NCBI GenBank assembly: GCA_031269245.1 | Contig: JAISZL010000069.1 | Coordinates: forward strand, 1-64,000 | DNA: 64,000 nt | Direction of reading: 5' to 3' | Source: Synergistaceae bacterium | Lineage (GTDB): Bacteria > Synergistota > Synergistia > Synergistales > Synergistaceae | In this document: positions 1 to 64,000 of the stretch, one piece after another | Layout: every line of letters begins with the position of its first letter | How positions within the stretch are numbered: position 1 is the first letter of the stretch | Program-made: the position numbers and the translations under genes | Notes under the pieces: model-generated | Databases searched by the model: none | Told to the model about the DNA's origin: nothing | What the model saw: only the letters and a program-made list of their open reading frames with translations

Positions 1-8
1 TTTTACTC

Positions 9-121
9 ATGCCAATTCGTGATCAATAGGCTGCTTTTGATGCGGCTCTCGCGGCTACCCAAACCTGTTTTTTTACACTTCACCCTTCAAACATTTGAGA
101 CATTTGATTGCAAATTGATTG
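9..121 (+). repeat. Dispersed MITE-like intergenic repeat, copy 1
   Basis: ATGCCAATTCGTGATCAATAGG ... AAACCTGTTTTTTTACACTTCACCCTTC ... TTTGATTGCAAATTGATTG; same ends and core as copies at 9944 and 30745. Confidence 0.65.
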
Positions 122-329
122 CCGGCCGGCAGGGCGTAGAAATATTACGGACGTCAAATACATCAAAGATGGATGAAATACAGCGAAAAGCTATAGTTTC
201 TTAAAGAACAACGAGTTATAATCATAATGAGTAAAAAATATTCTTGCAAGCTTCCTTGAGGTGCGGAGCGATATGCGAGATTTATCGTTTGCCGCATGGC
301 CGGTAAAAATGACAATTAGGGGTGAAGTT

Positions 330-3300
330 ATGTTTAAGAATTTAAGCTTAAGGACGAAAATTTTTTCACTGGTCTCCTCGGTCGTTATCGTGTCCTTTCT
401 CATTCTTACGCTGGTCGTATCCAACATAGCTTATGAAATGGCCAAAAAGAACGCGTTCAGCTTGGCTCAGGAGACGGCGGACAAGTACAAAAACGAGATC
501 AAATCCGAGCTTCAGGGTGCCAGGATAACCGCTGAGACGCTTTCGACGGTATTTGAGACGCTGAAGGAACACGATCTCACCGACAGGGACATGATGAACG
601 ACATCCTGAGAAACACCCTGTCGAAGAAGGAGTACATAACCGCGTTTTGCGTAGCTTATGACCCGGACGCGCTGGACGGGAAGGACCTTCTCTTCGCGGG
701 GAAGAGGCCCGCCTATGACGATACCGGAAGATACGCCCCTTACTGGAACAAACTTGGCGACAACATCGACGTGGAGCCTCTGTACGACATAGATATCGCC
801 GACTGGTACGTCGTCCCGAAAAACGAGTTGCACGAATATATCACCGACCCGTACCCATATGAAGTTCAGGGGCGTCCGGTGATGTTGGCGAGCATGGTCT
901 TCCCGATCATGTACAAGGGGAAATTTATAGGGATAATCGCGTCCGATTTTCTTCTCGACAAGCTGCAGGAGATGATATCGAAGGTCAATCCTCATGGGCA
1001 GGGGGGATTCACGGAGATCTTGTCAAACGCCGGAGCCATCGTCGCGCACCCCAACAAGCCTCATTTGGGCAAGGATCTGACGGAAGCGCTGGCATACGAG
1101 ATGCTGACGTTTAACCGCTCTAAGGTCGATGAGGCCATAAGGCACGCTGACGAATATATAGCCCAAAACCCCCTCCAGGACCCGGGCGACGAGGAGCGGG
1201 CCGAGGCATTGGCCAATATTGAGCGGTTTGTGGATAGCTTGAGGGGGTACGCGAAAAGCTCCGGCGCCGCCGCGCTGGACCTGTCATTGCTGACGCCGGA
1301 TCTGGCCGAAGCGATGCTCAATGCGGATCCGGCCAGACTTCAGGATGCGATGGATGCGAAGAGTGCCGTCAAAAACGGCGAGATGTATATTTCGAGCAGC
1401 AGGGAATATTACACGGTATATAATCCGATTCGGTTCAGCGGCGTTACGACCCCGTGGTCGGTCGCGGTCAGCATCCCCATGACGAAGATTCTGGACGACG
1501 CGAGCGGCATCAGGAATTACGTCATGATGGTATCAGTGATGGCCGTATGCATAATCTCCTTAATCCTTTACATAATAGCGAAAAACGTCACGATGCCGAT
1601 ACTCACTCTCTCCAACACGGCTAAAATACTGGGAGAGGGAAATTTTGAAGTCGAAGTGCCGTTGATTCAGGCGAACGACGAAATAGGCGCACTGTCGAGG
1701 GCGTTCAAGTTCATGGCCGAGAAGATAAACAACCTCGTCAAGGAGATGCAGGAGTACGCCAAGACACTCGAGGAAAAGAACGTTTATCTGAACAGGCTGA
1801 ACGAGCTGAAGGACGAGTTCCTGGCAAACACGTCGCATGAACTGCGCACTCCCATCAATGGGATCATAGGCATAATAGAGTCCATGATAGACGGCGCGGC
1901 GGGTCCTATGACAGACGAGCAGAAGTACAACATGGTGATCGTCTCCAACAGCGGCAAGCGCCTGTCCCACATGATCAACGACATACTGGATTTCACCAAG
2001 CTGAAGAACAAGGAAATTACGCTTCAGCTCAAGCCTCTTGACCTGAAGACGATAGCCGACACGGTCATCACGCTGTCGAAGCCATTGATCAAGGGGAAGG
2101 ACGTAGCGCTGATAAACGAGATCGACGGTTCCCTCGGGATGATAAGCGCGGATGAGAACAGAATTCAGCAGATATTGTACAACCTGATCGGAAACGCGAT
2201 AAAGTTCACCGAAAGGGGAACTGTCAAGGTCTCCGCCGAGGTCTCGGGCGATATGACCGCGGTTTCGGTGGAGGATACAGGAATCGGCATCTCCGAGGAT
2301 AAATTCGAGCGGATATTCGAGTCGTTCGAGCAGGCCGACGGTTCCACGGCGAGGGAGTACGGGGGGACGGGCCTGGGCCTGTCGATAACTAAGAAGATCG
2401 TCGAGCTGCACGGAGGGACGATAACAGTCGAGTCGCGCCTAGGCGAGGGCTCCAAATTCACGTTCACCGTGCCCGTGTCGGACGTGAGTGGCGAGGGAGC
2501 TCCGTCGGTAGAGGGTCCTTCGTCGATTATAGATATAGAGGATTTCGCCCCGCGCGGCATGGACGAAGCGCGCGAACATGGCGCGGCGTCCGCCGAGGGG
2601 AGTTACAGGATACTCGTCGTTGACGACGAGCCAGTGAACATACAGGTTTTGTCGAATCTGCTGTCGATGCGGAATTACTCGGTCTTCAAGGCGTACAACG
2701 GGTTGGAGGCCCTAAGCATGATAGATGACGGGGGAGAGTTCGATCTGATCCTCCTGGACGTCATGATGCCCAAGATGTCGGGATACGAGGTCTGTATGCG
2801 CCTCAGGGAGAATCACTCGCTCTTTGACCTGCCGATAGTGATGCTCACGGCGAAGAACCAGATTCAGGACGTCGTTCTGGGGTTCCAGTCCGGCGCAAAC
2901 GATTACATACAAAAACCATTCGACAAGGAGGAGTTGCTGGCCCGCGTTAGGACGCTTCTCGAACTGAAGGGCGCCATGTTCGCGGCCATGGCCGCGAACA
3001 AGGCCAAGAGCCTCTTTTTGGCCAACATGAGTCATGAGATCCGCACCCCGCTGAACGCCGTGATAGGGCTGACCAACCTCCTGCTCAACACGTCCATGGA
3101 CGGACGCCAGAGGGATTATGCCGAGAAGATGCGCCGCGCGTCGGTCGCGCTATTGGGTATCGTCAACGACATACTCGACTTTGCCAAAGCCGACGCGGGT
3201 GATATGAAACTGGAACGAGTCTCGTTCGATATAAGGAGGATGTTCGACGACCTCACGATATTTTTCAGCGAACGGAACGCCGAATCGGACATAGCCCTTC

Positions 3301-4148
3301 GCTTCGAGCTGGACCCGTCCCTCCCCTCCGAACTCATAGGGGATCCGCTCAGGCTCCAGCAGATCTTCATCAACTTGGTCGACAACGCGTACAAGTTTAC
3401 GGAGCGCGGCTCCATCACGGTGCGCGCTGAGGTTGTCGAACGCGGACGGGACGAAGCGACGATTGCCTTCGCGGTGGAGGACACCGGCATCGGCATGAGC
3501 CGGGATCATATTGACAAGATGTTCGCGGCATTCAACCAGGCCGACAACTCCTCGACGCGCAAATACGGCGGGACGGGAATCGGACTTGCCATAACGAGGC
3601 AGATGGTGGAGCTGATGGGCGGGACGATCAGCGTGGAGAGCGAGGAGGGCAAGGGTACTGTATTCGGTTTTTCATGCGGGTTCGAGCTCCCCGGGCGCGA
3701 TGAGGTCGCGGAGGATGCCTCCGCGGGTGAGGGTGAGGCCGACGAAAACGCCGTGTTGCGCGGCATGAGGGTTTTGTTGGTCGAGGACAACGAGATCAAC
3801 GCCATGATAGCTACGGAGCTCCTGAGCGCCGTGGGCGTCGAAGTCACCGCGGCTCAGAACGGCCATGAAGCCCTGGATCGCTTAAAGGAGGCTGCCAGGA
3901 CTGACGGAAAGCCTCCCTTTGACCTCGTGCTGATGGACCTTCAGATGCCGGTGATGGATGGATACGAGGCCACCAGGATAATCAGGGGGATGCCGGAGTA
4001 CAACGACATGCCGATCTACGCGCTGACGGCCCACGCCTTCCCGGAGGAGCGAGAGCGCTGCTTCTCGCTCGGCATGAAGGACCACCTGACCAAACCGATC
4101 GACGTGGAGTCCTTCTACGGGGCACTGCGGGAGGCTGTTGTCTCCTGA
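330..4148 (+). CDS. Large hybrid sensor histidine kinase (Cache-like sensor, HAMP, HisKA-HATPase-REC-HisKA-HATPase-REC)
   Basis: Two H-boxes ([18 protein letters not shown]), two G-box sets ([18 protein letters not shown]), two REC domains ([30 protein letters not shown]); start at the internal ATG after ggggtga. Confidence 0.93.
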
Positions 4149-4201
4149 ACCTGGTTGATACCAGTTTTGTTTCATCGTAAAATTTCCGCGGGGGTATTTG
4201 G

Positions 4202-5083
4202 ATGCGTTTAACCACCGTCGTATCTGGGGACGCCGAGGTATGCGCGCTCGTGGCGCGCCAAGGGCTCATAGCAGTGGAGGATGTCAACGGGGAACTGGGG
4301 GTTTCGTGGGAGACAGATCTCTTTGAGCTCATCAGGCGAAATAAAATTCCCGAGATGACTGGATGGTTCAACGACGGGGGCCGCGAGGAGATAGAATCGC
4401 TGAAGGGCTGTGTCCTGCCGTTTGGCGAGGCGCGCTATGCCCCCCTCTATCGCGGCCCCCGGAAGATATTCGGGATAGGGCTCAACTACGCCGATCACGC
4501 CGGAGACCTCTTTGAGGATGCCCCCACCGGGATACCGGCGAGTTTCTTTAAGCCGGCCACGGCGATCATAGGACACGGCGACGAGATAAAGATCCCGCTT
4601 CAATCGCGGAAGACCACCGCCGAAGCGGAGCTTGGGGTCATCATCGGGAGGGATTGCTCGAACATAGAGCGCGAGGACTGGCTTGATTACGTGGCCGGGT
4701 TCACGGCGATAATAGACATAACAGCGGAGGACATCCTCCGCTTGAATCCGCGCTATTTGACCCACGCCAAGAGTTTCGAGACGTTCTTCAGCTTCGGTCC
4801 TCATCTGGTGACGCCGGACGAGATACCGGACGTATCCGCGCTTCGCGTGCGTACGGTGTTGAACGGCCGCGTTCACGCGGAGAACGTTGTGGCTAACATG
4901 ACGTTTCCCCCGGACTTCCTGGTGGCGTTTCACTCCAAGGTATTCCGGTGGCAGCCGGGGGATATCCTCTCGACCGGCACCCCGAGAGCCGCGCGCATTC
5001 AGCGCGGCGACGTCGCGGAGTGCCGCATCGATGGCTTCGAGCCCTTGAAAAATCCGGTGGCGGACGAGGGACAGCATCCTTAA
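4202..5083 (+). CDS. Fumarylacetoacetate hydrolase family protein
   Basis: Motifs KIFGIGLNYADHA, FFKPATAIIGHGDEI, AEAELGVIIGRDC, GDILSTGTP. Confidence 0.92.
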   Translation: MRLTTVVSGDAEVCALVARQGLIAVEDVNGELGVSWETDLFELIRRNKIPEMTGWFNDGGREEIESLKGCVLPFGEARYAPLYRGPRKIFGIGLNYADHAGDLFEDAPTGIPASFFKPATAIIGHGDEIKIPLQSRKTTAEAELGVIIGRDCSNIEREDWLDYVAGFTAIIDITAEDILRLNPRYLTHAKSFETFFSFGPHLVTPDEIPDVSALRVRTVLNGRVHAENVVANMTFPPDFLVAFHSKVFRWQPGDILSTGTPRAARIQRGDVAECRIDGFEPLKNPVADEGQHP

Positions 5084-5213
5084 AATAAAATGCTGTATCC
5101 GGCGATGACGGACATAACAAATGGACCGGTCGCCGTCAGGATTCAAAGAGCCGCGAATTTGCGAAAACCCCTGTCAAGGACACTTGATATCCCTCGAAAC
5201 ACAGGCAAGACCG

Positions 5214-5262
5214 AGGGGTTTTGCCCCGAACCCCGCAAGGGGACCAGCCCCCTCGACCCCTA
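5214..5262 (+). repeat. Double-hairpin dispersed repeat, copy A
   Basis: GAGGGGTTTTGCCCCGAACCCCGCAAGGGGACCAGCCCCCTCGACCCC; matches the reverse complement of 21382-21430. Confidence 0.6.
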
Positions 5263-6480
5263 CTCCGGCGTCTTTCTTCTGCTCTTGGGCAGGATGTCGG
5301 GCGACGACTCGTCCCATATCGTGTAAAAGCCCTCGGCATCGGGGCTCTTGGCGGCGCCCAGGAAGTCTATCGCCGCCGCGCCTGCGATTCTCGAGGACCT
5401 CAATGAATCGGCGTTGAGGCCGGCGTGGTTGAACCTGTCGCTCGACCCGGCGTAGACCACCTCGATCAGCCTATGGCCCCTCTGGCCGGTGGACGAGACC
5501 CACGTCGGCGCGACGGAGACGCGGGAGATACGCGCGCGTTCCCCGTCGCGCGCGACGTCGACCGCGAGGACGACGCTCCTCTCGCGCGGCTTCGCCCGCT
5601 GATGCGAGACAAAGTTGCCCAGGGAATAAGCGACGAGGGCGTAACCCGCGTCGGAGCTCGTCACCTCGATTGGCTGAAGCACATGGGGGTGAGTGCCGAT
5701 AACGATGTTCGCTCCGCCCTCAACGCAGAGCGAGGCGATCTCCCGCGCGCGCTTCGTTGGGACGAACTGGTACTCGTTTCCCCAGTGAAAAAAAGCCGCC
5801 GTCATGTCCGGGCTCAACGCGCGCGCGCTTTCGAGACCCCGCTTGACAGCCTCGTCGGATATTATGTTAAGATACACGTCTTCGGAACTCACGTCTCCGG
5901 ATGCGCTCGACTTGAACGGCGTGTTGCTCCCGTAGGAGAAGTTGACGAACGCCCAGCGCAGGCCACCGTACTCCACCAGCAGAGCCTCGTTCGGCTTGAC
6001 GCCCCCATAAGCCAGTCCTGTCCAGGAGATGCCCGCCTCGTCCAGTACCTCAGTGGTTCTCTTAGCCCCGGAAACGCCCCTGTCGAGTATGTGATTGTTG
6101 GCCAGGGTAACGACACTGACTCCCATGCCGAGGACCGCTGAGGCCAACTCGTCGGGTGTGTTGAAGGACGGGTATCCGGCGAACTTTTTCCTCTCTCCCG
6201 CGAAGACGGTCTCCAGGTTCCCCGCCGCCAGAGCGTCGTGAAACAGGGGCTTCACCCTGCGGAACTGCGGGGAGAAGTCCCACGACGCCCCCCTTCTCGC
6301 TCCCTCCAACTGCTCGGCGTGGGCCATGATGTCTCCGATGAAGACGACGCGGACTGTGCCTGCCGGGCGCGGCGAAGCCTCCGCCGCGCCCGGCGGCATA
6401 TGGCGCGCCAGCGAAACGGCGCAGAGCATCAGCAAAAACGACGCCCAAAAACGCTCTTTCATCATCAAACCGTTCACCAC
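5260..6480 (-). CDS. CapA family protein (poly-gamma-glutamate synthesis-like metallophosphatase), secreted
   Basis: VVFIGDIMAH, GNLETVFAG, ANNHILDRG, GTHPHVLQPIE motifs; N-terminal signal sequence. Confidence 0.9.
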   Translation of the reverse strand: MVNGLMMKERFWASFLLMLCAVSLARHMPPGAAEASPRPAGTVRVVFIGDIMAHAEQLEGARRGASWDFSPQFRRVKPLFHDALAAGNLETVFAGERKKFAGYPSFNTPDELASAVLGMGVSVVTLANNHILDRGVSGAKRTTEVLDEAGISWTGLAYGGVKPNEALLVEYGGLRWAFVNFSYGSNTPFKSSASGDVSSEDVYLNIISDEAVKRGLESARALSPDMTAAFFHWGNEYQFVPTKRAREIASLCVEGGANIVIGTHPHVLQPIEVTSSDAGYALVAYSLGNFVSHQRAKPRERSVVLAVDVARDGERARISRVSVAPTWVSSTGQRGHRLIEVVYAGSSDRFNHAGLNADSLRSSRIAGAAAIDFLGAAKSPDAEGFYTIWDESSPDILPKSRRKTPE

Positions 6481-6707
6481 CTTAAGGGCAAGGATTCAAG
6501 CCACTCCCCGAACCGCGTTTCTCGCATATAGACATAATGCCCCACCCAATTTACTCCTGGAGATATTATCCCATATATCTATCAATTTAGCGTCTGCCGC
6601 ACAGCCCTAAATTTTCTTGGCTCAGGTCCGCGGACGTTTCCGTCGGCGACGTGATCGTGCCGAATGCCGTCGAATACGAATAACCACTGTTGATTTCTCT
6701 TAACCTG

Positions 6708-6737
6708 TTGACATTGGATATATATCTGGCGTAAAGT
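6708..6737 (+). promoter_or_regulatory. Putative sigma70 promoter for the riboswitch-nrdDG transcript
   Basis: TTGACA (6708-6713), 18-bp spacer, TAAAGT (6732-6737). Confidence 0.45.
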
Positions 6738-6930
6738 GTTTTAACTTGAGCCCGGGCGGCGATAGGGAAGCCGGAGGAGTTTTTCGGAAAATCCGGCGCG
6801 GTACCCGCCACTGTAGGCCTGACGAACCGGCAGCGGCCACTGGTTTTGTGAGAGATCGGGAAGGCGCCGGAGAGGACGAGGGATAGCCAGGAGACCTGCC
6901 GTTTTGGGCGATTGCTTGTATCAGGCGAGA
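6738..6930 (+). promoter_or_regulatory. Cobalamin (B12) riboswitch
   Basis: GGGAAGCCGG...AAAATCCGGCGCGGTACCCGCCACTGTAGGCC...AGCCAGGAGACCTGCC: B12-box and core motifs in the correct order; outer boundaries approximate. Confidence 0.93.
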
Positions 6931-7053
6931 GATTTTTCGCGTTTCTCGAGCCATCCCGCGGGAGAACGGGGTACAGGGCGGCGCAAAGCCGCTGTTTGGC
7001 CTTTGGATCGCGCGCGGGCGCGGTTCAATTTTTTTTGCATGGAGGAGTAATTT

Positions 7054-9381
7054 GTGATAAGGACGATTCGCAAGCGCGACGGAAGACAGGTTGGGTACGA
7101 CAGGGCGAAGATCGCGAGCGCGATATTGAAGGCGTTCAGGGCGACGGGAGAGGAGAGTATAGCGCACGGCGAACCAGCGCACGAGCGGGTCGCCAGGATG
7201 GTGGAGGAGAGGATGGAGGCCTCGGGGCTCATAACGCCGTCTGTCGAGCAGATACAAGACGTGGTCGAGGCGTCGCTGATCGGCTGCGGTTGCATCGCCA
7301 CGGCCCGCGCTTACATACTTTACCGCGCCGAGCGCACTCGCGTCCGCGAGATGAAGGCGTCGCTAATGAAGACGTATGAGGACATCGCCTTCAAGAGCGC
7401 CGTCGAGTGCGACATAAAGCGCGAGAACGCCAACATCGACGCCGACACCCCGATGGGCACCATGCTCAAGTACGGTTCTGAGGGCGCGAAGAAGTTCTAC
7501 GAGATGTTCGTCATCGACCCGCGCTTCGTCGAGGCCCACAAATCCGGCGACATCCACATTCACGACCTGGACTTCTACACGCTGACCACTACCTGCTGCC
7601 AGATCGACCTCATCAAGCTCTTCGACGGCGGTTTCTCCACCGGACACGGCGTCCTCCGCGAGCCGAACGACATCGCCTCGTACTCGGCCCTAGCCTGCAT
7701 AGCCATACAGAGCAACCAGAACGACCAGCACGGCGGTCAGAGCATCGTCAACTTCGACTACGCGATGGCCCTGGGGGTCGCCAAGACCTACGCGAAAAAA
7801 TACCGCGAGTTCCTCAAGATATCGCTCTCCCTGCTCGCTCCCGGCCTCCCGGAGGAGGAGGCCGGGGCCATCGTCTCGCGCCTGGAGAGGAGAAACCTGT
7901 CCGTCTTCATGGGCGGGGGCGGAGGCGCGGAGGAGGGGCGGGCTGAGTTGATGGAGGCTGGGTTGGACGAGGCGGCGGCGGACCGGGCGCTGCGCTTCTC
8001 GCTCGAACACGCGCTCTCCTCGACGGAGCGGGCGGCTTATCAGGCGATGGAGGGGCTCATCCACAACCTCAACACCATGCACTCCCGGGCCGGCGCTCAG
8101 ACGCCGTTCTCGTCGATCAACTACGGCATGGACACGTCGCCCGAGGGACGGCTCGCGATCCGAGCGCTCCTCTTAGCCACGGAGGCGGGGCTGGGCAACG
8201 GCGAGACCCCGATATTCCCGATACAGATATTCCGCGTGAAGGCCGGGGTCAGCTTCAACCCCGGCGACCCGAACTACGACCTCTTCCAGCTCGCGTGCAG
8301 GGTGTCGTCCAAGAGGCTCTTCCCGAACTTCTCGTTCCTCGACGCGCCGTTCAACGCCCGCTACTACGTCCCGGGGAGGCCGGAGACGGAGATCGCCTAC
8401 ATGGGGTGCCGCACGAGGGTGATAGCGAACGCGCACGACCCGGGGCGCGAGATAAGCAACGGACGCGGCAACCTGAGCTTCACGACGGTGAACCTGCCGC
8501 GCATCGCCATAAGGGCCCGCGGGAGCATCCCGGCTTTTTTCTCGGAGCTCGAGTCGAAGCTGGACATGGTGATACTCCAGCTGATGGAGCGCTACAGAAT
8601 CCAGTGCGCGCGCCGCGTCCGCAACTATCCGTTCCTGATGGGCCAGGGCATATGGCTCGACAGCGACACCCTCGGATGGAACGACGAGGTGGGCCCGGTG
8701 TTGAGGCACGGCACGCTCTCCGTGGGCTTCATCGGTCTGGCGGAGGCGCTGAAATCCCTGACCGGAGCTCATCACGGCGAGAGCGAGTCGTCCCAGGCGT
8801 TAGGGCTCGACATAGTTAAATTCATGCGCGAGCGCACGGACCGCGAGACTGAGACCTCAGGGCTCAACTTCACGCTCCTGGCGACCCCGGCCGAGGGTCT
8901 TTCCGGCCGTTTCGTCCGCCTGGACGAGGCGGAGTTCGGCCCCATAGCGGGCGTGACCGACCGCGATTACTACACCAACAGCTTTCACGTCCCGGTCCAC
9001 TACGGCATAAAGGCCGCCCGGAAGATCGCGATAGAGGGTCCGTATCACGAGCTGACCAACGCTGGGCATATAACCTACGTGGAGTTGGACGGCGACGCCT
9101 CGCGGAACCTGGAGGCGTTCGAGCGGGTCGTCCGCTTCATGGCCGAAAGCGGCGTCGGCTACGGTTCGATCAACCATCCCGTCGACCGAGACCCGGTCTG
9201 CGGATACAACGGGATAATCGGCGACCACTGCCCGAAGTGCGGCAGGGCGGAGGGCGACGGCGTCAGCTCCGCCAGGTTCGAGCGCATAAGGCGGATCACA
9301 GGATACCTGGTCGGAACAGTCGAGCGCTTCAACGACGCCAAGCGCGCGGAGGAGCGCGACCGGGTGAAGCACGGGATATGA
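7054..9381 (+). CDS. nrdD: Anaerobic (class III) ribonucleoside-triphosphate reductase
   Basis: N-terminal ATP-cone, C-terminal zinc-site CGYNGIIGDHCPKCG and RRITGYLVG glycyl-radical region; GTG start with GGAGGAG RBS. Confidence 0.95.
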   Translation: MIRTIRKRDGRQVGYDRAKIASAILKAFRATGEESIAHGEPAHERVARMVEERMEASGLITPSVEQIQDVVEASLIGCGCIATARAYILYRAERTRVREMKASLMKTYEDIAFKSAVECDIKRENANIDADTPMGTMLKYGSEGAKKFYEMFVIDPRFVEAHKSGDIHIHDLDFYTLTTTCCQIDLIKLFDGGFSTGHGVLREPNDIASYSALACIAIQSNQNDQHGGQSIVNFDYAMALGVAKTYAKKYREFLKISLSLLAPGLPEEEAGAIVSRLERRNLSVFMGGGGGAEEGRAELMEAGLDEAAADRALRFSLEHALSSTERAAYQAMEGLIHNLNTMHSRAGAQTPFSSINYGMDTSPEGRLAIRALLLATEAGLGNGETPIFPIQIFRVKAGVSFNPGDPNYDLFQLACRVSSKRLFPNFSFLDAPFNARYYVPGRPETEIAYMGCRTRVIANAHDPGREISNGRGNLSFTTVNLPRIAIRARGSIPAFFSELESKLDMVILQLMERYRIQCARRVRNYPFLMGQGIWLDSDTLGWNDEVGPVLRHGTLSVGFIGLAEALKSLTGAHHGESESSQALGLDIVKFMRERTDRETETSGLNFTLLATPAEGLSGRFVRLDEAEFGPIAGVTDRDYYTNSFHVPVHYGIKAARKIAIEGPYHELTNAGHITYVELDGDASRNLEAFERVVRFMAESGVGYGSINHPVDRDPVCGYNGIIGDHCPKCGRAEGDGVSSARFERIRRITGYLVGTVERFNDAKRAEERDRVKHGI

Positions 9382-9866
9382 GGCATGAAAAACGCGCGGC
9401 CATGCGCCTGAGCGGGATAGTGGAGGAGTCCATCGTGGACGGTCCGGGGGTGAGGTACGTCGTCTTCACCCAGGGCTGTCCCCATCGCTGCCCTGGCTGC
9501 CACAACCCCCAGACTCACGACAGGGACGGGGGGTACGAGATCGGCGCCGCGGAGCTGACGGAGAAGTTCAAGCGGTCGGCCGCGGAAAACCCCCTTTTGA
9601 GCGGCGTCACCATCTCCGGCGGCGAGCCTTTCATCCAGGCGCGCTGTCTCGTCCCGTTCGCGGAGGCCGTCCGAATAGCCGGTTACGATCTATGGATATA
9701 TACCGGTTACGTCATGGAGGAGATAACGGCCCGCGCCGACAGGGACGAGATGGCGCTTCTGGCCCGGGCCGACGCGCTGGTGGACGGCCCATTCGTCGAG
9801 GAGCTGCGAACGCTGGAGCGGCGCTTCATAGGCAGCTCGAACCAGAGGATCATCAAGCTCTCATGA
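9378..9866 (+). CDS. nrdG: Anaerobic RNR activating protein (radical SAM)
   Basis: CPHRCPGC (CX3CX2C), GGEPF; ATGA overlap with nrdD. Confidence 0.94.
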   Translation: MRHEKRAAMRLSGIVEESIVDGPGVRYVVFTQGCPHRCPGCHNPQTHDRDGGYEIGAAELTEKFKRSAAENPLLSGVTISGGEPFIQARCLVPFAEAVRIAGYDLWIYTGYVMEEITARADRDEMALLARADALVDGPFVEELRTLERRFIGSSNQRIIKLS

Positions 9867-9897
9867 CCCGATGCGCCGAAAAAACAACGGGAGATCC

Positions 9898-9944
9898 AGG
9901 AGGAGTCCTCCTCCTGGCGGGTGCGGGCGGAGCCCGCGGTTTTA
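9898..9944 (-). repeat. Double-hairpin dispersed repeat, copy B (terminator-like after nrdG)
   Basis: CCAGGAGGAGTCCTCCTCCTGGCGGGTGCGGGCGGAGCCCGCGGTTTT; matches the reverse complement of 21319-21366 with compensatory stem changes. Confidence 0.65.
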
Positions 9945-10042
9945 TACCAATTTGAAATCAAATGCCTAAAGGGTGAAGCGTTAAAACAGGTTTGATCAAC
10001 CATTCAGCATTGTCAAACACAGCCTGTTGATCGCGAATAGGT
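9944..10042 (-). repeat. MITE-like intergenic repeat, copy 2
   Basis: ATACCAATTTGAAATCAAATGCCTAAAGGGTGAAGCGTTAAAACAGG ... CTGTTGATCGCGAATAGG. Confidence 0.75.
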
Positions 10043-10050
10043 CCAAGCGA

Positions 10051-10075
10051 TCGGGGCGCCACTGGGCGCCCCGAT
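10051..10075. terminator. GC-rich hairpin downstream of the superoxide reductase gene
   Basis: ATCGGGGCGCC ACT GGGCGCCCCGAT palindrome. Confidence 0.5.
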
Positions 10076-10112
10076 AAAGTTAAAATATTTTGACGACAGT
10101 GTTTATTTGGTG

Positions 10113-10505
10113 TCAGCTCACCGCTATCGTCCTGGAGCTCTCCCACAGGCCGTGGATGTTGCAGTAGCTCTGCGCGGCCAGCGTGCCGCTCGAGGAGAGC
10201 TTCACGATGACCGAGCCGAACGGGTCGGCGAACGCCGGTCCGGGGCGCTCCGCGTTCGCGGTGTCCCCGTGAGCGTCGAAGGACAGGTTCGCGAGTTCGA
10301 TGGCGAATTTCCCCCCGTCCGGCACGAACAGGAGCTTTATCCACTCGATGTGATGAGCCGCCGTGTTGGGATGGGCGATCTCACGCCCGACGCAGAGACC
10401 GACCTTGAACGCCTCTCCCGCTTTTACGCTCTCCGGTGCCTCGATCACCGGTACGTGCTTCTCGCCCTTCCAATCTCCGCTTTGAACAAAATCCCCCAGT
10501 TTCAT
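10113..10505 (-). CDS. Superoxide reductase (neelaredoxin type, no desulforedoxin domain)
   Basis: EKHVPVIEAP, HPNTAAHHIEWIKL, YCNIHGLWE: Fe-ligand His/Cys motifs of superoxide reductase. Confidence 0.93.
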   Translation of the reverse strand: MKLGDFVQSGDWKGEKHVPVIEAPESVKAGEAFKVGLCVGREIAHPNTAAHHIEWIKLLFVPDGGKFAIELANLSFDAHGDTANAERPGPAFADPFGSVIVKLSSSGTLAAQSYCNIHGLWESSRTIAVS

Positions 10506-10698
10506 CGCTGTTACCTCCCTTTTCTTGCGCGCGCGCCCGCCAGCGCACGCGCGCGGTTAAATAACACCATACCCCATATAATAAAGCATCGTCAGAGCTA
10601 TTTCACGCGGAAATTTGAAAAAGTTTCAAGTCCTTCACGCCCTTATCATCCGCCGCCGCCGAACGCGGGCAGGCGGGCCGCAAGTCCGGGGAAGCGGC

Positions 10699-11826
10699 TT
10701 ATGTCGATTTCTCGATGACGTTTTCGCGCGGGACTCCGTTCTCTCGAAACTTGTTCTCGACCTGCTCGAACACGTCGACCAGGACCGGGTCGAAGTGCGT
10801 TCCCCTGCCCTCCATTATTATCTGGGACGCCTGCTCGTGAGAGAAGGCCTTCTTGTACGGCCTGTCTGAGATCAGCGCGTCGTAGACGTCGGCTATCGCC
10901 ATGATCCTGCCCTGGAGGGGTATCTCCTCGCCGCGCAGGTTGTACGGATAGCCCGATCCGTCCCATTTCTCGTGGTGCGTCAGGGCGAAAATCCTCGAAT
11001 GAGTCAAAAAATCGTTGTTCGACATGTTCTCGCCTATCTTGTCGATTATTTTGGCGCCGAACACGGAATGGCGCTTCATCTCCTCGAACTCTTCGGACGT
11101 CAGCTTGCCGGGTTTTTTCAGGATGCTGTCGCTGATGGATATTTTGCCCACGTCGTGCAGCTGAGACGACTGCAGCATGAGATTTACGTCCCAGTCGGAG
11201 ATTTCCTCGCTGTAGAGGCCGAAATCCTGCAGCCCCTCCAGCATTATTCTGAGCCATTTGTTGGTGCGCTGCACGTGCCCGCCGGTGATCTCGTCCCTGC
11301 TTTCGACCACTTCGGCCAGGGTGTTCAATATCGCCCTCTGCAGTTCGAGCACGCTCCCGGTCTTCTCCTCGACCATGCGCTGCAGGTTATCGTTGAAGTT
11401 CTGCAGCTCGCGTTTCTGGTGCTCCATGGTCTTCCTCTGCAGCTCCATTGTCAGGTGGATTTCGACGCGCTTCCGCAGGATCGGCGGCTCGAACGGTTTC
11501 GATATGTAGTCGACCGCGCCGAGGTCCAAGCCCGTCACCTCGCTCTCGGGGTCGTTTCTGGCCGTGATGAATATCACTGGGATGTCTCGCGTCTTTTCGC
11601 CTTCCTTCAGTTTTTTCAGCGCCTCTATCCCATCCATCTCCGGCATGTTTATGTCCAGCAGTATCAGGGACGGAGCGTCGGTATCCAGCAGCGAGAACAT
11701 CTTTGCGGCCGAGGGTACGGTAAAGACGTCGTACTTTTCCGACAACACGGATTTGACGAATTTTAAATTCGTCAGGTTGTCGTCCACCACCATAATCCTG
11801 GTCCTGTTTGCTCCCATGACATTCAC
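10699..11826 (-). CDS. Response regulator with HD-GYP phosphodiesterase domain
   Basis: REC (MVVDDN, LILLDINMPEMDG) plus LHDVGKI and HHEKWDGSGYP. Confidence 0.94.
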   Translation of the reverse strand: MNVMGANRTRIMVVDDNLTNLKFVKSVLSEKYDVFTVPSAAKMFSLLDTDAPSLILLDINMPEMDGIEALKKLKEGEKTRDIPVIFITARNDPESEVTGLDLGAVDYISKPFEPPILRKRVEIHLTMELQRKTMEHQKRELQNFNDNLQRMVEEKTGSVLELQRAILNTLAEVVESRDEITGGHVQRTNKWLRIMLEGLQDFGLYSEEISDWDVNLMLQSSQLHDVGKISISDSILKKPGKLTSEEFEEMKRHSVFGAKIIDKIGENMSNNDFLTHSRIFALTHHEKWDGSGYPYNLRGEEIPLQGRIMAIADVYDALISDRPYKKAFSHEQASQIIMEGRGTHFDPVLVDVFEQVENKFRENGVPRENVIEKST

Positions 11827-14615
11827 ACTCCCGCCTCCTTAAGCATGTCGTCGACGATCCCACCCGCTTCCTTGAAGTCCGATACCAGCAAATGGTCCGA
11901 GATCATCGATATCCTGTCCCTCGCGCTCTTTTTGAGATTACGCCCGGAGAGGCTGTCAAGGACGAGGTCGATGTCCATGATGCTCCTGGCGTCGATGAGT
12001 TTCTTGAGTTCGAGCAGGTCGTCCTTGGCCGGTATGGCGTCCGAGCCGGTCTCTTCGGGCGGCGCGCCGTTTGCGGCGTCCCACTTCGAGACCGCGCCGC
12101 GTATGCGGGAGACCAGATCCTCAAGCCTCTCCCGCAGGCGTGCCGCGTTTTGCCTTATCGGGCCGATGCCGCCTCCTTTGCCCGCCTGCTCAAGAAACGC
12201 CGCCTCCGCGGAGATCTCGGCCGCTCCGATCTGCGCGGAGGCGCCCTTCAGCGCGTGGACCTTCGCCATAAAGACCTCCGAGTCGTCCGACACCAGTGCC
12301 CGCATGATGGACTCGGAGTCTTTGCAGAATATGGCGAGGGCCTTCATATAGACCTTCGCCGATCCTCCTATCCTGCTCAAGCCCAGCTTTACGTCGATTC
12401 CCTCGATCTCGGCCACCTCGCCGGCGGAGGGCCCGCCACCGGCGGCGCTTTCGGTCCTCATCTCCTGGGGGACCCATCTGTCCATCAGCTCGCCGAGTTT
12501 CACCAACTCGATCGGTTTCGAGATGTAGTCGTCGAAGCCCTTCGACAGGAACATGTCCCTCATGCCCATTACGGCGTTGGCCGTGAACGCTATGATGGGG
12601 ATCTTCCTCAGCCTCTCGTTCGTCTGGCGAAGCAGCTTTACCGTCTCTATGCCGTCCATATTGGGCATCATGTGGTCGACGAAGATCATGTCGAATTCGC
12701 CTTTCCGCGCCAGCTCGACGGCCTCGCGCCCGCTCAAGCACGTAGTCGTGTTTATCTTGTAGAATGAGAGGAGCCCGTTCATGACGTCCAGGTTCATCGG
12801 CATGTCGTCGACTACCAGCACGCGTAAGCCCGGCGCGGAGAATTGCTGGTTCTTCTCGGCGGAGGCGGATTTATTGTCGTAGGGCCCGGAGTCGAAGGCG
12901 CCGGACGGCGTCCAGTCGGCGACCTCCTGCGCTATCGCGGCGGTGAAGGACGAGCCCCTGCCGTACTCGCTCTCGACGGAGATGTTGCCGCCCATGGCGA
13001 GGCACAGGCTGCGGGATATCGACAGGCCGAGGCCCGTGCCCTCTATGAGTTTTTCGCCGTTTTGGTACAGTCTGACGAAGTCCCCGAAGATATTCTCGAT
13101 GTTCTCGGGTTTTATCCCGATGCCCGTGTCCTTTATGGCGAACGTGAGCTGAACTCCGCCGCCGCGGCGCTCGCTCTTCGCGGACAGCGTTATCCTGCCC
13201 TGGCGGGTGTAATTCACCGCGTTGGCCAGCAGGTTCAGCAGAATCTGGCGTACCCGCGCCTTGTCGCCTATCAGTTTTTTGGGTATGTTCGGGTCTATCT
13301 CCGTGAAGAGGCCGAGCGATTTTTCGGCGGCGCGCACGCTTATTATCGCCAGAGCTTCGCTGAACACGGAGTAGGTCTCGTAGGGCGAGGGCGTGATCTC
13401 GAGCTTGCCGGAGCTGGCTTTCGAGAAATCGAGGATGTCGTTGATTATAGCGATCAGATCGGCCCCGGCGCGCTTTATACCCATGATGTGGCCGAGCCCT
13501 CGCTGAGTGCCCCACTCCCTCAGGGCCAGCTCGCTCATCCCTATGATGGCGTTCATCGGGGTGCGGATCTCATGGCTCATGCGCGCCAAGAAGGACGACT
13601 TGGAGTGGCTCTCCTCCTCGGAGCGCATCTTGGCCTCGTTCAGGCGGACCAGTATAGCGCAGAGGGCCAGCGCCAGAGTCGCGCTCAATATCCCGATGAC
13701 GGTGAATATCTCGGCCACTCCCCTGTAATAGTGCCGGGCAGGCACTATGATCCCCAGGTACCACCCGTTCTCGAGCCTGCTGAAGAACCCGATTTTTTTG
13801 CCGGTGCCGCCGTTTATGGTGTCCACCAGCACGTCGTCCCCCAGCTTTTGAATTTTCTCGGACGCCCTGTCGTATCCCGGCAGCGTGCTCAACTGCCTGC
13901 CAATGTACTCGGGCGTGGGCGAGGTGATGATGTTGAAGGAGTTGTCCAGCAAGATGCCGTACCCGCCCTCGGCTATCTTGTAAGATTTGACCTGCTCCAG
14001 CAGGGGGGTCAGGAGAAAATCGATGCCCAGGACGCCCTTGTTTTTGGCCTCCGAGTCGGCTATGACCATCGCGACGGAGTTGACCAGACTGCCTGTCCTG
14101 CGGTCGATGCGCGGAGTGGAGTGGAATATGTTGCCTCTCAAAATCGCCCCATTCATCAGGGGAGCGATGGCCGAAACATAGTGCTCGTCCGGAGTCCATC
14201 CGCTGCCGTCTATATAGCTCTCGTTCAGGTAGCCGTAGACGGACACGATGTCGTTGTTCAAACCCTCCTCGCGGAGCGACGCGTTTGTCCAGTCCTCGAG
14301 AATGTCCCGCAGCTCGTCCCTCCCGGCTCCGTCGTCGAGAGCGATGTTGGCGAACGCGGCCAGGTTTCTCAGGGTGGCCTCGTGAGCCAGTATCGTGGAC
14401 CTCATCACGGCCCTGTACGTGTTCACCTCGCTGTGGCTGTGAAGGTTCACCAGCCTTTTCGTCACCACGCTGACGCAGAAATAGCTCAAGGCGGTGATCG
14501 TCAGGAAGGACGCGCACACGCACAACAGCTGTTTGTAATCGTTTTTTATCGCGTCGACGAACTTCATCTTTGAAAATCGCACCCCCCGATAAAAAAGAGC
14601 TTCGTATGACGGCAT
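11823..14615 (-). CDS. Hybrid sensor histidine kinase (membrane sensor, HisKA, HATPase, REC, Hpt-like C-terminus)
   Basis: [51 protein letters not shown]; 4-bp overlap with the downstream REC-HD-GYP gene. Confidence 0.93.
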   Translation of the reverse strand: MPSYEALFYRGVRFSKMKFVDAIKNDYKQLLCVCASFLTITALSYFCVSVVTKRLVNLHSHSEVNTYRAVMRSTILAHEATLRNLAAFANIALDDGAGRDELRDILEDWTNASLREEGLNNDIVSVYGYLNESYIDGSGWTPDEHYVSAIAPLMNGAILRGNIFHSTPRIDRRTGSLVNSVAMVIADSEAKNKGVLGIDFLLTPLLEQVKSYKIAEGGYGILLDNSFNIITSPTPEYIGRQLSTLPGYDRASEKIQKLGDDVLVDTINGGTGKKIGFFSRLENGWYLGIIVPARHYYRGVAEIFTVIGILSATLALALCAILVRLNEAKMRSEEESHSKSSFLARMSHEIRTPMNAIIGMSELALREWGTQRGLGHIMGIKRAGADLIAIINDILDFSKASSGKLEITPSPYETYSVFSEALAIISVRAAEKSLGLFTEIDPNIPKKLIGDKARVRQILLNLLANAVNYTRQGRITLSAKSERRGGGVQLTFAIKDTGIGIKPENIENIFGDFVRLYQNGEKLIEGTGLGLSISRSLCLAMGGNISVESEYGRGSSFTAAIAQEVADWTPSGAFDSGPYDNKSASAEKNQQFSAPGLRVLVVDDMPMNLDVMNGLLSFYKINTTTCLSGREAVELARKGEFDMIFVDHMMPNMDGIETVKLLRQTNERLRKIPIIAFTANAVMGMRDMFLSKGFDDYISKPIELVKLGELMDRWVPQEMRTESAAGGGPSAGEVAEIEGIDVKLGLSRIGGSAKVYMKALAIFCKDSESIMRALVSDDSEVFMAKVHALKGASAQIGAAEISAEAAFLEQAGKGGGIGPIRQNAARLRERLEDLVSRIRGAVSKWDAANGAPPEETGSDAIPAKDDLLELKKLIDARSIMDIDLVLDSLSGRNLKKSARDRISMISDHLLVSDFKEAGGIVDDMLKEAGV

Positions 14616-14939
14616 TATATTCCCGGAACGGGTGAGTTTACCAGAAAATCGAAACAGCTTGTATCGAGGCGTTTTTTGATTACTACGATTATTTTACAGG
14701 CAAAAACGCTTTTAGCATGTAAATATCTTGGAGTTTATGGACAATCTCAAAAAAACGCATAAAACGGCTAGTTTGAAAATTATCGCGCTGGCGCCAATGC
14801 TATAATCCTCGCGGCAATCCGCGGCTCGCGCCGGATTTTTCCTCTCGGGCTCTCCGTCTTCGCGTTCGGTATGCCGGGGGTGAAGAGGCCGGGGGAGGAG
14901 CGTTGGCTTGCGAAAAACATTTATGGAGGGATCGCTGTT

Positions 14940-16241
14940 ATGTTGAGGTTCGGGTTGTTTTCCCTCTCCGTCCCCGCGGCGAGGGGCGACGAGGAATACG
15001 TGCCGCGCGTCATGGATACCGAGCTCTGCGCGGAGGAGTACATGTCCTTGCGCGATGCCGTCAAGTTCATAGGTGTCACCGAGGGATTCAGGGACGTCCT
15101 CTCCGACTTCCCCACGCCGGAGGGGGGGACCCCGGCCGGCTTCAGGAGGGATCTCGTAATGGCTCCAGACGGGGTGCTGAGGGTGGACTTGAGGAGGGAC
15201 ATATCGCGCGACAGGAACGGCGTCCCGCGCCCGACGAACGTCCTTTATTCGGCCGACAGCGCCGACCCTTACGAGGTGCGGCACGTCGCCCCGTTCATAG
15301 CGAACCTCACGTGCAACCCGGCCATCATCTACGACGCGTTCATCAACAACCCTAAGGCCAACGCGGGAGGCCGCTTCAAGACCCGAGACGAGGTGATGAG
15401 CGAGATAGCGGCCATCCTGGGGCCCGGCTGCGACATCAGCGTCGAGCTGAACAACCCCTTCGAGAGCGACTTCGGCGTCCTGCTGGAGGAGGCGGAGAGG
15501 TTCCGGCACATGCTGGGCAAGTACCGCGCGGTCATCAAGGTGCCTCACACGGGGCCGGTAAACGCCGGGAACGTCGGGCAGCTGATGGAGGGAGACCGGA
15601 AGCTGGAGGTCGGGTGCGACCGGGTGAGGACTTCGGACGGGATGCGCGGGCACACCCTCGCGCTGCGGCTCCGCGAGCACGGATTCCGCGTGAACTTCAC
15701 CCTGATGTTCGAGCCGTATCAGACGCAACTGGCCCTGCAGGCCAGGCCGTATTTCATAAACGCGTTCATGAGACAGAGGCTGGCGCAGTCCAGCAAGATC
15801 AGGGGCTTCGTCGAGTCCTATGACAGTACCGGGAGCGCGGGGCATCTGGAGGAACTGCGGAGCTACCTGATAAGCAGCGACTTCTGGCCCCCGTCGCGCC
15901 TGGCGGACCCGCCGCGCGACGCGCTGCTCTTCGCCCGCGATCTGCTGAAGTACCGCCGCTTCGACGACGGAGAGGGGATGGACGGGCTGGACGCGATGCG
16001 CCACAGCCTGCGCGCGCTTCGGAACTGCAACATGCCGGACACGAGGCTGATAGTCTGTTCGATGGACGGCCCGAACAACTACCCCGACATCGACAAGCTC
16101 CTCTGCGAGCCGGAGTTCAGCGACATGAACGGCAGGGTGGTGATCACCGCCGCGCCGGAGTATCTGGCGCGCTTCACGTCGAGCAACCTGGTTATCGCCT
16201 ATCAGCGCAAGTTCATGAACGCGGCGAAGGGCCGGAGCTGA
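14940..16241 (+). CDS. Divergent transaldolase-like protein
   Basis: NLTCNPAIIYDAF, RAVIKVPHTG (candidate Schiff-base Lys), VNFTLMFEPYQT resemble transaldolase beta-strand motifs; ATG preceded by GGAGGG. Confidence 0.6.
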   Translation: MLRFGLFSLSVPAARGDEEYVPRVMDTELCAEEYMSLRDAVKFIGVTEGFRDVLSDFPTPEGGTPAGFRRDLVMAPDGVLRVDLRRDISRDRNGVPRPTNVLYSADSADPYEVRHVAPFIANLTCNPAIIYDAFINNPKANAGGRFKTRDEVMSEIAAILGPGCDISVELNNPFESDFGVLLEEAERFRHMLGKYRAVIKVPHTGPVNAGNVGQLMEGDRKLEVGCDRVRTSDGMRGHTLALRLREHGFRVNFTLMFEPYQTQLALQARPYFINAFMRQRLAQSSKIRGFVESYDSTGSAGHLEELRSYLISSDFWPPSRLADPPRDALLFARDLLKYRRFDDGEGMDGLDAMRHSLRALRNCNMPDTRLIVCSMDGPNNYPDIDKLLCEPEFSDMNGRVVITAAPEYLARFTSSNLVIAYQRKFMNAAKGRS

Positions 16242-16277
16242 TATCGATGCCCGCGGCGGCCCTCCCTGAGGCACAAC

Positions 16278-16313
16278 GGCGGGAACCCCCTGTACGCCGA
16301 GTACAGGGGGTTC
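16278..16313. terminator. Strong intergenic hairpin between convergent genes
   Basis: GGGAACCCCCTGTAC gccga GTACAGGGGGTTCCC, 15-bp perfect stem; no clear T-run. Confidence 0.5.
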
Positions 16314-16349
16314 CCGCGTATGTGGGATACAGGGGATGATTATTGTTTC

Positions 16350-16756
16350 TTATTCAGATTCAGGAAGCAGGAAGACGACGAAAACGGGGCTCTTCATCTT
16401 CCCGGAGACCGCGCCGGGCGCGTGCTTGTAGACGAGCTTCGTGATGTCCGCGGATAGCTCCCTCCCGCCGATGGTTATCGGCACGGAGATGTCATCCGAT
16501 ACCATCAGGATGTCATCCGATGCCTCGACACTCTTCTTCGCCGCGGAGAGGAGCCCGATGTGTTCGAGCCGCGAGTAGTTCGTCATGCGCCCCCGCACCT
16601 CGGTGGTGACCAGCAGGGCGTAACCGATGGTTTCAAAGCTGGCGAAGATCGCCGCCGTCAGTATGAAGAGGGCGATGATGACCTCCGCCAGGGAAAACCC
16701 CGGCCGGCGTCCCGCGAACGCTTTTCCCCGCGTTTTTCGAGTTTTTTGCGCGCTCA
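16350..16756 (-). CDS. Prepilin-type N-terminal domain protein (pseudopilin)
   Basis: GRRPGFSLAEVIIALFILTAAIFASFE: type III signal peptide with G/F cleavage and E5. Confidence 0.85.
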
Positions 16757-16779
16757 TTCTTCTTCTCCTCCTCCTCTTC

Positions 16780-17232
16780 TCACTTGCGGACGATCTCCGA
16801 CCAGACGTCGGCGGAGGATGTGCGGCTGATATCGACCGAAACGCCCCAAGCGGCATCATTCGGCTGTGAAGGGCTGTATTCGCCCTGGACAAAAAGCGAA
16901 TACACGTCTTTGTCCGGGGAGATGACGTAGGTGAACTTCATCGGGAAAGCGCCCAACGCCGCGGGCGGGGCGCATTCTCCGCTGCCCGGCGACGGGTCGC
17001 CGCCGGGCCACCAATCCTCGGAGTTGACCTTGACGCTTTCGGCCAGGGTTTCGGCGAAGGTCAGCGTCGCCTGCTCCAAAATTCCGCGGTGCTCGAAGAA
17101 AGAGTAATAAGCGACATTCATCTGCGCCATCCCGATCACGGTCCCGCAGAGGATGACGAACAAAAGCATCACGACGAGCGCCAGGGGCAGCGCGCTCCCC
17201 CGCCGCGCCCTCATTCTTTGAACGTCTCTCAT
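16780..17232 (-). CDS. PilX-like pilus assembly protein
   Basis: RRGSALPLALVVMLLFVILCGTVIGMAQMN hydrophobic N-terminus; 4-bp overlap with the upstream pseudopilin gene. Confidence 0.7.
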   Translation of the reverse strand: MRDVQRMRARRGSALPLALVVMLLFVILCGTVIGMAQMNVAYYSFFEHRGILEQATLTFAETLAESVKVNSEDWWPGGDPSPGSGECAPPAALGAFPMKFTYVISPDKDVYSLFVQGEYSPSQPNDAAWGVSVDISRTSSADVWSEIVRK

Positions 17233-20200
17233 TCGCCCCCGCCCTCTCCCTCCAGCGGCACGTAGAATCCCGGCACGTAGGATTCAAATCCATTTTCATC
17301 CTTTATCGTTATCTCTTCCATACTCTGATCGACGTAAGTCCCTCGGACATCTGCGTCTTCAGTGTCATCCTTCAGCCCCAGAATCGCGCGGACCTCGCGG
17401 GGCGAGAAACCCTCCCCTATCCACGTGTCGTAGAGCCTGTATGTGGAAGTATTGGATGAGGAACTCCAGAAACGGAACCCGAGGATGCGTTCGCGGTCCG
17501 GCGTGTACGCCACATCGCTTGGCTCACGGCGATAACCGGCCTCGGTGGGCTTCGGGCGGTACGGAAGCTGCAACCCCTGAACGACCGTCAGAAAACGTTT
17601 GCACGTGGGGCCTGGACTGTCAGATACATAACTCCCTTCTTTTGCGTTGTTATTAATATCCCAGTCCGGCGCACTGCTGGTTCCGAAGTCCCAGCCGCGC
17701 ATGGCGTAGAGGCCGAAAATCGGCGTAGTCTGGTTCGGCTGTGTCGCGCGCCACGGCCTCAGAATGCTCAGACGGCCGTAGACTCTGCTGCCCTCCGGTA
17801 TAATCGGCTTCCCCCTCTGCTGCCGCAGCACATCGTAGCCGTACTCCCCGTTATAGCCCCTTGCATCCCTTGACACGTATTGATACTCGCTAGAATACTG
17901 CCCGAATTCGCTGGACTGTTTGATTTTTTCCGTCTTATTGCCGTTATTATTTTTGTTCAGGTCTATCGCGATGGGCGGCGTCCAGACGGAATGAGGCGTA
18001 TCGGTGAGGACAGGATTGACCCGCCCGTAATTATTCCGGTCGCCCTTTATGTAGGTGGTCTTGTAAAAGTCAGGTGGAAGGCTTTCCACGAACTGCTTCC
18101 ATATATAGCGGTAATCTTCTCCTGTGACCTTGGAGAAATCCCAGCCCAGGAAAGATTCCTTCCACGAGCGCACCCTCATGCCCCTGCGACGGTAAGACTG
18201 GTCGTCGCCCTCCTTTGGCTCGGGGTCCGCGACCACGTGCTGCATGGTGTTCCCCAGCTTCTTGAACGGGGACGGGTAGTCGCCGCGCCAGGCGTCGCCC
18301 TTGAACTTGCCGTACCAGATGGGCTTTGAGTAGATGTAGTTCCGCGAATTGTTCCAGTCCGTCGCGCCCTTCTTGAGCCCGATCAGCTCGGCGCGGATGA
18401 ATATGTCTCCCGCCTTGTGAACCCAGCTGTCTGCCAGCGGCGTCACCTTATTGATATCGGTCTCCCCGCCGTGGTGGATTTTGAAGTTCCACTCGTCTTC
18501 GACCTCGCTGGCTTGGATATTCCTCGTCACTTCGAGGACGGTCAGCTTGAGAATATGCCTCTGCTGCCAGATCTCCCGTTGGTTGCTGATATTATAGTTA
18601 GGGTCGTCCGGCCTGTCGTTTTTTTGAAAATGTATATTCCAAGAACGATCCCACCGGAAACCGAGCCGGTTGTCTTCCTCCCCCTCCGTCAGCATATCCC
18701 CGACCGTTGTCCCGTCGTACAAATGCCAGGACTGCATGTGCTTCGGGGAATAAAGGGATATGTATCCCTGGTCCTGACCGTACATCATGCCGTAACCGAC
18801 ATGCGATCCCTCTATTCTGTCCTGGTAATACCGGTCATTCCGGCCTTCCATGCTGGCCGAGAAAATGTTGGTTCCCGTGATCTGGTTTATGTATTCCGTG
18901 CCGCCGCCAACCGAGAACGGCAGACGGTAATAGAGCCCCGCGTCGGATGACGCCCCGGCGTTTTTGTTGAAATCCTCGGAAGTCACGGGGCCCGACAAGG
19001 AAATATTCCCCGGCGCGGGGAATTTGCTTTTGGCGGCGTCGTAGAAATACATCGGGCGCGCGCCCCAGGAGAGCGAGCCCCCATCGCCGTTGACGCCGCG
19101 TTCGCCGTAAACATTATCGTTGTAGCAGTAATATCGAATGACAAACCCGTTGGCCCCGGGGTCGAACTGGAAGATATACCCACCGGAGCGATATTCGGAT
19201 TGGTATGTCTTGTTCACTCTCGACCCGTTCAGGAGGACGCCGAACCCGCCGCCTGCGCCCACGTCGGGGAGCTCTATATCAATATAAACGGCATAGTTCG
19301 TCGGCCCGTAAAGAACGTCGGCCGAACTCGCCGCGCCCTTCGGAATCATGTGGGCGAAGTCCTCCGGGCCGAATTTCAGCATGACCAAAGGACCGCTTAC
19401 AGACCCACTAGTATCCGCCCTTACTTCAAAATAACGTCTGCCGGTATTTTGGTCCACCGCGAGTGTCATGTTTCCGTATTTAGACTGCGTATTCAGATAA
19501 GTCCTGTCGTTGAGGTTGGTGTTCTCTGTGCCCGCCTGAAGCTGGTCAAGGATATCAGCGAACAGCACGTCGTCTTTATAATTCCCCGATTTGACGTAGA
19601 CGGGCCACTTTTTCCTAGAGCCCTTGCCGTCCGGGAAGCTGGCCACTATGATCATGTAAGCCCCCCTATAGAGGTCGTAGGCCCGTGTCACGGTGCTGGC
19701 GACCGCCCCCAGGTTGAATTTCTTATTATCGGACAGCTCCACCTCGAACACGTTGGAGCTGTCGCTATGCTTCGTCCCTTCCTTGACGGACATCAGCCTA
19801 AACCCCCTGGCGGCGGCACTGTCTGGGTCTTGAATATTGAACGGATCGTTTATCAGCTTGGCCTCTAATTCCATCGACAGTGTTTCGTCGTCCTCATGTG
19901 TTTGCTGGTCTTCGTACAGGGTGTCCAGCAGGCTTTGGCCCACTTCCGCCTCCAAATAATTGGGGACGCGCTCTTCCAGATGCGTCAAAATCGCCTCGGG
20001 GTTCCGGCCCGCGCTCTTCACGATGTCCTCGAAAATGGTGGGGTCGGCGGCGATCCACGTGAAAATGACATCCTCGCCTGTACTCTCGACGGCGTTCACG
20101 AATTTCGCCGGCAGCGTCAGGTGCGCGTCCAGTTCCGTGTCGTAGTTGAAGCCGCCTTCGAGGTGTTTCCACGTGTCGGGGCTGGCGTATTCGAAAGTCT

Positions 20201-20855
20201 CTTTGCTTGATATTTTCCTGCTCCCGTAAACCTCCAGACCTGGCGTCAGAAGCGGCGTCCGCGGCCTGTACCGCAGGATATGCCCGCCTTCGGGCGCCGA
20301 GGCGTCCAGGCCCATCACCCCCATAGCGGCGTGAACGAGTATCGAGCGGTCCAGGCCGACCGTCTTGACCGCGTCCTCCGGGCCGTAGGCGGCTTTGACG
20401 AAGATGCGCAGCAGTCGTCTGACGCCGTCCAGGCCTTCCGTTCGCGGCTCCGCGTCGAAAGATATGGTCTCTATGTACTCGGAACCCGGAACCTTGTCGT
20501 ACGCGACCGAGCCGTCCTCCCGCTGGTAGACATGGCGCACCTCTTTGCGGTCGGAGCTCAGGACGACATAATGCCACTCCTCATCGAGCCCTGGCGCGAG
20601 GTCGTGTGTGTCGTCGGAGACGATCTCCACTTCGCCGGCGGAGGAGATCTCCTTGGACAGAAACTCCACGGAGGACAAAACCCCGCGCTGCGCCGCGGTG
20701 TAGCCCGTGTTCGAGGCCACCAGTCCCGCGCTCTGGCTAAGCAGCATCAGCAGCGCGGCCATAACGATACCGACGATCGACATCGCGACCACAACCTCCA
20801 CCAGCGTAAAAGCGTTCTTTTCCCTTCCCCCGAGCCAGTGTCCGCGTAACGTCAA
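17229..20855 (-). CDS. Very large (1208 aa) PilW-like pseudopilin
   Basis: NAFTLVEVVVAMSIVGIVMAALLMLLSQSAGLV N-terminal prepilin motif followed by ~1150 aa of unrecognised sequence. Confidence 0.82.
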   Translation of the reverse strand: MTLRGHWLGGREKNAFTLVEVVVAMSIVGIVMAALLMLLSQSAGLVASNTGYTAAQRGVLSSVEFLSKEISSAGEVEIVSDDTHDLAPGLDEEWHYVVLSSDRKEVRHVYQREDGSVAYDKVPGSEYIETISFDAEPRTEGLDGVRRLLRIFVKAAYGPEDAVKTVGLDRSILVHAAMGVMGLDASAPEGGHILRYRPRTPLLTPGLEVYGSRKISSKETFEYASPDTWKHLEGGFNYDTELDAHLTLPAKFVNAVESTGEDVIFTWIAADPTIFEDIVKSAGRNPEAILTHLEERVPNYLEAEVGQSLLDTLYEDQQTHEDDETLSMELEAKLINDPFNIQDPDSAAARGFRLMSVKEGTKHSDSSNVFEVELSDNKKFNLGAVASTVTRAYDLYRGAYMIIVASFPDGKGSRKKWPVYVKSGNYKDDVLFADILDQLQAGTENTNLNDRTYLNTQSKYGNMTLAVDQNTGRRYFEVRADTSGSVSGPLVMLKFGPEDFAHMIPKGAASSADVLYGPTNYAVYIDIELPDVGAGGGFGVLLNGSRVNKTYQSEYRSGGYIFQFDPGANGFVIRYYCYNDNVYGERGVNGDGGSLSWGARPMYFYDAAKSKFPAPGNISLSGPVTSEDFNKNAGASSDAGLYYRLPFSVGGGTEYINQITGTNIFSASMEGRNDRYYQDRIEGSHVGYGMMYGQDQGYISLYSPKHMQSWHLYDGTTVGDMLTEGEEDNRLGFRWDRSWNIHFQKNDRPDDPNYNISNQREIWQQRHILKLTVLEVTRNIQASEVEDEWNFKIHHGGETDINKVTPLADSWVHKAGDIFIRAELIGLKKGATDWNNSRNYIYSKPIWYGKFKGDAWRGDYPSPFKKLGNTMQHVVADPEPKEGDDQSYRRRGMRVRSWKESFLGWDFSKVTGEDYRYIWKQFVESLPPDFYKTTYIKGDRNNYGRVNPVLTDTPHSVWTPPIAIDLNKNNNGNKTEKIKQSSEFGQYSSEYQYVSRDARGYNGEYGYDVLRQQRGKPIIPEGSRVYGRLSILRPWRATQPNQTTPIFGLYAMRGWDFGTSSAPDWDINNNAKEGSYVSDSPGPTCKRFLTVVQGLQLPYRPKPTEAGYRREPSDVAYTPDRERILGFRFWSSSSNTSTYRLYDTWIGEGFSPREVRAILGLKDDTEDADVRGTYVDQSMEEITIKDENGFESYVPGFYVPLEGEGGGE

Positions 20856-20871
20856 GTTCGCTCACCTCTCC

Positions 20872-20898
20872 TGATATAAATTTGAAATAAAATGCCTG
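20872..20898 (+). repeat. MITE-like repeat, single-end fragment
   Basis: TGATATAAATTTGAAATAAAATGCCTG resembles the ATACCAATTTGAAATCAAATGCCTA end. Confidence 0.4.
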
Positions 20899-21084
20899 CC
20901 GGTCGATGCACGCGTCTCGCCGGGGACGCATCCGCCGCCCATGCCGATACGCGCGGCACGCGCGCGGCACGGTTACGGTCCGTGCCGAAAATTTACGCAT
21001 GTGTCTTTTTGACATATGGTTTGGAATACGCGAAAATGTCCCGCCGCCGCAACGGCGGCGGGAGCCGCGAAGATTACCTGGAGG

Positions 21085-21160
<76 letters not shown>

Positions 21161-21318
21161 TTAAAATTATGTTTGTCATATAAGACGGCACATCAGTAAA
21201 AACCATGATATTCGTCTCCAAAAATATATTTTGTAAGGCGTCCATAACGTTAGCATCTTTTCTTTTATATTGCAAGTTGTTTTTTGGGGGCTCGTTTTTT
21301 TGTTTTTTCCCGATCAAA

Positions 21319-21366
21319 CTGCGGGCGCTGCCCGCACCCGCCAGGGAGCCAGCTCCCTGGACCCTT
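21319..21366 (+). repeat. Double-hairpin dispersed repeat, copy C
   Basis: TGCGGGCGCTGCCCGCACCCGCCAGGGAGCCAGCTCCCTGGACCC. Confidence 0.65.
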
Positions 21367-21381
21367 TGTTAAAAATGATAA

Positions 21382-21430
21382 CGGGGTCAAGGGGACTGGT
21401 CCCCTTGCGGGGTTCGGGGCAGCGCCCCGA
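21382..21430 (-). repeat. Double-hairpin dispersed repeat, copy D (opposite orientation)
   Basis: GGGGTCAAGGGGACTGGTCCCCTTGCGGGGTTCGGGGCAGCGCCCCGAGG. Confidence 0.65.
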
Positions 21431-21494
21431 GGTCTTGATCTTGCTCTTGATCTTGCCTGTGGTTCGCGTCGCGCGCGCGGCGCGGCTCAGACCG

Positions 21495-23945
21495 TCAGCT
21501 TCGCAGTTCGCCTCCAAGCGTCTTTGACAGGCGTTTGACTATCTGTCCGGCGGCGGCTTCTATCTCGTCGCTCGTCAGAGTTTTTTTGTCGGAGCCCATC
21601 ACGAGGCGCATGGTGACGGACTTCTTGCCGTCCGGCACCTGTTTGCCGCGATAGACGCCGACGAACGAGACGGACTTGACGAGATCTCCCCCCCCGGGAT
21701 GCTTCTTCCCGCGTGCCGTGCGCTCTATCTCCTCCCACTCGGACGTCTCGTCGAATGTCATGGATATGTCGTATTCGACCCGCGGGTACTCCGGGAGGCG
21801 GGTGTAGCGGTTGGTGCGGCTCGCGTGCGGCTTGAGCGAGTCGATGTTCAGCTCGAAGAGCGTGACGGCGCTCGACTTGATCCCGCAGGCCAGGGCGGAT
21901 TTTTTGGACAGGAGCGCGAGTTTGCCCACCGTCTCGTGATCCAGCCGCACGTCGAGGCACGCCGCGCCGTCGGCCCAGACGGGCTTCTCTCCCCTGGCGA
22001 ACTCGAACGGCGCCATGTGGACGTAGCGCGGCATCCATTCGACGATCCCCTTTGCGCGCCTGAAGAGATCGCTCGCGGAGCTCTGTCTGCCCACCACCGC
22101 GCCCGCCACGCTCCTCGCTCCCCTCGGCAGGCTCTCCCTGGCGTCGTAGGGGGAGCTGTAATCCGCGTCGTAGAATACCTGGCCCGACTCGTATATCGCG
22201 AACTCGCCGAAGAACCTGGTGTTCTCGGCGACGGCCTTCAATATGTTCGGCAGCAGGGACGAGCGGATGAACCGCTCGTTCGGAGAGGGGGGGGTGGAAA
22301 TTTCGAGCAGCCCCTCCGTCGTGTCCGACGTGACGCTCAGGAACTCGCCGCGAACCCAGGGGTATGTGAAGACCTCCTGCATCCCGCAGCGGAACGACAG
22401 GTACTCGCGTATCCCGCGGTCGGCGTCGGCATCCCTCTGGTTGACCGCCCCCTCGAAGGACGTGACGATCGCGGCCGGCTCGAAGTTCTCGTAACCGCGC
22501 AAGCGGGCCGCTTCCTCCATTATGTCGTCCGGTATGGAGACGTCGCCGGTCGAGCGCCAGGACGGCACGACAACGTTCATGTCGTCGCCGTCCATCCTGA
22601 CGCCGAAGCCGAGGCGCTCCAGCATCCCCCGGACCTCCGCGTCGTCGATGCGCGTCCCCATGCGCCTCGCCATCCACGAGAGCGACACGCGTATCGAAGC
22701 GCGCTTCAGCTCGCGCGGGTAGTTATCGTCGAACCCGGTCACCCTCATGTCCGGGAACTCGTCGCGGAACATCTCCATCGCGAGTCCAAGGGCGAGGTCG
22801 GCTCTCTGCGGGTCGATCCCCTTCTCGTTCCTCATGGACGCCTCCGTGCGGAGCTCGTGGCGCTGTGCCGACCTTCTGAGGCCGATGGGCTCGAAGTTGG
22901 CGATCTCCAGTATCACCCTCTCTGTCGTGTCCAGCACGGAGTCCTTCGCGCCGCCCATCACGCCGGCCAGCCCCACTGGGCCCTCGTCGTCGGCTATCAC
23001 GAGGTCGCTCTCGGTCAGGGAGAGCTCCCTGCCGTTCAGGAGCAGCAAGCGCTCGCCCGCGCGCGCGCGTCGCACCGCTATATGCCCTTCGATGTTGTCG
23101 GAGTCGAATGCGTGGGCAGGCTGGCCTACCGCCAGCATGACGTAGTTCGTTATGTCAACCAGCGAGTTGATCGGGCGCATCCCGACGCGCCATATACGGC
23201 TTTGCGCCTTGAACGGCGACGGCTTCGGCGATACGCCCTCTATTTTGACTCCTATGTACCTCGCGCACAGCTCGGGATCCTCGATCGCGACGTTCATCCC
23301 CGCCGCGCCATCCCGCGGCGCGAACGCCGGCAGGGGCTTCATCGGGAGGCCGTAAAGCGCCGCCAGCTCGCGGGCTATGCCGTAGTGACCCCACAGATCG
23401 GGACGGTTCGTGAGAGATTTGTTGTCTATCTCCAGTATCACGTCGTCAAGCCCGAGAGCGTCGGCCAGGTTCGTGCCGTTTGGCGCTCCGAACTCCGAGA
23501 GGTCCATGATGGTGGCCTCCTCCTCGAACGGAAACAGGTCGAAGAGACCGATCTCCGACGACGCGCAGATCATCCCATAGCTCTCGACGCCGCGCAGGCG
23601 CGCGTTCTTTATCTCGACGGGCTCGCCCTCTCCGTGCCATCGGACCACGGCGCCGGGCTTAGCCACCGCCACCCTCATGCGGGGCGTGAGGTTTATGCCG
23701 CCGCAGACTATCTCCTTTGTCTCGCCGCCGCCTATATCCGTCCGGCAGATCCTGAGCTTGTCGGCGTTGGGGTGGGGGAGCACATCGAGCACCTCTCCTA
23801 TGACGATGTGGGAGAACCTCTTCCTCAGCTCCGATGCGCCCTCGACCTCCACGGTTGACATGGTGAGGTCGCGCGCGAGCCTGGATACCTCCAGGCCGCT
23901 GGGGAGTTCCACGTAATCCTTGATCCAGTCGAGCGAAATCCTCAT
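21495..23945 (-). CDS. pheT: Phenylalanine--tRNA ligase beta subunit
   Basis: MRISLDWIKDYVELP start, tRNA-binding-domain region, B3/B4 region, C-terminal anticodon-binding domain; adjacent to pheS. Confidence 0.96.
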   Translation of the reverse strand: MRISLDWIKDYVELPSGLEVSRLARDLTMSTVEVEGASELRKRFSHIVIGEVLDVLPHPNADKLRICRTDIGGGETKEIVCGGINLTPRMRVAVAKPGAVVRWHGEGEPVEIKNARLRGVESYGMICASSEIGLFDLFPFEEEATIMDLSEFGAPNGTNLADALGLDDVILEIDNKSLTNRPDLWGHYGIARELAALYGLPMKPLPAFAPRDGAAGMNVAIEDPELCARYIGVKIEGVSPKPSPFKAQSRIWRVGMRPINSLVDITNYVMLAVGQPAHAFDSDNIEGHIAVRRARAGERLLLLNGRELSLTESDLVIADDEGPVGLAGVMGGAKDSVLDTTERVILEIANFEPIGLRRSAQRHELRTEASMRNEKGIDPQRADLALGLAMEMFRDEFPDMRVTGFDDNYPRELKRASIRVSLSWMARRMGTRIDDAEVRGMLERLGFGVRMDGDDMNVVVPSWRSTGDVSIPDDIMEEAARLRGYENFEPAAIVTSFEGAVNQRDADADRGIREYLSFRCGMQEVFTYPWVRGEFLSVTSDTTEGLLEISTPPSPNERFIRSSLLPNILKAVAENTRFFGEFAIYESGQVFYDADYSSPYDARESLPRGARSVAGAVVGRQSSASDLFRRAKGIVEWMPRYVHMAPFEFARGEKPVWADGAACLDVRLDHETVGKLALLSKKSALACGIKSSAVTLFELNIDSLKPHASRTNRYTRLPEYPRVEYDISMTFDETSEWEEIERTARGKKHPGGGDLVKSVSFVGVYRGKQVPDGKKSVTMRLVMGSDKKTLTSDEIEAAAGQIVKRLSKTLGGELRS

Positions 23946-23955
23946 GAGCGTCCTC

Positions 23956-24999
23956 CTATTTGAACTGGCTCAGGAAGCGCAGGTCGGCGCTGTGAAAGAG
24001 CCTTACGTCGTCGACCCCGTAGCGCATCATCACCAGTCGGTCGAGCCCGATGTTGACGTAGAAGCCGGTGTACCGCTCGGGGTCGAGCCCGGCCGCCCGC
24101 AGTACGTTGGGGTGCGGCGTACCGCCGGGCATTATCTCTATCCAGCCGACCTGCTTGCACACGCCGCACCCGGTGCCGCCGCACACCAGGCACTCCATGT
24201 CTATCTCGAACCCCGGCTCCACGAACGGGAAGAAGCCGACCCTCATCCGCACCGGGACGTCGCGCCCGAATACCTTGTCTAGCACGCTCTTCACCATCAC
24301 CTTGCCGGCGGCGAACGGCATCTCCCTGTCCACTATGAGCGCCTCGTACTGGAAGAACGCCCTCTCGTGGCGCGCGTCCGTCGTCTCGTTGCGGTAGACG
24401 TGCCCTGGGTAGACGAAGCGGCAGGGAGGCTTGTGCGTCCGCATGTAGCGGACGCTCGCGCCCGTCAGGTGGGGGCGGAGGCATAGCCTGTCGCCGCCGC
24501 GCCCCGTGTCGTGCCCCGCGATCCAGTACGTGTCCATGCTCTCGCGCGCGGGGTGGTCTGGCGGGAAGTTGAGGTTGTCGAACGCGTAGAGCTCGCTCGT
24601 TATCTCCGGCTCCTGAAAGATCTCGAACCCCAGCGATTTGAACGCGTCGTTCAGGTCGTAGCACATCTGGGTTATGGGGTGCAGCGCCCCGCCCGGCGGG
24701 GGGGTGCCGGGCACCGTGAGGTCGAAGTCGGCGGATATGGCCGAATCCGACAGTTGGAGCTCCTCGTCCCGCGCCTCTATCAGTCTGGTGAAGAAGTCCT
24801 TGAGCTCGTTGGCCTGTCTTCCCGTCTCGGCGCGGAGCGCCGGGCCGAGACGCGGTATCTCCCTCATGATCTCGGAGAGCGCCCCGTTTTTCCCTATCAG
24901 CGACGCCTTCACGTTCCGCAGCTCGGCGACGGACGCCGCCTCAGCTATCCGTGCCCTCCCGGACTCGCGTAGCAGCGCTAGTTTTTCGTTCATACGCAT
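23956..24999 (-). CDS. pheS: Phenylalanine--tRNA ligase alpha subunit
   Basis: GALHPITQ, GFEIFQEPEI, HPARESMDTYW, GLDRLVMMRYGVDDVRLF. Confidence 0.96.
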   Translation of the reverse strand: MRMNEKLALLRESGRARIAEAASVAELRNVKASLIGKNGALSEIMREIPRLGPALRAETGRQANELKDFFTRLIEARDEELQLSDSAISADFDLTVPGTPPPGGALHPITQMCYDLNDAFKSLGFEIFQEPEITSELYAFDNLNFPPDHPARESMDTYWIAGHDTGRGGDRLCLRPHLTGASVRYMRTHKPPCRFVYPGHVYRNETTDARHERAFFQYEALIVDREMPFAAGKVMVKSVLDKVFGRDVPVRMRVGFFPFVEPGFEIDMECLVCGGTGCGVCKQVGWIEIMPGGTPHPNVLRAAGLDPERYTGFYVNIGLDRLVMMRYGVDDVRLFHSADLRFLSQFK

Positions 25000-25020
25000 T
25001 CCTCCGTCCAAAACAACGAA

Positions 25021-25068
25021 GTTCCTGTCACAGTCGATGACAGGAACCCCAATATTTTTCGATATTGG
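25021..25068 (-). promoter_or_regulatory. Two tandem hairpins between rplT and pheS
   Basis: GTTCCTGTCACAGTCGATGACAGGAAC and CCAATATTTTTCGATATTGG. Confidence 0.55.
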
Positions 25069-25085
25069 CAGCGAATCGGCCCCTG

Positions 25086-25442
25086 TTACGCGGCCAGCGC
25101 CTCGCGGGCCGCGTCCACCAGGCGGGCGAACGCCGGCGCGTCGTGCACCGCGAGGTCGGCCAGCATCTTGCGGTTGATGTTGATATTGGCCTTCTTGAGG
25201 CCGTTGATGAGAGCGCTGTACTGCATCCCGTTCGCGCGGGCCGCCGCGTTGATGCGCATGATCCACAGTCTCCTGAAGTCGCGCTTCTTGCGCTTGCGGT
25301 CGTGGAACATGCGCGTCAGGGACTTGAGATACGCCTCCCTGGCCCTGCGGTATACGTTTTTCTTGCGTCCCCAGTAACCCTTGGTTATGGAGAATAATTT
25401 TTTTAGCTTCCTTCTGCTGGCGCTTGATCCCTTTACACGCAT
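25086..25442 (-). CDS. rplT: 50S ribosomal protein L20
   Basis: MRVKGSSASRRKLKKLFSITKGYWGRKKNVYR..; infC-rpmI-rplT order. Confidence 0.97.
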   Translation of the reverse strand: MRVKGSSASRRKLKKLFSITKGYWGRKKNVYRRAREAYLKSLTRMFHDRKRKKRDFRRLWIMRINAAARANGMQYSALINGLKKANININRKMLADLAVHDAPAFARLVDAAREALAA

Positions 25443-25520
25443 ATTACGTCACTCCTCGTTGTTGTCTCCCGAAGCTCGTTAAGAGAGCGCGGATTGCCGG
25501 GCCGGCCTGGCGAACGCCCC

Positions 25521-25718
25521 TCAGGCGTAGGGCATGAGCCTCTTCATGTGCGCTTCGAACGCGCCCGTGATGACGCCCTTCTTGCGCAGTTTGCGAATGC
25601 GCTTCTCGCTCTTGTTCACCAATATGTGCCTGCGGCCGCTCTTTTGATATGTGATCTTGCCGGAACCCGTCAGGCTGAAGCGTTTTTTCGTCCCGGAGTG
25701 AGATTTCATCTTGGGCAT
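25521..25718 (-). CDS. rpmI: 50S ribosomal protein L35
   Basis: [22 protein letters not shown]. Confidence 0.97.
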
Positions 25719-25729
25719 GTAGATTCCTC

Positions 25730-26326
25730 CTAGTTATCCGTTTCCTCGATGGTCCTCTTCGGTTTTGGCTGATCCGGCGTCTTTTGAGGCGGGAGAGCGG
25801 ATGACGGGCTCACCATCATCCTCATGTAAGCTCCCTCCATGCGCGGTTCCGTCTCGACCTTGCCGTGCGACTCCACGTCGTTCCTGACCCTGTTCAAGAC
25901 CTCGCGCCCCCTGTCCAGAAACGCCATCTCGCGGCCCCTGAAGAAGATCGATACCTTCACTCGATGACCGTCGGCCAGGAAGTTCTTGATCGCCTTCACC
26001 TTGAAGTCGTAGTCGTGCTGGTCGATCTTCGGGCGCATCTTGATCTCCTTCACCGACTGGTTCTTTTGTTTCTTGCGCGCGTCCTTGTCCCGTTTCTGCT
26101 GCTGGAACCGATACTTGCCGTAGTCCAGTATTCTGCATACCGGCGGGTTGGTGAGCGGTGCCACCTCGACAAGATCGAGCTCCCTCTCCTCCGAGAGCCT
26201 CAACGCCTCTGACGTAGACACTACGCCAAGTTTGTTCCCCTGATCGTCGATCAGCAGAACCTCTGCCGCCCGAATCTCGGAGTTCACGCGCGGTTCGTCG
26301 TCCTTGTTGATGTTGGTGTTGCTAAT
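25730..26326 (-). CDS. infC: Translation initiation factor IF-3 (probable non-canonical start)
   Basis: [27 protein letters not shown]..; RBS AGGAGG positioned 9 nt upstream of an in-frame ATT codon. Confidence 0.93.
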
Positions 26327-26352
26327 GATCAACCACCTCCTGCGTAAAGATA

Positions 26353-26385
26353 AAAGGGCCAAGTCGCGAAACGCGCCCGGCCCTT
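26353..26385 (-). promoter_or_regulatory. Leader hairpin upstream of infC (possible attenuator)
   Basis: On the minus strand AAGGGCCGGGCGCG TTT CGCGACTTGGCCCTTTTAT. Confidence 0.5.
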
Positions 26386-26604
26386 GTTTGAAGGAAATAT
26401 TTATCCCCGCTCGTTTACCCGACAACCTGCGTCGGCGGGTGAGAGGCGCATCCTCTTCTTAAAAGTTGCCGCGCCCTGCGACAACTTTGGCAGTATACCA
26501 CTTTTTCCCTCTGTTGCAAATAAATTTTCCCGAGTTTATGTCAATCGAATGACCGCCGAATGACAGGCATTATCGCTGACGAACGACACCCCGGCTCCCT
26601 GTTC

Positions 26605-26633
26605 TTGACATTTCAAACCATTTGAGTTAATTT
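26605..26633 (+). promoter_or_regulatory. Putative sigma70 promoter of the sulfur operon
   Basis: TTGACA - 17 bp - TAATTT. Confidence 0.55.
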
Positions 26634-26700
26634 TAGCGAGACGATCATAATAAAAACATATATGAATGATATGATTCATCGAGAGGAGGAGCGCCCGAGT

Positions 26701-27567
26701 ATGGCTGTCGATTACGCCTCTTTGAAAAAGGGGGGTTTCATGCGTCAGAAGCAGAGGGACAATTTCTCCGTGAGGCTCAAGGTGGTGGGGGGCAGCATGA
26801 CCGCCGAGCAGCTTCGGACGATAGCGGAGATCGCGCAAAAGTACGGTGACGGACACGTCCATCTGACGTCTCGCCAGGGCGTCGAGATACCCTTCATAAA
26901 ACTGGAGGACATAGAGGCCGTCAAGGCCGAGCTCTCCGCCGGGGGCGTGTCCGTGGGTGTCTGCGGGCCGAGGGTGCGCACCGTCACCGCGTGCCAGGGA
27001 AGCGCGGTCTGCCCGAGCGGCTGCATAGACACATACGCGCTCGCGCTCGACATATCGGAGCGCTACTTCGGGCGCGAGCTGCCCCACAAGTTCAAGTTCG
27101 GCGTAACCGGGTGCATGAACAACTGCCTCAAGGCCGAGGAGAACGACGTGGGCATCAAGGGGGGCTGCCTGATAGAGTGGAAGCGGGACGACTGCGCGCT
27201 CTGCGGCGTCTGCGTGAAGGCGTGCCGCGAAAAGGCGCTCTCCGTGGAAGACGGCGAGATCAAACTTGACGAAGGCAGGTGCAACTACTGCGGCAGGTGC
27301 GTCAAATCGTGCCCCGCGGACGCGTGGCACGGCGAGCCAGCGTACATTCTCTCCTTCGGGGGGCTCTTCGGCAACAAGATAGCGACTGGGAAGGCGGTGA
27401 TCCCCATCGTCCTCGACAGGGAGACCATGTTCCGGGCGGCGGATGCGGCGGTGGACTTTTTCTCTCGGCACGGCATCCCGGGCGAGCGCTTCCGCTCCTC
27501 GATAGAGCGAACCGGATGGGACGCGCTCAAAGCGGCGATAGAGGAGGAGGCGCGTGTCCATGCGTGA
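26701..27567 (+). CDS. Siroheme/4Fe-4S sulfite (nitrite) reductase-like protein with ferredoxin insert
   Basis: TACQGSAVCPSGCID and GVTGCMNNCLKAEENDVGIKGG plus CALCGVCVKAC / CNYCGRCVKSCP. Confidence 0.9.
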   Translation: MAVDYASLKKGGFMRQKQRDNFSVRLKVVGGSMTAEQLRTIAEIAQKYGDGHVHLTSRQGVEIPFIKLEDIEAVKAELSAGGVSVGVCGPRVRTVTACQGSAVCPSGCIDTYALALDISERYFGRELPHKFKFGVTGCMNNCLKAEENDVGIKGGCLIEWKRDDCALCGVCVKACREKALSVEDGEIKLDEGRCNYCGRCVKSCPADAWHGEPAYILSFGGLFGNKIATGKAVIPIVLDRETMFRAADAAVDFFSRHGIPGERFRSSIERTGWDALKAAIEEEARVHA

Positions 27568-27811
27568 CCTCGGCGCCGACGCGTCCGTGGACATCACGGA
27601 CGTTGTCTGCCCCGTCACGTTCGTCAAGACGAAGATCGCGCTGGAGGAGCTGGACCCGGGACAGACGATCTCAATCAGGATGAACGACGGCGAACCGGTG
27701 CGAAACGTCCCGAGGAGCGTGAAGGAGGAGGGGCATCGCATACTCAAGCTCACGGACAACCGCGACGGGACGTACAGCCTCATCGTGCGGAAAAGCGCCG
27801 ATCAGGCCTAA
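27554..27811 (+). CDS. TusA/SirA-like sulfurtransferase
   Basis: VDITDVVCPVTFVKTKIALEELDPGQ. Confidence 0.88.
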   Translation: MSMRDLGADASVDITDVVCPVTFVKTKIALEELDPGQTISIRMNDGEPVRNVPRSVKEEGHRILKLTDNRDGTYSLIVRKSADQA

Positions 27812-27848
27812 TTGATATAAACCCGCAAAAAACGGAGGGACGCGATAG

Positions 27849-28055
27849 ATGAACATAGTTGTATCCGGGACGGCGAAGAAGTACCCCGACGGGCTGTCGG
27901 TCTCGCGGCTCATCGACGCCGAGAGGGTGGAGACGCCGATGTACGTGTCGGTGTCGTTGAACGACGAATTCTTGAGGAGTGACGAGCTGGGCACGACGTT
28001 CCTGCGCGACGGGGACGTGGTGGAGTTCCTGTATTTCATGGGAGGCGGCTGCTGA
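27849..28055 (+). CDS. ThiS/MoaD-like sulfur carrier protein with C-terminus GGGC
   Basis: 68 aa; ...GDVVEFLYFMGGGC*; TGATG overlap with the ThiF gene. Confidence 0.85.
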   Translation: MNIVVSGTAKKYPDGLSVSRLIDAERVETPMYVSVSLNDEFLRSDELGTTFLRDGDVVEFLYFMGGGC

Positions 28056-28864
28056 TGGCGTTCTCCAACGAACAGATGGAGCGATACTCCAGGCACATCA
28101 TCCTCAAGGAGATAGGCGTCAAGGGGCAGAGGCGGCTCTTGGAGGGGAGCGCGCTCATCATCGGCGCCGGCGGTCTCGGCGCGCCCGCCGCGCTCTACCT
28201 CGCCGCCGCGGGGGTGGGGAGGATCGGGGTGGCCGACGCTGACGACGTCGAGCTCTCCAACCTCCAGCGCCAGGTGATACACGGCACGCCCGACGTAGGC
28301 AAGCCCAAGGTCAGGTCGGCGATGGAGAGGATGAAGGCCATAAATCCAGACGTGACGGTCGAAACGTATCACACATTCGTCAACGCGGGCAACATAATGG
28401 AGCTCATCTCCAAGTACGACTTCGTAATCGACGGGACCGACAACTTTTCCGCGAAATTCCTGATAAACGACGCGTGCGTCATAGCGCGCAAGCCATTCTC
28501 GCACGCGGGGATACTGCGCTTCAACGGTCAGACGATGACATACGTGCCAGGCGCGGGCCCGTGCTACCGCTGCTTATTCCCGTCGCCCCCACCGCCGGAC
28601 GCCATACCCACGTGCGGCCAGGCGGGCATCGTCGGGGCGATGGGCGGCGTGATCGGCAGCCTCCAGGCGATGGAGGCTATAAAGTACATTACGAACGCCG
28701 GCTCGCTACTCACGGGCTCGCTCCTCACCTACGACGCGCTCAAGATGGAGTTCCGCGGGGTGAGGCTGTCCGCGAGGCGGGACTGCGGCGTGTGCGGCGA
28801 ACACCCCTCGATCACGGCGCCGGCCGATTGCGCGGCCCCTGTCTGCGAGGGCATTACGGCATGA
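28055..28864 (+). CDS. ThiF/MoeB family adenylyltransferase
   Basis: RYSRHIILKEIGVKGQRRLLEGSALIIGAGGLGAPAALYLAAAGVG, CYRC / CGVC zinc pair. Confidence 0.94.
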   Translation: MAFSNEQMERYSRHIILKEIGVKGQRRLLEGSALIIGAGGLGAPAALYLAAAGVGRIGVADADDVELSNLQRQVIHGTPDVGKPKVRSAMERMKAINPDVTVETYHTFVNAGNIMELISKYDFVIDGTDNFSAKFLINDACVIARKPFSHAGILRFNGQTMTYVPGAGPCYRCLFPSPPPPDAIPTCGQAGIVGAMGGVIGSLQAMEAIKYITNAGSLLTGSLLTYDALKMEFRGVRLSARRDCGVCGEHPSITAPADCAAPVCEGITA

Positions 28865-29295
28865 GCGGCGAGGCCTCTCCGAAATACGCGATCCGTCTTA
28901 AAAAGTCCGATTACGCGGATATCCTGGCGCACGCGACGAACTCGCTTCCGAACGAGTCCTGCGGCCTGATAGCGGGGAGGACGGAGGGCGGCGTGAAAAT
29001 AGTCGAGCGCGTCTACGCGCTCTCCAACGCGGACGAGAGCGGTGAGCACTTCACGATCGACCCGCGCGAGCAGTTGGCCGCGGTGAAGGACATGAGGGCG
29101 CGCGGCGTGTCTCCGTTAGGCAACTTTCACTCGCACCCGGACACCCCCGCCCGGCCGTCCGAGGAGGACATCCGCCTCGCGCGCGATCCCTCCGCGAGCT
29201 ACATGATCCTCTCGCTCGCGGAGGGCGCCCCGACGCTCAAGTCGTTCCACATCGAGGGCGGCGCGGCCTCGCCGGAGGAGATAGTCATCGTTTGA
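28861..29295 (+). CDS. JAMM/Mov34 family metalloprotease (Mec-like)
   Basis: NESCGLIAG and NFHSHPDTPARPSEED (HxHx7Sx2D). Confidence 0.92.
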   Translation: MSGEASPKYAIRLKKSDYADILAHATNSLPNESCGLIAGRTEGGVKIVERVYALSNADESGEHFTIDPREQLAAVKDMRARGVSPLGNFHSHPDTPARPSEEDIRLARDPSASYMILSLAEGAPTLKSFHIEGGAASPEEIVIV

Positions 29296-29341
29296 GTTTT
29301 TCAAGGGAGGGGGGGCGCCGATTAAATGTCCAAAGCGACAT

Positions 29342-30712
29342 TTAATCGGGCGCGTCACTAACGCCCTCCGCCCCGCGCGAGGCGGGGGGCGCGCCGCGGA
29401 AGGAGAGATACGCGAACAAGCCGCCCAGGAGCAAGATAAAAAACGCCAGGGCGAGCGCGCTTATCCTTATCCCCAAAAGAGCGGTCGGTGTCTGCTCGGC
29501 GTCGGGGACATACGATGTGAGGTACATTATGAAGGACACGCTGGACCCGGCAACGGCGTAGCCTATCTTCGCCGACACGTGCAACAGCGCGTTCACCACC
29601 CCGCCGAAGCAGCCCCTCTCGCTCTCCGACAGCCTGTCCGACAGCTCGGCGGCGCACACGAACACGAGATTGGACGAGAAGGCGCTCGATACGCCGTATA
29701 TCGCGTTGCCTATGAATATGGGGACGACGCTCCCGCCGGAAAACCACATCACGGACACGCCCAGCGCCGCGCAGACGGGCCCGCCCGCCATCAGGCTGGA
29801 GATGCGGAAGCGCCGAGAGGCCCACAATATCAGCGGCTGCGCCATGAGCGAGCTCAGGACGCCCGCCAGAAAAAACGCGGGCAACAGATCCATCCTGCCC
29901 AAGTAATATTTAAAGTAATAGACGGTGGACTGCAATTTAATGGACGCTGACATCTGATCGCATATCAGCATCAAGTACAGAAAGACGAGCTGCCTGTTCC
30001 TGAATACGGCCGACATCGTCTCGCGGAACGAGAGGATGTTCTCGCTCGGGAAGTGCTTTTCGGTCACGTTCCTGGCGCCGAGCGCGGACGTGACCAGGAC
30101 GACGGCCGCGAAGACGGACATCGTCACGAAAAACCCCACCTCCTCCGACCCCCGCCCGAAGAAATCCACCAGTTTGAACGTGAGGTACGATGACACCATG
30201 GCCGACAGGATGCTCGACGCTATCTTGACGGTATTGAGCATACCGCGCTCGTCGACGTCGCATATAACGGAGAGCAGCGGCAGATTCGCCACCTCCATCA
30301 TGCTGAAGCAAAAGCTCCAGATCATGTAGATGAAAAGGCACCAGACAGCCGCCGCCAGACCCGTGAGGGGCGGAGGCAGGAAGAGCGCCACGAAGAAGAC
30401 GCACGACGGCAGAGCCCAATAATAAATATATCCCTTGTACTTGCCCGACTTGCCCGACCGGCTGTCCATGTAGTATCCGATCAAGGGGTCTATCGAACCG
30501 TCGAAAAAACGCGCGACCAGCAAAATCACGGTCACCGTCTCGGTCGAAAACCTCAAGACATCCGTGTAGTAATAGATCAGAAACGAGGCTATAGGCATAT
30601 AAACAAGAGCGATCGCAAAATTGATGGACGCGTAGCCCCAAACAGCCCTATCCAATTTAATTGACAGCTTCTTCTGATATGTCATGGTCCCTCCTCGTTC
30701 AATGCTTTTCAT
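29342..30712 (-). CDS. MFS/GPH-like (MelB-type) transporter
   Basis: 456 aa, about 12 hydrophobic segments; FDGSIDPLIGYYMDSRSGKSGKYKGYIYYWALPS. Confidence 0.85.
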   Translation of the reverse strand: MKSIERGGTMTYQKKLSIKLDRAVWGYASINFAIALVYMPIASFLIYYYTDVLRFSTETVTVILLVARFFDGSIDPLIGYYMDSRSGKSGKYKGYIYYWALPSCVFFVALFLPPPLTGLAAAVWCLFIYMIWSFCFSMMEVANLPLLSVICDVDERGMLNTVKIASSILSAMVSSYLTFKLVDFFGRGSEEVGFFVTMSVFAAVVLVTSALGARNVTEKHFPSENILSFRETMSAVFRNRQLVFLYLMLICDQMSASIKLQSTVYYFKYYLGRMDLLPAFFLAGVLSSLMAQPLILWASRRFRISSLMAGGPVCAALGVSVMWFSGGSVVPIFIGNAIYGVSSAFSSNLVFVCAAELSDRLSESERGCFGGVVNALLHVSAKIGYAVAGSSVSFIMYLTSYVPDAEQTPTALLGIRISALALAFFILLLGGLFAYLSFRGAPPASRGAEGVSDAPD

Positions 30713-30744
30713 ATGCCGCCGGGAGGACGATCGTTATGTGCGCG

Positions 30745-30846
30745 ATACCGATTCGCGATCAACAGTCTGTTTCTGATGCGGCTAAAGCGGAGGACCAACC
30801 CTGTTTTAACGCTTCACCCTTTAGGCATTTGATTTCAAGTTGATAT
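30745..30846 (+). repeat. MITE-like intergenic repeat, copy 3
   Basis: ATACCGATTCGCGATCAACAG...CCCTGTTTTAACGCTTCACCCTTTAGGCATTTGATTTCAAGTTGATAT. Confidence 0.75.
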
Positions 30847-30998
30847 AAATATAGCACGTCGCGACAAAACATACAAATAATCGCCGGCCCGACTGGCTCA
30901 AAAATCAGCCGGCCGGCACGCACTGTTCGCGCCTCGTCCCCCTCAAATTGATGTATACTTACTCAACGTGCGTTTGACGATGATAGGGGTGTGGGCGG

Positions 30999-32342
30999 GT
31001 GTTTTATTTCACGTTTTCCGCTTTTCTGGTCATTGCGGCGTTCTGCCTGCTGGGGGTCCTGTCCTCGCGCAGGGTGAGGGACGCGTCGGATTACGCCGTC
31101 GCGGGCAGAAGGTCGGGGGCCGGCTCGGTCGTCGGCGTCATAATGGGGGCGCTGGCCGGCGGCGGGTCGACCGTCGGGACGGTTCAGATGGCCTATCAGA
31201 TGGGGCTTTCGGCATGGTGGTTCACACTCGGGAGCGGCATCGGCTGCGTGCTCCTGGCCCTTCGCTTCGCCGGCCCCATGAGGAAAAGCGGGCTCTCCAC
31301 TCTGCCGGAGCTCATCGAGCGCAGCTATGGGTGGCCCACCGCGGCGCTTACTCTCGCCGGCTCCGTCTCAGGAACCCTGTTCGCCGTCGCGGCTCAGTTC
31401 ATAGCCGGGATAGCGCTGATCCGCTCCGCGTTCCCTCTGACGCCCGGGGCGGCCATAGGCGCGCTCTCCGCGCTCGTCCTGTTCTTCATCTTCCTGGGGG
31501 GGCTGAAGAGCTTCAGCGTCGTCGGCAACGCCAAGATAGCAGCCCTGTACCTGATGGCGTCGCTCGGCGCGGCGCGCGCCGCGTCGCTCGGCCACGGGCC
31601 CGCCAAGCTGCTCGCTAGCTTCCCCGCGGCCCCGTGGTGGGACCTCTTCGCGCAGGGGCAGAGGGACGCGAGCGCCGGGCTGTCTGTCGCGCTCGGAGTA
31701 CTGTGCACACAAATATACATTCAGGGGGTGTTCTCCGCGTCGGACGAGCGGGCGGCGAAAACGGGGTGCCTCCTCTCCGCCGCGTTGATACCCCCGCTTG
31801 GCCTCTCGTGCATCTTTATAGGGATGGCCCTGCGCGACATGGGCGTAGAGGTCGAGCCGGCCCTGGCCCTGCCGTATTTCCTGAAGGCGTACTTCCACCC
31901 GGCATTGGGCGGCGCGCTCTGGGCCGGTCTGGTCATAACGGCGATCGGGGGGGCGTCCGGGCTGTGCTTCGGCGTGGCGACGAATCTGTCGAGGGATATC
32001 TGCTCCAGGATACCGCGCATCCGCGAAAACGAGCGCGCGATGCTGCGAACCAGCAGGTGCGCGGTGCTGCTGACCGTGGCCGTTTCCGCGTGGCTCACGA
32101 GCGCCCTGTTAGGGCGCCTCATTCTGCGGATCAACTATCTGTCGATGGGGCTGCGAGTCGCGGGGATGATCGTCCCGCTCTCGATGGCGATCTTCAAACC
32201 CGGCGCACTGTCCCGCGGACGCGCGTTCGCGTCGTCCGCGGCGGGGTTCGGAGGAATGCTGGCGGCGCTGATGTTATTCCCCGGCATTGAACCGCTCTTC
32301 GTGGGTCTCCTGGCCTCCGTAATGTGCGTAATCCTTCTCTAA
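30999..32342 (+). CDS. Sodium:solute symporter family protein
   Basis: SSS-like topology; DYAVAGRRSGAGSVVGVIMGALAGGGSTVGTVQMAYQMG; GTG start. Confidence 0.85.
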   Translation: MFYFTFSAFLVIAAFCLLGVLSSRRVRDASDYAVAGRRSGAGSVVGVIMGALAGGGSTVGTVQMAYQMGLSAWWFTLGSGIGCVLLALRFAGPMRKSGLSTLPELIERSYGWPTAALTLAGSVSGTLFAVAAQFIAGIALIRSAFPLTPGAAIGALSALVLFFIFLGGLKSFSVVGNAKIAALYLMASLGAARAASLGHGPAKLLASFPAAPWWDLFAQGQRDASAGLSVALGVLCTQIYIQGVFSASDERAAKTGCLLSAALIPPLGLSCIFIGMALRDMGVEVEPALALPYFLKAYFHPALGGALWAGLVITAIGGASGLCFGVATNLSRDICSRIPRIRENERAMLRTSRCAVLLTVAVSAWLTSALLGRLILRINYLSMGLRVAGMIVPLSMAIFKPGALSRGRAFASSAAGFGGMLAALMLFPGIEPLFVGLLASVMCVILL

Positions 32343-32384
32343 AAAAAACGCGCTCCAGCAGGACAAATCCGCTGGAGCGCGAAC
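32341..32384 (-). terminator. Intrinsic terminator for the M14 peptidase gene
   Basis: Minus-strand CGCGCTCCAGC GGATTTGTCCT GCTGGAGCGCG TTTTTTTT. Confidence 0.85.
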
Positions 32385-32387
32385 AGT

Positions 32388-35330
32388 TCAATCCGTTCTA
32401 TGTGACATAAAACATCCGCGAACGAGCAGGGGTATTGCCATCAGCAGGACAAGCATCGGCCTCCCGGTGTCGCACCCGCTCCCTCCATCCGCGCCGGAGT
32501 CGCCAACAAGCGCTCCACTCGTAAATGTCCCGTATCCCTTTACACTGCGGTCCTCGTTGCTGTACTGGATCGCGTACGTTGCGCCGTCACTGAGGGAGGA
32601 GACTTCCTCCGGTGTGAACGTCAGAGAGTACAGGCCAGGCTTGCCGGCGGCAGCCGCCTCTTTGCGGATGATGGCGGCGATGAACGATGCCCTGTGATTC
32701 TTTTCCACGAAATAAACGTGAAGAGGCATCCCGTCCCGTACATTCGCGTCGGCCACCGTGACGATGACCCCTCCGCCGTCAGTTTTCACCGCACTGGTGA
32801 TCGTGGCCCCGTCGTCGTCCAGAGCGTCCATATTCGTGTCATACGGAGCCTTAGGTGTGTTCAGCGGCGTCACAAAGACATCGAAGTCGTAGTATCCGTC
32901 CCCTCTGTCAACGATGGATGAAGCGCCAAGCGTTATGTAGTGCCGGTTCATCCCGCTGTCGAACGCGGGGGTCTTGACCGCGAACAGGCCCCTTTCCTTC
33001 ACCCTCCACGTCCTGTACACTCCATCGGAAGGAAGATACGCCCTAAGAGACGCCGCTCTGCGGAGGTCTCCGTAAACCGTCATAGTCTGCGCGTAGCCGT
33101 TGGCTATCCCCAGTGTGCCTCTGAGGGTAGCCAAGGCCGTGACGCTGTACGGTTTTACGTTGTACAGAAACACGTTGGTGAAGTCGAGAACAGGAATCTC
33201 CAAGGGCTCAGCCGCGCTTATCCCATCTGATCGCTCGCAGCGGTAGAACGGCACCTCTTTGCCTATGACGGCAGCCGGGTTTTTGATGTCCTTGCCAGCC
33301 CATGAACGCGTTGACATCGGCTCGAACAGCACCGCGGCGTAGTTCGCCATCTGCTGATCCATGCGGAATATGTAGCTGCCGGCCGGGAAACGTTTAGTTG
33401 TGTCTCCTGAAGTAACGCTTGTTATCTTCGACGCCGCGCCGAAACTCGAGCCGGCATCGGCTTTAACAACCGTATAAGCCCTGACGTTTATGTCCGCATC
33501 CTCAGTAAGGCGCTCAAACTTGAGGTTCAGGTGGCTCATGCGGAACGCAATCGTGTCGGCCATGATATCGGAGCCATCGACTATGTACGCGTACGGGCGA
33601 GAGACTTCAAACACAGGAAGGGTGCCGAAGCGTGAGTTTTTGCGCAAGCCCGGAACTTCCTCGGACGCCCCGTCCTGGTGATATATACCGTACGTCTCGA
33701 CGTTTGTATAGTTCATCGGAGCGTATGTCTGAGTGATGGCCATCTTGCGGGACGGATCCCCAACGTCGTTCATGACCGCGGCTCTGGCCGAGGCCACCTC
33801 GCTCTTCACGGCATCCAGATTGTCGATTACAGCCCTGATGTAGTAAAGCGAGGTGAGGTACTGCCCCATAACCCTCCTCGGGAGCTCCCAGCGCCCCCCG
33901 GCGCTCCTGCTCTCGGCGAGGAAGCTGATTCCGGGTACGAGGCCCATGGTGTTCCTGGCGGTTCCCGGGTCGAATCCACCCTCCGTGCTCGTGTTGTATG
34001 CTTCATACGCTGGAACGTTCCCGTTGGCATCGGCCCATTTCCGCATCTTATCCCTCTCACCAGCCGAAAGAATGTCGAGCGATACCAAGCCAGCGGTGCT
34101 GACGTCGCCGCTTATCTTGAGGCCATATCCTCCCTCAACGTACGGCGCCCAGTAGAATGGGCCGGTCGGGTTGGAGCCGAGGGCGAGGCTGGACACGATT
34201 TGCCGCTGGATGGACTCGGAGAGATTCCTGATGCCAGCCGGTATCAGCAGGTGATTGCCCCACTGCGTAGTCATCTGCTCCTTATAATAGACGACCGTCC
34301 CAGGCGCTTTATCCCTCAGGACTATCGCGCCATCCTGGTTTGAGTCGGTGGCATAAAGGAAACTGCCCCCATGCGGAATTTTTTTGGGCAAGTTGTAGTA
34401 GTTGTTGGAGCCGTACTCATGGGCATCGAGGCATACCTCGGGCATGTACTCCGAGAATATTCTGGCGTTTGCGCGAGAGACGGGCGTTCCCAGCCATAGG
34501 TTGTCCCTGTTCTGGTCGAGGCCGGACATCAATCTTCCGCTATATTCGCTCTGCCCGCCTCCAGGCCCGGCTGAGGTCCAGTAATCGGGGTCGCCGGCCG
34601 CCCATGTGTCGCCGGAAACCAAGCTCGTGCCCCTCTGATGAATTTTTGTGCCGTCCCCATTCATTCTCGGCAGTATGACTATGGATATCTTGTCGAGGAC
34701 GCCGCTCAAGTCCTCATGCCCTCTGGCGAGGCGCTGAGCCAGAAGTATAGCCCCGCCGCCGGCCGCGGCCTCGTTGCCGTGAACCTGAGCCCGAAGATAG
34801 AAGATGGGTTTGCCGAGCGCTCGCAAATTTTCGCCGCTCGGATCGGAAAGCCTGGGATGGCTGAATACCAGAAGGGGCATCCTTATGCCCTTCGGATAGT
34901 CGCCCATATAGCGTATCGCCATGCTGTCATTCGAGGGCTCCCCAGCCAGCTTCTCCAGGTATTCGTTCATCTGGGTATTTGTCAGAAACTTGACCGTCCC
35001 AATCGGGTTGTCGTAGTTCGCGTTCATGCCGCCGGCAAAATCCGGATGATCGCCGAACAGCGACAGGTCAGGGTCCGCAAAACGCGCCCTCACCTCAGGC
35101 GAATAGTGCGCTAGAGGATTGTCGACCTTGTTGCCGTTTTCGTCCCTCCACGAGAACCACATATTCGCGCTTTTGCTCTGGTCCAAGGTCCAATCGCCCG
35201 GAACCTCCCCCTCATTCCTCGGTTTCCCGGCTGAATTGCCCACCGCGTACGCCGCCGCGCAAAGAAATACAGCTATTGCCACAACGACAAACACCGCCCG
35301 CGACTTTCTAAAACCCCTTGCCGAATTCAC
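32388..35330 (-). CDS. Secreted M14-family zinc carboxypeptidase-like protein with Synergist-CTERM-like tail
   Basis: Signal peptide; RAQVHGNEAAAGGGA (HxxE), CLDAHEYG; C-terminal GGSGCDTGRPMLVLLMAIPLLVRGCF; GTG start with AAGGGGG RBS. Confidence 0.85.
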   Translation of the reverse strand: MNSARGFRKSRAVFVVVAIAVFLCAAAYAVGNSAGKPRNEGEVPGDWTLDQSKSANMWFSWRDENGNKVDNPLAHYSPEVRARFADPDLSLFGDHPDFAGGMNANYDNPIGTVKFLTNTQMNEYLEKLAGEPSNDSMAIRYMGDYPKGIRMPLLVFSHPRLSDPSGENLRALGKPIFYLRAQVHGNEAAAGGGAILLAQRLARGHEDLSGVLDKISIVILPRMNGDGTKIHQRGTSLVSGDTWAAGDPDYWTSAGPGGGQSEYSGRLMSGLDQNRDNLWLGTPVSRANARIFSEYMPEVCLDAHEYGSNNYYNLPKKIPHGGSFLYATDSNQDGAIVLRDKAPGTVVYYKEQMTTQWGNHLLIPAGIRNLSESIQRQIVSSLALGSNPTGPFYWAPYVEGGYGLKISGDVSTAGLVSLDILSAGERDKMRKWADANGNVPAYEAYNTSTEGGFDPGTARNTMGLVPGISFLAESRSAGGRWELPRRVMGQYLTSLYYIRAVIDNLDAVKSEVASARAAVMNDVGDPSRKMAITQTYAPMNYTNVETYGIYHQDGASEEVPGLRKNSRFGTLPVFEVSRPYAYIVDGSDIMADTIAFRMSHLNLKFERLTEDADINVRAYTVVKADAGSSFGAASKITSVTSGDTTKRFPAGSYIFRMDQQMANYAAVLFEPMSTRSWAGKDIKNPAAVIGKEVPFYRCERSDGISAAEPLEIPVLDFTNVFLYNVKPYSVTALATLRGTLGIANGYAQTMTVYGDLRRAASLRAYLPSDGVYRTWRVKERGLFAVKTPAFDSGMNRHYITLGASSIVDRGDGYYDFDVFVTPLNTPKAPYDTNMDALDDDGATITSAVKTDGGGVIVTVADANVRDGMPLHVYFVEKNHRASFIAAIIRKEAAAAGKPGLYSLTFTPEEVSSLSDGATYAIQYSNEDRSVKGYGTFTSGALVGDSGADGGSGCDTGRPMLVLLMAIPLLVRGCFMSHRTD

Positions 35331-35496
35331 CGCGTTACCCCCTTGTTTGAGCGACCGCCATGATCGCTCGGATTTAAGCACCCCTGATAAAATTTGCGCC
35401 GATACTTGCGGTTATAACGATGTAAACCTCAAATCGGAATGATTTGTCGGCGTACCACCCCCATTGCCCCTCTGCCTCCCTTGATTGGCGTTTCAT

Positions 35497-36660
35497 TTAA
35501 TTCGGCCCGGCCTCCTCGTCCAGGTCCCTCAAAAATCCGGAGACGCGCCTTAGTCCCTCCTCCAGCACGTCCGGCGAGTACGCGTAGCCGATGCGCAGAT
35601 ACCTGTCGAACTCGGGCCCGAAACAGGCGCCGGGCAGCAGGAACGTGCCGTCCTTCCTGTAGAGCCCGCGGCAGAAGTCCTCAGAGCCTATTTCGTAGTC
35701 GTAGCGCAGGAAGGCGGTCGTGCCGGCCTCCGGTTTCACGTAATCGATCCGGCGCTCCGAGTTCACCCACTCGTCGAGCATCGCGGCGCACCCGCGGACG
35801 ATGGACAGGTTGCGCTCGAATATCCTCCCCCTGTTCTTTATCGCGACGCACCCCAGGAGGTCGTCCAGCCTGCCGCAGCTTATAGTCGTGTAGTCGCGGC
35901 GGCACGCGGCCTCGTTTATGAAGCCCTCCGGCGCCACGACCCAGCCGAGCCTCAGCCCGGCGAGCGAGAAGCACTTCGACAGGCCGCACGTGACCACCGC
36001 GCGCTCACAGAGGTCGAAGGCGGACGGTATTTCCGCGGACTGGTCGTGAACCATGAAGCGATACGCCTCGTCGCAGTAGAGCCACGCGTTCACTGACTCC
36101 GCCGCGCGGGCTATCTCCCTCAGCTCGGACTGGCTCATGACGGTCCCCGTCGGATTGTTGGAGTTGTTCACGCAGATCGCCTTCGTCCGATCCGAGATCA
36201 TGCCCTTCAGCTCGTCCACGTCGGGCTTGAAACCGTTTTCGTATCTGAGGCGCAAGAGCTTGACGGATGCGCCGAAGGACTCCGGGATGCTGTAGAGCTG
36301 CTGATACGTCGGATACGCGCATACGACCTCGTCTCCCGGCTCGATCATCGTATAGAGCGAGATGAAGTTCGCCGCCGAGCCTCCGTTCATCACCATGACG
36401 TTGCCACGGCCCGCGCGTCCGTACATGGAGGCGATGGACTCCAGCAACTCGTCGCTCCCAAGGATATCGCCATACGAGAGGCGCAGCTTCATCATTCGCT
36501 CCACAATCTCCTCGCGCGCGCCGGATGTGCCGGACGCGTCAGAAATGTCGAGTAACTCCTCCATCGTCATGGAGTCCACGCATGTCTCGGCGAGGTTGGT
36601 CACCGCGCCTGTCTCCCACTCGTTCATCCACTGCTCTACCCCGAACGGCGCGATCTTCAT
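35497..36660 (-). CDS. PLP-dependent aminotransferase, class I/II
   Basis: NNSNNPTGTVMS, CDEAYRF, GLSKCFSLAGLRLGW. Confidence 0.93.
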   Translation of the reverse strand: MKIAPFGVEQWMNEWETGAVTNLAETCVDSMTMEELLDISDASGTSGAREEIVERMMKLRLSYGDILGSDELLESIASMYGRAGRGNVMVMNGGSAANFISLYTMIEPGDEVVCAYPTYQQLYSIPESFGASVKLLRLRYENGFKPDVDELKGMISDRTKAICVNNSNNPTGTVMSQSELREIARAAESVNAWLYCDEAYRFMVHDQSAEIPSAFDLCERAVVTCGLSKCFSLAGLRLGWVVAPEGFINEAACRRDYTTISCGRLDDLLGCVAIKNRGRIFERNLSIVRGCAAMLDEWVNSERRIDYVKPEAGTTAFLRYDYEIGSEDFCRGLYRKDGTFLLPGACFGPEFDRYLRIGYAYSPDVLEEGLRRVSGFLRDLDEEAGPN

Positions 36661-37018
36661 ATCATCCTCAAACTCCCTTCCTAAATTTAACGAAGAGCCC
36701 ATCGAAACCGCGAACACATCCCCTCCGGATGCGCATACGTCAAGGCTTTCTAACGGAGATACTTAAGATATTGACGGCGAATCAGGTGTTCTTTCAATAT
36801 GTTTTAAAGTATATTATCACTATTTGACGTGATATGGAAGGTGTAGCTCGAAAAAAAGACGGCAAGTTCGAAGGAATTTTTTCGGTCGGTCTCCAGCGCC
36901 GCCGTCACGCCGCCAGCCTGTCGTTTGAAGGGGGTTCCCAGCGACATGCCCGCCTCCGCGCGCGCCTTCCCGCCCTTGGCGTATGCTCGTTCATTCTCCC
37001 GCCCGTTTATATTTTTTC

Positions 37019-37073
37019 GAGGAAACGCTGATTTATTATAATATCGGTTTGGCCATTCAATCAGCGTTTCCTC
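37019..37073. repeat. Palindromic repeat GAGGAAACGCTGATT ... AATCAGCGTTTCCTC
   Basis: Perfect 15-bp inverted repeat, 25-bp loop; related to 45124-45167. Confidence 0.85.
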
Positions 37074-37098
37074 AAATATATGGACCGGCCGGATCGAG

Positions 37099-38400
37099 TC
37101 AGAACGACGAGAACATCATCTCATCGTCGAATCTCGAGTTGTCCTGTATCTGCAAATTCTTTCTGAGCTGTATCTTCGGCATGGGAACCACCACTATGCC
37201 CGAATTCTTGTCCACGTGAAATTTCTCCGAGTCGGTGTCGGAATTGTATCCTATGACGGTATTGGACGGTATGACATTGTGAGCGTCCACTATCGCCCTG
37301 CGGAGCTTGCAGTTCTCCCCTATCACCACCCCCTGTCCTATTATGCACTCCTCCAGCACGGAGCCGGGGTTAATTACACAGTGGCGGGACAGGACGCAAC
37401 GGTGTACCACCGCTCCAAGCACCTGGCTCGCCTCGGCTCTGAGACAGCCCTCGACTGAGCTGCTCATACCCTTGGCCGGATACGTGAAGCCGGGCGGGTC
37501 GGAGAACGACACGGTGCGGACCGGCCACTGCGAGTTGAAGAGCGTCAGCGACGACGGGTGCTGAAGGAGATCCATGTGGGCGTCCCAGTACGCCTTCAAG
37601 GTACCCACGTCCTTCCAGTAGGGGCTGTCGTTCCCCGGTATGACGTTATTGGAGAAGTCATACGCCATCATCTTGCACTTGCCGCAGATACCGGGCAGTA
37701 TGTCGCGGCCGAAGTCGTGCGTGCTGGAATCGTCCTGGCTGTCGGTAAGGATCGCCTCCTCCAGGATTTCGCGGGAGAAGATGTAGTTTCCCATCGACAC
37801 GTAGCTGTAACCCCGGCTCGATTTCACCTCCGGCGGGTTCGCCGGCTTCTCGACGAACCCATCCACCACGCTGTTATCGGAGGCTGATATGCAGCCGAAC
37901 TGAGAGGCCTCGTTCACGGGTACCCTCTTCGCGGCCACCGTTATGTCGGCCTTGTTCTCGACGTGGAACTGCAGCATCTGGTCTATGTCCATCTTGTAGA
38001 TGTGATCGGCGGCGAATATGCAGACGTAGTCGGCGTTGAACATGGTGACGAGGTGGAGGTTCTGGTATATCGCGTCGGCGGTGCCCTCGTACCATCGCTC
38101 GTCGTTCCACATCTGGGCAGGCGCTACGGTGACGAAGTAATTCCTGCCGCGAAGAGCGGGGCCGAACTGCCAGCCCTGCGTTATATGCTCCTGGAGTGAC
38201 TGGCTTTTGAACTGCGTAAGACAATAGATCGAGTATATCCCACTGTTTACCAGGTTGGAGAGCGCAAAGTCAACTATGCGGTATTTCGCGGCAAAAGGAA
38301 CGGCGGGCTTGGACCGATACTTGGTGAGCGGCATCAGCCTTTCGCCCTTGCCTCCAGCTAAAACCATAGCCAAAACTCTGCCATATCTTCCCTGCTTCAT
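37099..38400 (-). CDS. glgC: Glucose-1-phosphate adenylyltransferase
   Basis: AMVLAGGKGERLMPLTKYRSKPAVPFAAKYRIVDFALSN. Confidence 0.96.
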   Translation of the reverse strand: MKQGRYGRVLAMVLAGGKGERLMPLTKYRSKPAVPFAAKYRIVDFALSNLVNSGIYSIYCLTQFKSQSLQEHITQGWQFGPALRGRNYFVTVAPAQMWNDERWYEGTADAIYQNLHLVTMFNADYVCIFAADHIYKMDIDQMLQFHVENKADITVAAKRVPVNEASQFGCISASDNSVVDGFVEKPANPPEVKSSRGYSYVSMGNYIFSREILEEAILTDSQDDSSTHDFGRDILPGICGKCKMMAYDFSNNVIPGNDSPYWKDVGTLKAYWDAHMDLLQHPSSLTLFNSQWPVRTVSFSDPPGFTYPAKGMSSSVEGCLRAEASQVLGAVVHRCVLSRHCVINPGSVLEECIIGQGVVIGENCKLRRAIVDAHNVIPSNTVIGYNSDTDSEKFHVDKNSGIVVVPMPKIQLRKNLQIQDNSRFDDEMMFSSF

Positions 38401-38452
38401 GGTGTCTTATCCCTCTCCCCTCCGCATGTTTTTGCATCGAGTCAACGTGCCG

Positions 38453-39931
38453 TTATGTCAGCGAATCCCCATTTCTCAAGCTGTGGTAAAGATCGATGTA
38501 AGACGCTGTGGACGAGTCCCAGGAAAAATCGGCCGACATCGCGTTCCTCACCAGGTTCTCCCAGCGGTCGCGATCGTGATACGCTTCGATCGCCCTGTAC
38601 ATCGCCTTCAGAAGCTCGTCGGTCGAATAATCGCTGAACACGAAGCCGGTCCCGTCGGCCGAGTCGTCGAAGTCGATCACGGTGTCGGCCAGCCCTCCGG
38701 TGCCTCGCACCACCGGGATCGAGCCGTAAGACATCGCGATCATCTGTGAGAGCCCGCACGGCTCGAACAGTGACGGCATCGCCGTAATGTCGGAGCCGGC
38801 ATAGGCGAGGTGAGCCAGCTCCTCGTCGAAACCGGTGTGACACCAGAAGTAGTCAGGATATGTCCTCTTGAATTGCTGGGCCCAGTCCTCGTACTGCGGC
38901 TGCCCCGAGCCTATGATCACCGCGCGGCATGTGTCAACCATCAGCCAGTCGAGCGAGGTGAAGAGAATGTCTATGCCCTTCTGCTGCACCAGCCTTCCCA
39001 CGAACGCTATGATGGGTTTGCCGTCGTCGGCCCAATCGCAGACGCCGAGCAATTTCCTCCTGCTCTCCAGCTTGCCCGGCAGGTTACCGACATCGTACGG
39101 CGCGGGAAGATAAGCGTCGTTCCTCGGGCTCCACACGTCGTAGTCGATGCCGTTCAATATGCCGGAGAGCTTCCCCTTCAGGGACGAGAACACCCCATGC
39201 AACCCAAACCCCCCATCCGCGGTCTGGATATCCCACGAATAGTGGGGGCTGACCGTCGTTATCGCGTCAGACGAGATAATACCTCCCTTCAGCAAATTGG
39301 CCTGGCCGTAGAACTCCATCCCGTCGATGGCAAAGGCGTCCTTGGCCAGCCCCCACGACACGAGCGCGGAGGGATCCACGATGCCTTGGTGGGCCAGGTT
39401 GTGTATGGTCAGCACGACGTCATACTCCGCCCTCATCGCGCGATAATGCCTGTGCCAGCGGAGCGCTATGGGCAAAATCGCGCTGGTCCAATCGTGAGCG
39501 TGGAGTATGTCGGCCTTCCACCCCGCGCGGCTCGGGATCTCAATCGCCGCGAGGGACAAAAAGGCGAACGGCATAACCGACGCGTTGGACAGCGCCTCCG
39601 GGTAAATATCGGGGTTGGCGAAAAGTTCCGGCTGGTCCAGCAGGTAAACCTGCACCCCCTCCACCTCCGCCTGATATACTGAGGCGGAGTATACCCTCCA
39701 GTCAAGAGCTATGTTTATTTTCTCTTTGAGAACGGAACATTTATATCTGTTTTTTTTGACGATGTCCATCACTCCGGGGAACGCCGGCAGCAATACCCTG
39801 GCGTCAACCCCGTTTTTGCAAAGCGACTTGGGCAGAGATCCCAGCACGTCGCCAAGCCCGCCCCTCTTTGCCAGAGGGGCCATCTCCGCCGTCACATGAA
39901 GAGCTTTGAGGCCGCCATTCGATCTTTTCAT
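38453..39931 (-). CDS. glgA: Glycogen synthase
   Basis: KALHVTAEMAPLAKRGGLGDVLGSLP, NGIDYDVWSP, PSLFEPCGLSQM. Confidence 0.95.
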   Translation of the reverse strand: MKRSNGGLKALHVTAEMAPLAKRGGLGDVLGSLPKSLCKNGVDARVLLPAFPGVMDIVKKNRYKCSVLKEKINIALDWRVYSASVYQAEVEGVQVYLLDQPELFANPDIYPEALSNASVMPFAFLSLAAIEIPSRAGWKADILHAHDWTSAILPIALRWHRHYRAMRAEYDVVLTIHNLAHQGIVDPSALVSWGLAKDAFAIDGMEFYGQANLLKGGIISSDAITTVSPHYSWDIQTADGGFGLHGVFSSLKGKLSGILNGIDYDVWSPRNDAYLPAPYDVGNLPGKLESRRKLLGVCDWADDGKPIIAFVGRLVQQKGIDILFTSLDWLMVDTCRAVIIGSGQPQYEDWAQQFKRTYPDYFWCHTGFDEELAHLAYAGSDITAMPSLFEPCGLSQMIAMSYGSIPVVRGTGGLADTVIDFDDSADGTGFVFSDYSTDELLKAMYRAIEAYHDRDRWENLVRNAMSADFSWDSSTASYIDLYHSLRNGDSLT

Positions 39932-39945
39932 CCGCCTAGCTACCC

Positions 39946-41682
39946 TTAGTGGCCTCGGAACACCGTGCCGTAAGCCTTCTCGCAGTACTCCTTCACGACC
40001 CTGTGCGTGTTGAAGTAGCTGGCGTTGAGCGCTATCGTGTGCTTCATCATCCATATCCACTTGCGCCTGTCGTTGTAATACGTCGGGATCACCTTGTCCT
40101 CTAGTTTGTTGTAGAGGTCGAGGGCATCCTGCATCTCGTCGTACTCAATCAGGTCCACCTCGCTCGGCTCCGGCCCGATGGACCAGCCGGTGACGTCCTC
40201 GATCCAGCCCTCTATCCACCATCCGTCCAGAACGGAGAAGTTCATGACCCCGTTGTGCACGCACTTCATCCCGCTGGTCCCTGAGGCCTCCCTCGGGCGT
40301 ATCGGGGTGTTGAGCCAGATGTCGACGCCGGCGGTGAGTATCTGGGCCAGCTCCATGTTGTAGTTCTCCATGAACACGATGGGGAGGGCCGAGCCTATCT
40401 CCTTCGAAAGATCTATTATGCGCTTTATGATATCCTTGGCCGGCTCGTCGTGGGGGTGCGCCTTGCCGGCGAAGATGAACTGCACTCGCCCAGAGCCCAC
40501 GTCAAGAAGCCTCTTCACGTCCGAGAAGAGCAGGTCCGCGCGCTTGTAGGTGGCGGTTCTGCGGGCGAACCCTATCGTCAGCACATCGGGGTCCAACTCG
40601 ACGCCCGTCTCCTCGAGCACCCTCGCGAAGAGCCTCATCTTGGCCGCCTGGTGCGCCTTCCAGATGTCGGCCTCGGGCAGTTGGAGCGCCTGTACCAGGC
40701 GGCTCGGGTCGTTCCTCCACGCCGGTATGTATTTGTCGTACAGGCGGGCGAAGCCCGGGCACGTCCACGTGGTCGAGTGGACGCCGTTCGTCACGAAATC
40801 CACGTTCTCGCAGCCGAACATCTTCCTGCTGACCTCGGCGTGTTTTTTCGAGACCGCGTTGACGTAGTGGCTGAACTTCAGCCCGAGATCGGTCATGGAC
40901 ACGCCTCCCCCTCCGAGCATCCTGCGAAGGCGGGTCGCGTTCTGGTCGTCGACCACGGAGGATATCAGGTCGAACGGGAAATAGTCGTGTCCCGCCGCCA
41001 CAGGTGTGTGAGTCGTGAAGATGACCTCGTCGCGAACCTTATCGAAGTCCTCGTAGCCGAGCTCGCGCGTCAGCTCCAGGGAGATGAAACCGGCATGGCC
41101 CTCGTTCAGGTGAAACGTCTTGACGTTGTTGTACCCGAGGTCGCGCAGAAGGCGCAGGCCGGCGACGCCGAGTATCATCTCCTGGCAGAGGCGATAGCGG
41201 CTGTCCCCGCCGTATAGCTCCCACGTCAGGCTCCTGTCGCTCGGCGAGTTGTCCTTGATGTCGGTGTCGAGGAAGTAAATCGGGAGCGGGTAGCCGGAGT
41301 GGCCGTTGTATATATATCCCCAAGCCTTCACCAATATAGTGCGCCCCTCGAGCACGATCGACACTTGGTTGTCGAGCCGAACCAGGAGCTTGTCCGGTTC
41401 CCACTCGACGGGCTTCTCTATCTGCCGCCCCTCGGGGGTCAGCTCCTGGCGGAAATACCCCTTGCGGTAAAGGAGGGTGACTCCGACGGCGGGAATCCCG
41501 AGGTCCGCCGCGCTCTTCAGGATATCGCCGGCCAGGATGCCAAGCCCTCCCGAGTAGGTTGGAAGGTCATGGGAGATGCCGATCTCCATGGAAAAATAAG
41601 CCACGCTCCTGAAAATCGGGTTGCGCTCAAAGGTGGTCATCATCGAAGTTGTGATATTCTCGCCATACGTCAGCATTGACAT
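39946..41682 (-). CDS. glgP: Alpha-glucan (glycogen) phosphorylase
   Basis: AYFSMEIGISHDLPTYSGGLGILAGD, HLNEGHAGF, SGTSGMKCVHNGVMNFS. Confidence 0.95.
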   Translation of the reverse strand: MSMLTYGENITTSMMTTFERNPIFRSVAYFSMEIGISHDLPTYSGGLGILAGDILKSAADLGIPAVGVTLLYRKGYFRQELTPEGRQIEKPVEWEPDKLLVRLDNQVSIVLEGRTILVKAWGYIYNGHSGYPLPIYFLDTDIKDNSPSDRSLTWELYGGDSRYRLCQEMILGVAGLRLLRDLGYNNVKTFHLNEGHAGFISLELTRELGYEDFDKVRDEVIFTTHTPVAAGHDYFPFDLISSVVDDQNATRLRRMLGGGGVSMTDLGLKFSHYVNAVSKKHAEVSRKMFGCENVDFVTNGVHSTTWTCPGFARLYDKYIPAWRNDPSRLVQALQLPEADIWKAHQAAKMRLFARVLEETGVELDPDVLTIGFARRTATYKRADLLFSDVKRLLDVGSGRVQFIFAGKAHPHDEPAKDIIKRIIDLSKEIGSALPIVFMENYNMELAQILTAGVDIWLNTPIRPREASGTSGMKCVHNGVMNFSVLDGWWIEGWIEDVTGWSIGPEPSEVDLIEYDEMQDALDLYNKLEDKVIPTYYNDRRKWIWMMKHTIALNASYFNTHRVVKEYCEKAYGTVFRGH

Positions 41683-41724
41683 CTTCTGCTACCTCCGCTT
41701 CCACTAATTAAATGGTACGCTGTC

Positions 41725-44133
41725 TCACTTCGTCCTCTTGCCGTATTCAGGCAGGGCGAACCCCATCATACCCGCGAGTTCGAGCAGCGGGCCGCACGGC
41801 TCCGACGCGTTCCCGGTCAGCACGGCCCACACCACGTTCTGAAGTCTCCACTTATCTATGCCCGCGTTTATTTCCGTCGCCCTCTTCCACAATGACAACA
41901 ACCTCGCGTAGATATTTTCGTTATTTTTGCTATTGGCATCTATTAGGTTATCATAAAAAGCGCCCTCCATTCTAGGTGCAAGTACGGAGACTGATGGATA
42001 AATGCCTATGCTGCGCGCCTCCTCAAGCAGGGCGTCCAGTTTCGAGCCCTCCTTCAGGAGGTCCAGGATGTGCTCGGTGTCGCGGCACAGGTCGTCGAGC
42101 ATGTGGGTGTACACGAAATCGCCGGCCGCGGTCAGGAACGGCGACGACCCGACGCCCATGAGGTGGAGCTGGAGCAGCAGGCGCTGATTGTCATCGAGTA
42201 GCCCGGTGGCGTACTCCATGTGCCCTCTCTCGACGTCCTTGGCCCGCCCTCGGACGACGGCGTCCTTGTCGTCCGCCGTCAGGTCCTTGAGGTGCCACGG
42301 GCCGAATTCGAACATCTCCTCGATGTACTTCGACGTCGAGAGTATGTCCCCCACGTAGAAGCGCTTCCATATCTCTCCCGGCTCCGGCGCGCGGCTCTCG
42401 GTCAGCCGGCATACGTCGTCGAGCCCGCCAGTGGATATCACGACGGAGCCTCCGTTCCACTCCTCTAGGGTCCTGGCGTCGGCGACGCTCATCTTGGCAG
42501 CGCGCATGTTTATGTCTCCCGACGAGTAACCGCGCTTTTCGGACTTCACGAAGAACGAGTGATACCGGCTCTTCACGTCCAGCAGCGCCGATGACGCCGC
42601 TATGTCGCGGATCGTCCTCCTGTTCGGCATCACGGAGCGCGTCACGACGTCATATGCCGTGGGCATCTCATCGGAGTTGCCGCGAACTTCCCTGAGGTCG
42701 GAGAGGAACTCGCTGAACGGGTCGGCGCCGGCGACGCCGCCGGCGAGCTCCGCGGCCCTCACCGCGTAGGCCAGTATCTGTCTCGTCTCTATCCCGGCCA
42801 CGTCGTTGAAGAACCATCCGCACGAGGTGTACATGAACATGCGCATCCTCTGGGCCTCGATCATCGACAGGATTTTCCCCGCGCCGCCCGGCGGGAGCTC
42901 GCCGCATCGATCCTTGAGGAACCTCTCCTTGCTCTCGCGCGCTGTGTCCATCGAGTCGTCCGGCCCGAACTTCATGAGGTAGAGGTCTATGGCTTCGTCC
43001 CGCAGCCTCCACGGATAGTCGCAGAACTCCCCGACGACGCGCTCATACATGTCGTCGACCCTGTCGCGGACCTTGTCCAGCGCGCTCCTGAGCGGCGCCC
43101 TCCACGACTGGTTCCACCCCGGCTCGCCGCCGGTGTGGCAGCCGCAGTCCCCGCGCCATCTCTCCACCCCGTGGGCGCACGACCACGACGTGTTCTCCTC
43201 TATGCGGCACTCCCACGTAGCGGGGTACAGCCTCAGGAACGACGCGACGTTGGTCAGCATCACGTCGGACGAGTCGCACAGACGTTGGGCGGCTCTCGCA
43301 AGGGCCATCTCCCCGTAACGATGGTGGTGTCCATACGTCTCGCCGTCCGTCGCTATCGTGAGGAGCCGAGGCTCGTCGTCGCGAGGCAGCTTCGAGAGCA
43401 GCGACTCGGCGAAAAAGTCGCCGTTGTCCAGCAGACCGCCGAAGGCTATGTCATGGGCTATGCTGCCGTAATAAAACACCAGGGTTATCTCCGAGCCGGA
43501 GGGCAGCACCGCCCTGTAGGGGCGAGTCACGTCGAGCCCGCTCCCCCCCGGCGTCCTGACCCACTGGCCGCCCGGGGAGCGCACCGCGGCGCATTGATGG
43601 GGGGCGAGTATGGAGAACTTTATACCCTGGGACGCCAGGGCCTCCAGGGATCGGGTGTCCGCCGCCGTCTCCGGCAGCCACATCCCAAGCGGCTTCCTTC
43701 CGTATCGATAGGAGAAGTCCCTCGCGCCCCATATCGTCTGCGTCCTGATGTCCCTCTCCGAGGAGAGGGGAAGGATCATGTGGTTGTATGCCTGAGCTAT
43801 GGCTCCGCCCTCGCCCAATGCCGCGCGGGCGGAACGGTCGGCGTCCACGATGCCCTCGGCGAGTGCGGGCGCGTGCCTGTCTATCCAACTGTGCAGGGTC
43901 GGACCGACGTTGAAGCTCGTGTGCCTGTAGTTGCTCGTTATATGCGCTATCCGGCCGTTGGAGTCCTGAAGCCTGGCGGCCATGTATGGTTTGTAACACT
44001 GCTCGTACACGCACTCGTTCCAGTCGTGATAGGGGGATGCCGTCGGATCCTTCAAGATCGAGTCGAGCCACGGGTCCTCCCTCGGCGGCTGATAAAAATG
44101 TGAATGCACGCAAATCCCCTGTCTGAGATGCAA
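41725..44133 (-). CDS. Glycoside hydrolase family 57 protein with DUF3536-like C-terminus
   Basis: GICVHSHFYQPPREDPWLD, MWLPETAADTRSLEALASQGIKFSILAPHQ, IATDGETYGHHHRYGEMAL; TTG start positioned after GGAGGTGA. Confidence 0.88.
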   Translation of the reverse strand: MHLRQGICVHSHFYQPPREDPWLDSILKDPTASPYHDWNECVYEQCYKPYMAARLQDSNGRIAHITSNYRHTSFNVGPTLHSWIDRHAPALAEGIVDADRSARAALGEGGAIAQAYNHMILPLSSERDIRTQTIWGARDFSYRYGRKPLGMWLPETAADTRSLEALASQGIKFSILAPHQCAAVRSPGGQWVRTPGGSGLDVTRPYRAVLPSGSEITLVFYYGSIAHDIAFGGLLDNGDFFAESLLSKLPRDDEPRLLTIATDGETYGHHHRYGEMALARAAQRLCDSSDVMLTNVASFLRLYPATWECRIEENTSWSCAHGVERWRGDCGCHTGGEPGWNQSWRAPLRSALDKVRDRVDDMYERVVGEFCDYPWRLRDEAIDLYLMKFGPDDSMDTARESKERFLKDRCGELPPGGAGKILSMIEAQRMRMFMYTSCGWFFNDVAGIETRQILAYAVRAAELAGGVAGADPFSEFLSDLREVRGNSDEMPTAYDVVTRSVMPNRRTIRDIAASSALLDVKSRYHSFFVKSEKRGYSSGDINMRAAKMSVADARTLEEWNGGSVVISTGGLDDVCRLTESRAPEPGEIWKRFYVGDILSTSKYIEEMFEFGPWHLKDLTADDKDAVVRGRAKDVERGHMEYATGLLDDNQRLLLQLHLMGVGSSPFLTAAGDFVYTHMLDDLCRDTEHILDLLKEGSKLDALLEEARSIGIYPSVSVLAPRMEGAFYDNLIDANSKNNENIYARLLSLWKRATEINAGIDKWRLQNVVWAVLTGNASEPCGPLLELAGMMGFALPEYGKRTK

Positions 44134-44256
44134 TTCGTCACCTCCATCGCATTTATTCAACATTAGCGCGATTATACTCCAACTAACCGCAAAGCCATAT
44201 CATTCGGCCTTGCGCATCTTCAGCCGTTTATAGATAATGACGGCGCGGCGGTACCT

Positions 44257-44280
44257 GATACCAATTTGAAATCGGTATGA
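44257..44280 (+). repeat. MITE-like repeat, single-end fragment
   Basis: TGATACCAATTTGAAATCGGTATG. Confidence 0.4.
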
Positions 44281-44295
44281 GCTGGAGGGAAAAAC

Positions 44296-44868
44296 ATGTT
44301 GGAGGACCTGTCGCAGCACGTGCTGGACATAGCGGAGAACGGCGTATCCGCCGGCGCTTCCGACGTCGCGATCGAAATAACGGAGGACGCGGCGCGCAAC
44401 ATCCTGTCGATGACGGTCGAGGACAACGGCAGGGGTATGTCCCCTGAGTTTCTGGAGAGGGCGGCGGACCCATTCGCCACCACGAGGACGACCCGAAGGG
44501 TGGGGATGGGACTCCCGTTCCTAAAGCAGTCCGCCGAGCTGTGCGACGGCGCCTTCTCGCTGTCGTCCGCCCTGGGCAGGGGAACGCGTACGGAGGCGGT
44601 CTTCGCGTACGACAGCATCGACAGGCCGCCGCTGGGGGACATGGCGTCGACCGTCATGGTACTCATCATGGGGCATCCCGAGGTCAACTGGCGCTACCTG
44701 CACAAAATAGGGAACAGGGAGTTCTCCATGACGACCGAGGAACTGGTCGATGTTCTGGAGGAGAGGGAATTGCTGCGCACGGCCGACGTCGGCCTCTGGA
44801 TACGCGACCAGATCGCCGAGTCGCTCGCGGATATCGCGCGGGACTCGCGGCAAGATCGCAAAAGCTGA
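44296..44868 (+). CDS. Stand-alone HATPase_c (histidine kinase-like ATPase) protein
   Basis: LSQHVLDIAENGVSAGASDVAI (N-box), VEDNGRGMSPEFLERAADPFATTR, VGMGLPFLKQ; no HisKA. Confidence 0.85.
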   Translation: MLEDLSQHVLDIAENGVSAGASDVAIEITEDAARNILSMTVEDNGRGMSPEFLERAADPFATTRTTRRVGMGLPFLKQSAELCDGAFSLSSALGRGTRTEAVFAYDSIDRPPLGDMASTVMVLIMGHPEVNWRYLHKIGNREFSMTTEELVDVLEERELLRTADVGLWIRDQIAESLADIARDSRQDRKS

Positions 44869-44888
44869 TTTTTACCCTCGCCGGCAGG

Positions 44889-44918
44889 TTGTAATTTTTG
44901 AGAAAAGGGTATTATAAT
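44889..44918 (+). promoter_or_regulatory. Putative sigma70 promoter of the 6S RNA candidate
   Basis: TTGTAA - 18 bp - TATAAT. Confidence 0.6.
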
Positions 44919-44924
44919 AGACAA

Positions 44925-45107
44925 AGCTTATCATTCCTGCGGTGTACGTGTAATGGGAAATGTCTTGAGCCAACGTTCTAATCCCGCGGGGAACCGCTCC
45001 GGACCGGCAGACGCGGCGAGAGCTGACACAAGCCAAGGCCCGGGGGTTCCCTATCCTTTGATGGAGCGGGTCAAGACAGGCCGTTCACGGCACTGCGGGT
45101 TTTTTTG
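44925..45107 (+). ncRNA. ssrS: 6S RNA candidate
   Basis: Hand fold: closing stem CCTGCGGTG/CACTGCGGG, CGTG(T)AATGG/CCGTTCACG, TGTCTTGA/TCAAGACA; ~18-nt open bubble on each side; apical stem GGGGAACC../..GGTTCCC; ends in TTTTTTT; near rarA as in Bacillus bsrA context. Confidence 0.75.
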
Positions 45108-45123
45108 GCTGTGCTGTTTTCTC

Positions 45124-45167
45124 AAGAAAGCATTGATTTATTGTTGACCTATAATCAGCGTTTCCTT
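45124..45167. repeat. Palindromic repeat related to 37019-37073
   Basis: AAGAAAGCATTGATT ... AATCAGCGTTTCCTT. Confidence 0.75.
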
Positions 45168-45194
45168 ATAAAAATAATTCAGGAGATATTCAGG

Positions 45195-46196
45195 ATGACA
45201 TTTCACGCCCCCTTCTGGTCCCCCTCCCACGCGTCGGCTTTTCTCTTTGACTGGGACGGCGTCATAGCCGAGACGCGCCTCGACTTTTCAGGCGTCAGGG
45301 AGAAGTACTTCGGCGCCAGGAAGGCCATGCTCTTGGAGGACGCGTCCGCGCTGCCTCCCGGAGAGAGGGAGGCGTTCATGCGCGATCTGGAGGAGATCGA
45401 GGTGCGCGGCGCGGAGGGCGCGAAGCCGGTGCCGGGGATATTCGCGCTGCTGGAGCTGATAGACGGCCGCCGCATACCCTGGGCGGTGGTGTCGAGAAAC
45501 TGCCGTAAATCCATACTTACGGCCGCGGACAGGATAGGAGTCAAACTGCCTCCAACGGTTCGGTCGCGCGACGACGGCCGCGGCGTCAAGCCGGACCCGG
45601 CGGCGCTCGTCGAGACGTGCGAGGCACTGTCGGCCCCGTGCGCTCAGACCGTCCTAATCGGGGACTACATCTACGACATGATAGGGGCTAGGCGGGCGGG
45701 AATGAGGGGTGTCCTCGTCAGGGGAGAGGCTTGCGTCGATTGGGCGCCCTGGTTAGAGTGCCATTACACGTCAATGAGGCCGCTTCTCCGCGAAATGACC
45801 CACCCCACCGACTTGGTTCCGTGGGAATACCTCGACGCGCTGGAAAAATTCGGACCCGGCTTCCTGAGCTTCGCGCACGGCCTGCGCCTGAGGGTGCCGC
45901 TCGACGCTTCGCCCAGCCTGGACGCGTGGATCTCTCGGGCGGCTTCGCTGGGAGTAGGGCGTTTTGCGGTTGATCGCGAAATTTTTTCACCCGTTATGTG
46001 GCGGAGGAACCCGTCACTCGACCCGTCATGCATGGGCAAGGATTTGGACGAGACCCTGCGGGGCTTTCTCCGCGCTCGCTACCCGTTCGCCTCCGTGGAG
46101 GGGCCGGAGGGAGGGAAGATGAGGGAAGCCATGCCTTCGCCCTCCGGGGCGGACGAGATTCAAGGTTTTGTCGTCTCTCTATGGGAAGGCCGCTGA
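45195..46196 (+). CDS. HAD-superfamily hydrolase with ~130-aa C-terminal extension
   Basis: AFLFDWDGVIAETRLDF, WAVVSRNCRKS, GDYIYDMIGARRAGM. Confidence 0.85.
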   Translation: MTFHAPFWSPSHASAFLFDWDGVIAETRLDFSGVREKYFGARKAMLLEDASALPPGEREAFMRDLEEIEVRGAEGAKPVPGIFALLELIDGRRIPWAVVSRNCRKSILTAADRIGVKLPPTVRSRDDGRGVKPDPAALVETCEALSAPCAQTVLIGDYIYDMIGARRAGMRGVLVRGEACVDWAPWLECHYTSMRPLLREMTHPTDLVPWEYLDALEKFGPGFLSFAHGLRLRVPLDASPSLDAWISRAASLGVGRFAVDREIFSPVMWRRNPSLDPSCMGKDLDETLRGFLRARYPFASVEGPEGGKMREAMPSPSGADEIQGFVVSLWEGR

Positions 46197-47546
46197 ATGA
46201 AGCGCACGCTGGATTTTCATGACGGCAGCGGAGACGGGCGCAGCGGTGCGGGAGCGGCGGCAGGGGGATTTCAATCGTTCGAGACGCCCCTTGCCGAGCG
46301 AATGCGCCCCCGGACCCTCGGCGAATATGTCGGGCAGACGCACATCCTGGGGGATTCCAAGCCTCTCAGGGCGATGATAGATGGCGGGCGCGTGCCGAGC
46401 TGCATCCTGTACGGCAACCCCGGGGTCGGCAAGACTACCCTCGTGCGCCTCATGGCGTCATCCACAGGGAGGGAGTTGCTGGAGATAAACGCGGTGAGCG
46501 CGAAGGTCTCCCAGATCAGGGAGCTGATCGACGAAGCGGCGAGGTTCAAGGCGCGTTCGGACGGCAGGTGCGCCATAGCGTTCGTGGACGAGATATACCA
46601 TCTGAACAGCAGCCAGCAGAACGCGCTGCTCCCCGCGGTCGAGCGGGGGGACGTCATTCTGGTCGGGACCACTTCCGAGAATCCGTGGTTCGAGATAAAC
46701 AAGACCCTGCTCTCGCGGATGATCGTTTACACGCTGCGGCCGCTGGAGGAGAGCGACCTGGTGACGCTCCTGGAGCGAGCCCTCGGCGACAGCGAGCGGG
46801 GGCTCGGCAGGCTGGGCGTGACGGACGGCGATGGGGCGCTGGCTCACATAGCGTCTCTCTGCGCCGGCGACGCTCGGCAGGCGCTGACCCGGCTGGAGGC
46901 TGCTGTCACCGGCGTCGCGCTGGTCGGAGGGCGACGCCTGTCCAAGAAGGACGCGGACGAGGCGGCGGGGCGTCAGGCGATGAGATACGACAGGGCTGGA
47001 ACGGACCACTACTCGGTGATCTCAGCGCTCATAAAGAGCGTCCGAGGGTCGGACCCGGACGCCGCGCTCTACTGGCTCGCGAGGATGCTGGCGGCGGGGG
47101 ACGACGTCCGTTTCATATGCCGAAGGCTCTGCATACTCGCCGCGGAGGACATAGGTCTGGCAGACCCAACGGCCCTGATCCTGGCCGAGAGCGCCTCCTC
47201 CGCGTGCGACAGGGTGGGGCTGCCGGAGGCGAAGCTCATACTGGGCGAGGCGGTGATATATCTCGCGTCAGCGCCTAAGAGCAACAGCGCGTATCTCGCG
47301 ATAAAAGCGGCGGAGGACGCGGTGCTGTCCGGCGGAATGATGGAGGTCCCGCCTCACCTGCGGAACGACGGCAAGGGCTACGTGTACCCCCACGACGACC
47401 CAAGACACTGGGTTCCGCAGAACTATCTGCCCCGCCAGCCCGGCCGGCCGAACCCGCTGAGATTTTATTTCCCCGGCAAAATAGGAGCGGAGGTAAGGAT
47501 ACTGGAGCGCCTGAAGCGATTCTGGAAGCGCTTCTCGGAGGATTAG
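46197..47546 (+). CDS. rarA: Replication-associated recombination protein A (AAA+ ATPase)
   Basis: PLAERMRPRTLGEYVGQTHILG, YGNPGVGKTTLVRLMA, FVDEIYHLNSSQQNALLPAVERG. Confidence 0.95.
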   Translation: MKRTLDFHDGSGDGRSGAGAAAGGFQSFETPLAERMRPRTLGEYVGQTHILGDSKPLRAMIDGGRVPSCILYGNPGVGKTTLVRLMASSTGRELLEINAVSAKVSQIRELIDEAARFKARSDGRCAIAFVDEIYHLNSSQQNALLPAVERGDVILVGTTSENPWFEINKTLLSRMIVYTLRPLEESDLVTLLERALGDSERGLGRLGVTDGDGALAHIASLCAGDARQALTRLEAAVTGVALVGGRRLSKKDADEAAGRQAMRYDRAGTDHYSVISALIKSVRGSDPDAALYWLARMLAAGDDVRFICRRLCILAAEDIGLADPTALILAESASSACDRVGLPEAKLILGEAVIYLASAPKSNSAYLAIKAAEDAVLSGGMMEVPPHLRNDGKGYVYPHDDPRHWVPQNYLPRQPGRPNPLRFYFPGKIGAEVRILERLKRFWKRFSED

Positions 47547-47774
47547 AAACGTGAGTTTTGCGGCGCTTTGTACTATCAATGTCCCGCGTACATGAAAATA
47601 CTTGATTTAGCGTGTATTGATTCCATCAACCACGGATACCGATACGCGAGTTCGCGGCCTTGTATGCTTGATGTCGAAACCGGCAAGAAGACGTATCACC
47701 GTATCCGCTCAAGACCTCGATAAAATCTTCAGCTGAATAACTCATAAACACCGCAACAGTCACTACTTCAACTA

Positions 47775-47976
47775 CCCAAAACGCGACAATTCGTTCAAAT
47801 GTTGCATATAAGCGGACTGCCTCAAGCGGCAATGCGGAAAGAGATGGAAGTTGATCTGATGGGATAATCGGACGTTGAACGTTATGGGACATCACTCGCC
47901 CTATTCACAACACCAAGTGTTTATGCTATATTGCGTGACACAAACGCAACATTTGAACGAATTGTCGCGTTTTGGG
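47775..47976. repeat. Perfect 31-bp inverted repeat pair enclosing 140 bp (candidate invertible segment)
   Basis: CCCAAAACGCGACAATTCGTTCAAATGTTGC (47775-47805) and its exact reverse complement (47946-47976). Confidence 0.97.
47904..47932 (+). promoter_or_regulatory. Putative sigma70 promoter inside the inverted-repeat segment
   Basis: TTCACA - 17 bp - TATATT, directed toward the FkbM gene. Confidence 0.5.
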
Positions 47977-48087
47977 CGAGCGTTGAATAACGAAAGGAAC
48001 GCCCTTTATTATCGCTAAAGCGGACAAACTGATGGCGGCTGTTTTGTATAACATTTTTCGGGGATGCGGACAGGGGGAACTATTATT

Positions 48088-49047
48088 ATGGCGGAGGGTA
48101 GGTTTTATAGGGGATTGAGCAGAATGATTTGGTATATCAATGTGTTGCTTGTCTCAATTATCGCAAAACTATTCGGCAGGGAACCGTATGTCAGTTGGAG
48201 TGCTCTTTTCAGGTATAACATTCACTTTGCTAAACTTAGGTATTTTAAAGTGCTCAAGTTTTTGAAAATAATAGAAGAGATCCCTTATGAAGAGATACCT
48301 CATGAGGTAGTAGACCACGACGAATCAGTTAAGCTCATTAAAATAGCGGACTATAAAATATATTGGCCTAAATCATTTCCCCATGGACCTGTAATCACTG
48401 CCTATGAATCAGTATCGCATAATAAAGCGGATAATTATTTTCGGTTTTATTCACCTCGGGAAGATGATATTGTATTTGACTTAGGGGCTTGCGAGGGGTT
48501 TTTCTCGCTGTATCTCAGAAATAAGGTGAAGAAAGTATACGCTTTCGAGCCTTTCCCGGAACTATGCGGCGCGCTGTCCTTGACATTAGCGGAGGATATT
48601 CGGCGAGGCGCTGCGGAGGTCTGCAACTATGCGGTTGGCAATAGTGAAGGTATGGTTGATTTTTTTGTTGATGTTGACCTTGATGGTTCTACGTTTGAAG
48701 TATCCAAGATGTGCAAGGCAGTACTGAAAAAGATTTCCGTTCCAGAGACCACATTGGACCACTTCGTGTCGGATCGTGGGATTGATCGGGTATCCATGAT
48801 CAAAATGGATATTGAGGGCGCGGAATATTCGGCGCTGGAAGGCGCGAGGGGAGTCATTAAAGAATTTAAGCCGGATTTTCTTGTTTCAGCTTACCATTAT
48901 CCGCGTGACTATGATCGGCTGTCTAGATTTCTCGTAAATTCCGGGTATGATATTTGCCGCGGTCCGATAACTATGACTGCTCAGAATAACCAAAGACGTC
49001 CTTGGTATAGATATGCGCTGATTTATGCCGCATTGAAAAGTAGATGA
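48088..49047 (+). CDS. FkbM family methyltransferase
   Basis: DDIVFDLGACEGFFSLYLRNKVKKVYAFEPFPE, VSMIKMDIEGAEYSALEGA; visibly AT-rich relative to neighbours. Confidence 0.9.
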   Translation: MAEGRFYRGLSRMIWYINVLLVSIIAKLFGREPYVSWSALFRYNIHFAKLRYFKVLKFLKIIEEIPYEEIPHEVVDHDESVKLIKIADYKIYWPKSFPHGPVITAYESVSHNKADNYFRFYSPREDDIVFDLGACEGFFSLYLRNKVKKVYAFEPFPELCGALSLTLAEDIRRGAAEVCNYAVGNSEGMVDFFVDVDLDGSTFEVSKMCKAVLKKISVPETTLDHFVSDRGIDRVSMIKMDIEGAEYSALEGARGVIKEFKPDFLVSAYHYPRDYDRLSRFLVNSGYDICRGPITMTAQNNQRRPWYRYALIYAALKSR

Positions 49048-49078
49048 CAATGCCTTTTTCATTTCTGTTCAGACTGTG

Positions 49079-49124
49079 CGGGGGTGGGGGGGAATCGTTC
49101 CATCCCCCCACCCCCGGTTTTACG
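49079..49124. terminator. G/C-run hairpin between convergent genes
   Basis: CGGGGGTGGGGGG...CCCCCCACCCCCGGTTTT. Confidence 0.75.
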
Positions 49125-49129
49125 CTGTT

Positions 49130-49564
49130 TTACGGGTTTTGACCATCCTGCCGCGGGTCCGGCCGCAACTGGCCGCCGGGGTTCGCGATGAGCCAGTCGA
49201 GGCGCTGGGTGAAGAACCACTCAGCGATTTCGTTTCTCAGTTCCCGCCGCTTGCGGAACGTCTCCAGGACCTTGCCGCGGTCGATAACCGTCCTGCTCGT
49301 CAGATCCCTCAGGTCTATCGACAGCTTCTCGGACGCGGTCATCTTGTCGCGGATACTACGCGGGACCTCGCCGCCTGGCCGCCATCCTGGGCGCCCTCCG
49401 CCCGAGATGTGGCCGCGCATCATCCCTGGGACCCATCCGCCGCCGTCCCACCATTCGCCTCCATAGCGGCGATGGTGCGTTCTCCCCGACGCCGCGGCGC
49501 TCGAAGCCATCGCGATGAGCACCGCGGCGGCCAGCGCCGCTGCGATCTTTCTGCCGTGTCTCAT
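49130..49564 (-). CDS. Small secreted protein, possibly CpxP/Spy-like
   Basis: Signal peptide MRHGRKIAAALAAAVLIAMASSAAASG; helical Arg/Glu-rich C-terminus; divergent from a two-component pair. Confidence 0.6.
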   Translation of the reverse strand: MRHGRKIAAALAAAVLIAMASSAAASGRTHHRRYGGEWWDGGGWVPGMMRGHISGGGRPGWRPGGEVPRSIRDKMTASEKLSIDLRDLTSRTVIDRGKVLETFRKRRELRNEIAEWFFTQRLDWLIANPGGQLRPDPRQDGQNP

Positions 49565-49757
49565 CTTTACCGCACCTCCTGTTTTTTTGTTTTTTCGTCG
49601 TGACGCACGCCGTTTCGTCATGGCGCTATAATATGATGCGGTTTCGCGTCCGCCATTGCTAAATAATTCAATTTCGTTATTGTTGAAAATATCAATGCCG
49701 CGACATAATGGTTCTGATATTTTCTTTGAGATTCGCGCATGGAGGGAGGTGCCGCGA

Positions 49758-50405
49758 GTGATAAGGATACTTCTGGCCGACGACCATCCGCTGACTCGGG
49801 CGGGACTCGTCGCGTGGATAGAGGGTGAACCGGATTTCGAGCTGGTGGCCGAGGCGGCCGACGGCGAGTCCGCGTGGCGGGCGATGACGGGGTCGCCGCC
49901 CGACGTGGCCCTGCTGGACATAGAGATGCCGGGCGGGAACGGCATAGAGATAGCGGAGAGGGCCGCGCGGGCCCACCTGCCTACGAGGGTGGTTATGCTC
50001 ACCGCCTACCGCGCACAGCAGTACGTCATGGCGTCGATACGTGCCGGCGCCACCGGGTTCGTCCTCAAGACCGCGCCCTTCGAGCAGCTCAGGATGGCCG
50101 TCGTCTCCGCGAGCGAGGGGCGCTTCTACCTCGACTCGTCCGTCTCGCTCGCCGGCGCGGGGAGCGTCGAGCCGGTGGAGCTGTCCCCGCGCGAGAAGGA
50201 GGTGCTGCTCCTGACGGCGCAGGGAATGCAGGGTCACCGCGTCGCCTCCCTGCTCTCGATCACCGAGCGCACCGTGGGCGCGCACTTGGCCTCCGTTTAC
50301 AACAAGTTCGGGGCAAAAAACAAGACGGAGGCCATACTCATCGCCCTGAAGCGCGGGATAATCTTTCTGGACGAGCTGCACATAGACGAGGGAGACGGAT
50401 CCTAG
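49758..50405 (+). CDS. NarL/LuxR-family response regulator
   Basis: VIRILLADDHPLTRAGL, VALLDIEMPGGNGIE, LSPREKEVLLLTAQGMQGHRVASLLSITERTVGAHLASVYNKF; GTG start. Confidence 0.94.
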   Translation: MIRILLADDHPLTRAGLVAWIEGEPDFELVAEAADGESAWRAMTGSPPDVALLDIEMPGGNGIEIAERAARAHLPTRVVMLTAYRAQQYVMASIRAGATGFVLKTAPFEQLRMAVVSASEGRFYLDSSVSLAGAGSVEPVELSPREKEVLLLTAQGMQGHRVASLLSITERTVGAHLASVYNKFGAKNKTEAILIALKRGIIFLDELHIDEGDGS

Positions 50406-50406
50406 G

Positions 50407-51870
50407 GTGAGCGCCAGAAATCTGCCGAGGGGCGCCCTGCTCGTTCTGATGTTGGCCGTGACCGCGCTCACCTGCGCGACGTTCCTCATATCGTTGTACG
50501 TGTTCAGGGCCCATGAGGCATTGACCGACAGGATGCTGGCCTCGTATGTCCAGGACGTGGCCGAGATGTTCGCGCAATCCCCCCCCCAGGAGCCGGAGCC
50601 TCCCCCGAGGAGGATGGCGCGGAGGATGCGGGAGGCGGAGGGTCATAACATACCGAGGATGAGGAGGTTCTTCCGCATGTTCGCGGCCGATCCGTCGCTC
50701 GACTCTGGAGGGCTCCTCGTCCTAGACTCCGAGGGGCGGCTGTTGGGAGGCTCCGAGGGGGCGGAGAAATTGCTTCCCCTCTGGGGCGGAGGCGTCGAGC
50801 CGGGTGAGCCGGTCGTCGTGACGGGGCCTGATGGCAGGAGCTACTGCATGGTCGTCCGGGCGCTGGAGCGGGGAGGCCACGTCATGGTGGCCGCGTCCAA
50901 GACCAGCCTGCTCAGCTCGTACTCCAAGCTTTGGAACTTCTGGCTCTTCTCGGTGATGACGTCGTCCGCCGCGATGCTGGTCGGCATCTGCGCACTGTGG
51001 AGGTACTTCGTGATGCCGGTTCGCCGCATCGTCGAGGCGATAGGCAGCCTGAGGTGGGGAACGTCGAAGCCGGAGTTCGAGCGTCGGCGCGCTGGGCACG
51101 TCCCGCCGCTCCATGAGGTCGGCGCGCTGGAGGAGGCCGTGGAGAGGGCGGCGGTCGATGCCATTTCCGAGAAGAGCCTGCGCAGGCGCTACGTCTCGGA
51201 CATCGTGCAGGCACAGGAGGACGCGCGCAGGAGGCTGGCCCGTGAGCTCCACGACGGGCCGCTCCAGTCCGTGGTGGCGGCGATAAAGCGCATTCAGCTC
51301 GCGCGCCGCGCCTCACCCCAGGGCGCGGCGCGTGAAAACCTCGACGAGGCGGAGCGCGTCTCGCAGTACGCCGCTAACGAGATAAGGGACTACTGCGACG
51401 AGCTCTCCCCGTCGTGGGCGGCGCTGGGGATCGAGGGCGCGCTGGAGGAGCTGGCAGAGCGCCTCTCGATGGCGTACGACGTGACGATAAGGGTGTCGGC
51501 CGACGACGAACACGGCGATATGCCAGGGGATTGCGCGCTCGCCCTGATCCGCATACTTCAGGAGGCGGTCTCGAACTCCGTCAGGCACGGCGGCGCGCGC
51601 GAGATCGACGTGCGGCTGGAGAGACGCGGCGAGGGGGCGGCGTTCTCCATAACCGACAACGGGCGCGGCTTCGACGGGGACCTGCTGGCCCGGCCCGACT
51701 TCGAGCGGATGCGCCTCCAGGGACACAGGGGCCTCTCCAACATGCACGAGCGGGTTCAGATGCTGGGCGGCGAGCTGGAGATCTCCCCCGCCTCCAGCTC
51801 CCCCTCGTCGCCGGGGACTCGGATATCCGTGTTCATCCCCTATGGCGAGGACGCGGACAGTGTCGCCTGA
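50407..51870 (+). CDS. NarX-type sensor histidine kinase (HisKA_3)
   Basis: RRRLARELHDGPLQSVVAAIK, ILQEAVSNSVRHGGA, DNGRGFDGD. Confidence 0.94.
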   Translation: MSARNLPRGALLVLMLAVTALTCATFLISLYVFRAHEALTDRMLASYVQDVAEMFAQSPPQEPEPPPRRMARRMREAEGHNIPRMRRFFRMFAADPSLDSGGLLVLDSEGRLLGGSEGAEKLLPLWGGGVEPGEPVVVTGPDGRSYCMVVRALERGGHVMVAASKTSLLSSYSKLWNFWLFSVMTSSAAMLVGICALWRYFVMPVRRIVEAIGSLRWGTSKPEFERRRAGHVPPLHEVGALEEAVERAAVDAISEKSLRRRYVSDIVQAQEDARRRLARELHDGPLQSVVAAIKRIQLARRASPQGAARENLDEAERVSQYAANEIRDYCDELSPSWAALGIEGALEELAERLSMAYDVTIRVSADDEHGDMPGDCALALIRILQEAVSNSVRHGGAREIDVRLERRGEGAAFSITDNGRGFDGDLLARPDFERMRLQGHRGLSNMHERVQMLGGELEISPASSSPSSPGTRISVFIPYGEDADSVA

Positions 51871-52151
51871 TGCCGTCGCCCGCGCGATGAGGATATGCAG
51901 TTTTCGCTATCTTTCGGTAGGTAATTGGGCCGATCAAAACCTAATCATCCCCTGCTATATTTTGTCCTAACAGATAATTCTAAAAGTATTTTTCAAGAGG
52001 GAAAGCGCCATCTATCGCCGTAGATGTTGGCAGATGCCATGCCTCCTTCGGTGTTAAAAATACAGGTGTTGAGTGCAAGTCGGGTGAGCGGTTTTACGGT
52101 GGGGAAATTGTCCTTGGATTGTGTCGTCGCGCCGCGAAACGCAACCGCCGC

Positions 52152-52186
52152 GAGGGACGGTCAGAACTTTGACCGTCCCTCGCGCG
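52152..52186. other. Strong hairpin in a long intergenic region
   Basis: GCGAGGGACGGTCA GAACT TTGACCGTCCCTCGC; no T-run. Confidence 0.6.
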
Positions 52187-52203
52187 TTATGCGCGAGCTG
52201 GGT

Positions 52204-52311
52204 TTGATCCCAATTCGATTTCAATCGGGCGTCAACGGTGTGTCCAGAGGCGTATAAACACTGTCATTAAAATCTTTTAACTTTAGGCCGTTTATCGCGA
52301 ATTGGTATCAA
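52204..52311 (+). repeat. MITE-like intergenic repeat, divergent copy 4
   Basis: TTGATCCCAATTCGATTTCAAT ... TTATCGCGAATTGGTATCAA: imperfect terminal inverted repeats. Confidence 0.6.
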
Positions 52312-52937
52312 ATTGGTTTGAATCCTACGAACCTCCTGGTGGAGAGGAAGCCGCTCCCGCGGATCACGAACCTGTACGGGTAATCGGCCGCCTCCCCCGA
52401 GTAGCTGACGTTGATTCTCTTCGTGGCGAGTATCGACCCGTCCGGGGGGCTCTCGCCCTCCTCGATGAAGATCCGTTCCCCGCACAGGTCCGCGCCGTAG
52501 AGCTCGCGGGTTATCCCCAGGGCTATGCAGAGCTTGCCGGGGCCGCCGCAAAGTTTTTTGACGTCGTCCGTCCCCCGGCGCTCCATCATCAGCTCGAGCC
52601 CACGCGTGGGCTCGAGCGCCCGTATCAGGACGGCCTCGGGTTCCCCGGGGCGGTTGGTCACCACGTTGAAGCAGTTGTACATGCCGTATATCAGGTAGAC
52701 GTACACGAACCCCCCTGGGCCGAACATCACGCTCGTCCTGTGTCCCGCGATCGGGGCGGCCATTTTGTGCGAGTGGCACGCGGCGTCGCCTTGCCCCGCG
52801 TAAGCCTCGGTCTCGACTATCCTGCCGGCCGTCAGCCCGAGGGGCGAGTCGTGGACCAGCACGGCGCCCAGCAACTTTCTCGCCGCGGTGACCGCGTCAT
52901 CCATATAGAACTCCCGCCGCAGCGCGTCGCCCGGCAT
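52308..52937 (-). CDS. mpg: 3-methyladenine DNA glycosylase (AAG/MPG family)
   Basis: ETEAYAGQGDAACHSHKMAAP, GHRTSVMFGPGGFVYVYLIYGMYNCFNVVT, RALEPT. Confidence 0.95.
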   Translation of the reverse strand: MPGDALRREFYMDDAVTAARKLLGAVLVHDSPLGLTAGRIVETEAYAGQGDAACHSHKMAAPIAGHRTSVMFGPGGFVYVYLIYGMYNCFNVVTNRPGEPEAVLIRALEPTRGLELMMERRGTDDVKKLCGGPGKLCIALGITRELYGADLCGERIFIEEGESPPDGSILATKRINVSYSGEAADYPYRFVIRGSGFLSTRRFVGFKPI

Positions 52938-53049
52938 AGGACCTCCCCCCTCCCTGTCGCCCGCTCGGGTCCGCTCTTTTAAATTATCGCCCTGCGGCTA
53001 TAATATATAATAATATACGCGAATCAGCGTTTTCGTTAGAAGATAAGGG

Positions 53050-54936
53050 GTGATCGCTCTGTCTGACTTGAACGATTCCGTCAACGCGGCAAATGAACCG
53101 GAGGCGCGGAGGACGCGGGGAAAACGCCCGCTGGCCCTGCTGTGGGGCATGTCGCGCGGCTTCAGGGGGCTTTATCTGATCGCGTTCGCGGCGATGCTCG
53201 TCTCCATGTTCTCTAATTTCCTGCTGCCGCAGGTGATACGGTTTGTCGTCGACAACGTGGCAGGGGGGATGCCCCTCTCGGATATGCCGGCGCTCTCGGC
53301 GCTGCTCGATCTCGCCGGAGCTTCGGAGAGCGTGGACTTTCTGCGCGCCCACAGGGCCTTCATCGGCCTGATGGTGCTGGCCGTCTCGGTGTCGAGCGGC
53401 GCGTTCAGCTTCGCGTACAAGCGCGCCCTCTCCATTGCGTCCGAGGGCCTGGTAAAGGGTCTGAGGGACAGGCTGTTCGCGCACATCCAAGTTCTCCCCT
53501 ACGAGTGGCACATAGGCATACAGACGGGCGACATCATCCAACGATGCACCTCTGACGTCGAGATAGTCCGCAACTTCGTCTCGAACCAGCTCATAGAGAT
53601 TATCCGCGCGGTCGTCATGGTCGCGTTCGCCTACGGCATACTCTTCCCCATGAACCTGCCGCTCTCCGTCGCGTCCTTCGCCTATCTGCCCATAATATTC
53701 TGCTATTCCTTCGTATTCCTGCGCAGGGCCACCGACCGCTTCCTGGAGACGGACGAGGCCGAGGGGCAGCTGTTGGCCATCGCGCAGGAGAACTTCACCG
53801 GTGTCAGAGTCGTCCGGGCCTTTGGGCGGGAGCGGTACGAGGTGGACCGCTTCGACCGGCAGAACAGGCTGTTCGCTGATCTGTGGATGAGGCTGGGGAG
53901 GATGCTGAGCGCGTATTGGGGGTTCGGCGACCTCTTGACGGGCCTCCAGATGGTGACCATATGCGTGGCCGGGGCGTATCAGTCCGCGGCGGGCGGCATC
54001 ACCATAGGGGAGTTCATCGTGTTCCTGTCGTACAACTCGATGATAATATGGCCAGTACGCGGTTTGGGGCGCGTGCTCTCAGAGGCGGGCAAGACCCTGG
54101 TCTCACTCGGGCGCGTAGGCGAGATACTGGACGCCGCGCCGGAGTCCGACGACGACTCGGCACTGACCTCGCCCCTCGATGGGGACATAGAGTTCGACCG
54201 CGTCAGCTTCTCCTACGGGGACACCAAGGTCTTAGACGGCATATCGTTCACCGTAGAGGGCGGAACGACGCTGGGGATACTGGGGGCGACCGGGGCCGGC
54301 AAGACCACAGTGGCCCACCTCATATGCCGGCTTTACGACCTAAAGGAGGGCTGCGGCGAGATACGCATCGGAGGGGTGGACATAAGGAAGTATAAGCTGT
54401 CGTGGCTCCGGTCGAACGTGGGGATAGTGCTGCAGGAGCCGTTCCTGTACTCCCGCACCATCGCCGAAAACGTGGCGGCCCTCTCCGGCGGCTGCGGCAT
54501 GGAGAGGATAAAGGAGGCCGCCGCCGTCTCGCAGGTGCATGACGCGATAGAGGAGTTCTCCCAGGGATACGGCACCATAGTCGGCGAGCGCGGTGTCACC
54601 CTGTCCGGGGGGCAGAAGCAGAGGGTGGCGATAGCACGGACGATCCTCAAGGCGCCGCCGATAATGATATTCGACGACGCCCTCTCGGCCGTTGACACCG
54701 AGACCGACTCGAAGATACGCGCGGCGCTTCGGGAGCGTTCGCGCGGGGTCACCACTATAATCATAGCGCACAGGATCACCTCACTCTCCGGCGCCGACAG
54801 GGTTATGGTCATGGAGAACGGGCGAATAGCCGAGATGGGGACGCCGTCTGAGCTGATGGCCAGGGGCGGCATCTACAGGAGGATAAGGGACATGCAGCAG
54901 AGCGTGGAGGAGGAAATGATGGAGGGTGGAGACTGA
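53050..54936 (+). CDS. ABC transporter, ATP-binding/permease subunit 1
   Basis: TM domain; LGATGAGKTT, VTLSGGQKQRVAIARTIL, MIFDDALSAVD. Confidence 0.95.
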   Translation: MIALSDLNDSVNAANEPEARRTRGKRPLALLWGMSRGFRGLYLIAFAAMLVSMFSNFLLPQVIRFVVDNVAGGMPLSDMPALSALLDLAGASESVDFLRAHRAFIGLMVLAVSVSSGAFSFAYKRALSIASEGLVKGLRDRLFAHIQVLPYEWHIGIQTGDIIQRCTSDVEIVRNFVSNQLIEIIRAVVMVAFAYGILFPMNLPLSVASFAYLPIIFCYSFVFLRRATDRFLETDEAEGQLLAIAQENFTGVRVVRAFGRERYEVDRFDRQNRLFADLWMRLGRMLSAYWGFGDLLTGLQMVTICVAGAYQSAAGGITIGEFIVFLSYNSMIIWPVRGLGRVLSEAGKTLVSLGRVGEILDAAPESDDDSALTSPLDGDIEFDRVSFSYGDTKVLDGISFTVEGGTTLGILGATGAGKTTVAHLICRLYDLKEGCGEIRIGGVDIRKYKLSWLRSNVGIVLQEPFLYSRTIAENVAALSGGCGMERIKEAAAVSQVHDAIEEFSQGYGTIVGERGVTLSGGQKQRVAIARTILKAPPIMIFDDALSAVDTETDSKIRAALRERSRGVTTIIIAHRITSLSGADRVMVMENGRIAEMGTPSELMARGGIYRRIRDMQQSVEEEMMEGGD

Positions 54937-54938
54937 AG

Positions 54939-56756
54939 ATGCCGTCTTACGATGACGAAACCTACGACAAGCCGTTCAGCCTGCGGGTCTGGGCCGCGAT
55001 GTTCCCGTTTTTCAAGCCGTATCGCCGCGAGCTGGTCCGCATAGCCCTGTTAATGCTCTTCTGCTCGCTGGTCGACGTGTTCATACCTCTCTTCCAGAAG
55101 CATGTGATAGACCGCTTCATCTTCGCGCGCGCGTCGGAGGGCATATGGCTCGCCGCGTCAGCCGCCGCGGCGATGATCGTGTGCAACATGCTGAGCGTGA
55201 TCATGTACACGAGGCTCGCGATAAACGTCGAGGTGAGCTTCGCGCGCGACCTGAAGAGGGCGTGCTTCGACCACCTCCAGACCCTCTCCATTTCATACTA
55301 CAACACGACTCCCGTGGGCTACATCATAGCGCGCGTTATGTCGGACACGGACAAGATCGGTCTCATCATCGCGTGGGGGCTGGTGGACCTGATGTGGGCC
55401 GCGTCCTACGCGATCATGGCTGCGGCGGCCATGCTGCTGCTCGACTGGCGGCTCGGGATATGGATGGTGCTGGTCATGCCGGCGATGGCCGTCGCCACAT
55501 CGTGGTTCCAGAACGGGATATTGCGTCACAACAGGCTGGTGCGCCGCACGAACTCTCTCATGACCGGCTCCTTCAACGAGGGGATACTGGGCGCGCGCAC
55601 GTCGAAGACGCTGGTCATAGAGGACATAAACACGGCGGAGTTCTCGCGTCTGACGGGAGAGATGTACAGGGGCTCCGTGCGCTCCGCCGCCCTCAGCGCG
55701 GCGTACACCCCGGTCATGATGGCCTTCGGCGCCGTCTCCGTCGCCATAATACTGGTTCAGGGCTCGTCGTTCCTGACGAGCGGCGCCATAGCGTTCGGCA
55801 CGCTCTCCGCGATGGTCTCGTATGCCATAAACATCTTCGAGCCGATCCAGCACCTCTCGTACATCTTCTCCGAGGCCACCTCGACGCAGGCCAACATAGA
55901 ACGCGTGGACGCGCTCCTCCACCGCGAGCCCGAGATACGCGACTCGCCCGATGTCGTGGAGCGCTACGGGGACAGTTTCTCCCCGAGGAGGGAGAACTGG
56001 GAGGCGTTGTCCGGCGACGTCCGCTTCGACGATGTGACGTTCAAGTACCCGGACGGCGACGAGTACGTCCTCGAGCGCTTCAACTTGGACGTGCCGGCGG
56101 GGACGTGCGTCGCCATTGTCGGTGAGACGGGGGCGGGAAAATCCACCCTGGTCAACCTCGTCTGCCGCTTTTTCGAGCCCACGTCGGGCAGGATACTGAT
56201 AGACGGGAGGGATTACCGCGAGAGGTCTCAGCTCTGGCTGCACTCGAACATCGGCTACGTGCTTCAGAGCCCCCACCTCTTTTCGGGAAGCGTCCGGGAC
56301 AACATCCGCTATGGCAGGCTGGACGCCGCCGACGAGGAGATAATGGAGGCCGTCCGCCTCGTCTCCGCCGACGCGGTGCTGGAGCGCCTTCCGCACGGTC
56401 TCGACAGCGACGTCGGAGAAGGAGGCGACCGGCTCTCCACCGGGGAGAAGCAGCTTATCTCGTTCGCCCGCGCCGTCCTGGCGAACCCCAGGATTTTCGT
56501 GCTGGACGAGGCGACCTCGTCGATAGACACGGAGATGGAGCGCCGGATACAGAACGCCATATCGCGCATCCTGAAGGACCGCACGTCGTTTTTGATAGCT
56601 CACAGGCTCTCGACGATAAAGATGGCCGATATGATCCTGGTGGTGAAGGACGGGAGGATAATCGAGCGAGGAACCCACCGGGAGCTGCTGCGCCGGAAGG
56701 GACACTACCTGGAGCTCTACTCCATGCAGTACGAGGAGGACCTGATACGGCGCTGA
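54939..56756 (+). CDS. ABC transporter, ATP-binding/permease subunit 2
   Basis: VGETGAGKSTL, LSTGEKQLISFARAVLANPRIFVLDEATSSID; 2 bp downstream of subunit 1. Confidence 0.95.
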   Translation: MPSYDDETYDKPFSLRVWAAMFPFFKPYRRELVRIALLMLFCSLVDVFIPLFQKHVIDRFIFARASEGIWLAASAAAAMIVCNMLSVIMYTRLAINVEVSFARDLKRACFDHLQTLSISYYNTTPVGYIIARVMSDTDKIGLIIAWGLVDLMWAASYAIMAAAAMLLLDWRLGIWMVLVMPAMAVATSWFQNGILRHNRLVRRTNSLMTGSFNEGILGARTSKTLVIEDINTAEFSRLTGEMYRGSVRSAALSAAYTPVMMAFGAVSVAIILVQGSSFLTSGAIAFGTLSAMVSYAINIFEPIQHLSYIFSEATSTQANIERVDALLHREPEIRDSPDVVERYGDSFSPRRENWEALSGDVRFDDVTFKYPDGDEYVLERFNLDVPAGTCVAIVGETGAGKSTLVNLVCRFFEPTSGRILIDGRDYRERSQLWLHSNIGYVLQSPHLFSGSVRDNIRYGRLDAADEEIMEAVRLVSADAVLERLPHGLDSDVGEGGDRLSTGEKQLISFARAVLANPRIFVLDEATSSIDTEMERRIQNAISRILKDRTSFLIAHRLSTIKMADMILVVKDGRIIERGTHRELLRRKGHYLELYSMQYEEDLIRR

Positions 56757-56899
56757 TTGATACCAATTCGATTTCGCCGGGAAGGCATCCGGTGACGCTG
56801 GCTGCCTTCCCGGCGCGTAGGGCATGGCGCGTTGTTTTGCGGTCCTCCAAACCTGTTTTGACGCTTCACCCTTCAGGTCTTTGATTTCAAATTGGCATG
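56757..56899 (+). repeat. MITE-like intergenic repeat, copy 5 with an embedded hairpin
   Basis: TTGATACCAATTCGATTTC ... CAAACCTGTTTTGACGCTTCACCCTTCAGGTCTTTGATTTCAAATTGGCATG; internal CGCCGGGAAGGCA/TGCCTTCCCGGCG arms. Confidence 0.7.
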
Positions 56900-56907
56900 A
56901 CATATCG

Positions 56908-59900
56908 TCAATAGGTTCTCCAATTCAGTATGACGTTCCGGCCCTTTTCCAGGTTAACCCCGCCGCCCGACGGTTGCCTGTGAGGTATCCCGAACATGCC
57001 CCCGCCGTAACCGGAGCCTCCTTCGATGGTGATATCGCTCAGGTTGTCCTGCTCCGCCACCACTTTAGCCAGGTTGTCTCCGCCGAAGCGCTCGAATGTC
57101 CCCACGACCGTTTTTTTGGAGCCCTCCGTCAGGAGGGTGAGCCCGGTTATCTTGATGCCCTCCACCTCTATATACTTTTTCATGCCGCCCTTGGCGTCCG
57201 TCCAAATCGTCGGGGCGCCGGTTCGGATGTCTAACGCGTAGAGCCTCGCGTCGCCGGATATCGCCCTCGTGATCTCACAATTCGCCGTGCTGTTCACATT
57301 GACCCTGTTCCTCCTGATGAACGTCGCCGCGTACAGCACGTTGTCCGCGAGCAGCGGTTTCGCCGAGACGTATTCCCTGAAACTCGTGCCGCTTGACTTC
57401 TGAAGCGGTATGTACCAGCCCCGCTTGCCATTGCCGCTCTTATCCGCCAAGAGCTCCTCCAGGTCAGACCGCGTTACGGTTTTGGTGTCCGAGTCGGATA
57501 TTCTGTACGAGAAGATGAACTGGCTCTCGTTGGCGAGCACCCCCTCGGGCGTGTCCGGGCTGCCCGTCCTCGTGTTCAGGTCGGCGGTGCCGCCGGCCAC
57601 CCACGTTGCGTTCCCCTCCCTGGCTATCGCCACGCCGTATGGGTTTGCGTAGTTCAGCGCGCCCTTCTTGTCCGTCTGGAGCGTGCCGGCCGTCCTTATT
57701 TGCCAGTTCTTTGAGGCCAACGCCTCGCCGTTTTCGCCCTCCAGGTCCGCGCGGAATATGTTTCCCCTGTTGTCCATCGCGTAGACCCGGCCGGTCGTGT
57801 GCGGGCCGTTCTCGGAGCGCGCCAGCGCCGGCTCGGATATCATCATCCCCATGTAGGGAGCGGTCCCCGTGGCACCCGCTCCCGCGCGCCAGCGGGAGTC
57901 TTTCATCGAGTTCGTGTCGAACGCGCGGATGACGCTCCCGTCCTTCGGGTCGAGGAAGAGCAGGGTCGCGCCCTCGTTCCCGTTTTGCGCCAGGTTTATG
58001 TCCGACTGCTGCCCGCCCGGGACGACGATGATGTTCCGCGGCCCACTGTCGGTGGACGTCACCCCCATCGAGGGCTTTGGGCCGTTGAGGCCGAGCTTGT
58101 CAAAGGCGTTCCCAGCGCTCGCCTGTACCGCCGGCTGCGCGTCCCCGGCCGACATGGATATGATGTCGCTCCCGGCGTGTTCGACATACCACATGAACTT
58201 GGGCTCGTCGAAACGGCTTATGTCCATCATGTACAGCCCATTGCCGCCGCGCCCCAGGGAGCCCAGAAGATAGCTCCCCCAGCCGGTGCTGTCGCCGTTC
58301 TGATCGAGGTCGAAGTCCCTCTTCTGCAGGGGACCGTCCAGCGTGAACGACGGGTTTGACCGGATCTGGTAGCTGGCGTTAGACCGCACGTCGTTCCATC
58401 GCTGTTTTTTCGTGACCGGGTCCACATGCGTCTTCAGCGACGCCAGCCGATATGGAACCAGGACGGGCGGCGGGAGTATCGCCATCTCCTCCCGTCCCGA
58501 CGAGGCGTTCACCACGTGGAGTATGCCGTCGTTGGTCTGCGCGTATATTTTGGGTTGTTCCTGATGCGTGACCACGTTCGTCCACTGGGAGTAGCCCGGC
58601 AGGCTTTGCGCGCCGGGAGAGATCTTGTTCGGTTTTTTGGCGAACACGACGCCGGAATGCCCGAAGTCGCCCAGCATCGTCCTCCTCTCGATCGGGCGTC
58701 CCTCCGAATACGAGTAGTCGTAGCCCCGCAGCCACATAATCAGCGCGTCTGATGGAGACGTCGAGCCGAACGTGCCCCCCGGCAAGTTCGACGCGTCCAT
58801 CCTGTCGTTCGTCATACCGGTCATCCGCGCGAAGTGGATGTCTCCGGCGCGCGGCTCGACCCAATCGTTCGCCTTCCAGTAGCGCGGATTCCTTTTGCCG
58901 ATGTCACGGCTGATCTCGCTGCCCAGCTCCCAGTCCTTCGTGAGCGTCAGATTGTCCTTGCTGTCGCGGGCGCCGACGTAACGGGTGAGGGTGGCGTCCC
59001 ACTGGTCGTTCCTGACGATCCTGTAGGTGATCTGGTACACGTTGGACTCGGCGCCGCTGACGGTCTCGTCGCCGATGGGGGGAGACTGGACCAGCGCTCC
59101 CTTGCCCGGCTGTTTTACACTGTTCTCGTTGATGACGTTGAGCGTGAGACGGAGCGCCGCGCTCAGCTCGTTCACGTTCTCCGCGAAGATGCAGGGCACG
59201 TCGGCGGACTCGTCGTTCGGGTCGCGGCCCATCCCGGCGCGCGCCATCCTCTTGATGTTGGCGCGCATCTTTTCGAGTGTCTTCCTCGCGGCCGCGTTCT
59301 TTTCCCTGGCCGGGTCGGCGACTATGCCGATGACGAGCGTCCTGATCGGGTTGCCTAGCTTGACGTCGACGTACTTGTATGTTCCGTTGGCGTTCAGATC
59401 GGGGGTGCCGTCCGCCTTGAACTTGATCGAGTTGACGGTCTTCCCCTTCTTCGGGTCCGTGGCGTCGTAGAGGTTTTTTATCGCCTCCCACGCCGGGTAC
59501 AGGAGACCTTCCCTGCCGCGGGTCGTCTCCATCTCCTGCCCCGCCGCCAAGATCACCAGCCAGTTGTCCTCGCACGCCTCCCTTATGGGGAAGGATATCG
59601 GGGCGAGGTCGTTTTGGGTGACTCGCGTGGTGTCCTTCTGGAAACTGACATTCTTGGCGTTCTTGTCCCCCAGCGCGACCTGGATGGCGTTTAAGGGTTT
59701 ATTATGCCTGGTCGGATCAACGCTTTTGTTTGACACCGTGAAAACCCTGGGCGGCGAGAAGAAGTCCAGCACCGAGCCGGCCGCCTCGCCGGAACCGGCG
59801 TTGAAGTGCGCCCTCGGCGAGGCGATGTAGTAAAAGTCCCAGTTGCCCCCGGGAGCGTGGAAATCGCCTAAATAGTTCACGTGACGGTCCTTCGCGGAGT

Positions 59901-61536
59901 ACCAGATGTAACCTTTGTCGAGGTACTCCCGGCGCGAGAGCCCGGGCACCTTTGGGTTCGGGAATATGGACATGGGGAGCTGGAAGGTCCCCGCTATCCC
60001 TATCTCCGGGTCCTTGAAAAAATGGTGCTGGCTGTTTCTCTTGTCGATCTCCATAAAATCTTTGAGGTAGGTCATCGCGCTCGACGTCCACCCCTCTTTG
60101 GTTCCCTTTATGTCGGCGAACCCGTTGATCCACATCCTCACCTTGTCGTATTGGCTCATTTGACCCCTCCCATCCGCCGTCCTCCACACGTAATCGGCGT
60201 CGGCGATGGGGACGTGGAGGGATGCCCGGTTGAGCAGCTTGTACGTCTCACGGGAAGAGTCGTTCCACTCGGGGTTTGGATTTGGGTCGTAGACGGGCGA
60301 TATAGGGGCGTTCATCCAGAGGGGGTATAGCTGCCCGTGGATACCGCTCCATTGCGCCGGCTGGCCGGTTATGGCGTGGTTCATCGTTCCATTCCAGAAT
60401 CGACCCTTGCCGTCCAGTGATAACGTGCTGCCGCCGAACGGATCGACCTTGAATATGCCGTTCATGTCGTAGCGGTTGAAGGCGTTGGTCTGTCCGGCTA
60501 TACCCGGATCGGAGCTCGGGGTGCCGAAGTTCGTCAGAGAGAGGAACGTGCTGGCGAGCCCCAGGCGTATGTTCTTGAGCAGCCCGTCCTTTTCCTCCTC
60601 CAGCAGCCGCCAGAGCACGAGCTTCGCCTGGTACATCCTGCTGTCGTTGGGGACGAGTTCGCCGGAACCGCCCCGTTTCCATTCGCTTGGGTGTTTCTTC
60701 ACGAGCGCGTAAGGATACGCGGCATATCCAAGATTATTGTAAGCCGACGGGAAAGTCTCGCTTGCTCCCATTAAATACTTGTCGGCGTTGTATTGCTTGG
60801 GGTAGGGGTGGGTCTCCTTCTTCTGATAAGCGTAGGTATGGCCGCCCGGGTTGTAGACGATGCTGTATTTGCCGGAGGCGTTCAATAACAGCGGATTGCT
60901 GTATCGGGCGTTGAGTGGGGTGGTTTGCCCGCTGTATCCGCTGGACAGAGCCGCGCCGCTCTCCAGGAACGGCGCGTAATAATGGCGCCCCCGCTCCGCG
61001 TTGAGCCGCAGGTCGTTCTTGGGGTCCTTCGGGTCGAGCTGCGTGTAGTTGTTGGTCGGGTCGACATCCCTGCCGTACAGGCTGCGCTCCCGCCTCAAAT
61101 TCCCGCCGCTCAGCGCGGCGGGCAGGGCGCCCATACCGAATGTCGCCTGCTCCATCATGTAATTGATGTCGGACATCGTGATTTTGGTGGCGTTCCAGTC
61201 GATGTTGTCCTGGGCTTTCCCGTAGTTGTACCAGTCCGCCTTTCGGACTATCATCGGCATCACCCCCTTGGGCGTGAAGCTCATGACGGCGGTCGACTCT
61301 ATCAGGAACAGCACGTTGGATTTGGCGGCGTGTCCATGCGGGTTCAAGTTGTCCGTGTCGTCCACCCCGACGGACTCCTTGCCCGGAGCGTAGAGCTCGA
61401 CTCGGCTGAGGCTGTCCGCGGCCGCCCGCGCGAAGCGCGTTCCCCCTGTAACTGGCAGCGGCGTCTGAGACATGAGGATGGAAAGAACCATAAGCGCGGT
61501 TAATTTTTTGGAAGAGAAAGTTCGTGAACGTTTCAA
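56908..61536 (-). CDS. PilY1/PilC-like type IV pilus protein (C-terminal beta-propeller)
   Basis: Signal peptide; NVLFLIESTAVMSFTPKG; C-terminal propeller with DFDLDQNGDSTGWGSYLLGSLGRGGNGLYMMDI and AMDNRGNIFRADL. Confidence 0.85.
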   Translation of the reverse strand: MKRSRTFSSKKLTALMVLSILMSQTPLPVTGGTRFARAAADSLSRVELYAPGKESVGVDDTDNLNPHGHAAKSNVLFLIESTAVMSFTPKGVMPMIVRKADWYNYGKAQDNIDWNATKITMSDINYMMEQATFGMGALPAALSGGNLRRERSLYGRDVDPTNNYTQLDPKDPKNDLRLNAERGRHYYAPFLESGAALSSGYSGQTTPLNARYSNPLLLNASGKYSIVYNPGGHTYAYQKKETHPYPKQYNADKYLMGASETFPSAYNNLGYAAYPYALVKKHPSEWKRGGSGELVPNDSRMYQAKLVLWRLLEEEKDGLLKNIRLGLASTFLSLTNFGTPSSDPGIAGQTNAFNRYDMNGIFKVDPFGGSTLSLDGKGRFWNGTMNHAITGQPAQWSGIHGQLYPLWMNAPISPVYDPNPNPEWNDSSRETYKLLNRASLHVPIADADYVWRTADGRGQMSQYDKVRMWINGFADIKGTKEGWTSSAMTYLKDFMEIDKRNSQHHFFKDPEIGIAGTFQLPMSIFPNPKVPGLSRREYLDKGYIWYSAKDRHVNYLGDFHAPGGNWDFYYIASPRAHFNAGSGEAAGSVLDFFSPPRVFTVSNKSVDPTRHNKPLNAIQVALGDKNAKNVSFQKDTTRVTQNDLAPISFPIREACEDNWLVILAAGQEMETTRGREGLLYPAWEAIKNLYDATDPKKGKTVNSIKFKADGTPDLNANGTYKYVDVKLGNPIRTLVIGIVADPAREKNAAARKTLEKMRANIKRMARAGMGRDPNDESADVPCIFAENVNELSAALRLTLNVINENSVKQPGKGALVQSPPIGDETVSGAESNVYQITYRIVRNDQWDATLTRYVGARDSKDNLTLTKDWELGSEISRDIGKRNPRYWKANDWVEPRAGDIHFARMTGMTNDRMDASNLPGGTFGSTSPSDALIMWLRGYDYSYSEGRPIERRTMLGDFGHSGVVFAKKPNKISPGAQSLPGYSQWTNVVTHQEQPKIYAQTNDGILHVVNASSGREEMAILPPPVLVPYRLASLKTHVDPVTKKQRWNDVRSNASYQIRSNPSFTLDGPLQKRDFDLDQNGDSTGWGSYLLGSLGRGGNGLYMMDISRFDEPKFMWYVEHAGSDIISMSAGDAQPAVQASAGNAFDKLGLNGPKPSMGVTSTDSGPRNIIVVPGGQQSDINLAQNGNEGATLLFLDPKDGSVIRAFDTNSMKDSRWRAGAGATGTAPYMGMMISEPALARSENGPHTTGRVYAMDNRGNIFRADLEGENGEALASKNWQIRTAGTLQTDKKGALNYANPYGVAIAREGNATWVAGGTADLNTRTGSPDTPEGVLANESQFIFSYRISDSDTKTVTRSDLEELLADKSGNGKRGWYIPLQKSSGTSFREYVSAKPLLADNVLYAATFIRRNRVNVNSTANCEITRAISGDARLYALDIRTGAPTIWTDAKGGMKKYIEVEGIKITGLTLLTEGSKKTVVGTFERFGGDNLAKVVAEQDNLSDITIEGGSGYGGGMFGIPHRQPSGGGVNLEKGRNVILNWRTY

Positions 61537-62001
61537 AGTAATCTCCTTGAAGACATCATTGTTTGTTATTTATATCGTTTTGCCATAGCGCCAAAGTATC
61601 GAGTGACCGAGTCTTTGAGGACGGAAACACACCTCCCATCAGCGGCATGAAAATGGAGATTGCCCGCATATAACCTTAGTGCCCCATTCAACGCATCCTT
61701 CATCAGGAGGAGAACAGCGGCGGCTTTTCGAAGCGCATTACTTTAATATTTTTTCCTTGAAACGATTATAAGCATTGTTATATGTGGCATTCAACATTCA
61801 TGATTTTCCAAAAATCCTCGCATCTCTTAAAATACTTCCGCCTCCCTCTTTTTATCCTCAATCCTTTGGTTTTTCTGCCCGTCCGAGGGTGCGGAGCTTG
61901 ACGCCAAATTGCCCTGATTGTAGTATTAAGGAATGCTGGTTTATTGTCGGGGATAGGTACTTCTCCAAAAATCTCGCTCGGTTTAGGATGAGGATGCGCT
62001 G

Positions 62002-63264
62002 ATGCAACAGACTAACGCAATTGAAATAATCGCCCGAACGCTCAGCATGATCGATCTCAGGCTCATTGATCATGGCAGGAACGTGGCGCTTTTTACTTGC
62101 AACGCTATGAGAGCGGCTGGGAAATACACGGAAAAAGAGATAGACGATATGTGCCTGATCGCGCTTTTTCACGACATAGGCGCGTTCAAGACGGAGGAGA
62201 TCAGCCGGCTGGTCGCGTTTGACGCGGAGAACTCCTGGGAGCATTCCATCTACGGATACCTCTTCATCAAGCGCTTTTCGCCGTTGGCCCACCTGGCGCC
62301 CGTGGTGCTGCTGCACCACACCAGTCCGCGGTTCATGGATACGGTCCCCGAGCCTTACCGCGAGCTGGCGCAGATTTTGCACATCGCGGACAGGATGGAG
62401 ATATCGTCGCGCTTTGGCGGGCACTCCGCCGGGGACCTCGTCCGATATTTTGCTGACGAGCGGGACAAGCTCATTTCCTCCGGTCTCGTGAGTCTGTTCT
62501 CACGGAATGAGGGCTCCATCGACCGGGACGAGATGTGGAATCGGATCTGCCATGCCGCACACAGCAGGAGCGACATAGAGGATTACCTGAAGATGTTGGT
62601 GTTATCCATTGATTTCCGCAGCCGGCACACCGTGACGCACACCGTGTCCACGGCGGAGTTCAGCGGCCTGATGGCCGAGCTCTTTTCGCTCCGCCGCCGT
62701 GAGCGGGCGTGTATCGCCATCGGGGCGCTTCTGCACGACATTGGCAAGGCCGGCATCCCGGTGGAGATTCTGGAAAAACCGGGGTGCTTGGACAGCCAGG
62801 AGACGGAGATAATGCGGAGCCATGTGCCGCTCACAGAGCAATTGCTGCGGGGTCGCGTCGACGAGCGGGTCGAGCGGATCGCCTGCCGGCACCACGAGAA
62901 ATTGGACGGCAGCGGCTATCCCCAGGGGCTGTGCGCCCCGGAGTTGACCTTCGCCGAGCGGGTCGTGGCGGTCACGGATATTTTGAGCGCGCTTTGCGGC
63001 GCGCGCAGTTACAAGGACGTCTTCCCCAAGGAGAGGGTGGTGTCCATACTCACGGACATGTCCGCGCGGGGGAAGCTGGACGGGAGGATAGTGCGAAAAA
63101 TAGTGGACAGCTACGATTTCCTGATGGAACGGACCGCGCTGGTCAGTGACCCCGTGACCAGGCACTACGAACAACTCGCGTCCGAGTACGACCACATGCT
63201 GGAGAGCATCTCGGACATGCGGGAGACGGGCAATTTCCAGCTCGCGCCCTTTTGCGACGTCTGA
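62002..63264 (+). CDS. Tandem HD / HD-GYP domain protein
   Basis: ALFHDIGAFK (first HD), LLHDIGKAGIP and HHEKLDGSGYPQG (second). Confidence 0.92.
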   Translation: MQQTNAIEIIARTLSMIDLRLIDHGRNVALFTCNAMRAAGKYTEKEIDDMCLIALFHDIGAFKTEEISRLVAFDAENSWEHSIYGYLFIKRFSPLAHLAPVVLLHHTSPRFMDTVPEPYRELAQILHIADRMEISSRFGGHSAGDLVRYFADERDKLISSGLVSLFSRNEGSIDRDEMWNRICHAAHSRSDIEDYLKMLVLSIDFRSRHTVTHTVSTAEFSGLMAELFSLRRRERACIAIGALLHDIGKAGIPVEILEKPGCLDSQETEIMRSHVPLTEQLLRGRVDERVERIACRHHEKLDGSGYPQGLCAPELTFAERVVAVTDILSALCGARSYKDVFPKERVVSILTDMSARGKLDGRIVRKIVDSYDFLMERTALVSDPVTRHYEQLASEYDHMLESISDMRETGNFQLAPFCDV

Positions 63265-63308
63265 CGCCATAGCCGATTTATCGTTCAAAGCCGCATCTCT
63301 TTTGCTGA

Positions 63309-63366
63309 TTCACGCCAATTTGAGATCAAACGCCTAAAGGGTGACGGGTGTAAGTCCGTTTTAGGA
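63309..63366 (-). repeat. MITE-like repeat, partial copy 6
   Basis: CACGCCAATTTGAGATCAAACGCCTAAAGGGTGACGGGTGTAAGTCCGTTTTAGG. Confidence 0.55.
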
Positions 63367-63393
63367 GACGATACTTTAGAGGTTCCTGACTCA

Positions 63394-64000
63394 TTATATC
63401 GTCGGGATGGAGCCCGCTAACTCCTTTTTCAAGATCTCCTCTAGTTTCGAGAGATCTCCCGAGGCTGCCATGCTACCCTTTTTGAACATCACGAAGCCCC
63501 TTTGCGTGCCGGCTATGCCTATGTCAGCGGCTGCCGCCTCCTTCGGGCCGTTCACCTCGCAACCCATCACCGCTACCGTCAGCCCGTCGGGAACATCGCG
63601 TGTCAGCAGAGATTTGACCTGTCTCACCAATTCACCGACGTCTACGTGCCGTCTCCCGCAGCCGGGGCAGCTTATGAGATTGACGCCGCGCCGCCGGACC
63701 TCCATGGAGCGCAGTATGGAGTACGCGACCTCGACCTCCTCTCTCGATTCGCCGGTCAGGCTCACCCTCATCGTGTCGCCGATGCCCTGCGCGATCAACG
63801 CGCCGAGCCCCGACGCGCTCTTCACGGCCCCGTCGGTTCCGGCTCCGGCCTCCGTTATCCCTATGTGAAGCGGAAAAGGATACCTCTGCGCGAGGATGAA
63901 ATTAGCCCGCACGGTCTCCGGTACCGAGCTCGACTTGGCTGACATTATGACGTCCTCGAACCCCATATCCAGCAGGGGGATGAGCTGCTCCTCCACGGCG
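63394..64000 (-). CDS. ispG: 4-hydroxy-3-methylbut-2-en-1-yl diphosphate synthase, 5' part beyond window
   Basis: HIGITEAGAGTDGAVKSASGLGALIAQGIGDTMRVSLTGESREEV, SCPGCGRRHVDV, VMGCEVNGPKEA; truncated at window end. Confidence 0.95.
   Translation of the reverse strand, partial: AVEEQLIPLLDMGFEDVIMSAKSSSVPETVRANFILAQRYPFPLHIGITEAGAGTDGAVKSASGLGALIAQGIGDTMRVSLTGESREEVEVAYSILRSMEVRRRGVNLISCPGCGRRHVDVGELVRQVKSLLTRDVPDGLTVAVMGCEVNGPKEAAAADIGIAGTQRGFVMFKKGSMAASGDLSKLEEILKKELAGSIPTI

Follow-up and report, generated by a model that had tools for sequence, protein, structure and literature searches.

A probable promoter-carrying inversion element upstream of an FkbM methyltransferase gene and its tyrosine recombinase-encoding relatives in Synergistaceae

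Within a 64,000-nt stretch of a Synergistaceae genome (hereafter, the window), a gene encoding an FkbM-family methyltransferase (Pfam PF05050, E-value 1.2e-20), that is, a sugar- or surface-modifying gene, is preceded by two inverted repeats with a promoter-like sequence between them. The frame of this gene permits an earlier ATG at 48064, its GC content is 43% compared to 60% for the window, and the region of 47.5-49.1 kb is low in GC. Right after the gene (49079-49116), CGGGGGTGGGGGG/CCCCCCACCCCCG form a perfect inverted repeat of 13 bp around a 12-nt loop, possibly a terminator. The locus comprises the following features:

47775..47976, no strand assigned: whole element lacking a recombinase, 202 bp, predicted invertible segment
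47775..47805, plus strand: putative left recombination-site arm, with CCCAAAAC-side extension (exact repeat; half-sites and core compared in relatives), subdivided into outer half GCGACAAT, element-specific core TCGTTCA and inner half AATGTTGC
47844..47860, plus strand: putative remnant of a tyrosine recombinase gene start, ATGGAAGTTGATCTGAT, encoding MEVDL.., the remainder deleted (from the sequence and the alignment with the copy on contig C19; intact genes start MEV.PIR)
47904..47932, plus strand: predicted outward promoter, TTCACA-N17-TATATT, with an extended -10 TG; 13 nt from the end of the -10 box to the right arm
47946..47976, minus strand: putative right arm, the exact reverse complement of the left arm, next to the promoter
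48088..49047, plus strand: FkbM-family methyltransferase gene (Pfam PF05050, open reading frame), faced by the element promoter in its present, ON orientation

The first-pass annotation of this DNA described a perfect 31-bp inverted repeat (CCCAAAACGCGACAATTCGTTCAAATGTTGC at 47775-47805, with its exact reverse complement beginning after a gap of 140 nt, at 47946-47976) as well as a promoter facing FkbM, and both are present as claimed, the latter with TG before the -10 box. Across the whole window, the arm sequence matches only these two positions, even with up to 3 mismatches, and shuffled sequences are expected to contain none. Inverted repeats of about 10-40 nt around a short segment, with a promoter inside facing a neighboring gene, are the features of an inverton, and by sequence the window copy possesses both. 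Promoter-like sites as such are no rarer than chance in the stretch (4 found, 2.7 expected), so the weight of this promoter rests on its conservation in relatives. It had also been suggested that the arms are an inverted partial duplication of old coding sequence; we discarded this possibility because the peptide common to both arms follows from the identity of the arms.

The genome of the bacterium (G000; 2.34 Mb in 98 contigs, a fragmented assembly) contains dispersed relatives of the window element. A search for invertases and further arm copies, as the annotation had proposed, yielded one recombinase of the right family and, by similarity to the window copy, elements on C80, C19, C89, C7 and C10+C41 (two contig ends with a 53-nt overlap, joined by inference), along with a partial element on C73 and a lone site on C83. 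The half-sites are common to these relatives, and a promoter similar to TTCACA-N17-TATATT is found near the right arm wherever the right end is present. The exact site pattern gave zero matches in the collections of genome contigs and viral contigs that were searched.

Several of these loci bear traces of rearrangement. At G000:C89:14121-14472 (L032), a composite element carries a second copy of the promoter-end arm outside the diverged original left arm; the outer pair of arms is identical and the orphan inner arm has drifted. At G000:C19:915-1260 (L031), a mirrored piece of the left flank, together with an additional half-site, comes directly after the right arm. The lone site at G000:C83:19795-19828 is a near-perfect palindrome in which two outer half-sites are joined; it may be an empty site or an excision scar.

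Full-length versions of the element, about 740-950 bp long, were identified in congeners and other Synergistaceae, where they enclose a gene for a 187-aa tyrosine recombinase consisting of the catalytic domain only; in G001:C193 and G001:C328, from the same genus as the window, inverted sites surround such a 187-aa protein with a Phage_integrase domain alone. Across the gene start, the sister copy on C19 can be aligned with the full element G001:C328 (score 89, maximum of shuffles 46), and the right half of the window copy aligns with the promoter end of the full element (53 vs 42 for shuffles). The left half alone scores 39, the same as the shuffles, and is linked to the family through C19 and C80. 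The window copy retains the left end, the initial 17 nt of the recombinase gene and the promoter end. One part of the alternative considered in the first-pass annotation, namely, that the locus is a relic of a MITE or an insertion sequence, is borne out: the window copy derives by deletion from a dispersed element and is non-autonomous, with terminal inverted repeats. Like MITEs, it is short, has inverted ends and represents an internally deleted form of a larger coding element; the difference is that these ends resemble recombination sites with element-specific cores and that no transposase or target duplication was identified (inspection by eye revealed no obvious direct duplication beside the arms).

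Homologues of the recombinase are encoded in 64 of the 188 genomes of the phylum (E≤1e-20), and the named matches are Synergistaceae MAGs, which, judging by isolate names, we guess to come from termite guts. Inverted sites bracket most of the homologues with at least about 60% identity, with scores of 16-41 (a range that omits G113, where the match extends into flanking genes that are paralogous) against a maximum of 14 for shuffled flanks. No inverted sites were found around G000:C26, G003:C103, G005:C189, which has little downstream sequence, and some others, or around most of the more distant homologues outside Synergistaceae, with the exceptions of L228, L261 and L270. The alignment of the recombinases retains the R, HxxR, H and Y residues of tyrosine recombinases; these residues, the PF00589 domain in the full-element recombinases and in the C26 protein, and the adjoining sites point to a tyrosine recombinase of the invertase type. 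NCBIfam models of tyrosine-type DNA invertases match the two tested proteins below the cut-off (E-values 8e-15 and 2e-15), and the FimB/FimE-type models were not reached (best 57.0 bits vs a cut-off of 222 for NF007371 and 38.1 vs 221 for NF007370). Divergence of the recombinases does not correlate significantly with that of the half-sites (Mantel r 0.145, p 0.13). One recombinase, L214, 59% identical to the family, comes from a MAG labelled Puniceicoccales, which could reflect horizontal transfer or a binning error.

The arms themselves carry a distinctive pattern of variation. Site-specific recombinases require that the variable core of a site be identical to that of its partner. In the window's own genome, elements differ from one another at 0.33 of 8 positions in the half-sites and 2.53 of 7 in the cores; the 6 elements have 6 different cores with zero mismatch within an element, an outcome given by only 1 of the 720 possible pairings. 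Across 19 elements, the core of about 7 nt differs between elements at 3.15 of 7 positions on average, and the left and right arms of the same element mismatch at 1 of 133 core positions, 16 of 152 in the outer halves and 3 of 154 in the inner halves, counts that come from arms aligned by hand with half and core boundaries of our own division and that are lowered in the congeners, where elements were partly chosen for matching arms. In every element, the cores of the two arms are inverted, never direct, repeats. By sequence comparison, the arms resemble recombinase sites in the geometry required for inversion, and the matching of the cores suggests that inversion has occurred in the past.

The same data bear on two explanations that dispense with inversion. 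Under the first, which we regard as unlikely, the element resembles an insertion sequence or MITE that excises as a circle, at the junction of which the promoter would normally drive recombinase expression; the window copy would be an insertion that became fixed and provided FkbM with a promoter by chance. The scatter of copies over unrelated loci, the internal-deletion derivatives and the lone outer-outer site at G000:C83:19800, which resembles an empty site, are compatible with this scheme, as is the excess of arm-to-arm differences in the outer halves over the cores, as if the outer halves were host-derived; however, inverted cores are the geometry of inversion rather than excision, and terminal repeats of the ordinary kind should stay conserved among copies, not vary in step from one copy to the next. 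The second, in which no recombinase is involved and the arms stay identical through template-switching during replication (quasipalindrome correction) or serve as a pair of operators for a repressor or as an RNA hairpin, we consider highly improbable. Each arm is indeed an imperfect dyad and would form part of the 5' untranslated RNA, but the arms match perfectly at a separation of more than 700 bp in G001:C193, the full elements enclose a recombinase gene, and a repressor has no need of a matched variable core. The fold of the leader RNA is no better than that of shuffled sequences (z -0.85), and a role as an attenuator or another RNA structure was rejected.

Returning to the inversion element, the promoter lies at one end only. 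Of the 15 full elements, 13 carry the motif TGnTAnnnT within the 55 nt that precede the right arm (12 of them at 5-15 nt and one at 37), and none carries it at the left arm (expectation from mononucleotide shuffles, 1.27). Because the motif was picked after inspection of these ends, the count itself weighs less than the contrast with the left end. The orientation with respect to genes, assessed from open reading frames of at least 100 aa rather than with a gene caller, differs between the two kinds of copies. All 15 full elements have a gene start facing their left end, the one without the promoter, and the neighbor on the promoter side presents its end in 8 cases, its start in 4 and is absent in 3; in the recombinase-less copies of the window's genome, the promoter faces a gene start in 6 of 6, all in the ON orientation. 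The neighbors of the elements include genes for histidine kinases, an HD-domain response regulator, a FecR-domain protein, a solute-binding protein and an amidohydrolase. One response-regulator gene, present at both G000:C7 and G006:C154 (76% identical), is accompanied by elements in opposite orientations, which may represent independent insertions because the DNA between the arm and the gene start is dissimilar. A homologue of the G000:C7 gene (65% identical) is also encoded in the window at 10726-11817 on the minus strand. FkbM has only two, distant relatives in the family (33 and 39% identity), hence no orthologous locus for comparison of orientations.

In G113:C23 (L170), two paralogous genes (60% identical) in inverted orientation flank a full element, and each of them starts at it; their open reading frames, cut by the ends of the stretch, span 805 and 979 aa and have prepilin-like N-termini. 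Given that both genes start at the element, flipping would swap which of them is transcribed, making this element a candidate either-or expression switch.

Taken together, these observations make it likely, in our assessment, that the repeats in the window serve as tyrosine-recombinase sites for a small inversion element with a promoter inside, of which the window copy is a recombinase-stripped version. At the level of the family, the sequence evidence supports the invertible-promoter reading well, and the bacterium can probably switch neighboring genes on or off by flipping the element. The architecture proposed in the first-pass annotation stands and is extended by site-like arms with matched, element-specific cores, by the recombinase in full relatives and by the outward promoter at one end; for the window copy itself, inversion is a prediction. 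In the full-length form, the segment between the sites would contain the recombinase gene followed by the outward promoter, and recombination at the identical core of the two inverted sites would flip the segment, turning the promoter toward or away from the neighboring gene. The window copy would have lost nearly all of the recombinase gene, keeping both sites and the promoter, which now faces FkbM. Because the gene is lost, flipping of this copy would have to occur in trans. The annotation had likewise noted that no recombinase is visible in the window and that one acting in trans would be needed; no recombinase gene adjoins the repeats, and the most likely candidate is encoded at G000:C26:66974-67534, an intact standalone gene for a 187-aa recombinase without flanking sites. 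Its product is 86% identical to that of G001:C193, the sites of which have the same GCGACA half-sites, and it could act in trans on the window sites.

A refinement compatible with the inversion-element reading is that the window copy is a relic in which loss of the recombinase froze the promoter toward FkbM, with no flipping at present, and we give this version somewhat less than an even chance. The ON orientation of all six derivatives, set beside the gene starts on the other side of all 15 recombinase-bearing copies, is in its favor, although six ON copies fit locked promoters as well as switching ones. Against it, the window arms are identical across all 31 bp, even in a core and a GTTGC half-site change that are private to this copy, which suggests recent recombination, and the related recombinase on C26 is intact.

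Each component of this system has known counterparts. The Hin flagellar switch of Salmonella, the invertible segment of which carries an outward promoter inside, resembles the full elements in having inverted sites around a recombinase gene and promoter; Hin, however, belongs to the serine recombinases and is confined to one fixed locus, in contrast to a tyrosine recombinase with many dispersed elements, differing cores and recombinase-less derivatives. The location of the hin gene within its invertible segment is described in PMC5903667; by comparison, the window copy has lost from its segment the gene that full relatives retain and is not self-contained in the manner of Hin. Like the window copy, the fim switch of E. 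coli is a promoter-only invertible segment served by small tyrosine recombinases (FimB/FimE), but it occupies a single locus, and its recombinase genes lie outside the segment, whereas the full-length copies here have the gene inside. In Bacteroides fragilis, Mpi acts in trans on many scattered invertible promoters (PMC5903667), and one recombinase acting in trans could similarly serve many promoters here; Mpi, though, is a serine recombinase, and the scattered sites described here derive from a recombinase-coding element. Closest in scale to the full elements is an 844-bp invertible segment near fimbriae in Providencia stuartii that encloses a recombinase open reading frame; it is reported as one locus, and the passage on it describes no dispersed family (PMC5903667). 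Inverton groups have been linked to groups of tyrosine-type recombinases, and horizontal transfer has been suggested for the spread of one group (PMC11892184).

In a limited literature search, we found no paper on invertible promoters in Synergistetes or Synergistaceae; the component parts are already known, and a dispersed tyrosine-recombinase family with stripped derivatives was not found in that search. Inversion alone leaves the dispersal of the inverted-site elements unexplained. Tentatively, we propose that these are self-spreading phase switches, that is, small tyrosine-recombinase elements that may land before genes, bring a promoter, impose flip control and then shed the recombinase, leaving either locked-ON promoters or a set controlled in trans by one remaining recombinase. 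Invertible promoters have mostly been studied one locus at a time. Here, many loci allow comparison of one recombinase family together with its sites, its full elements and the derivatives stripped of the gene, so that the spread of phase variation to new genes, and its fate after the loss of the recombinase, become testable.
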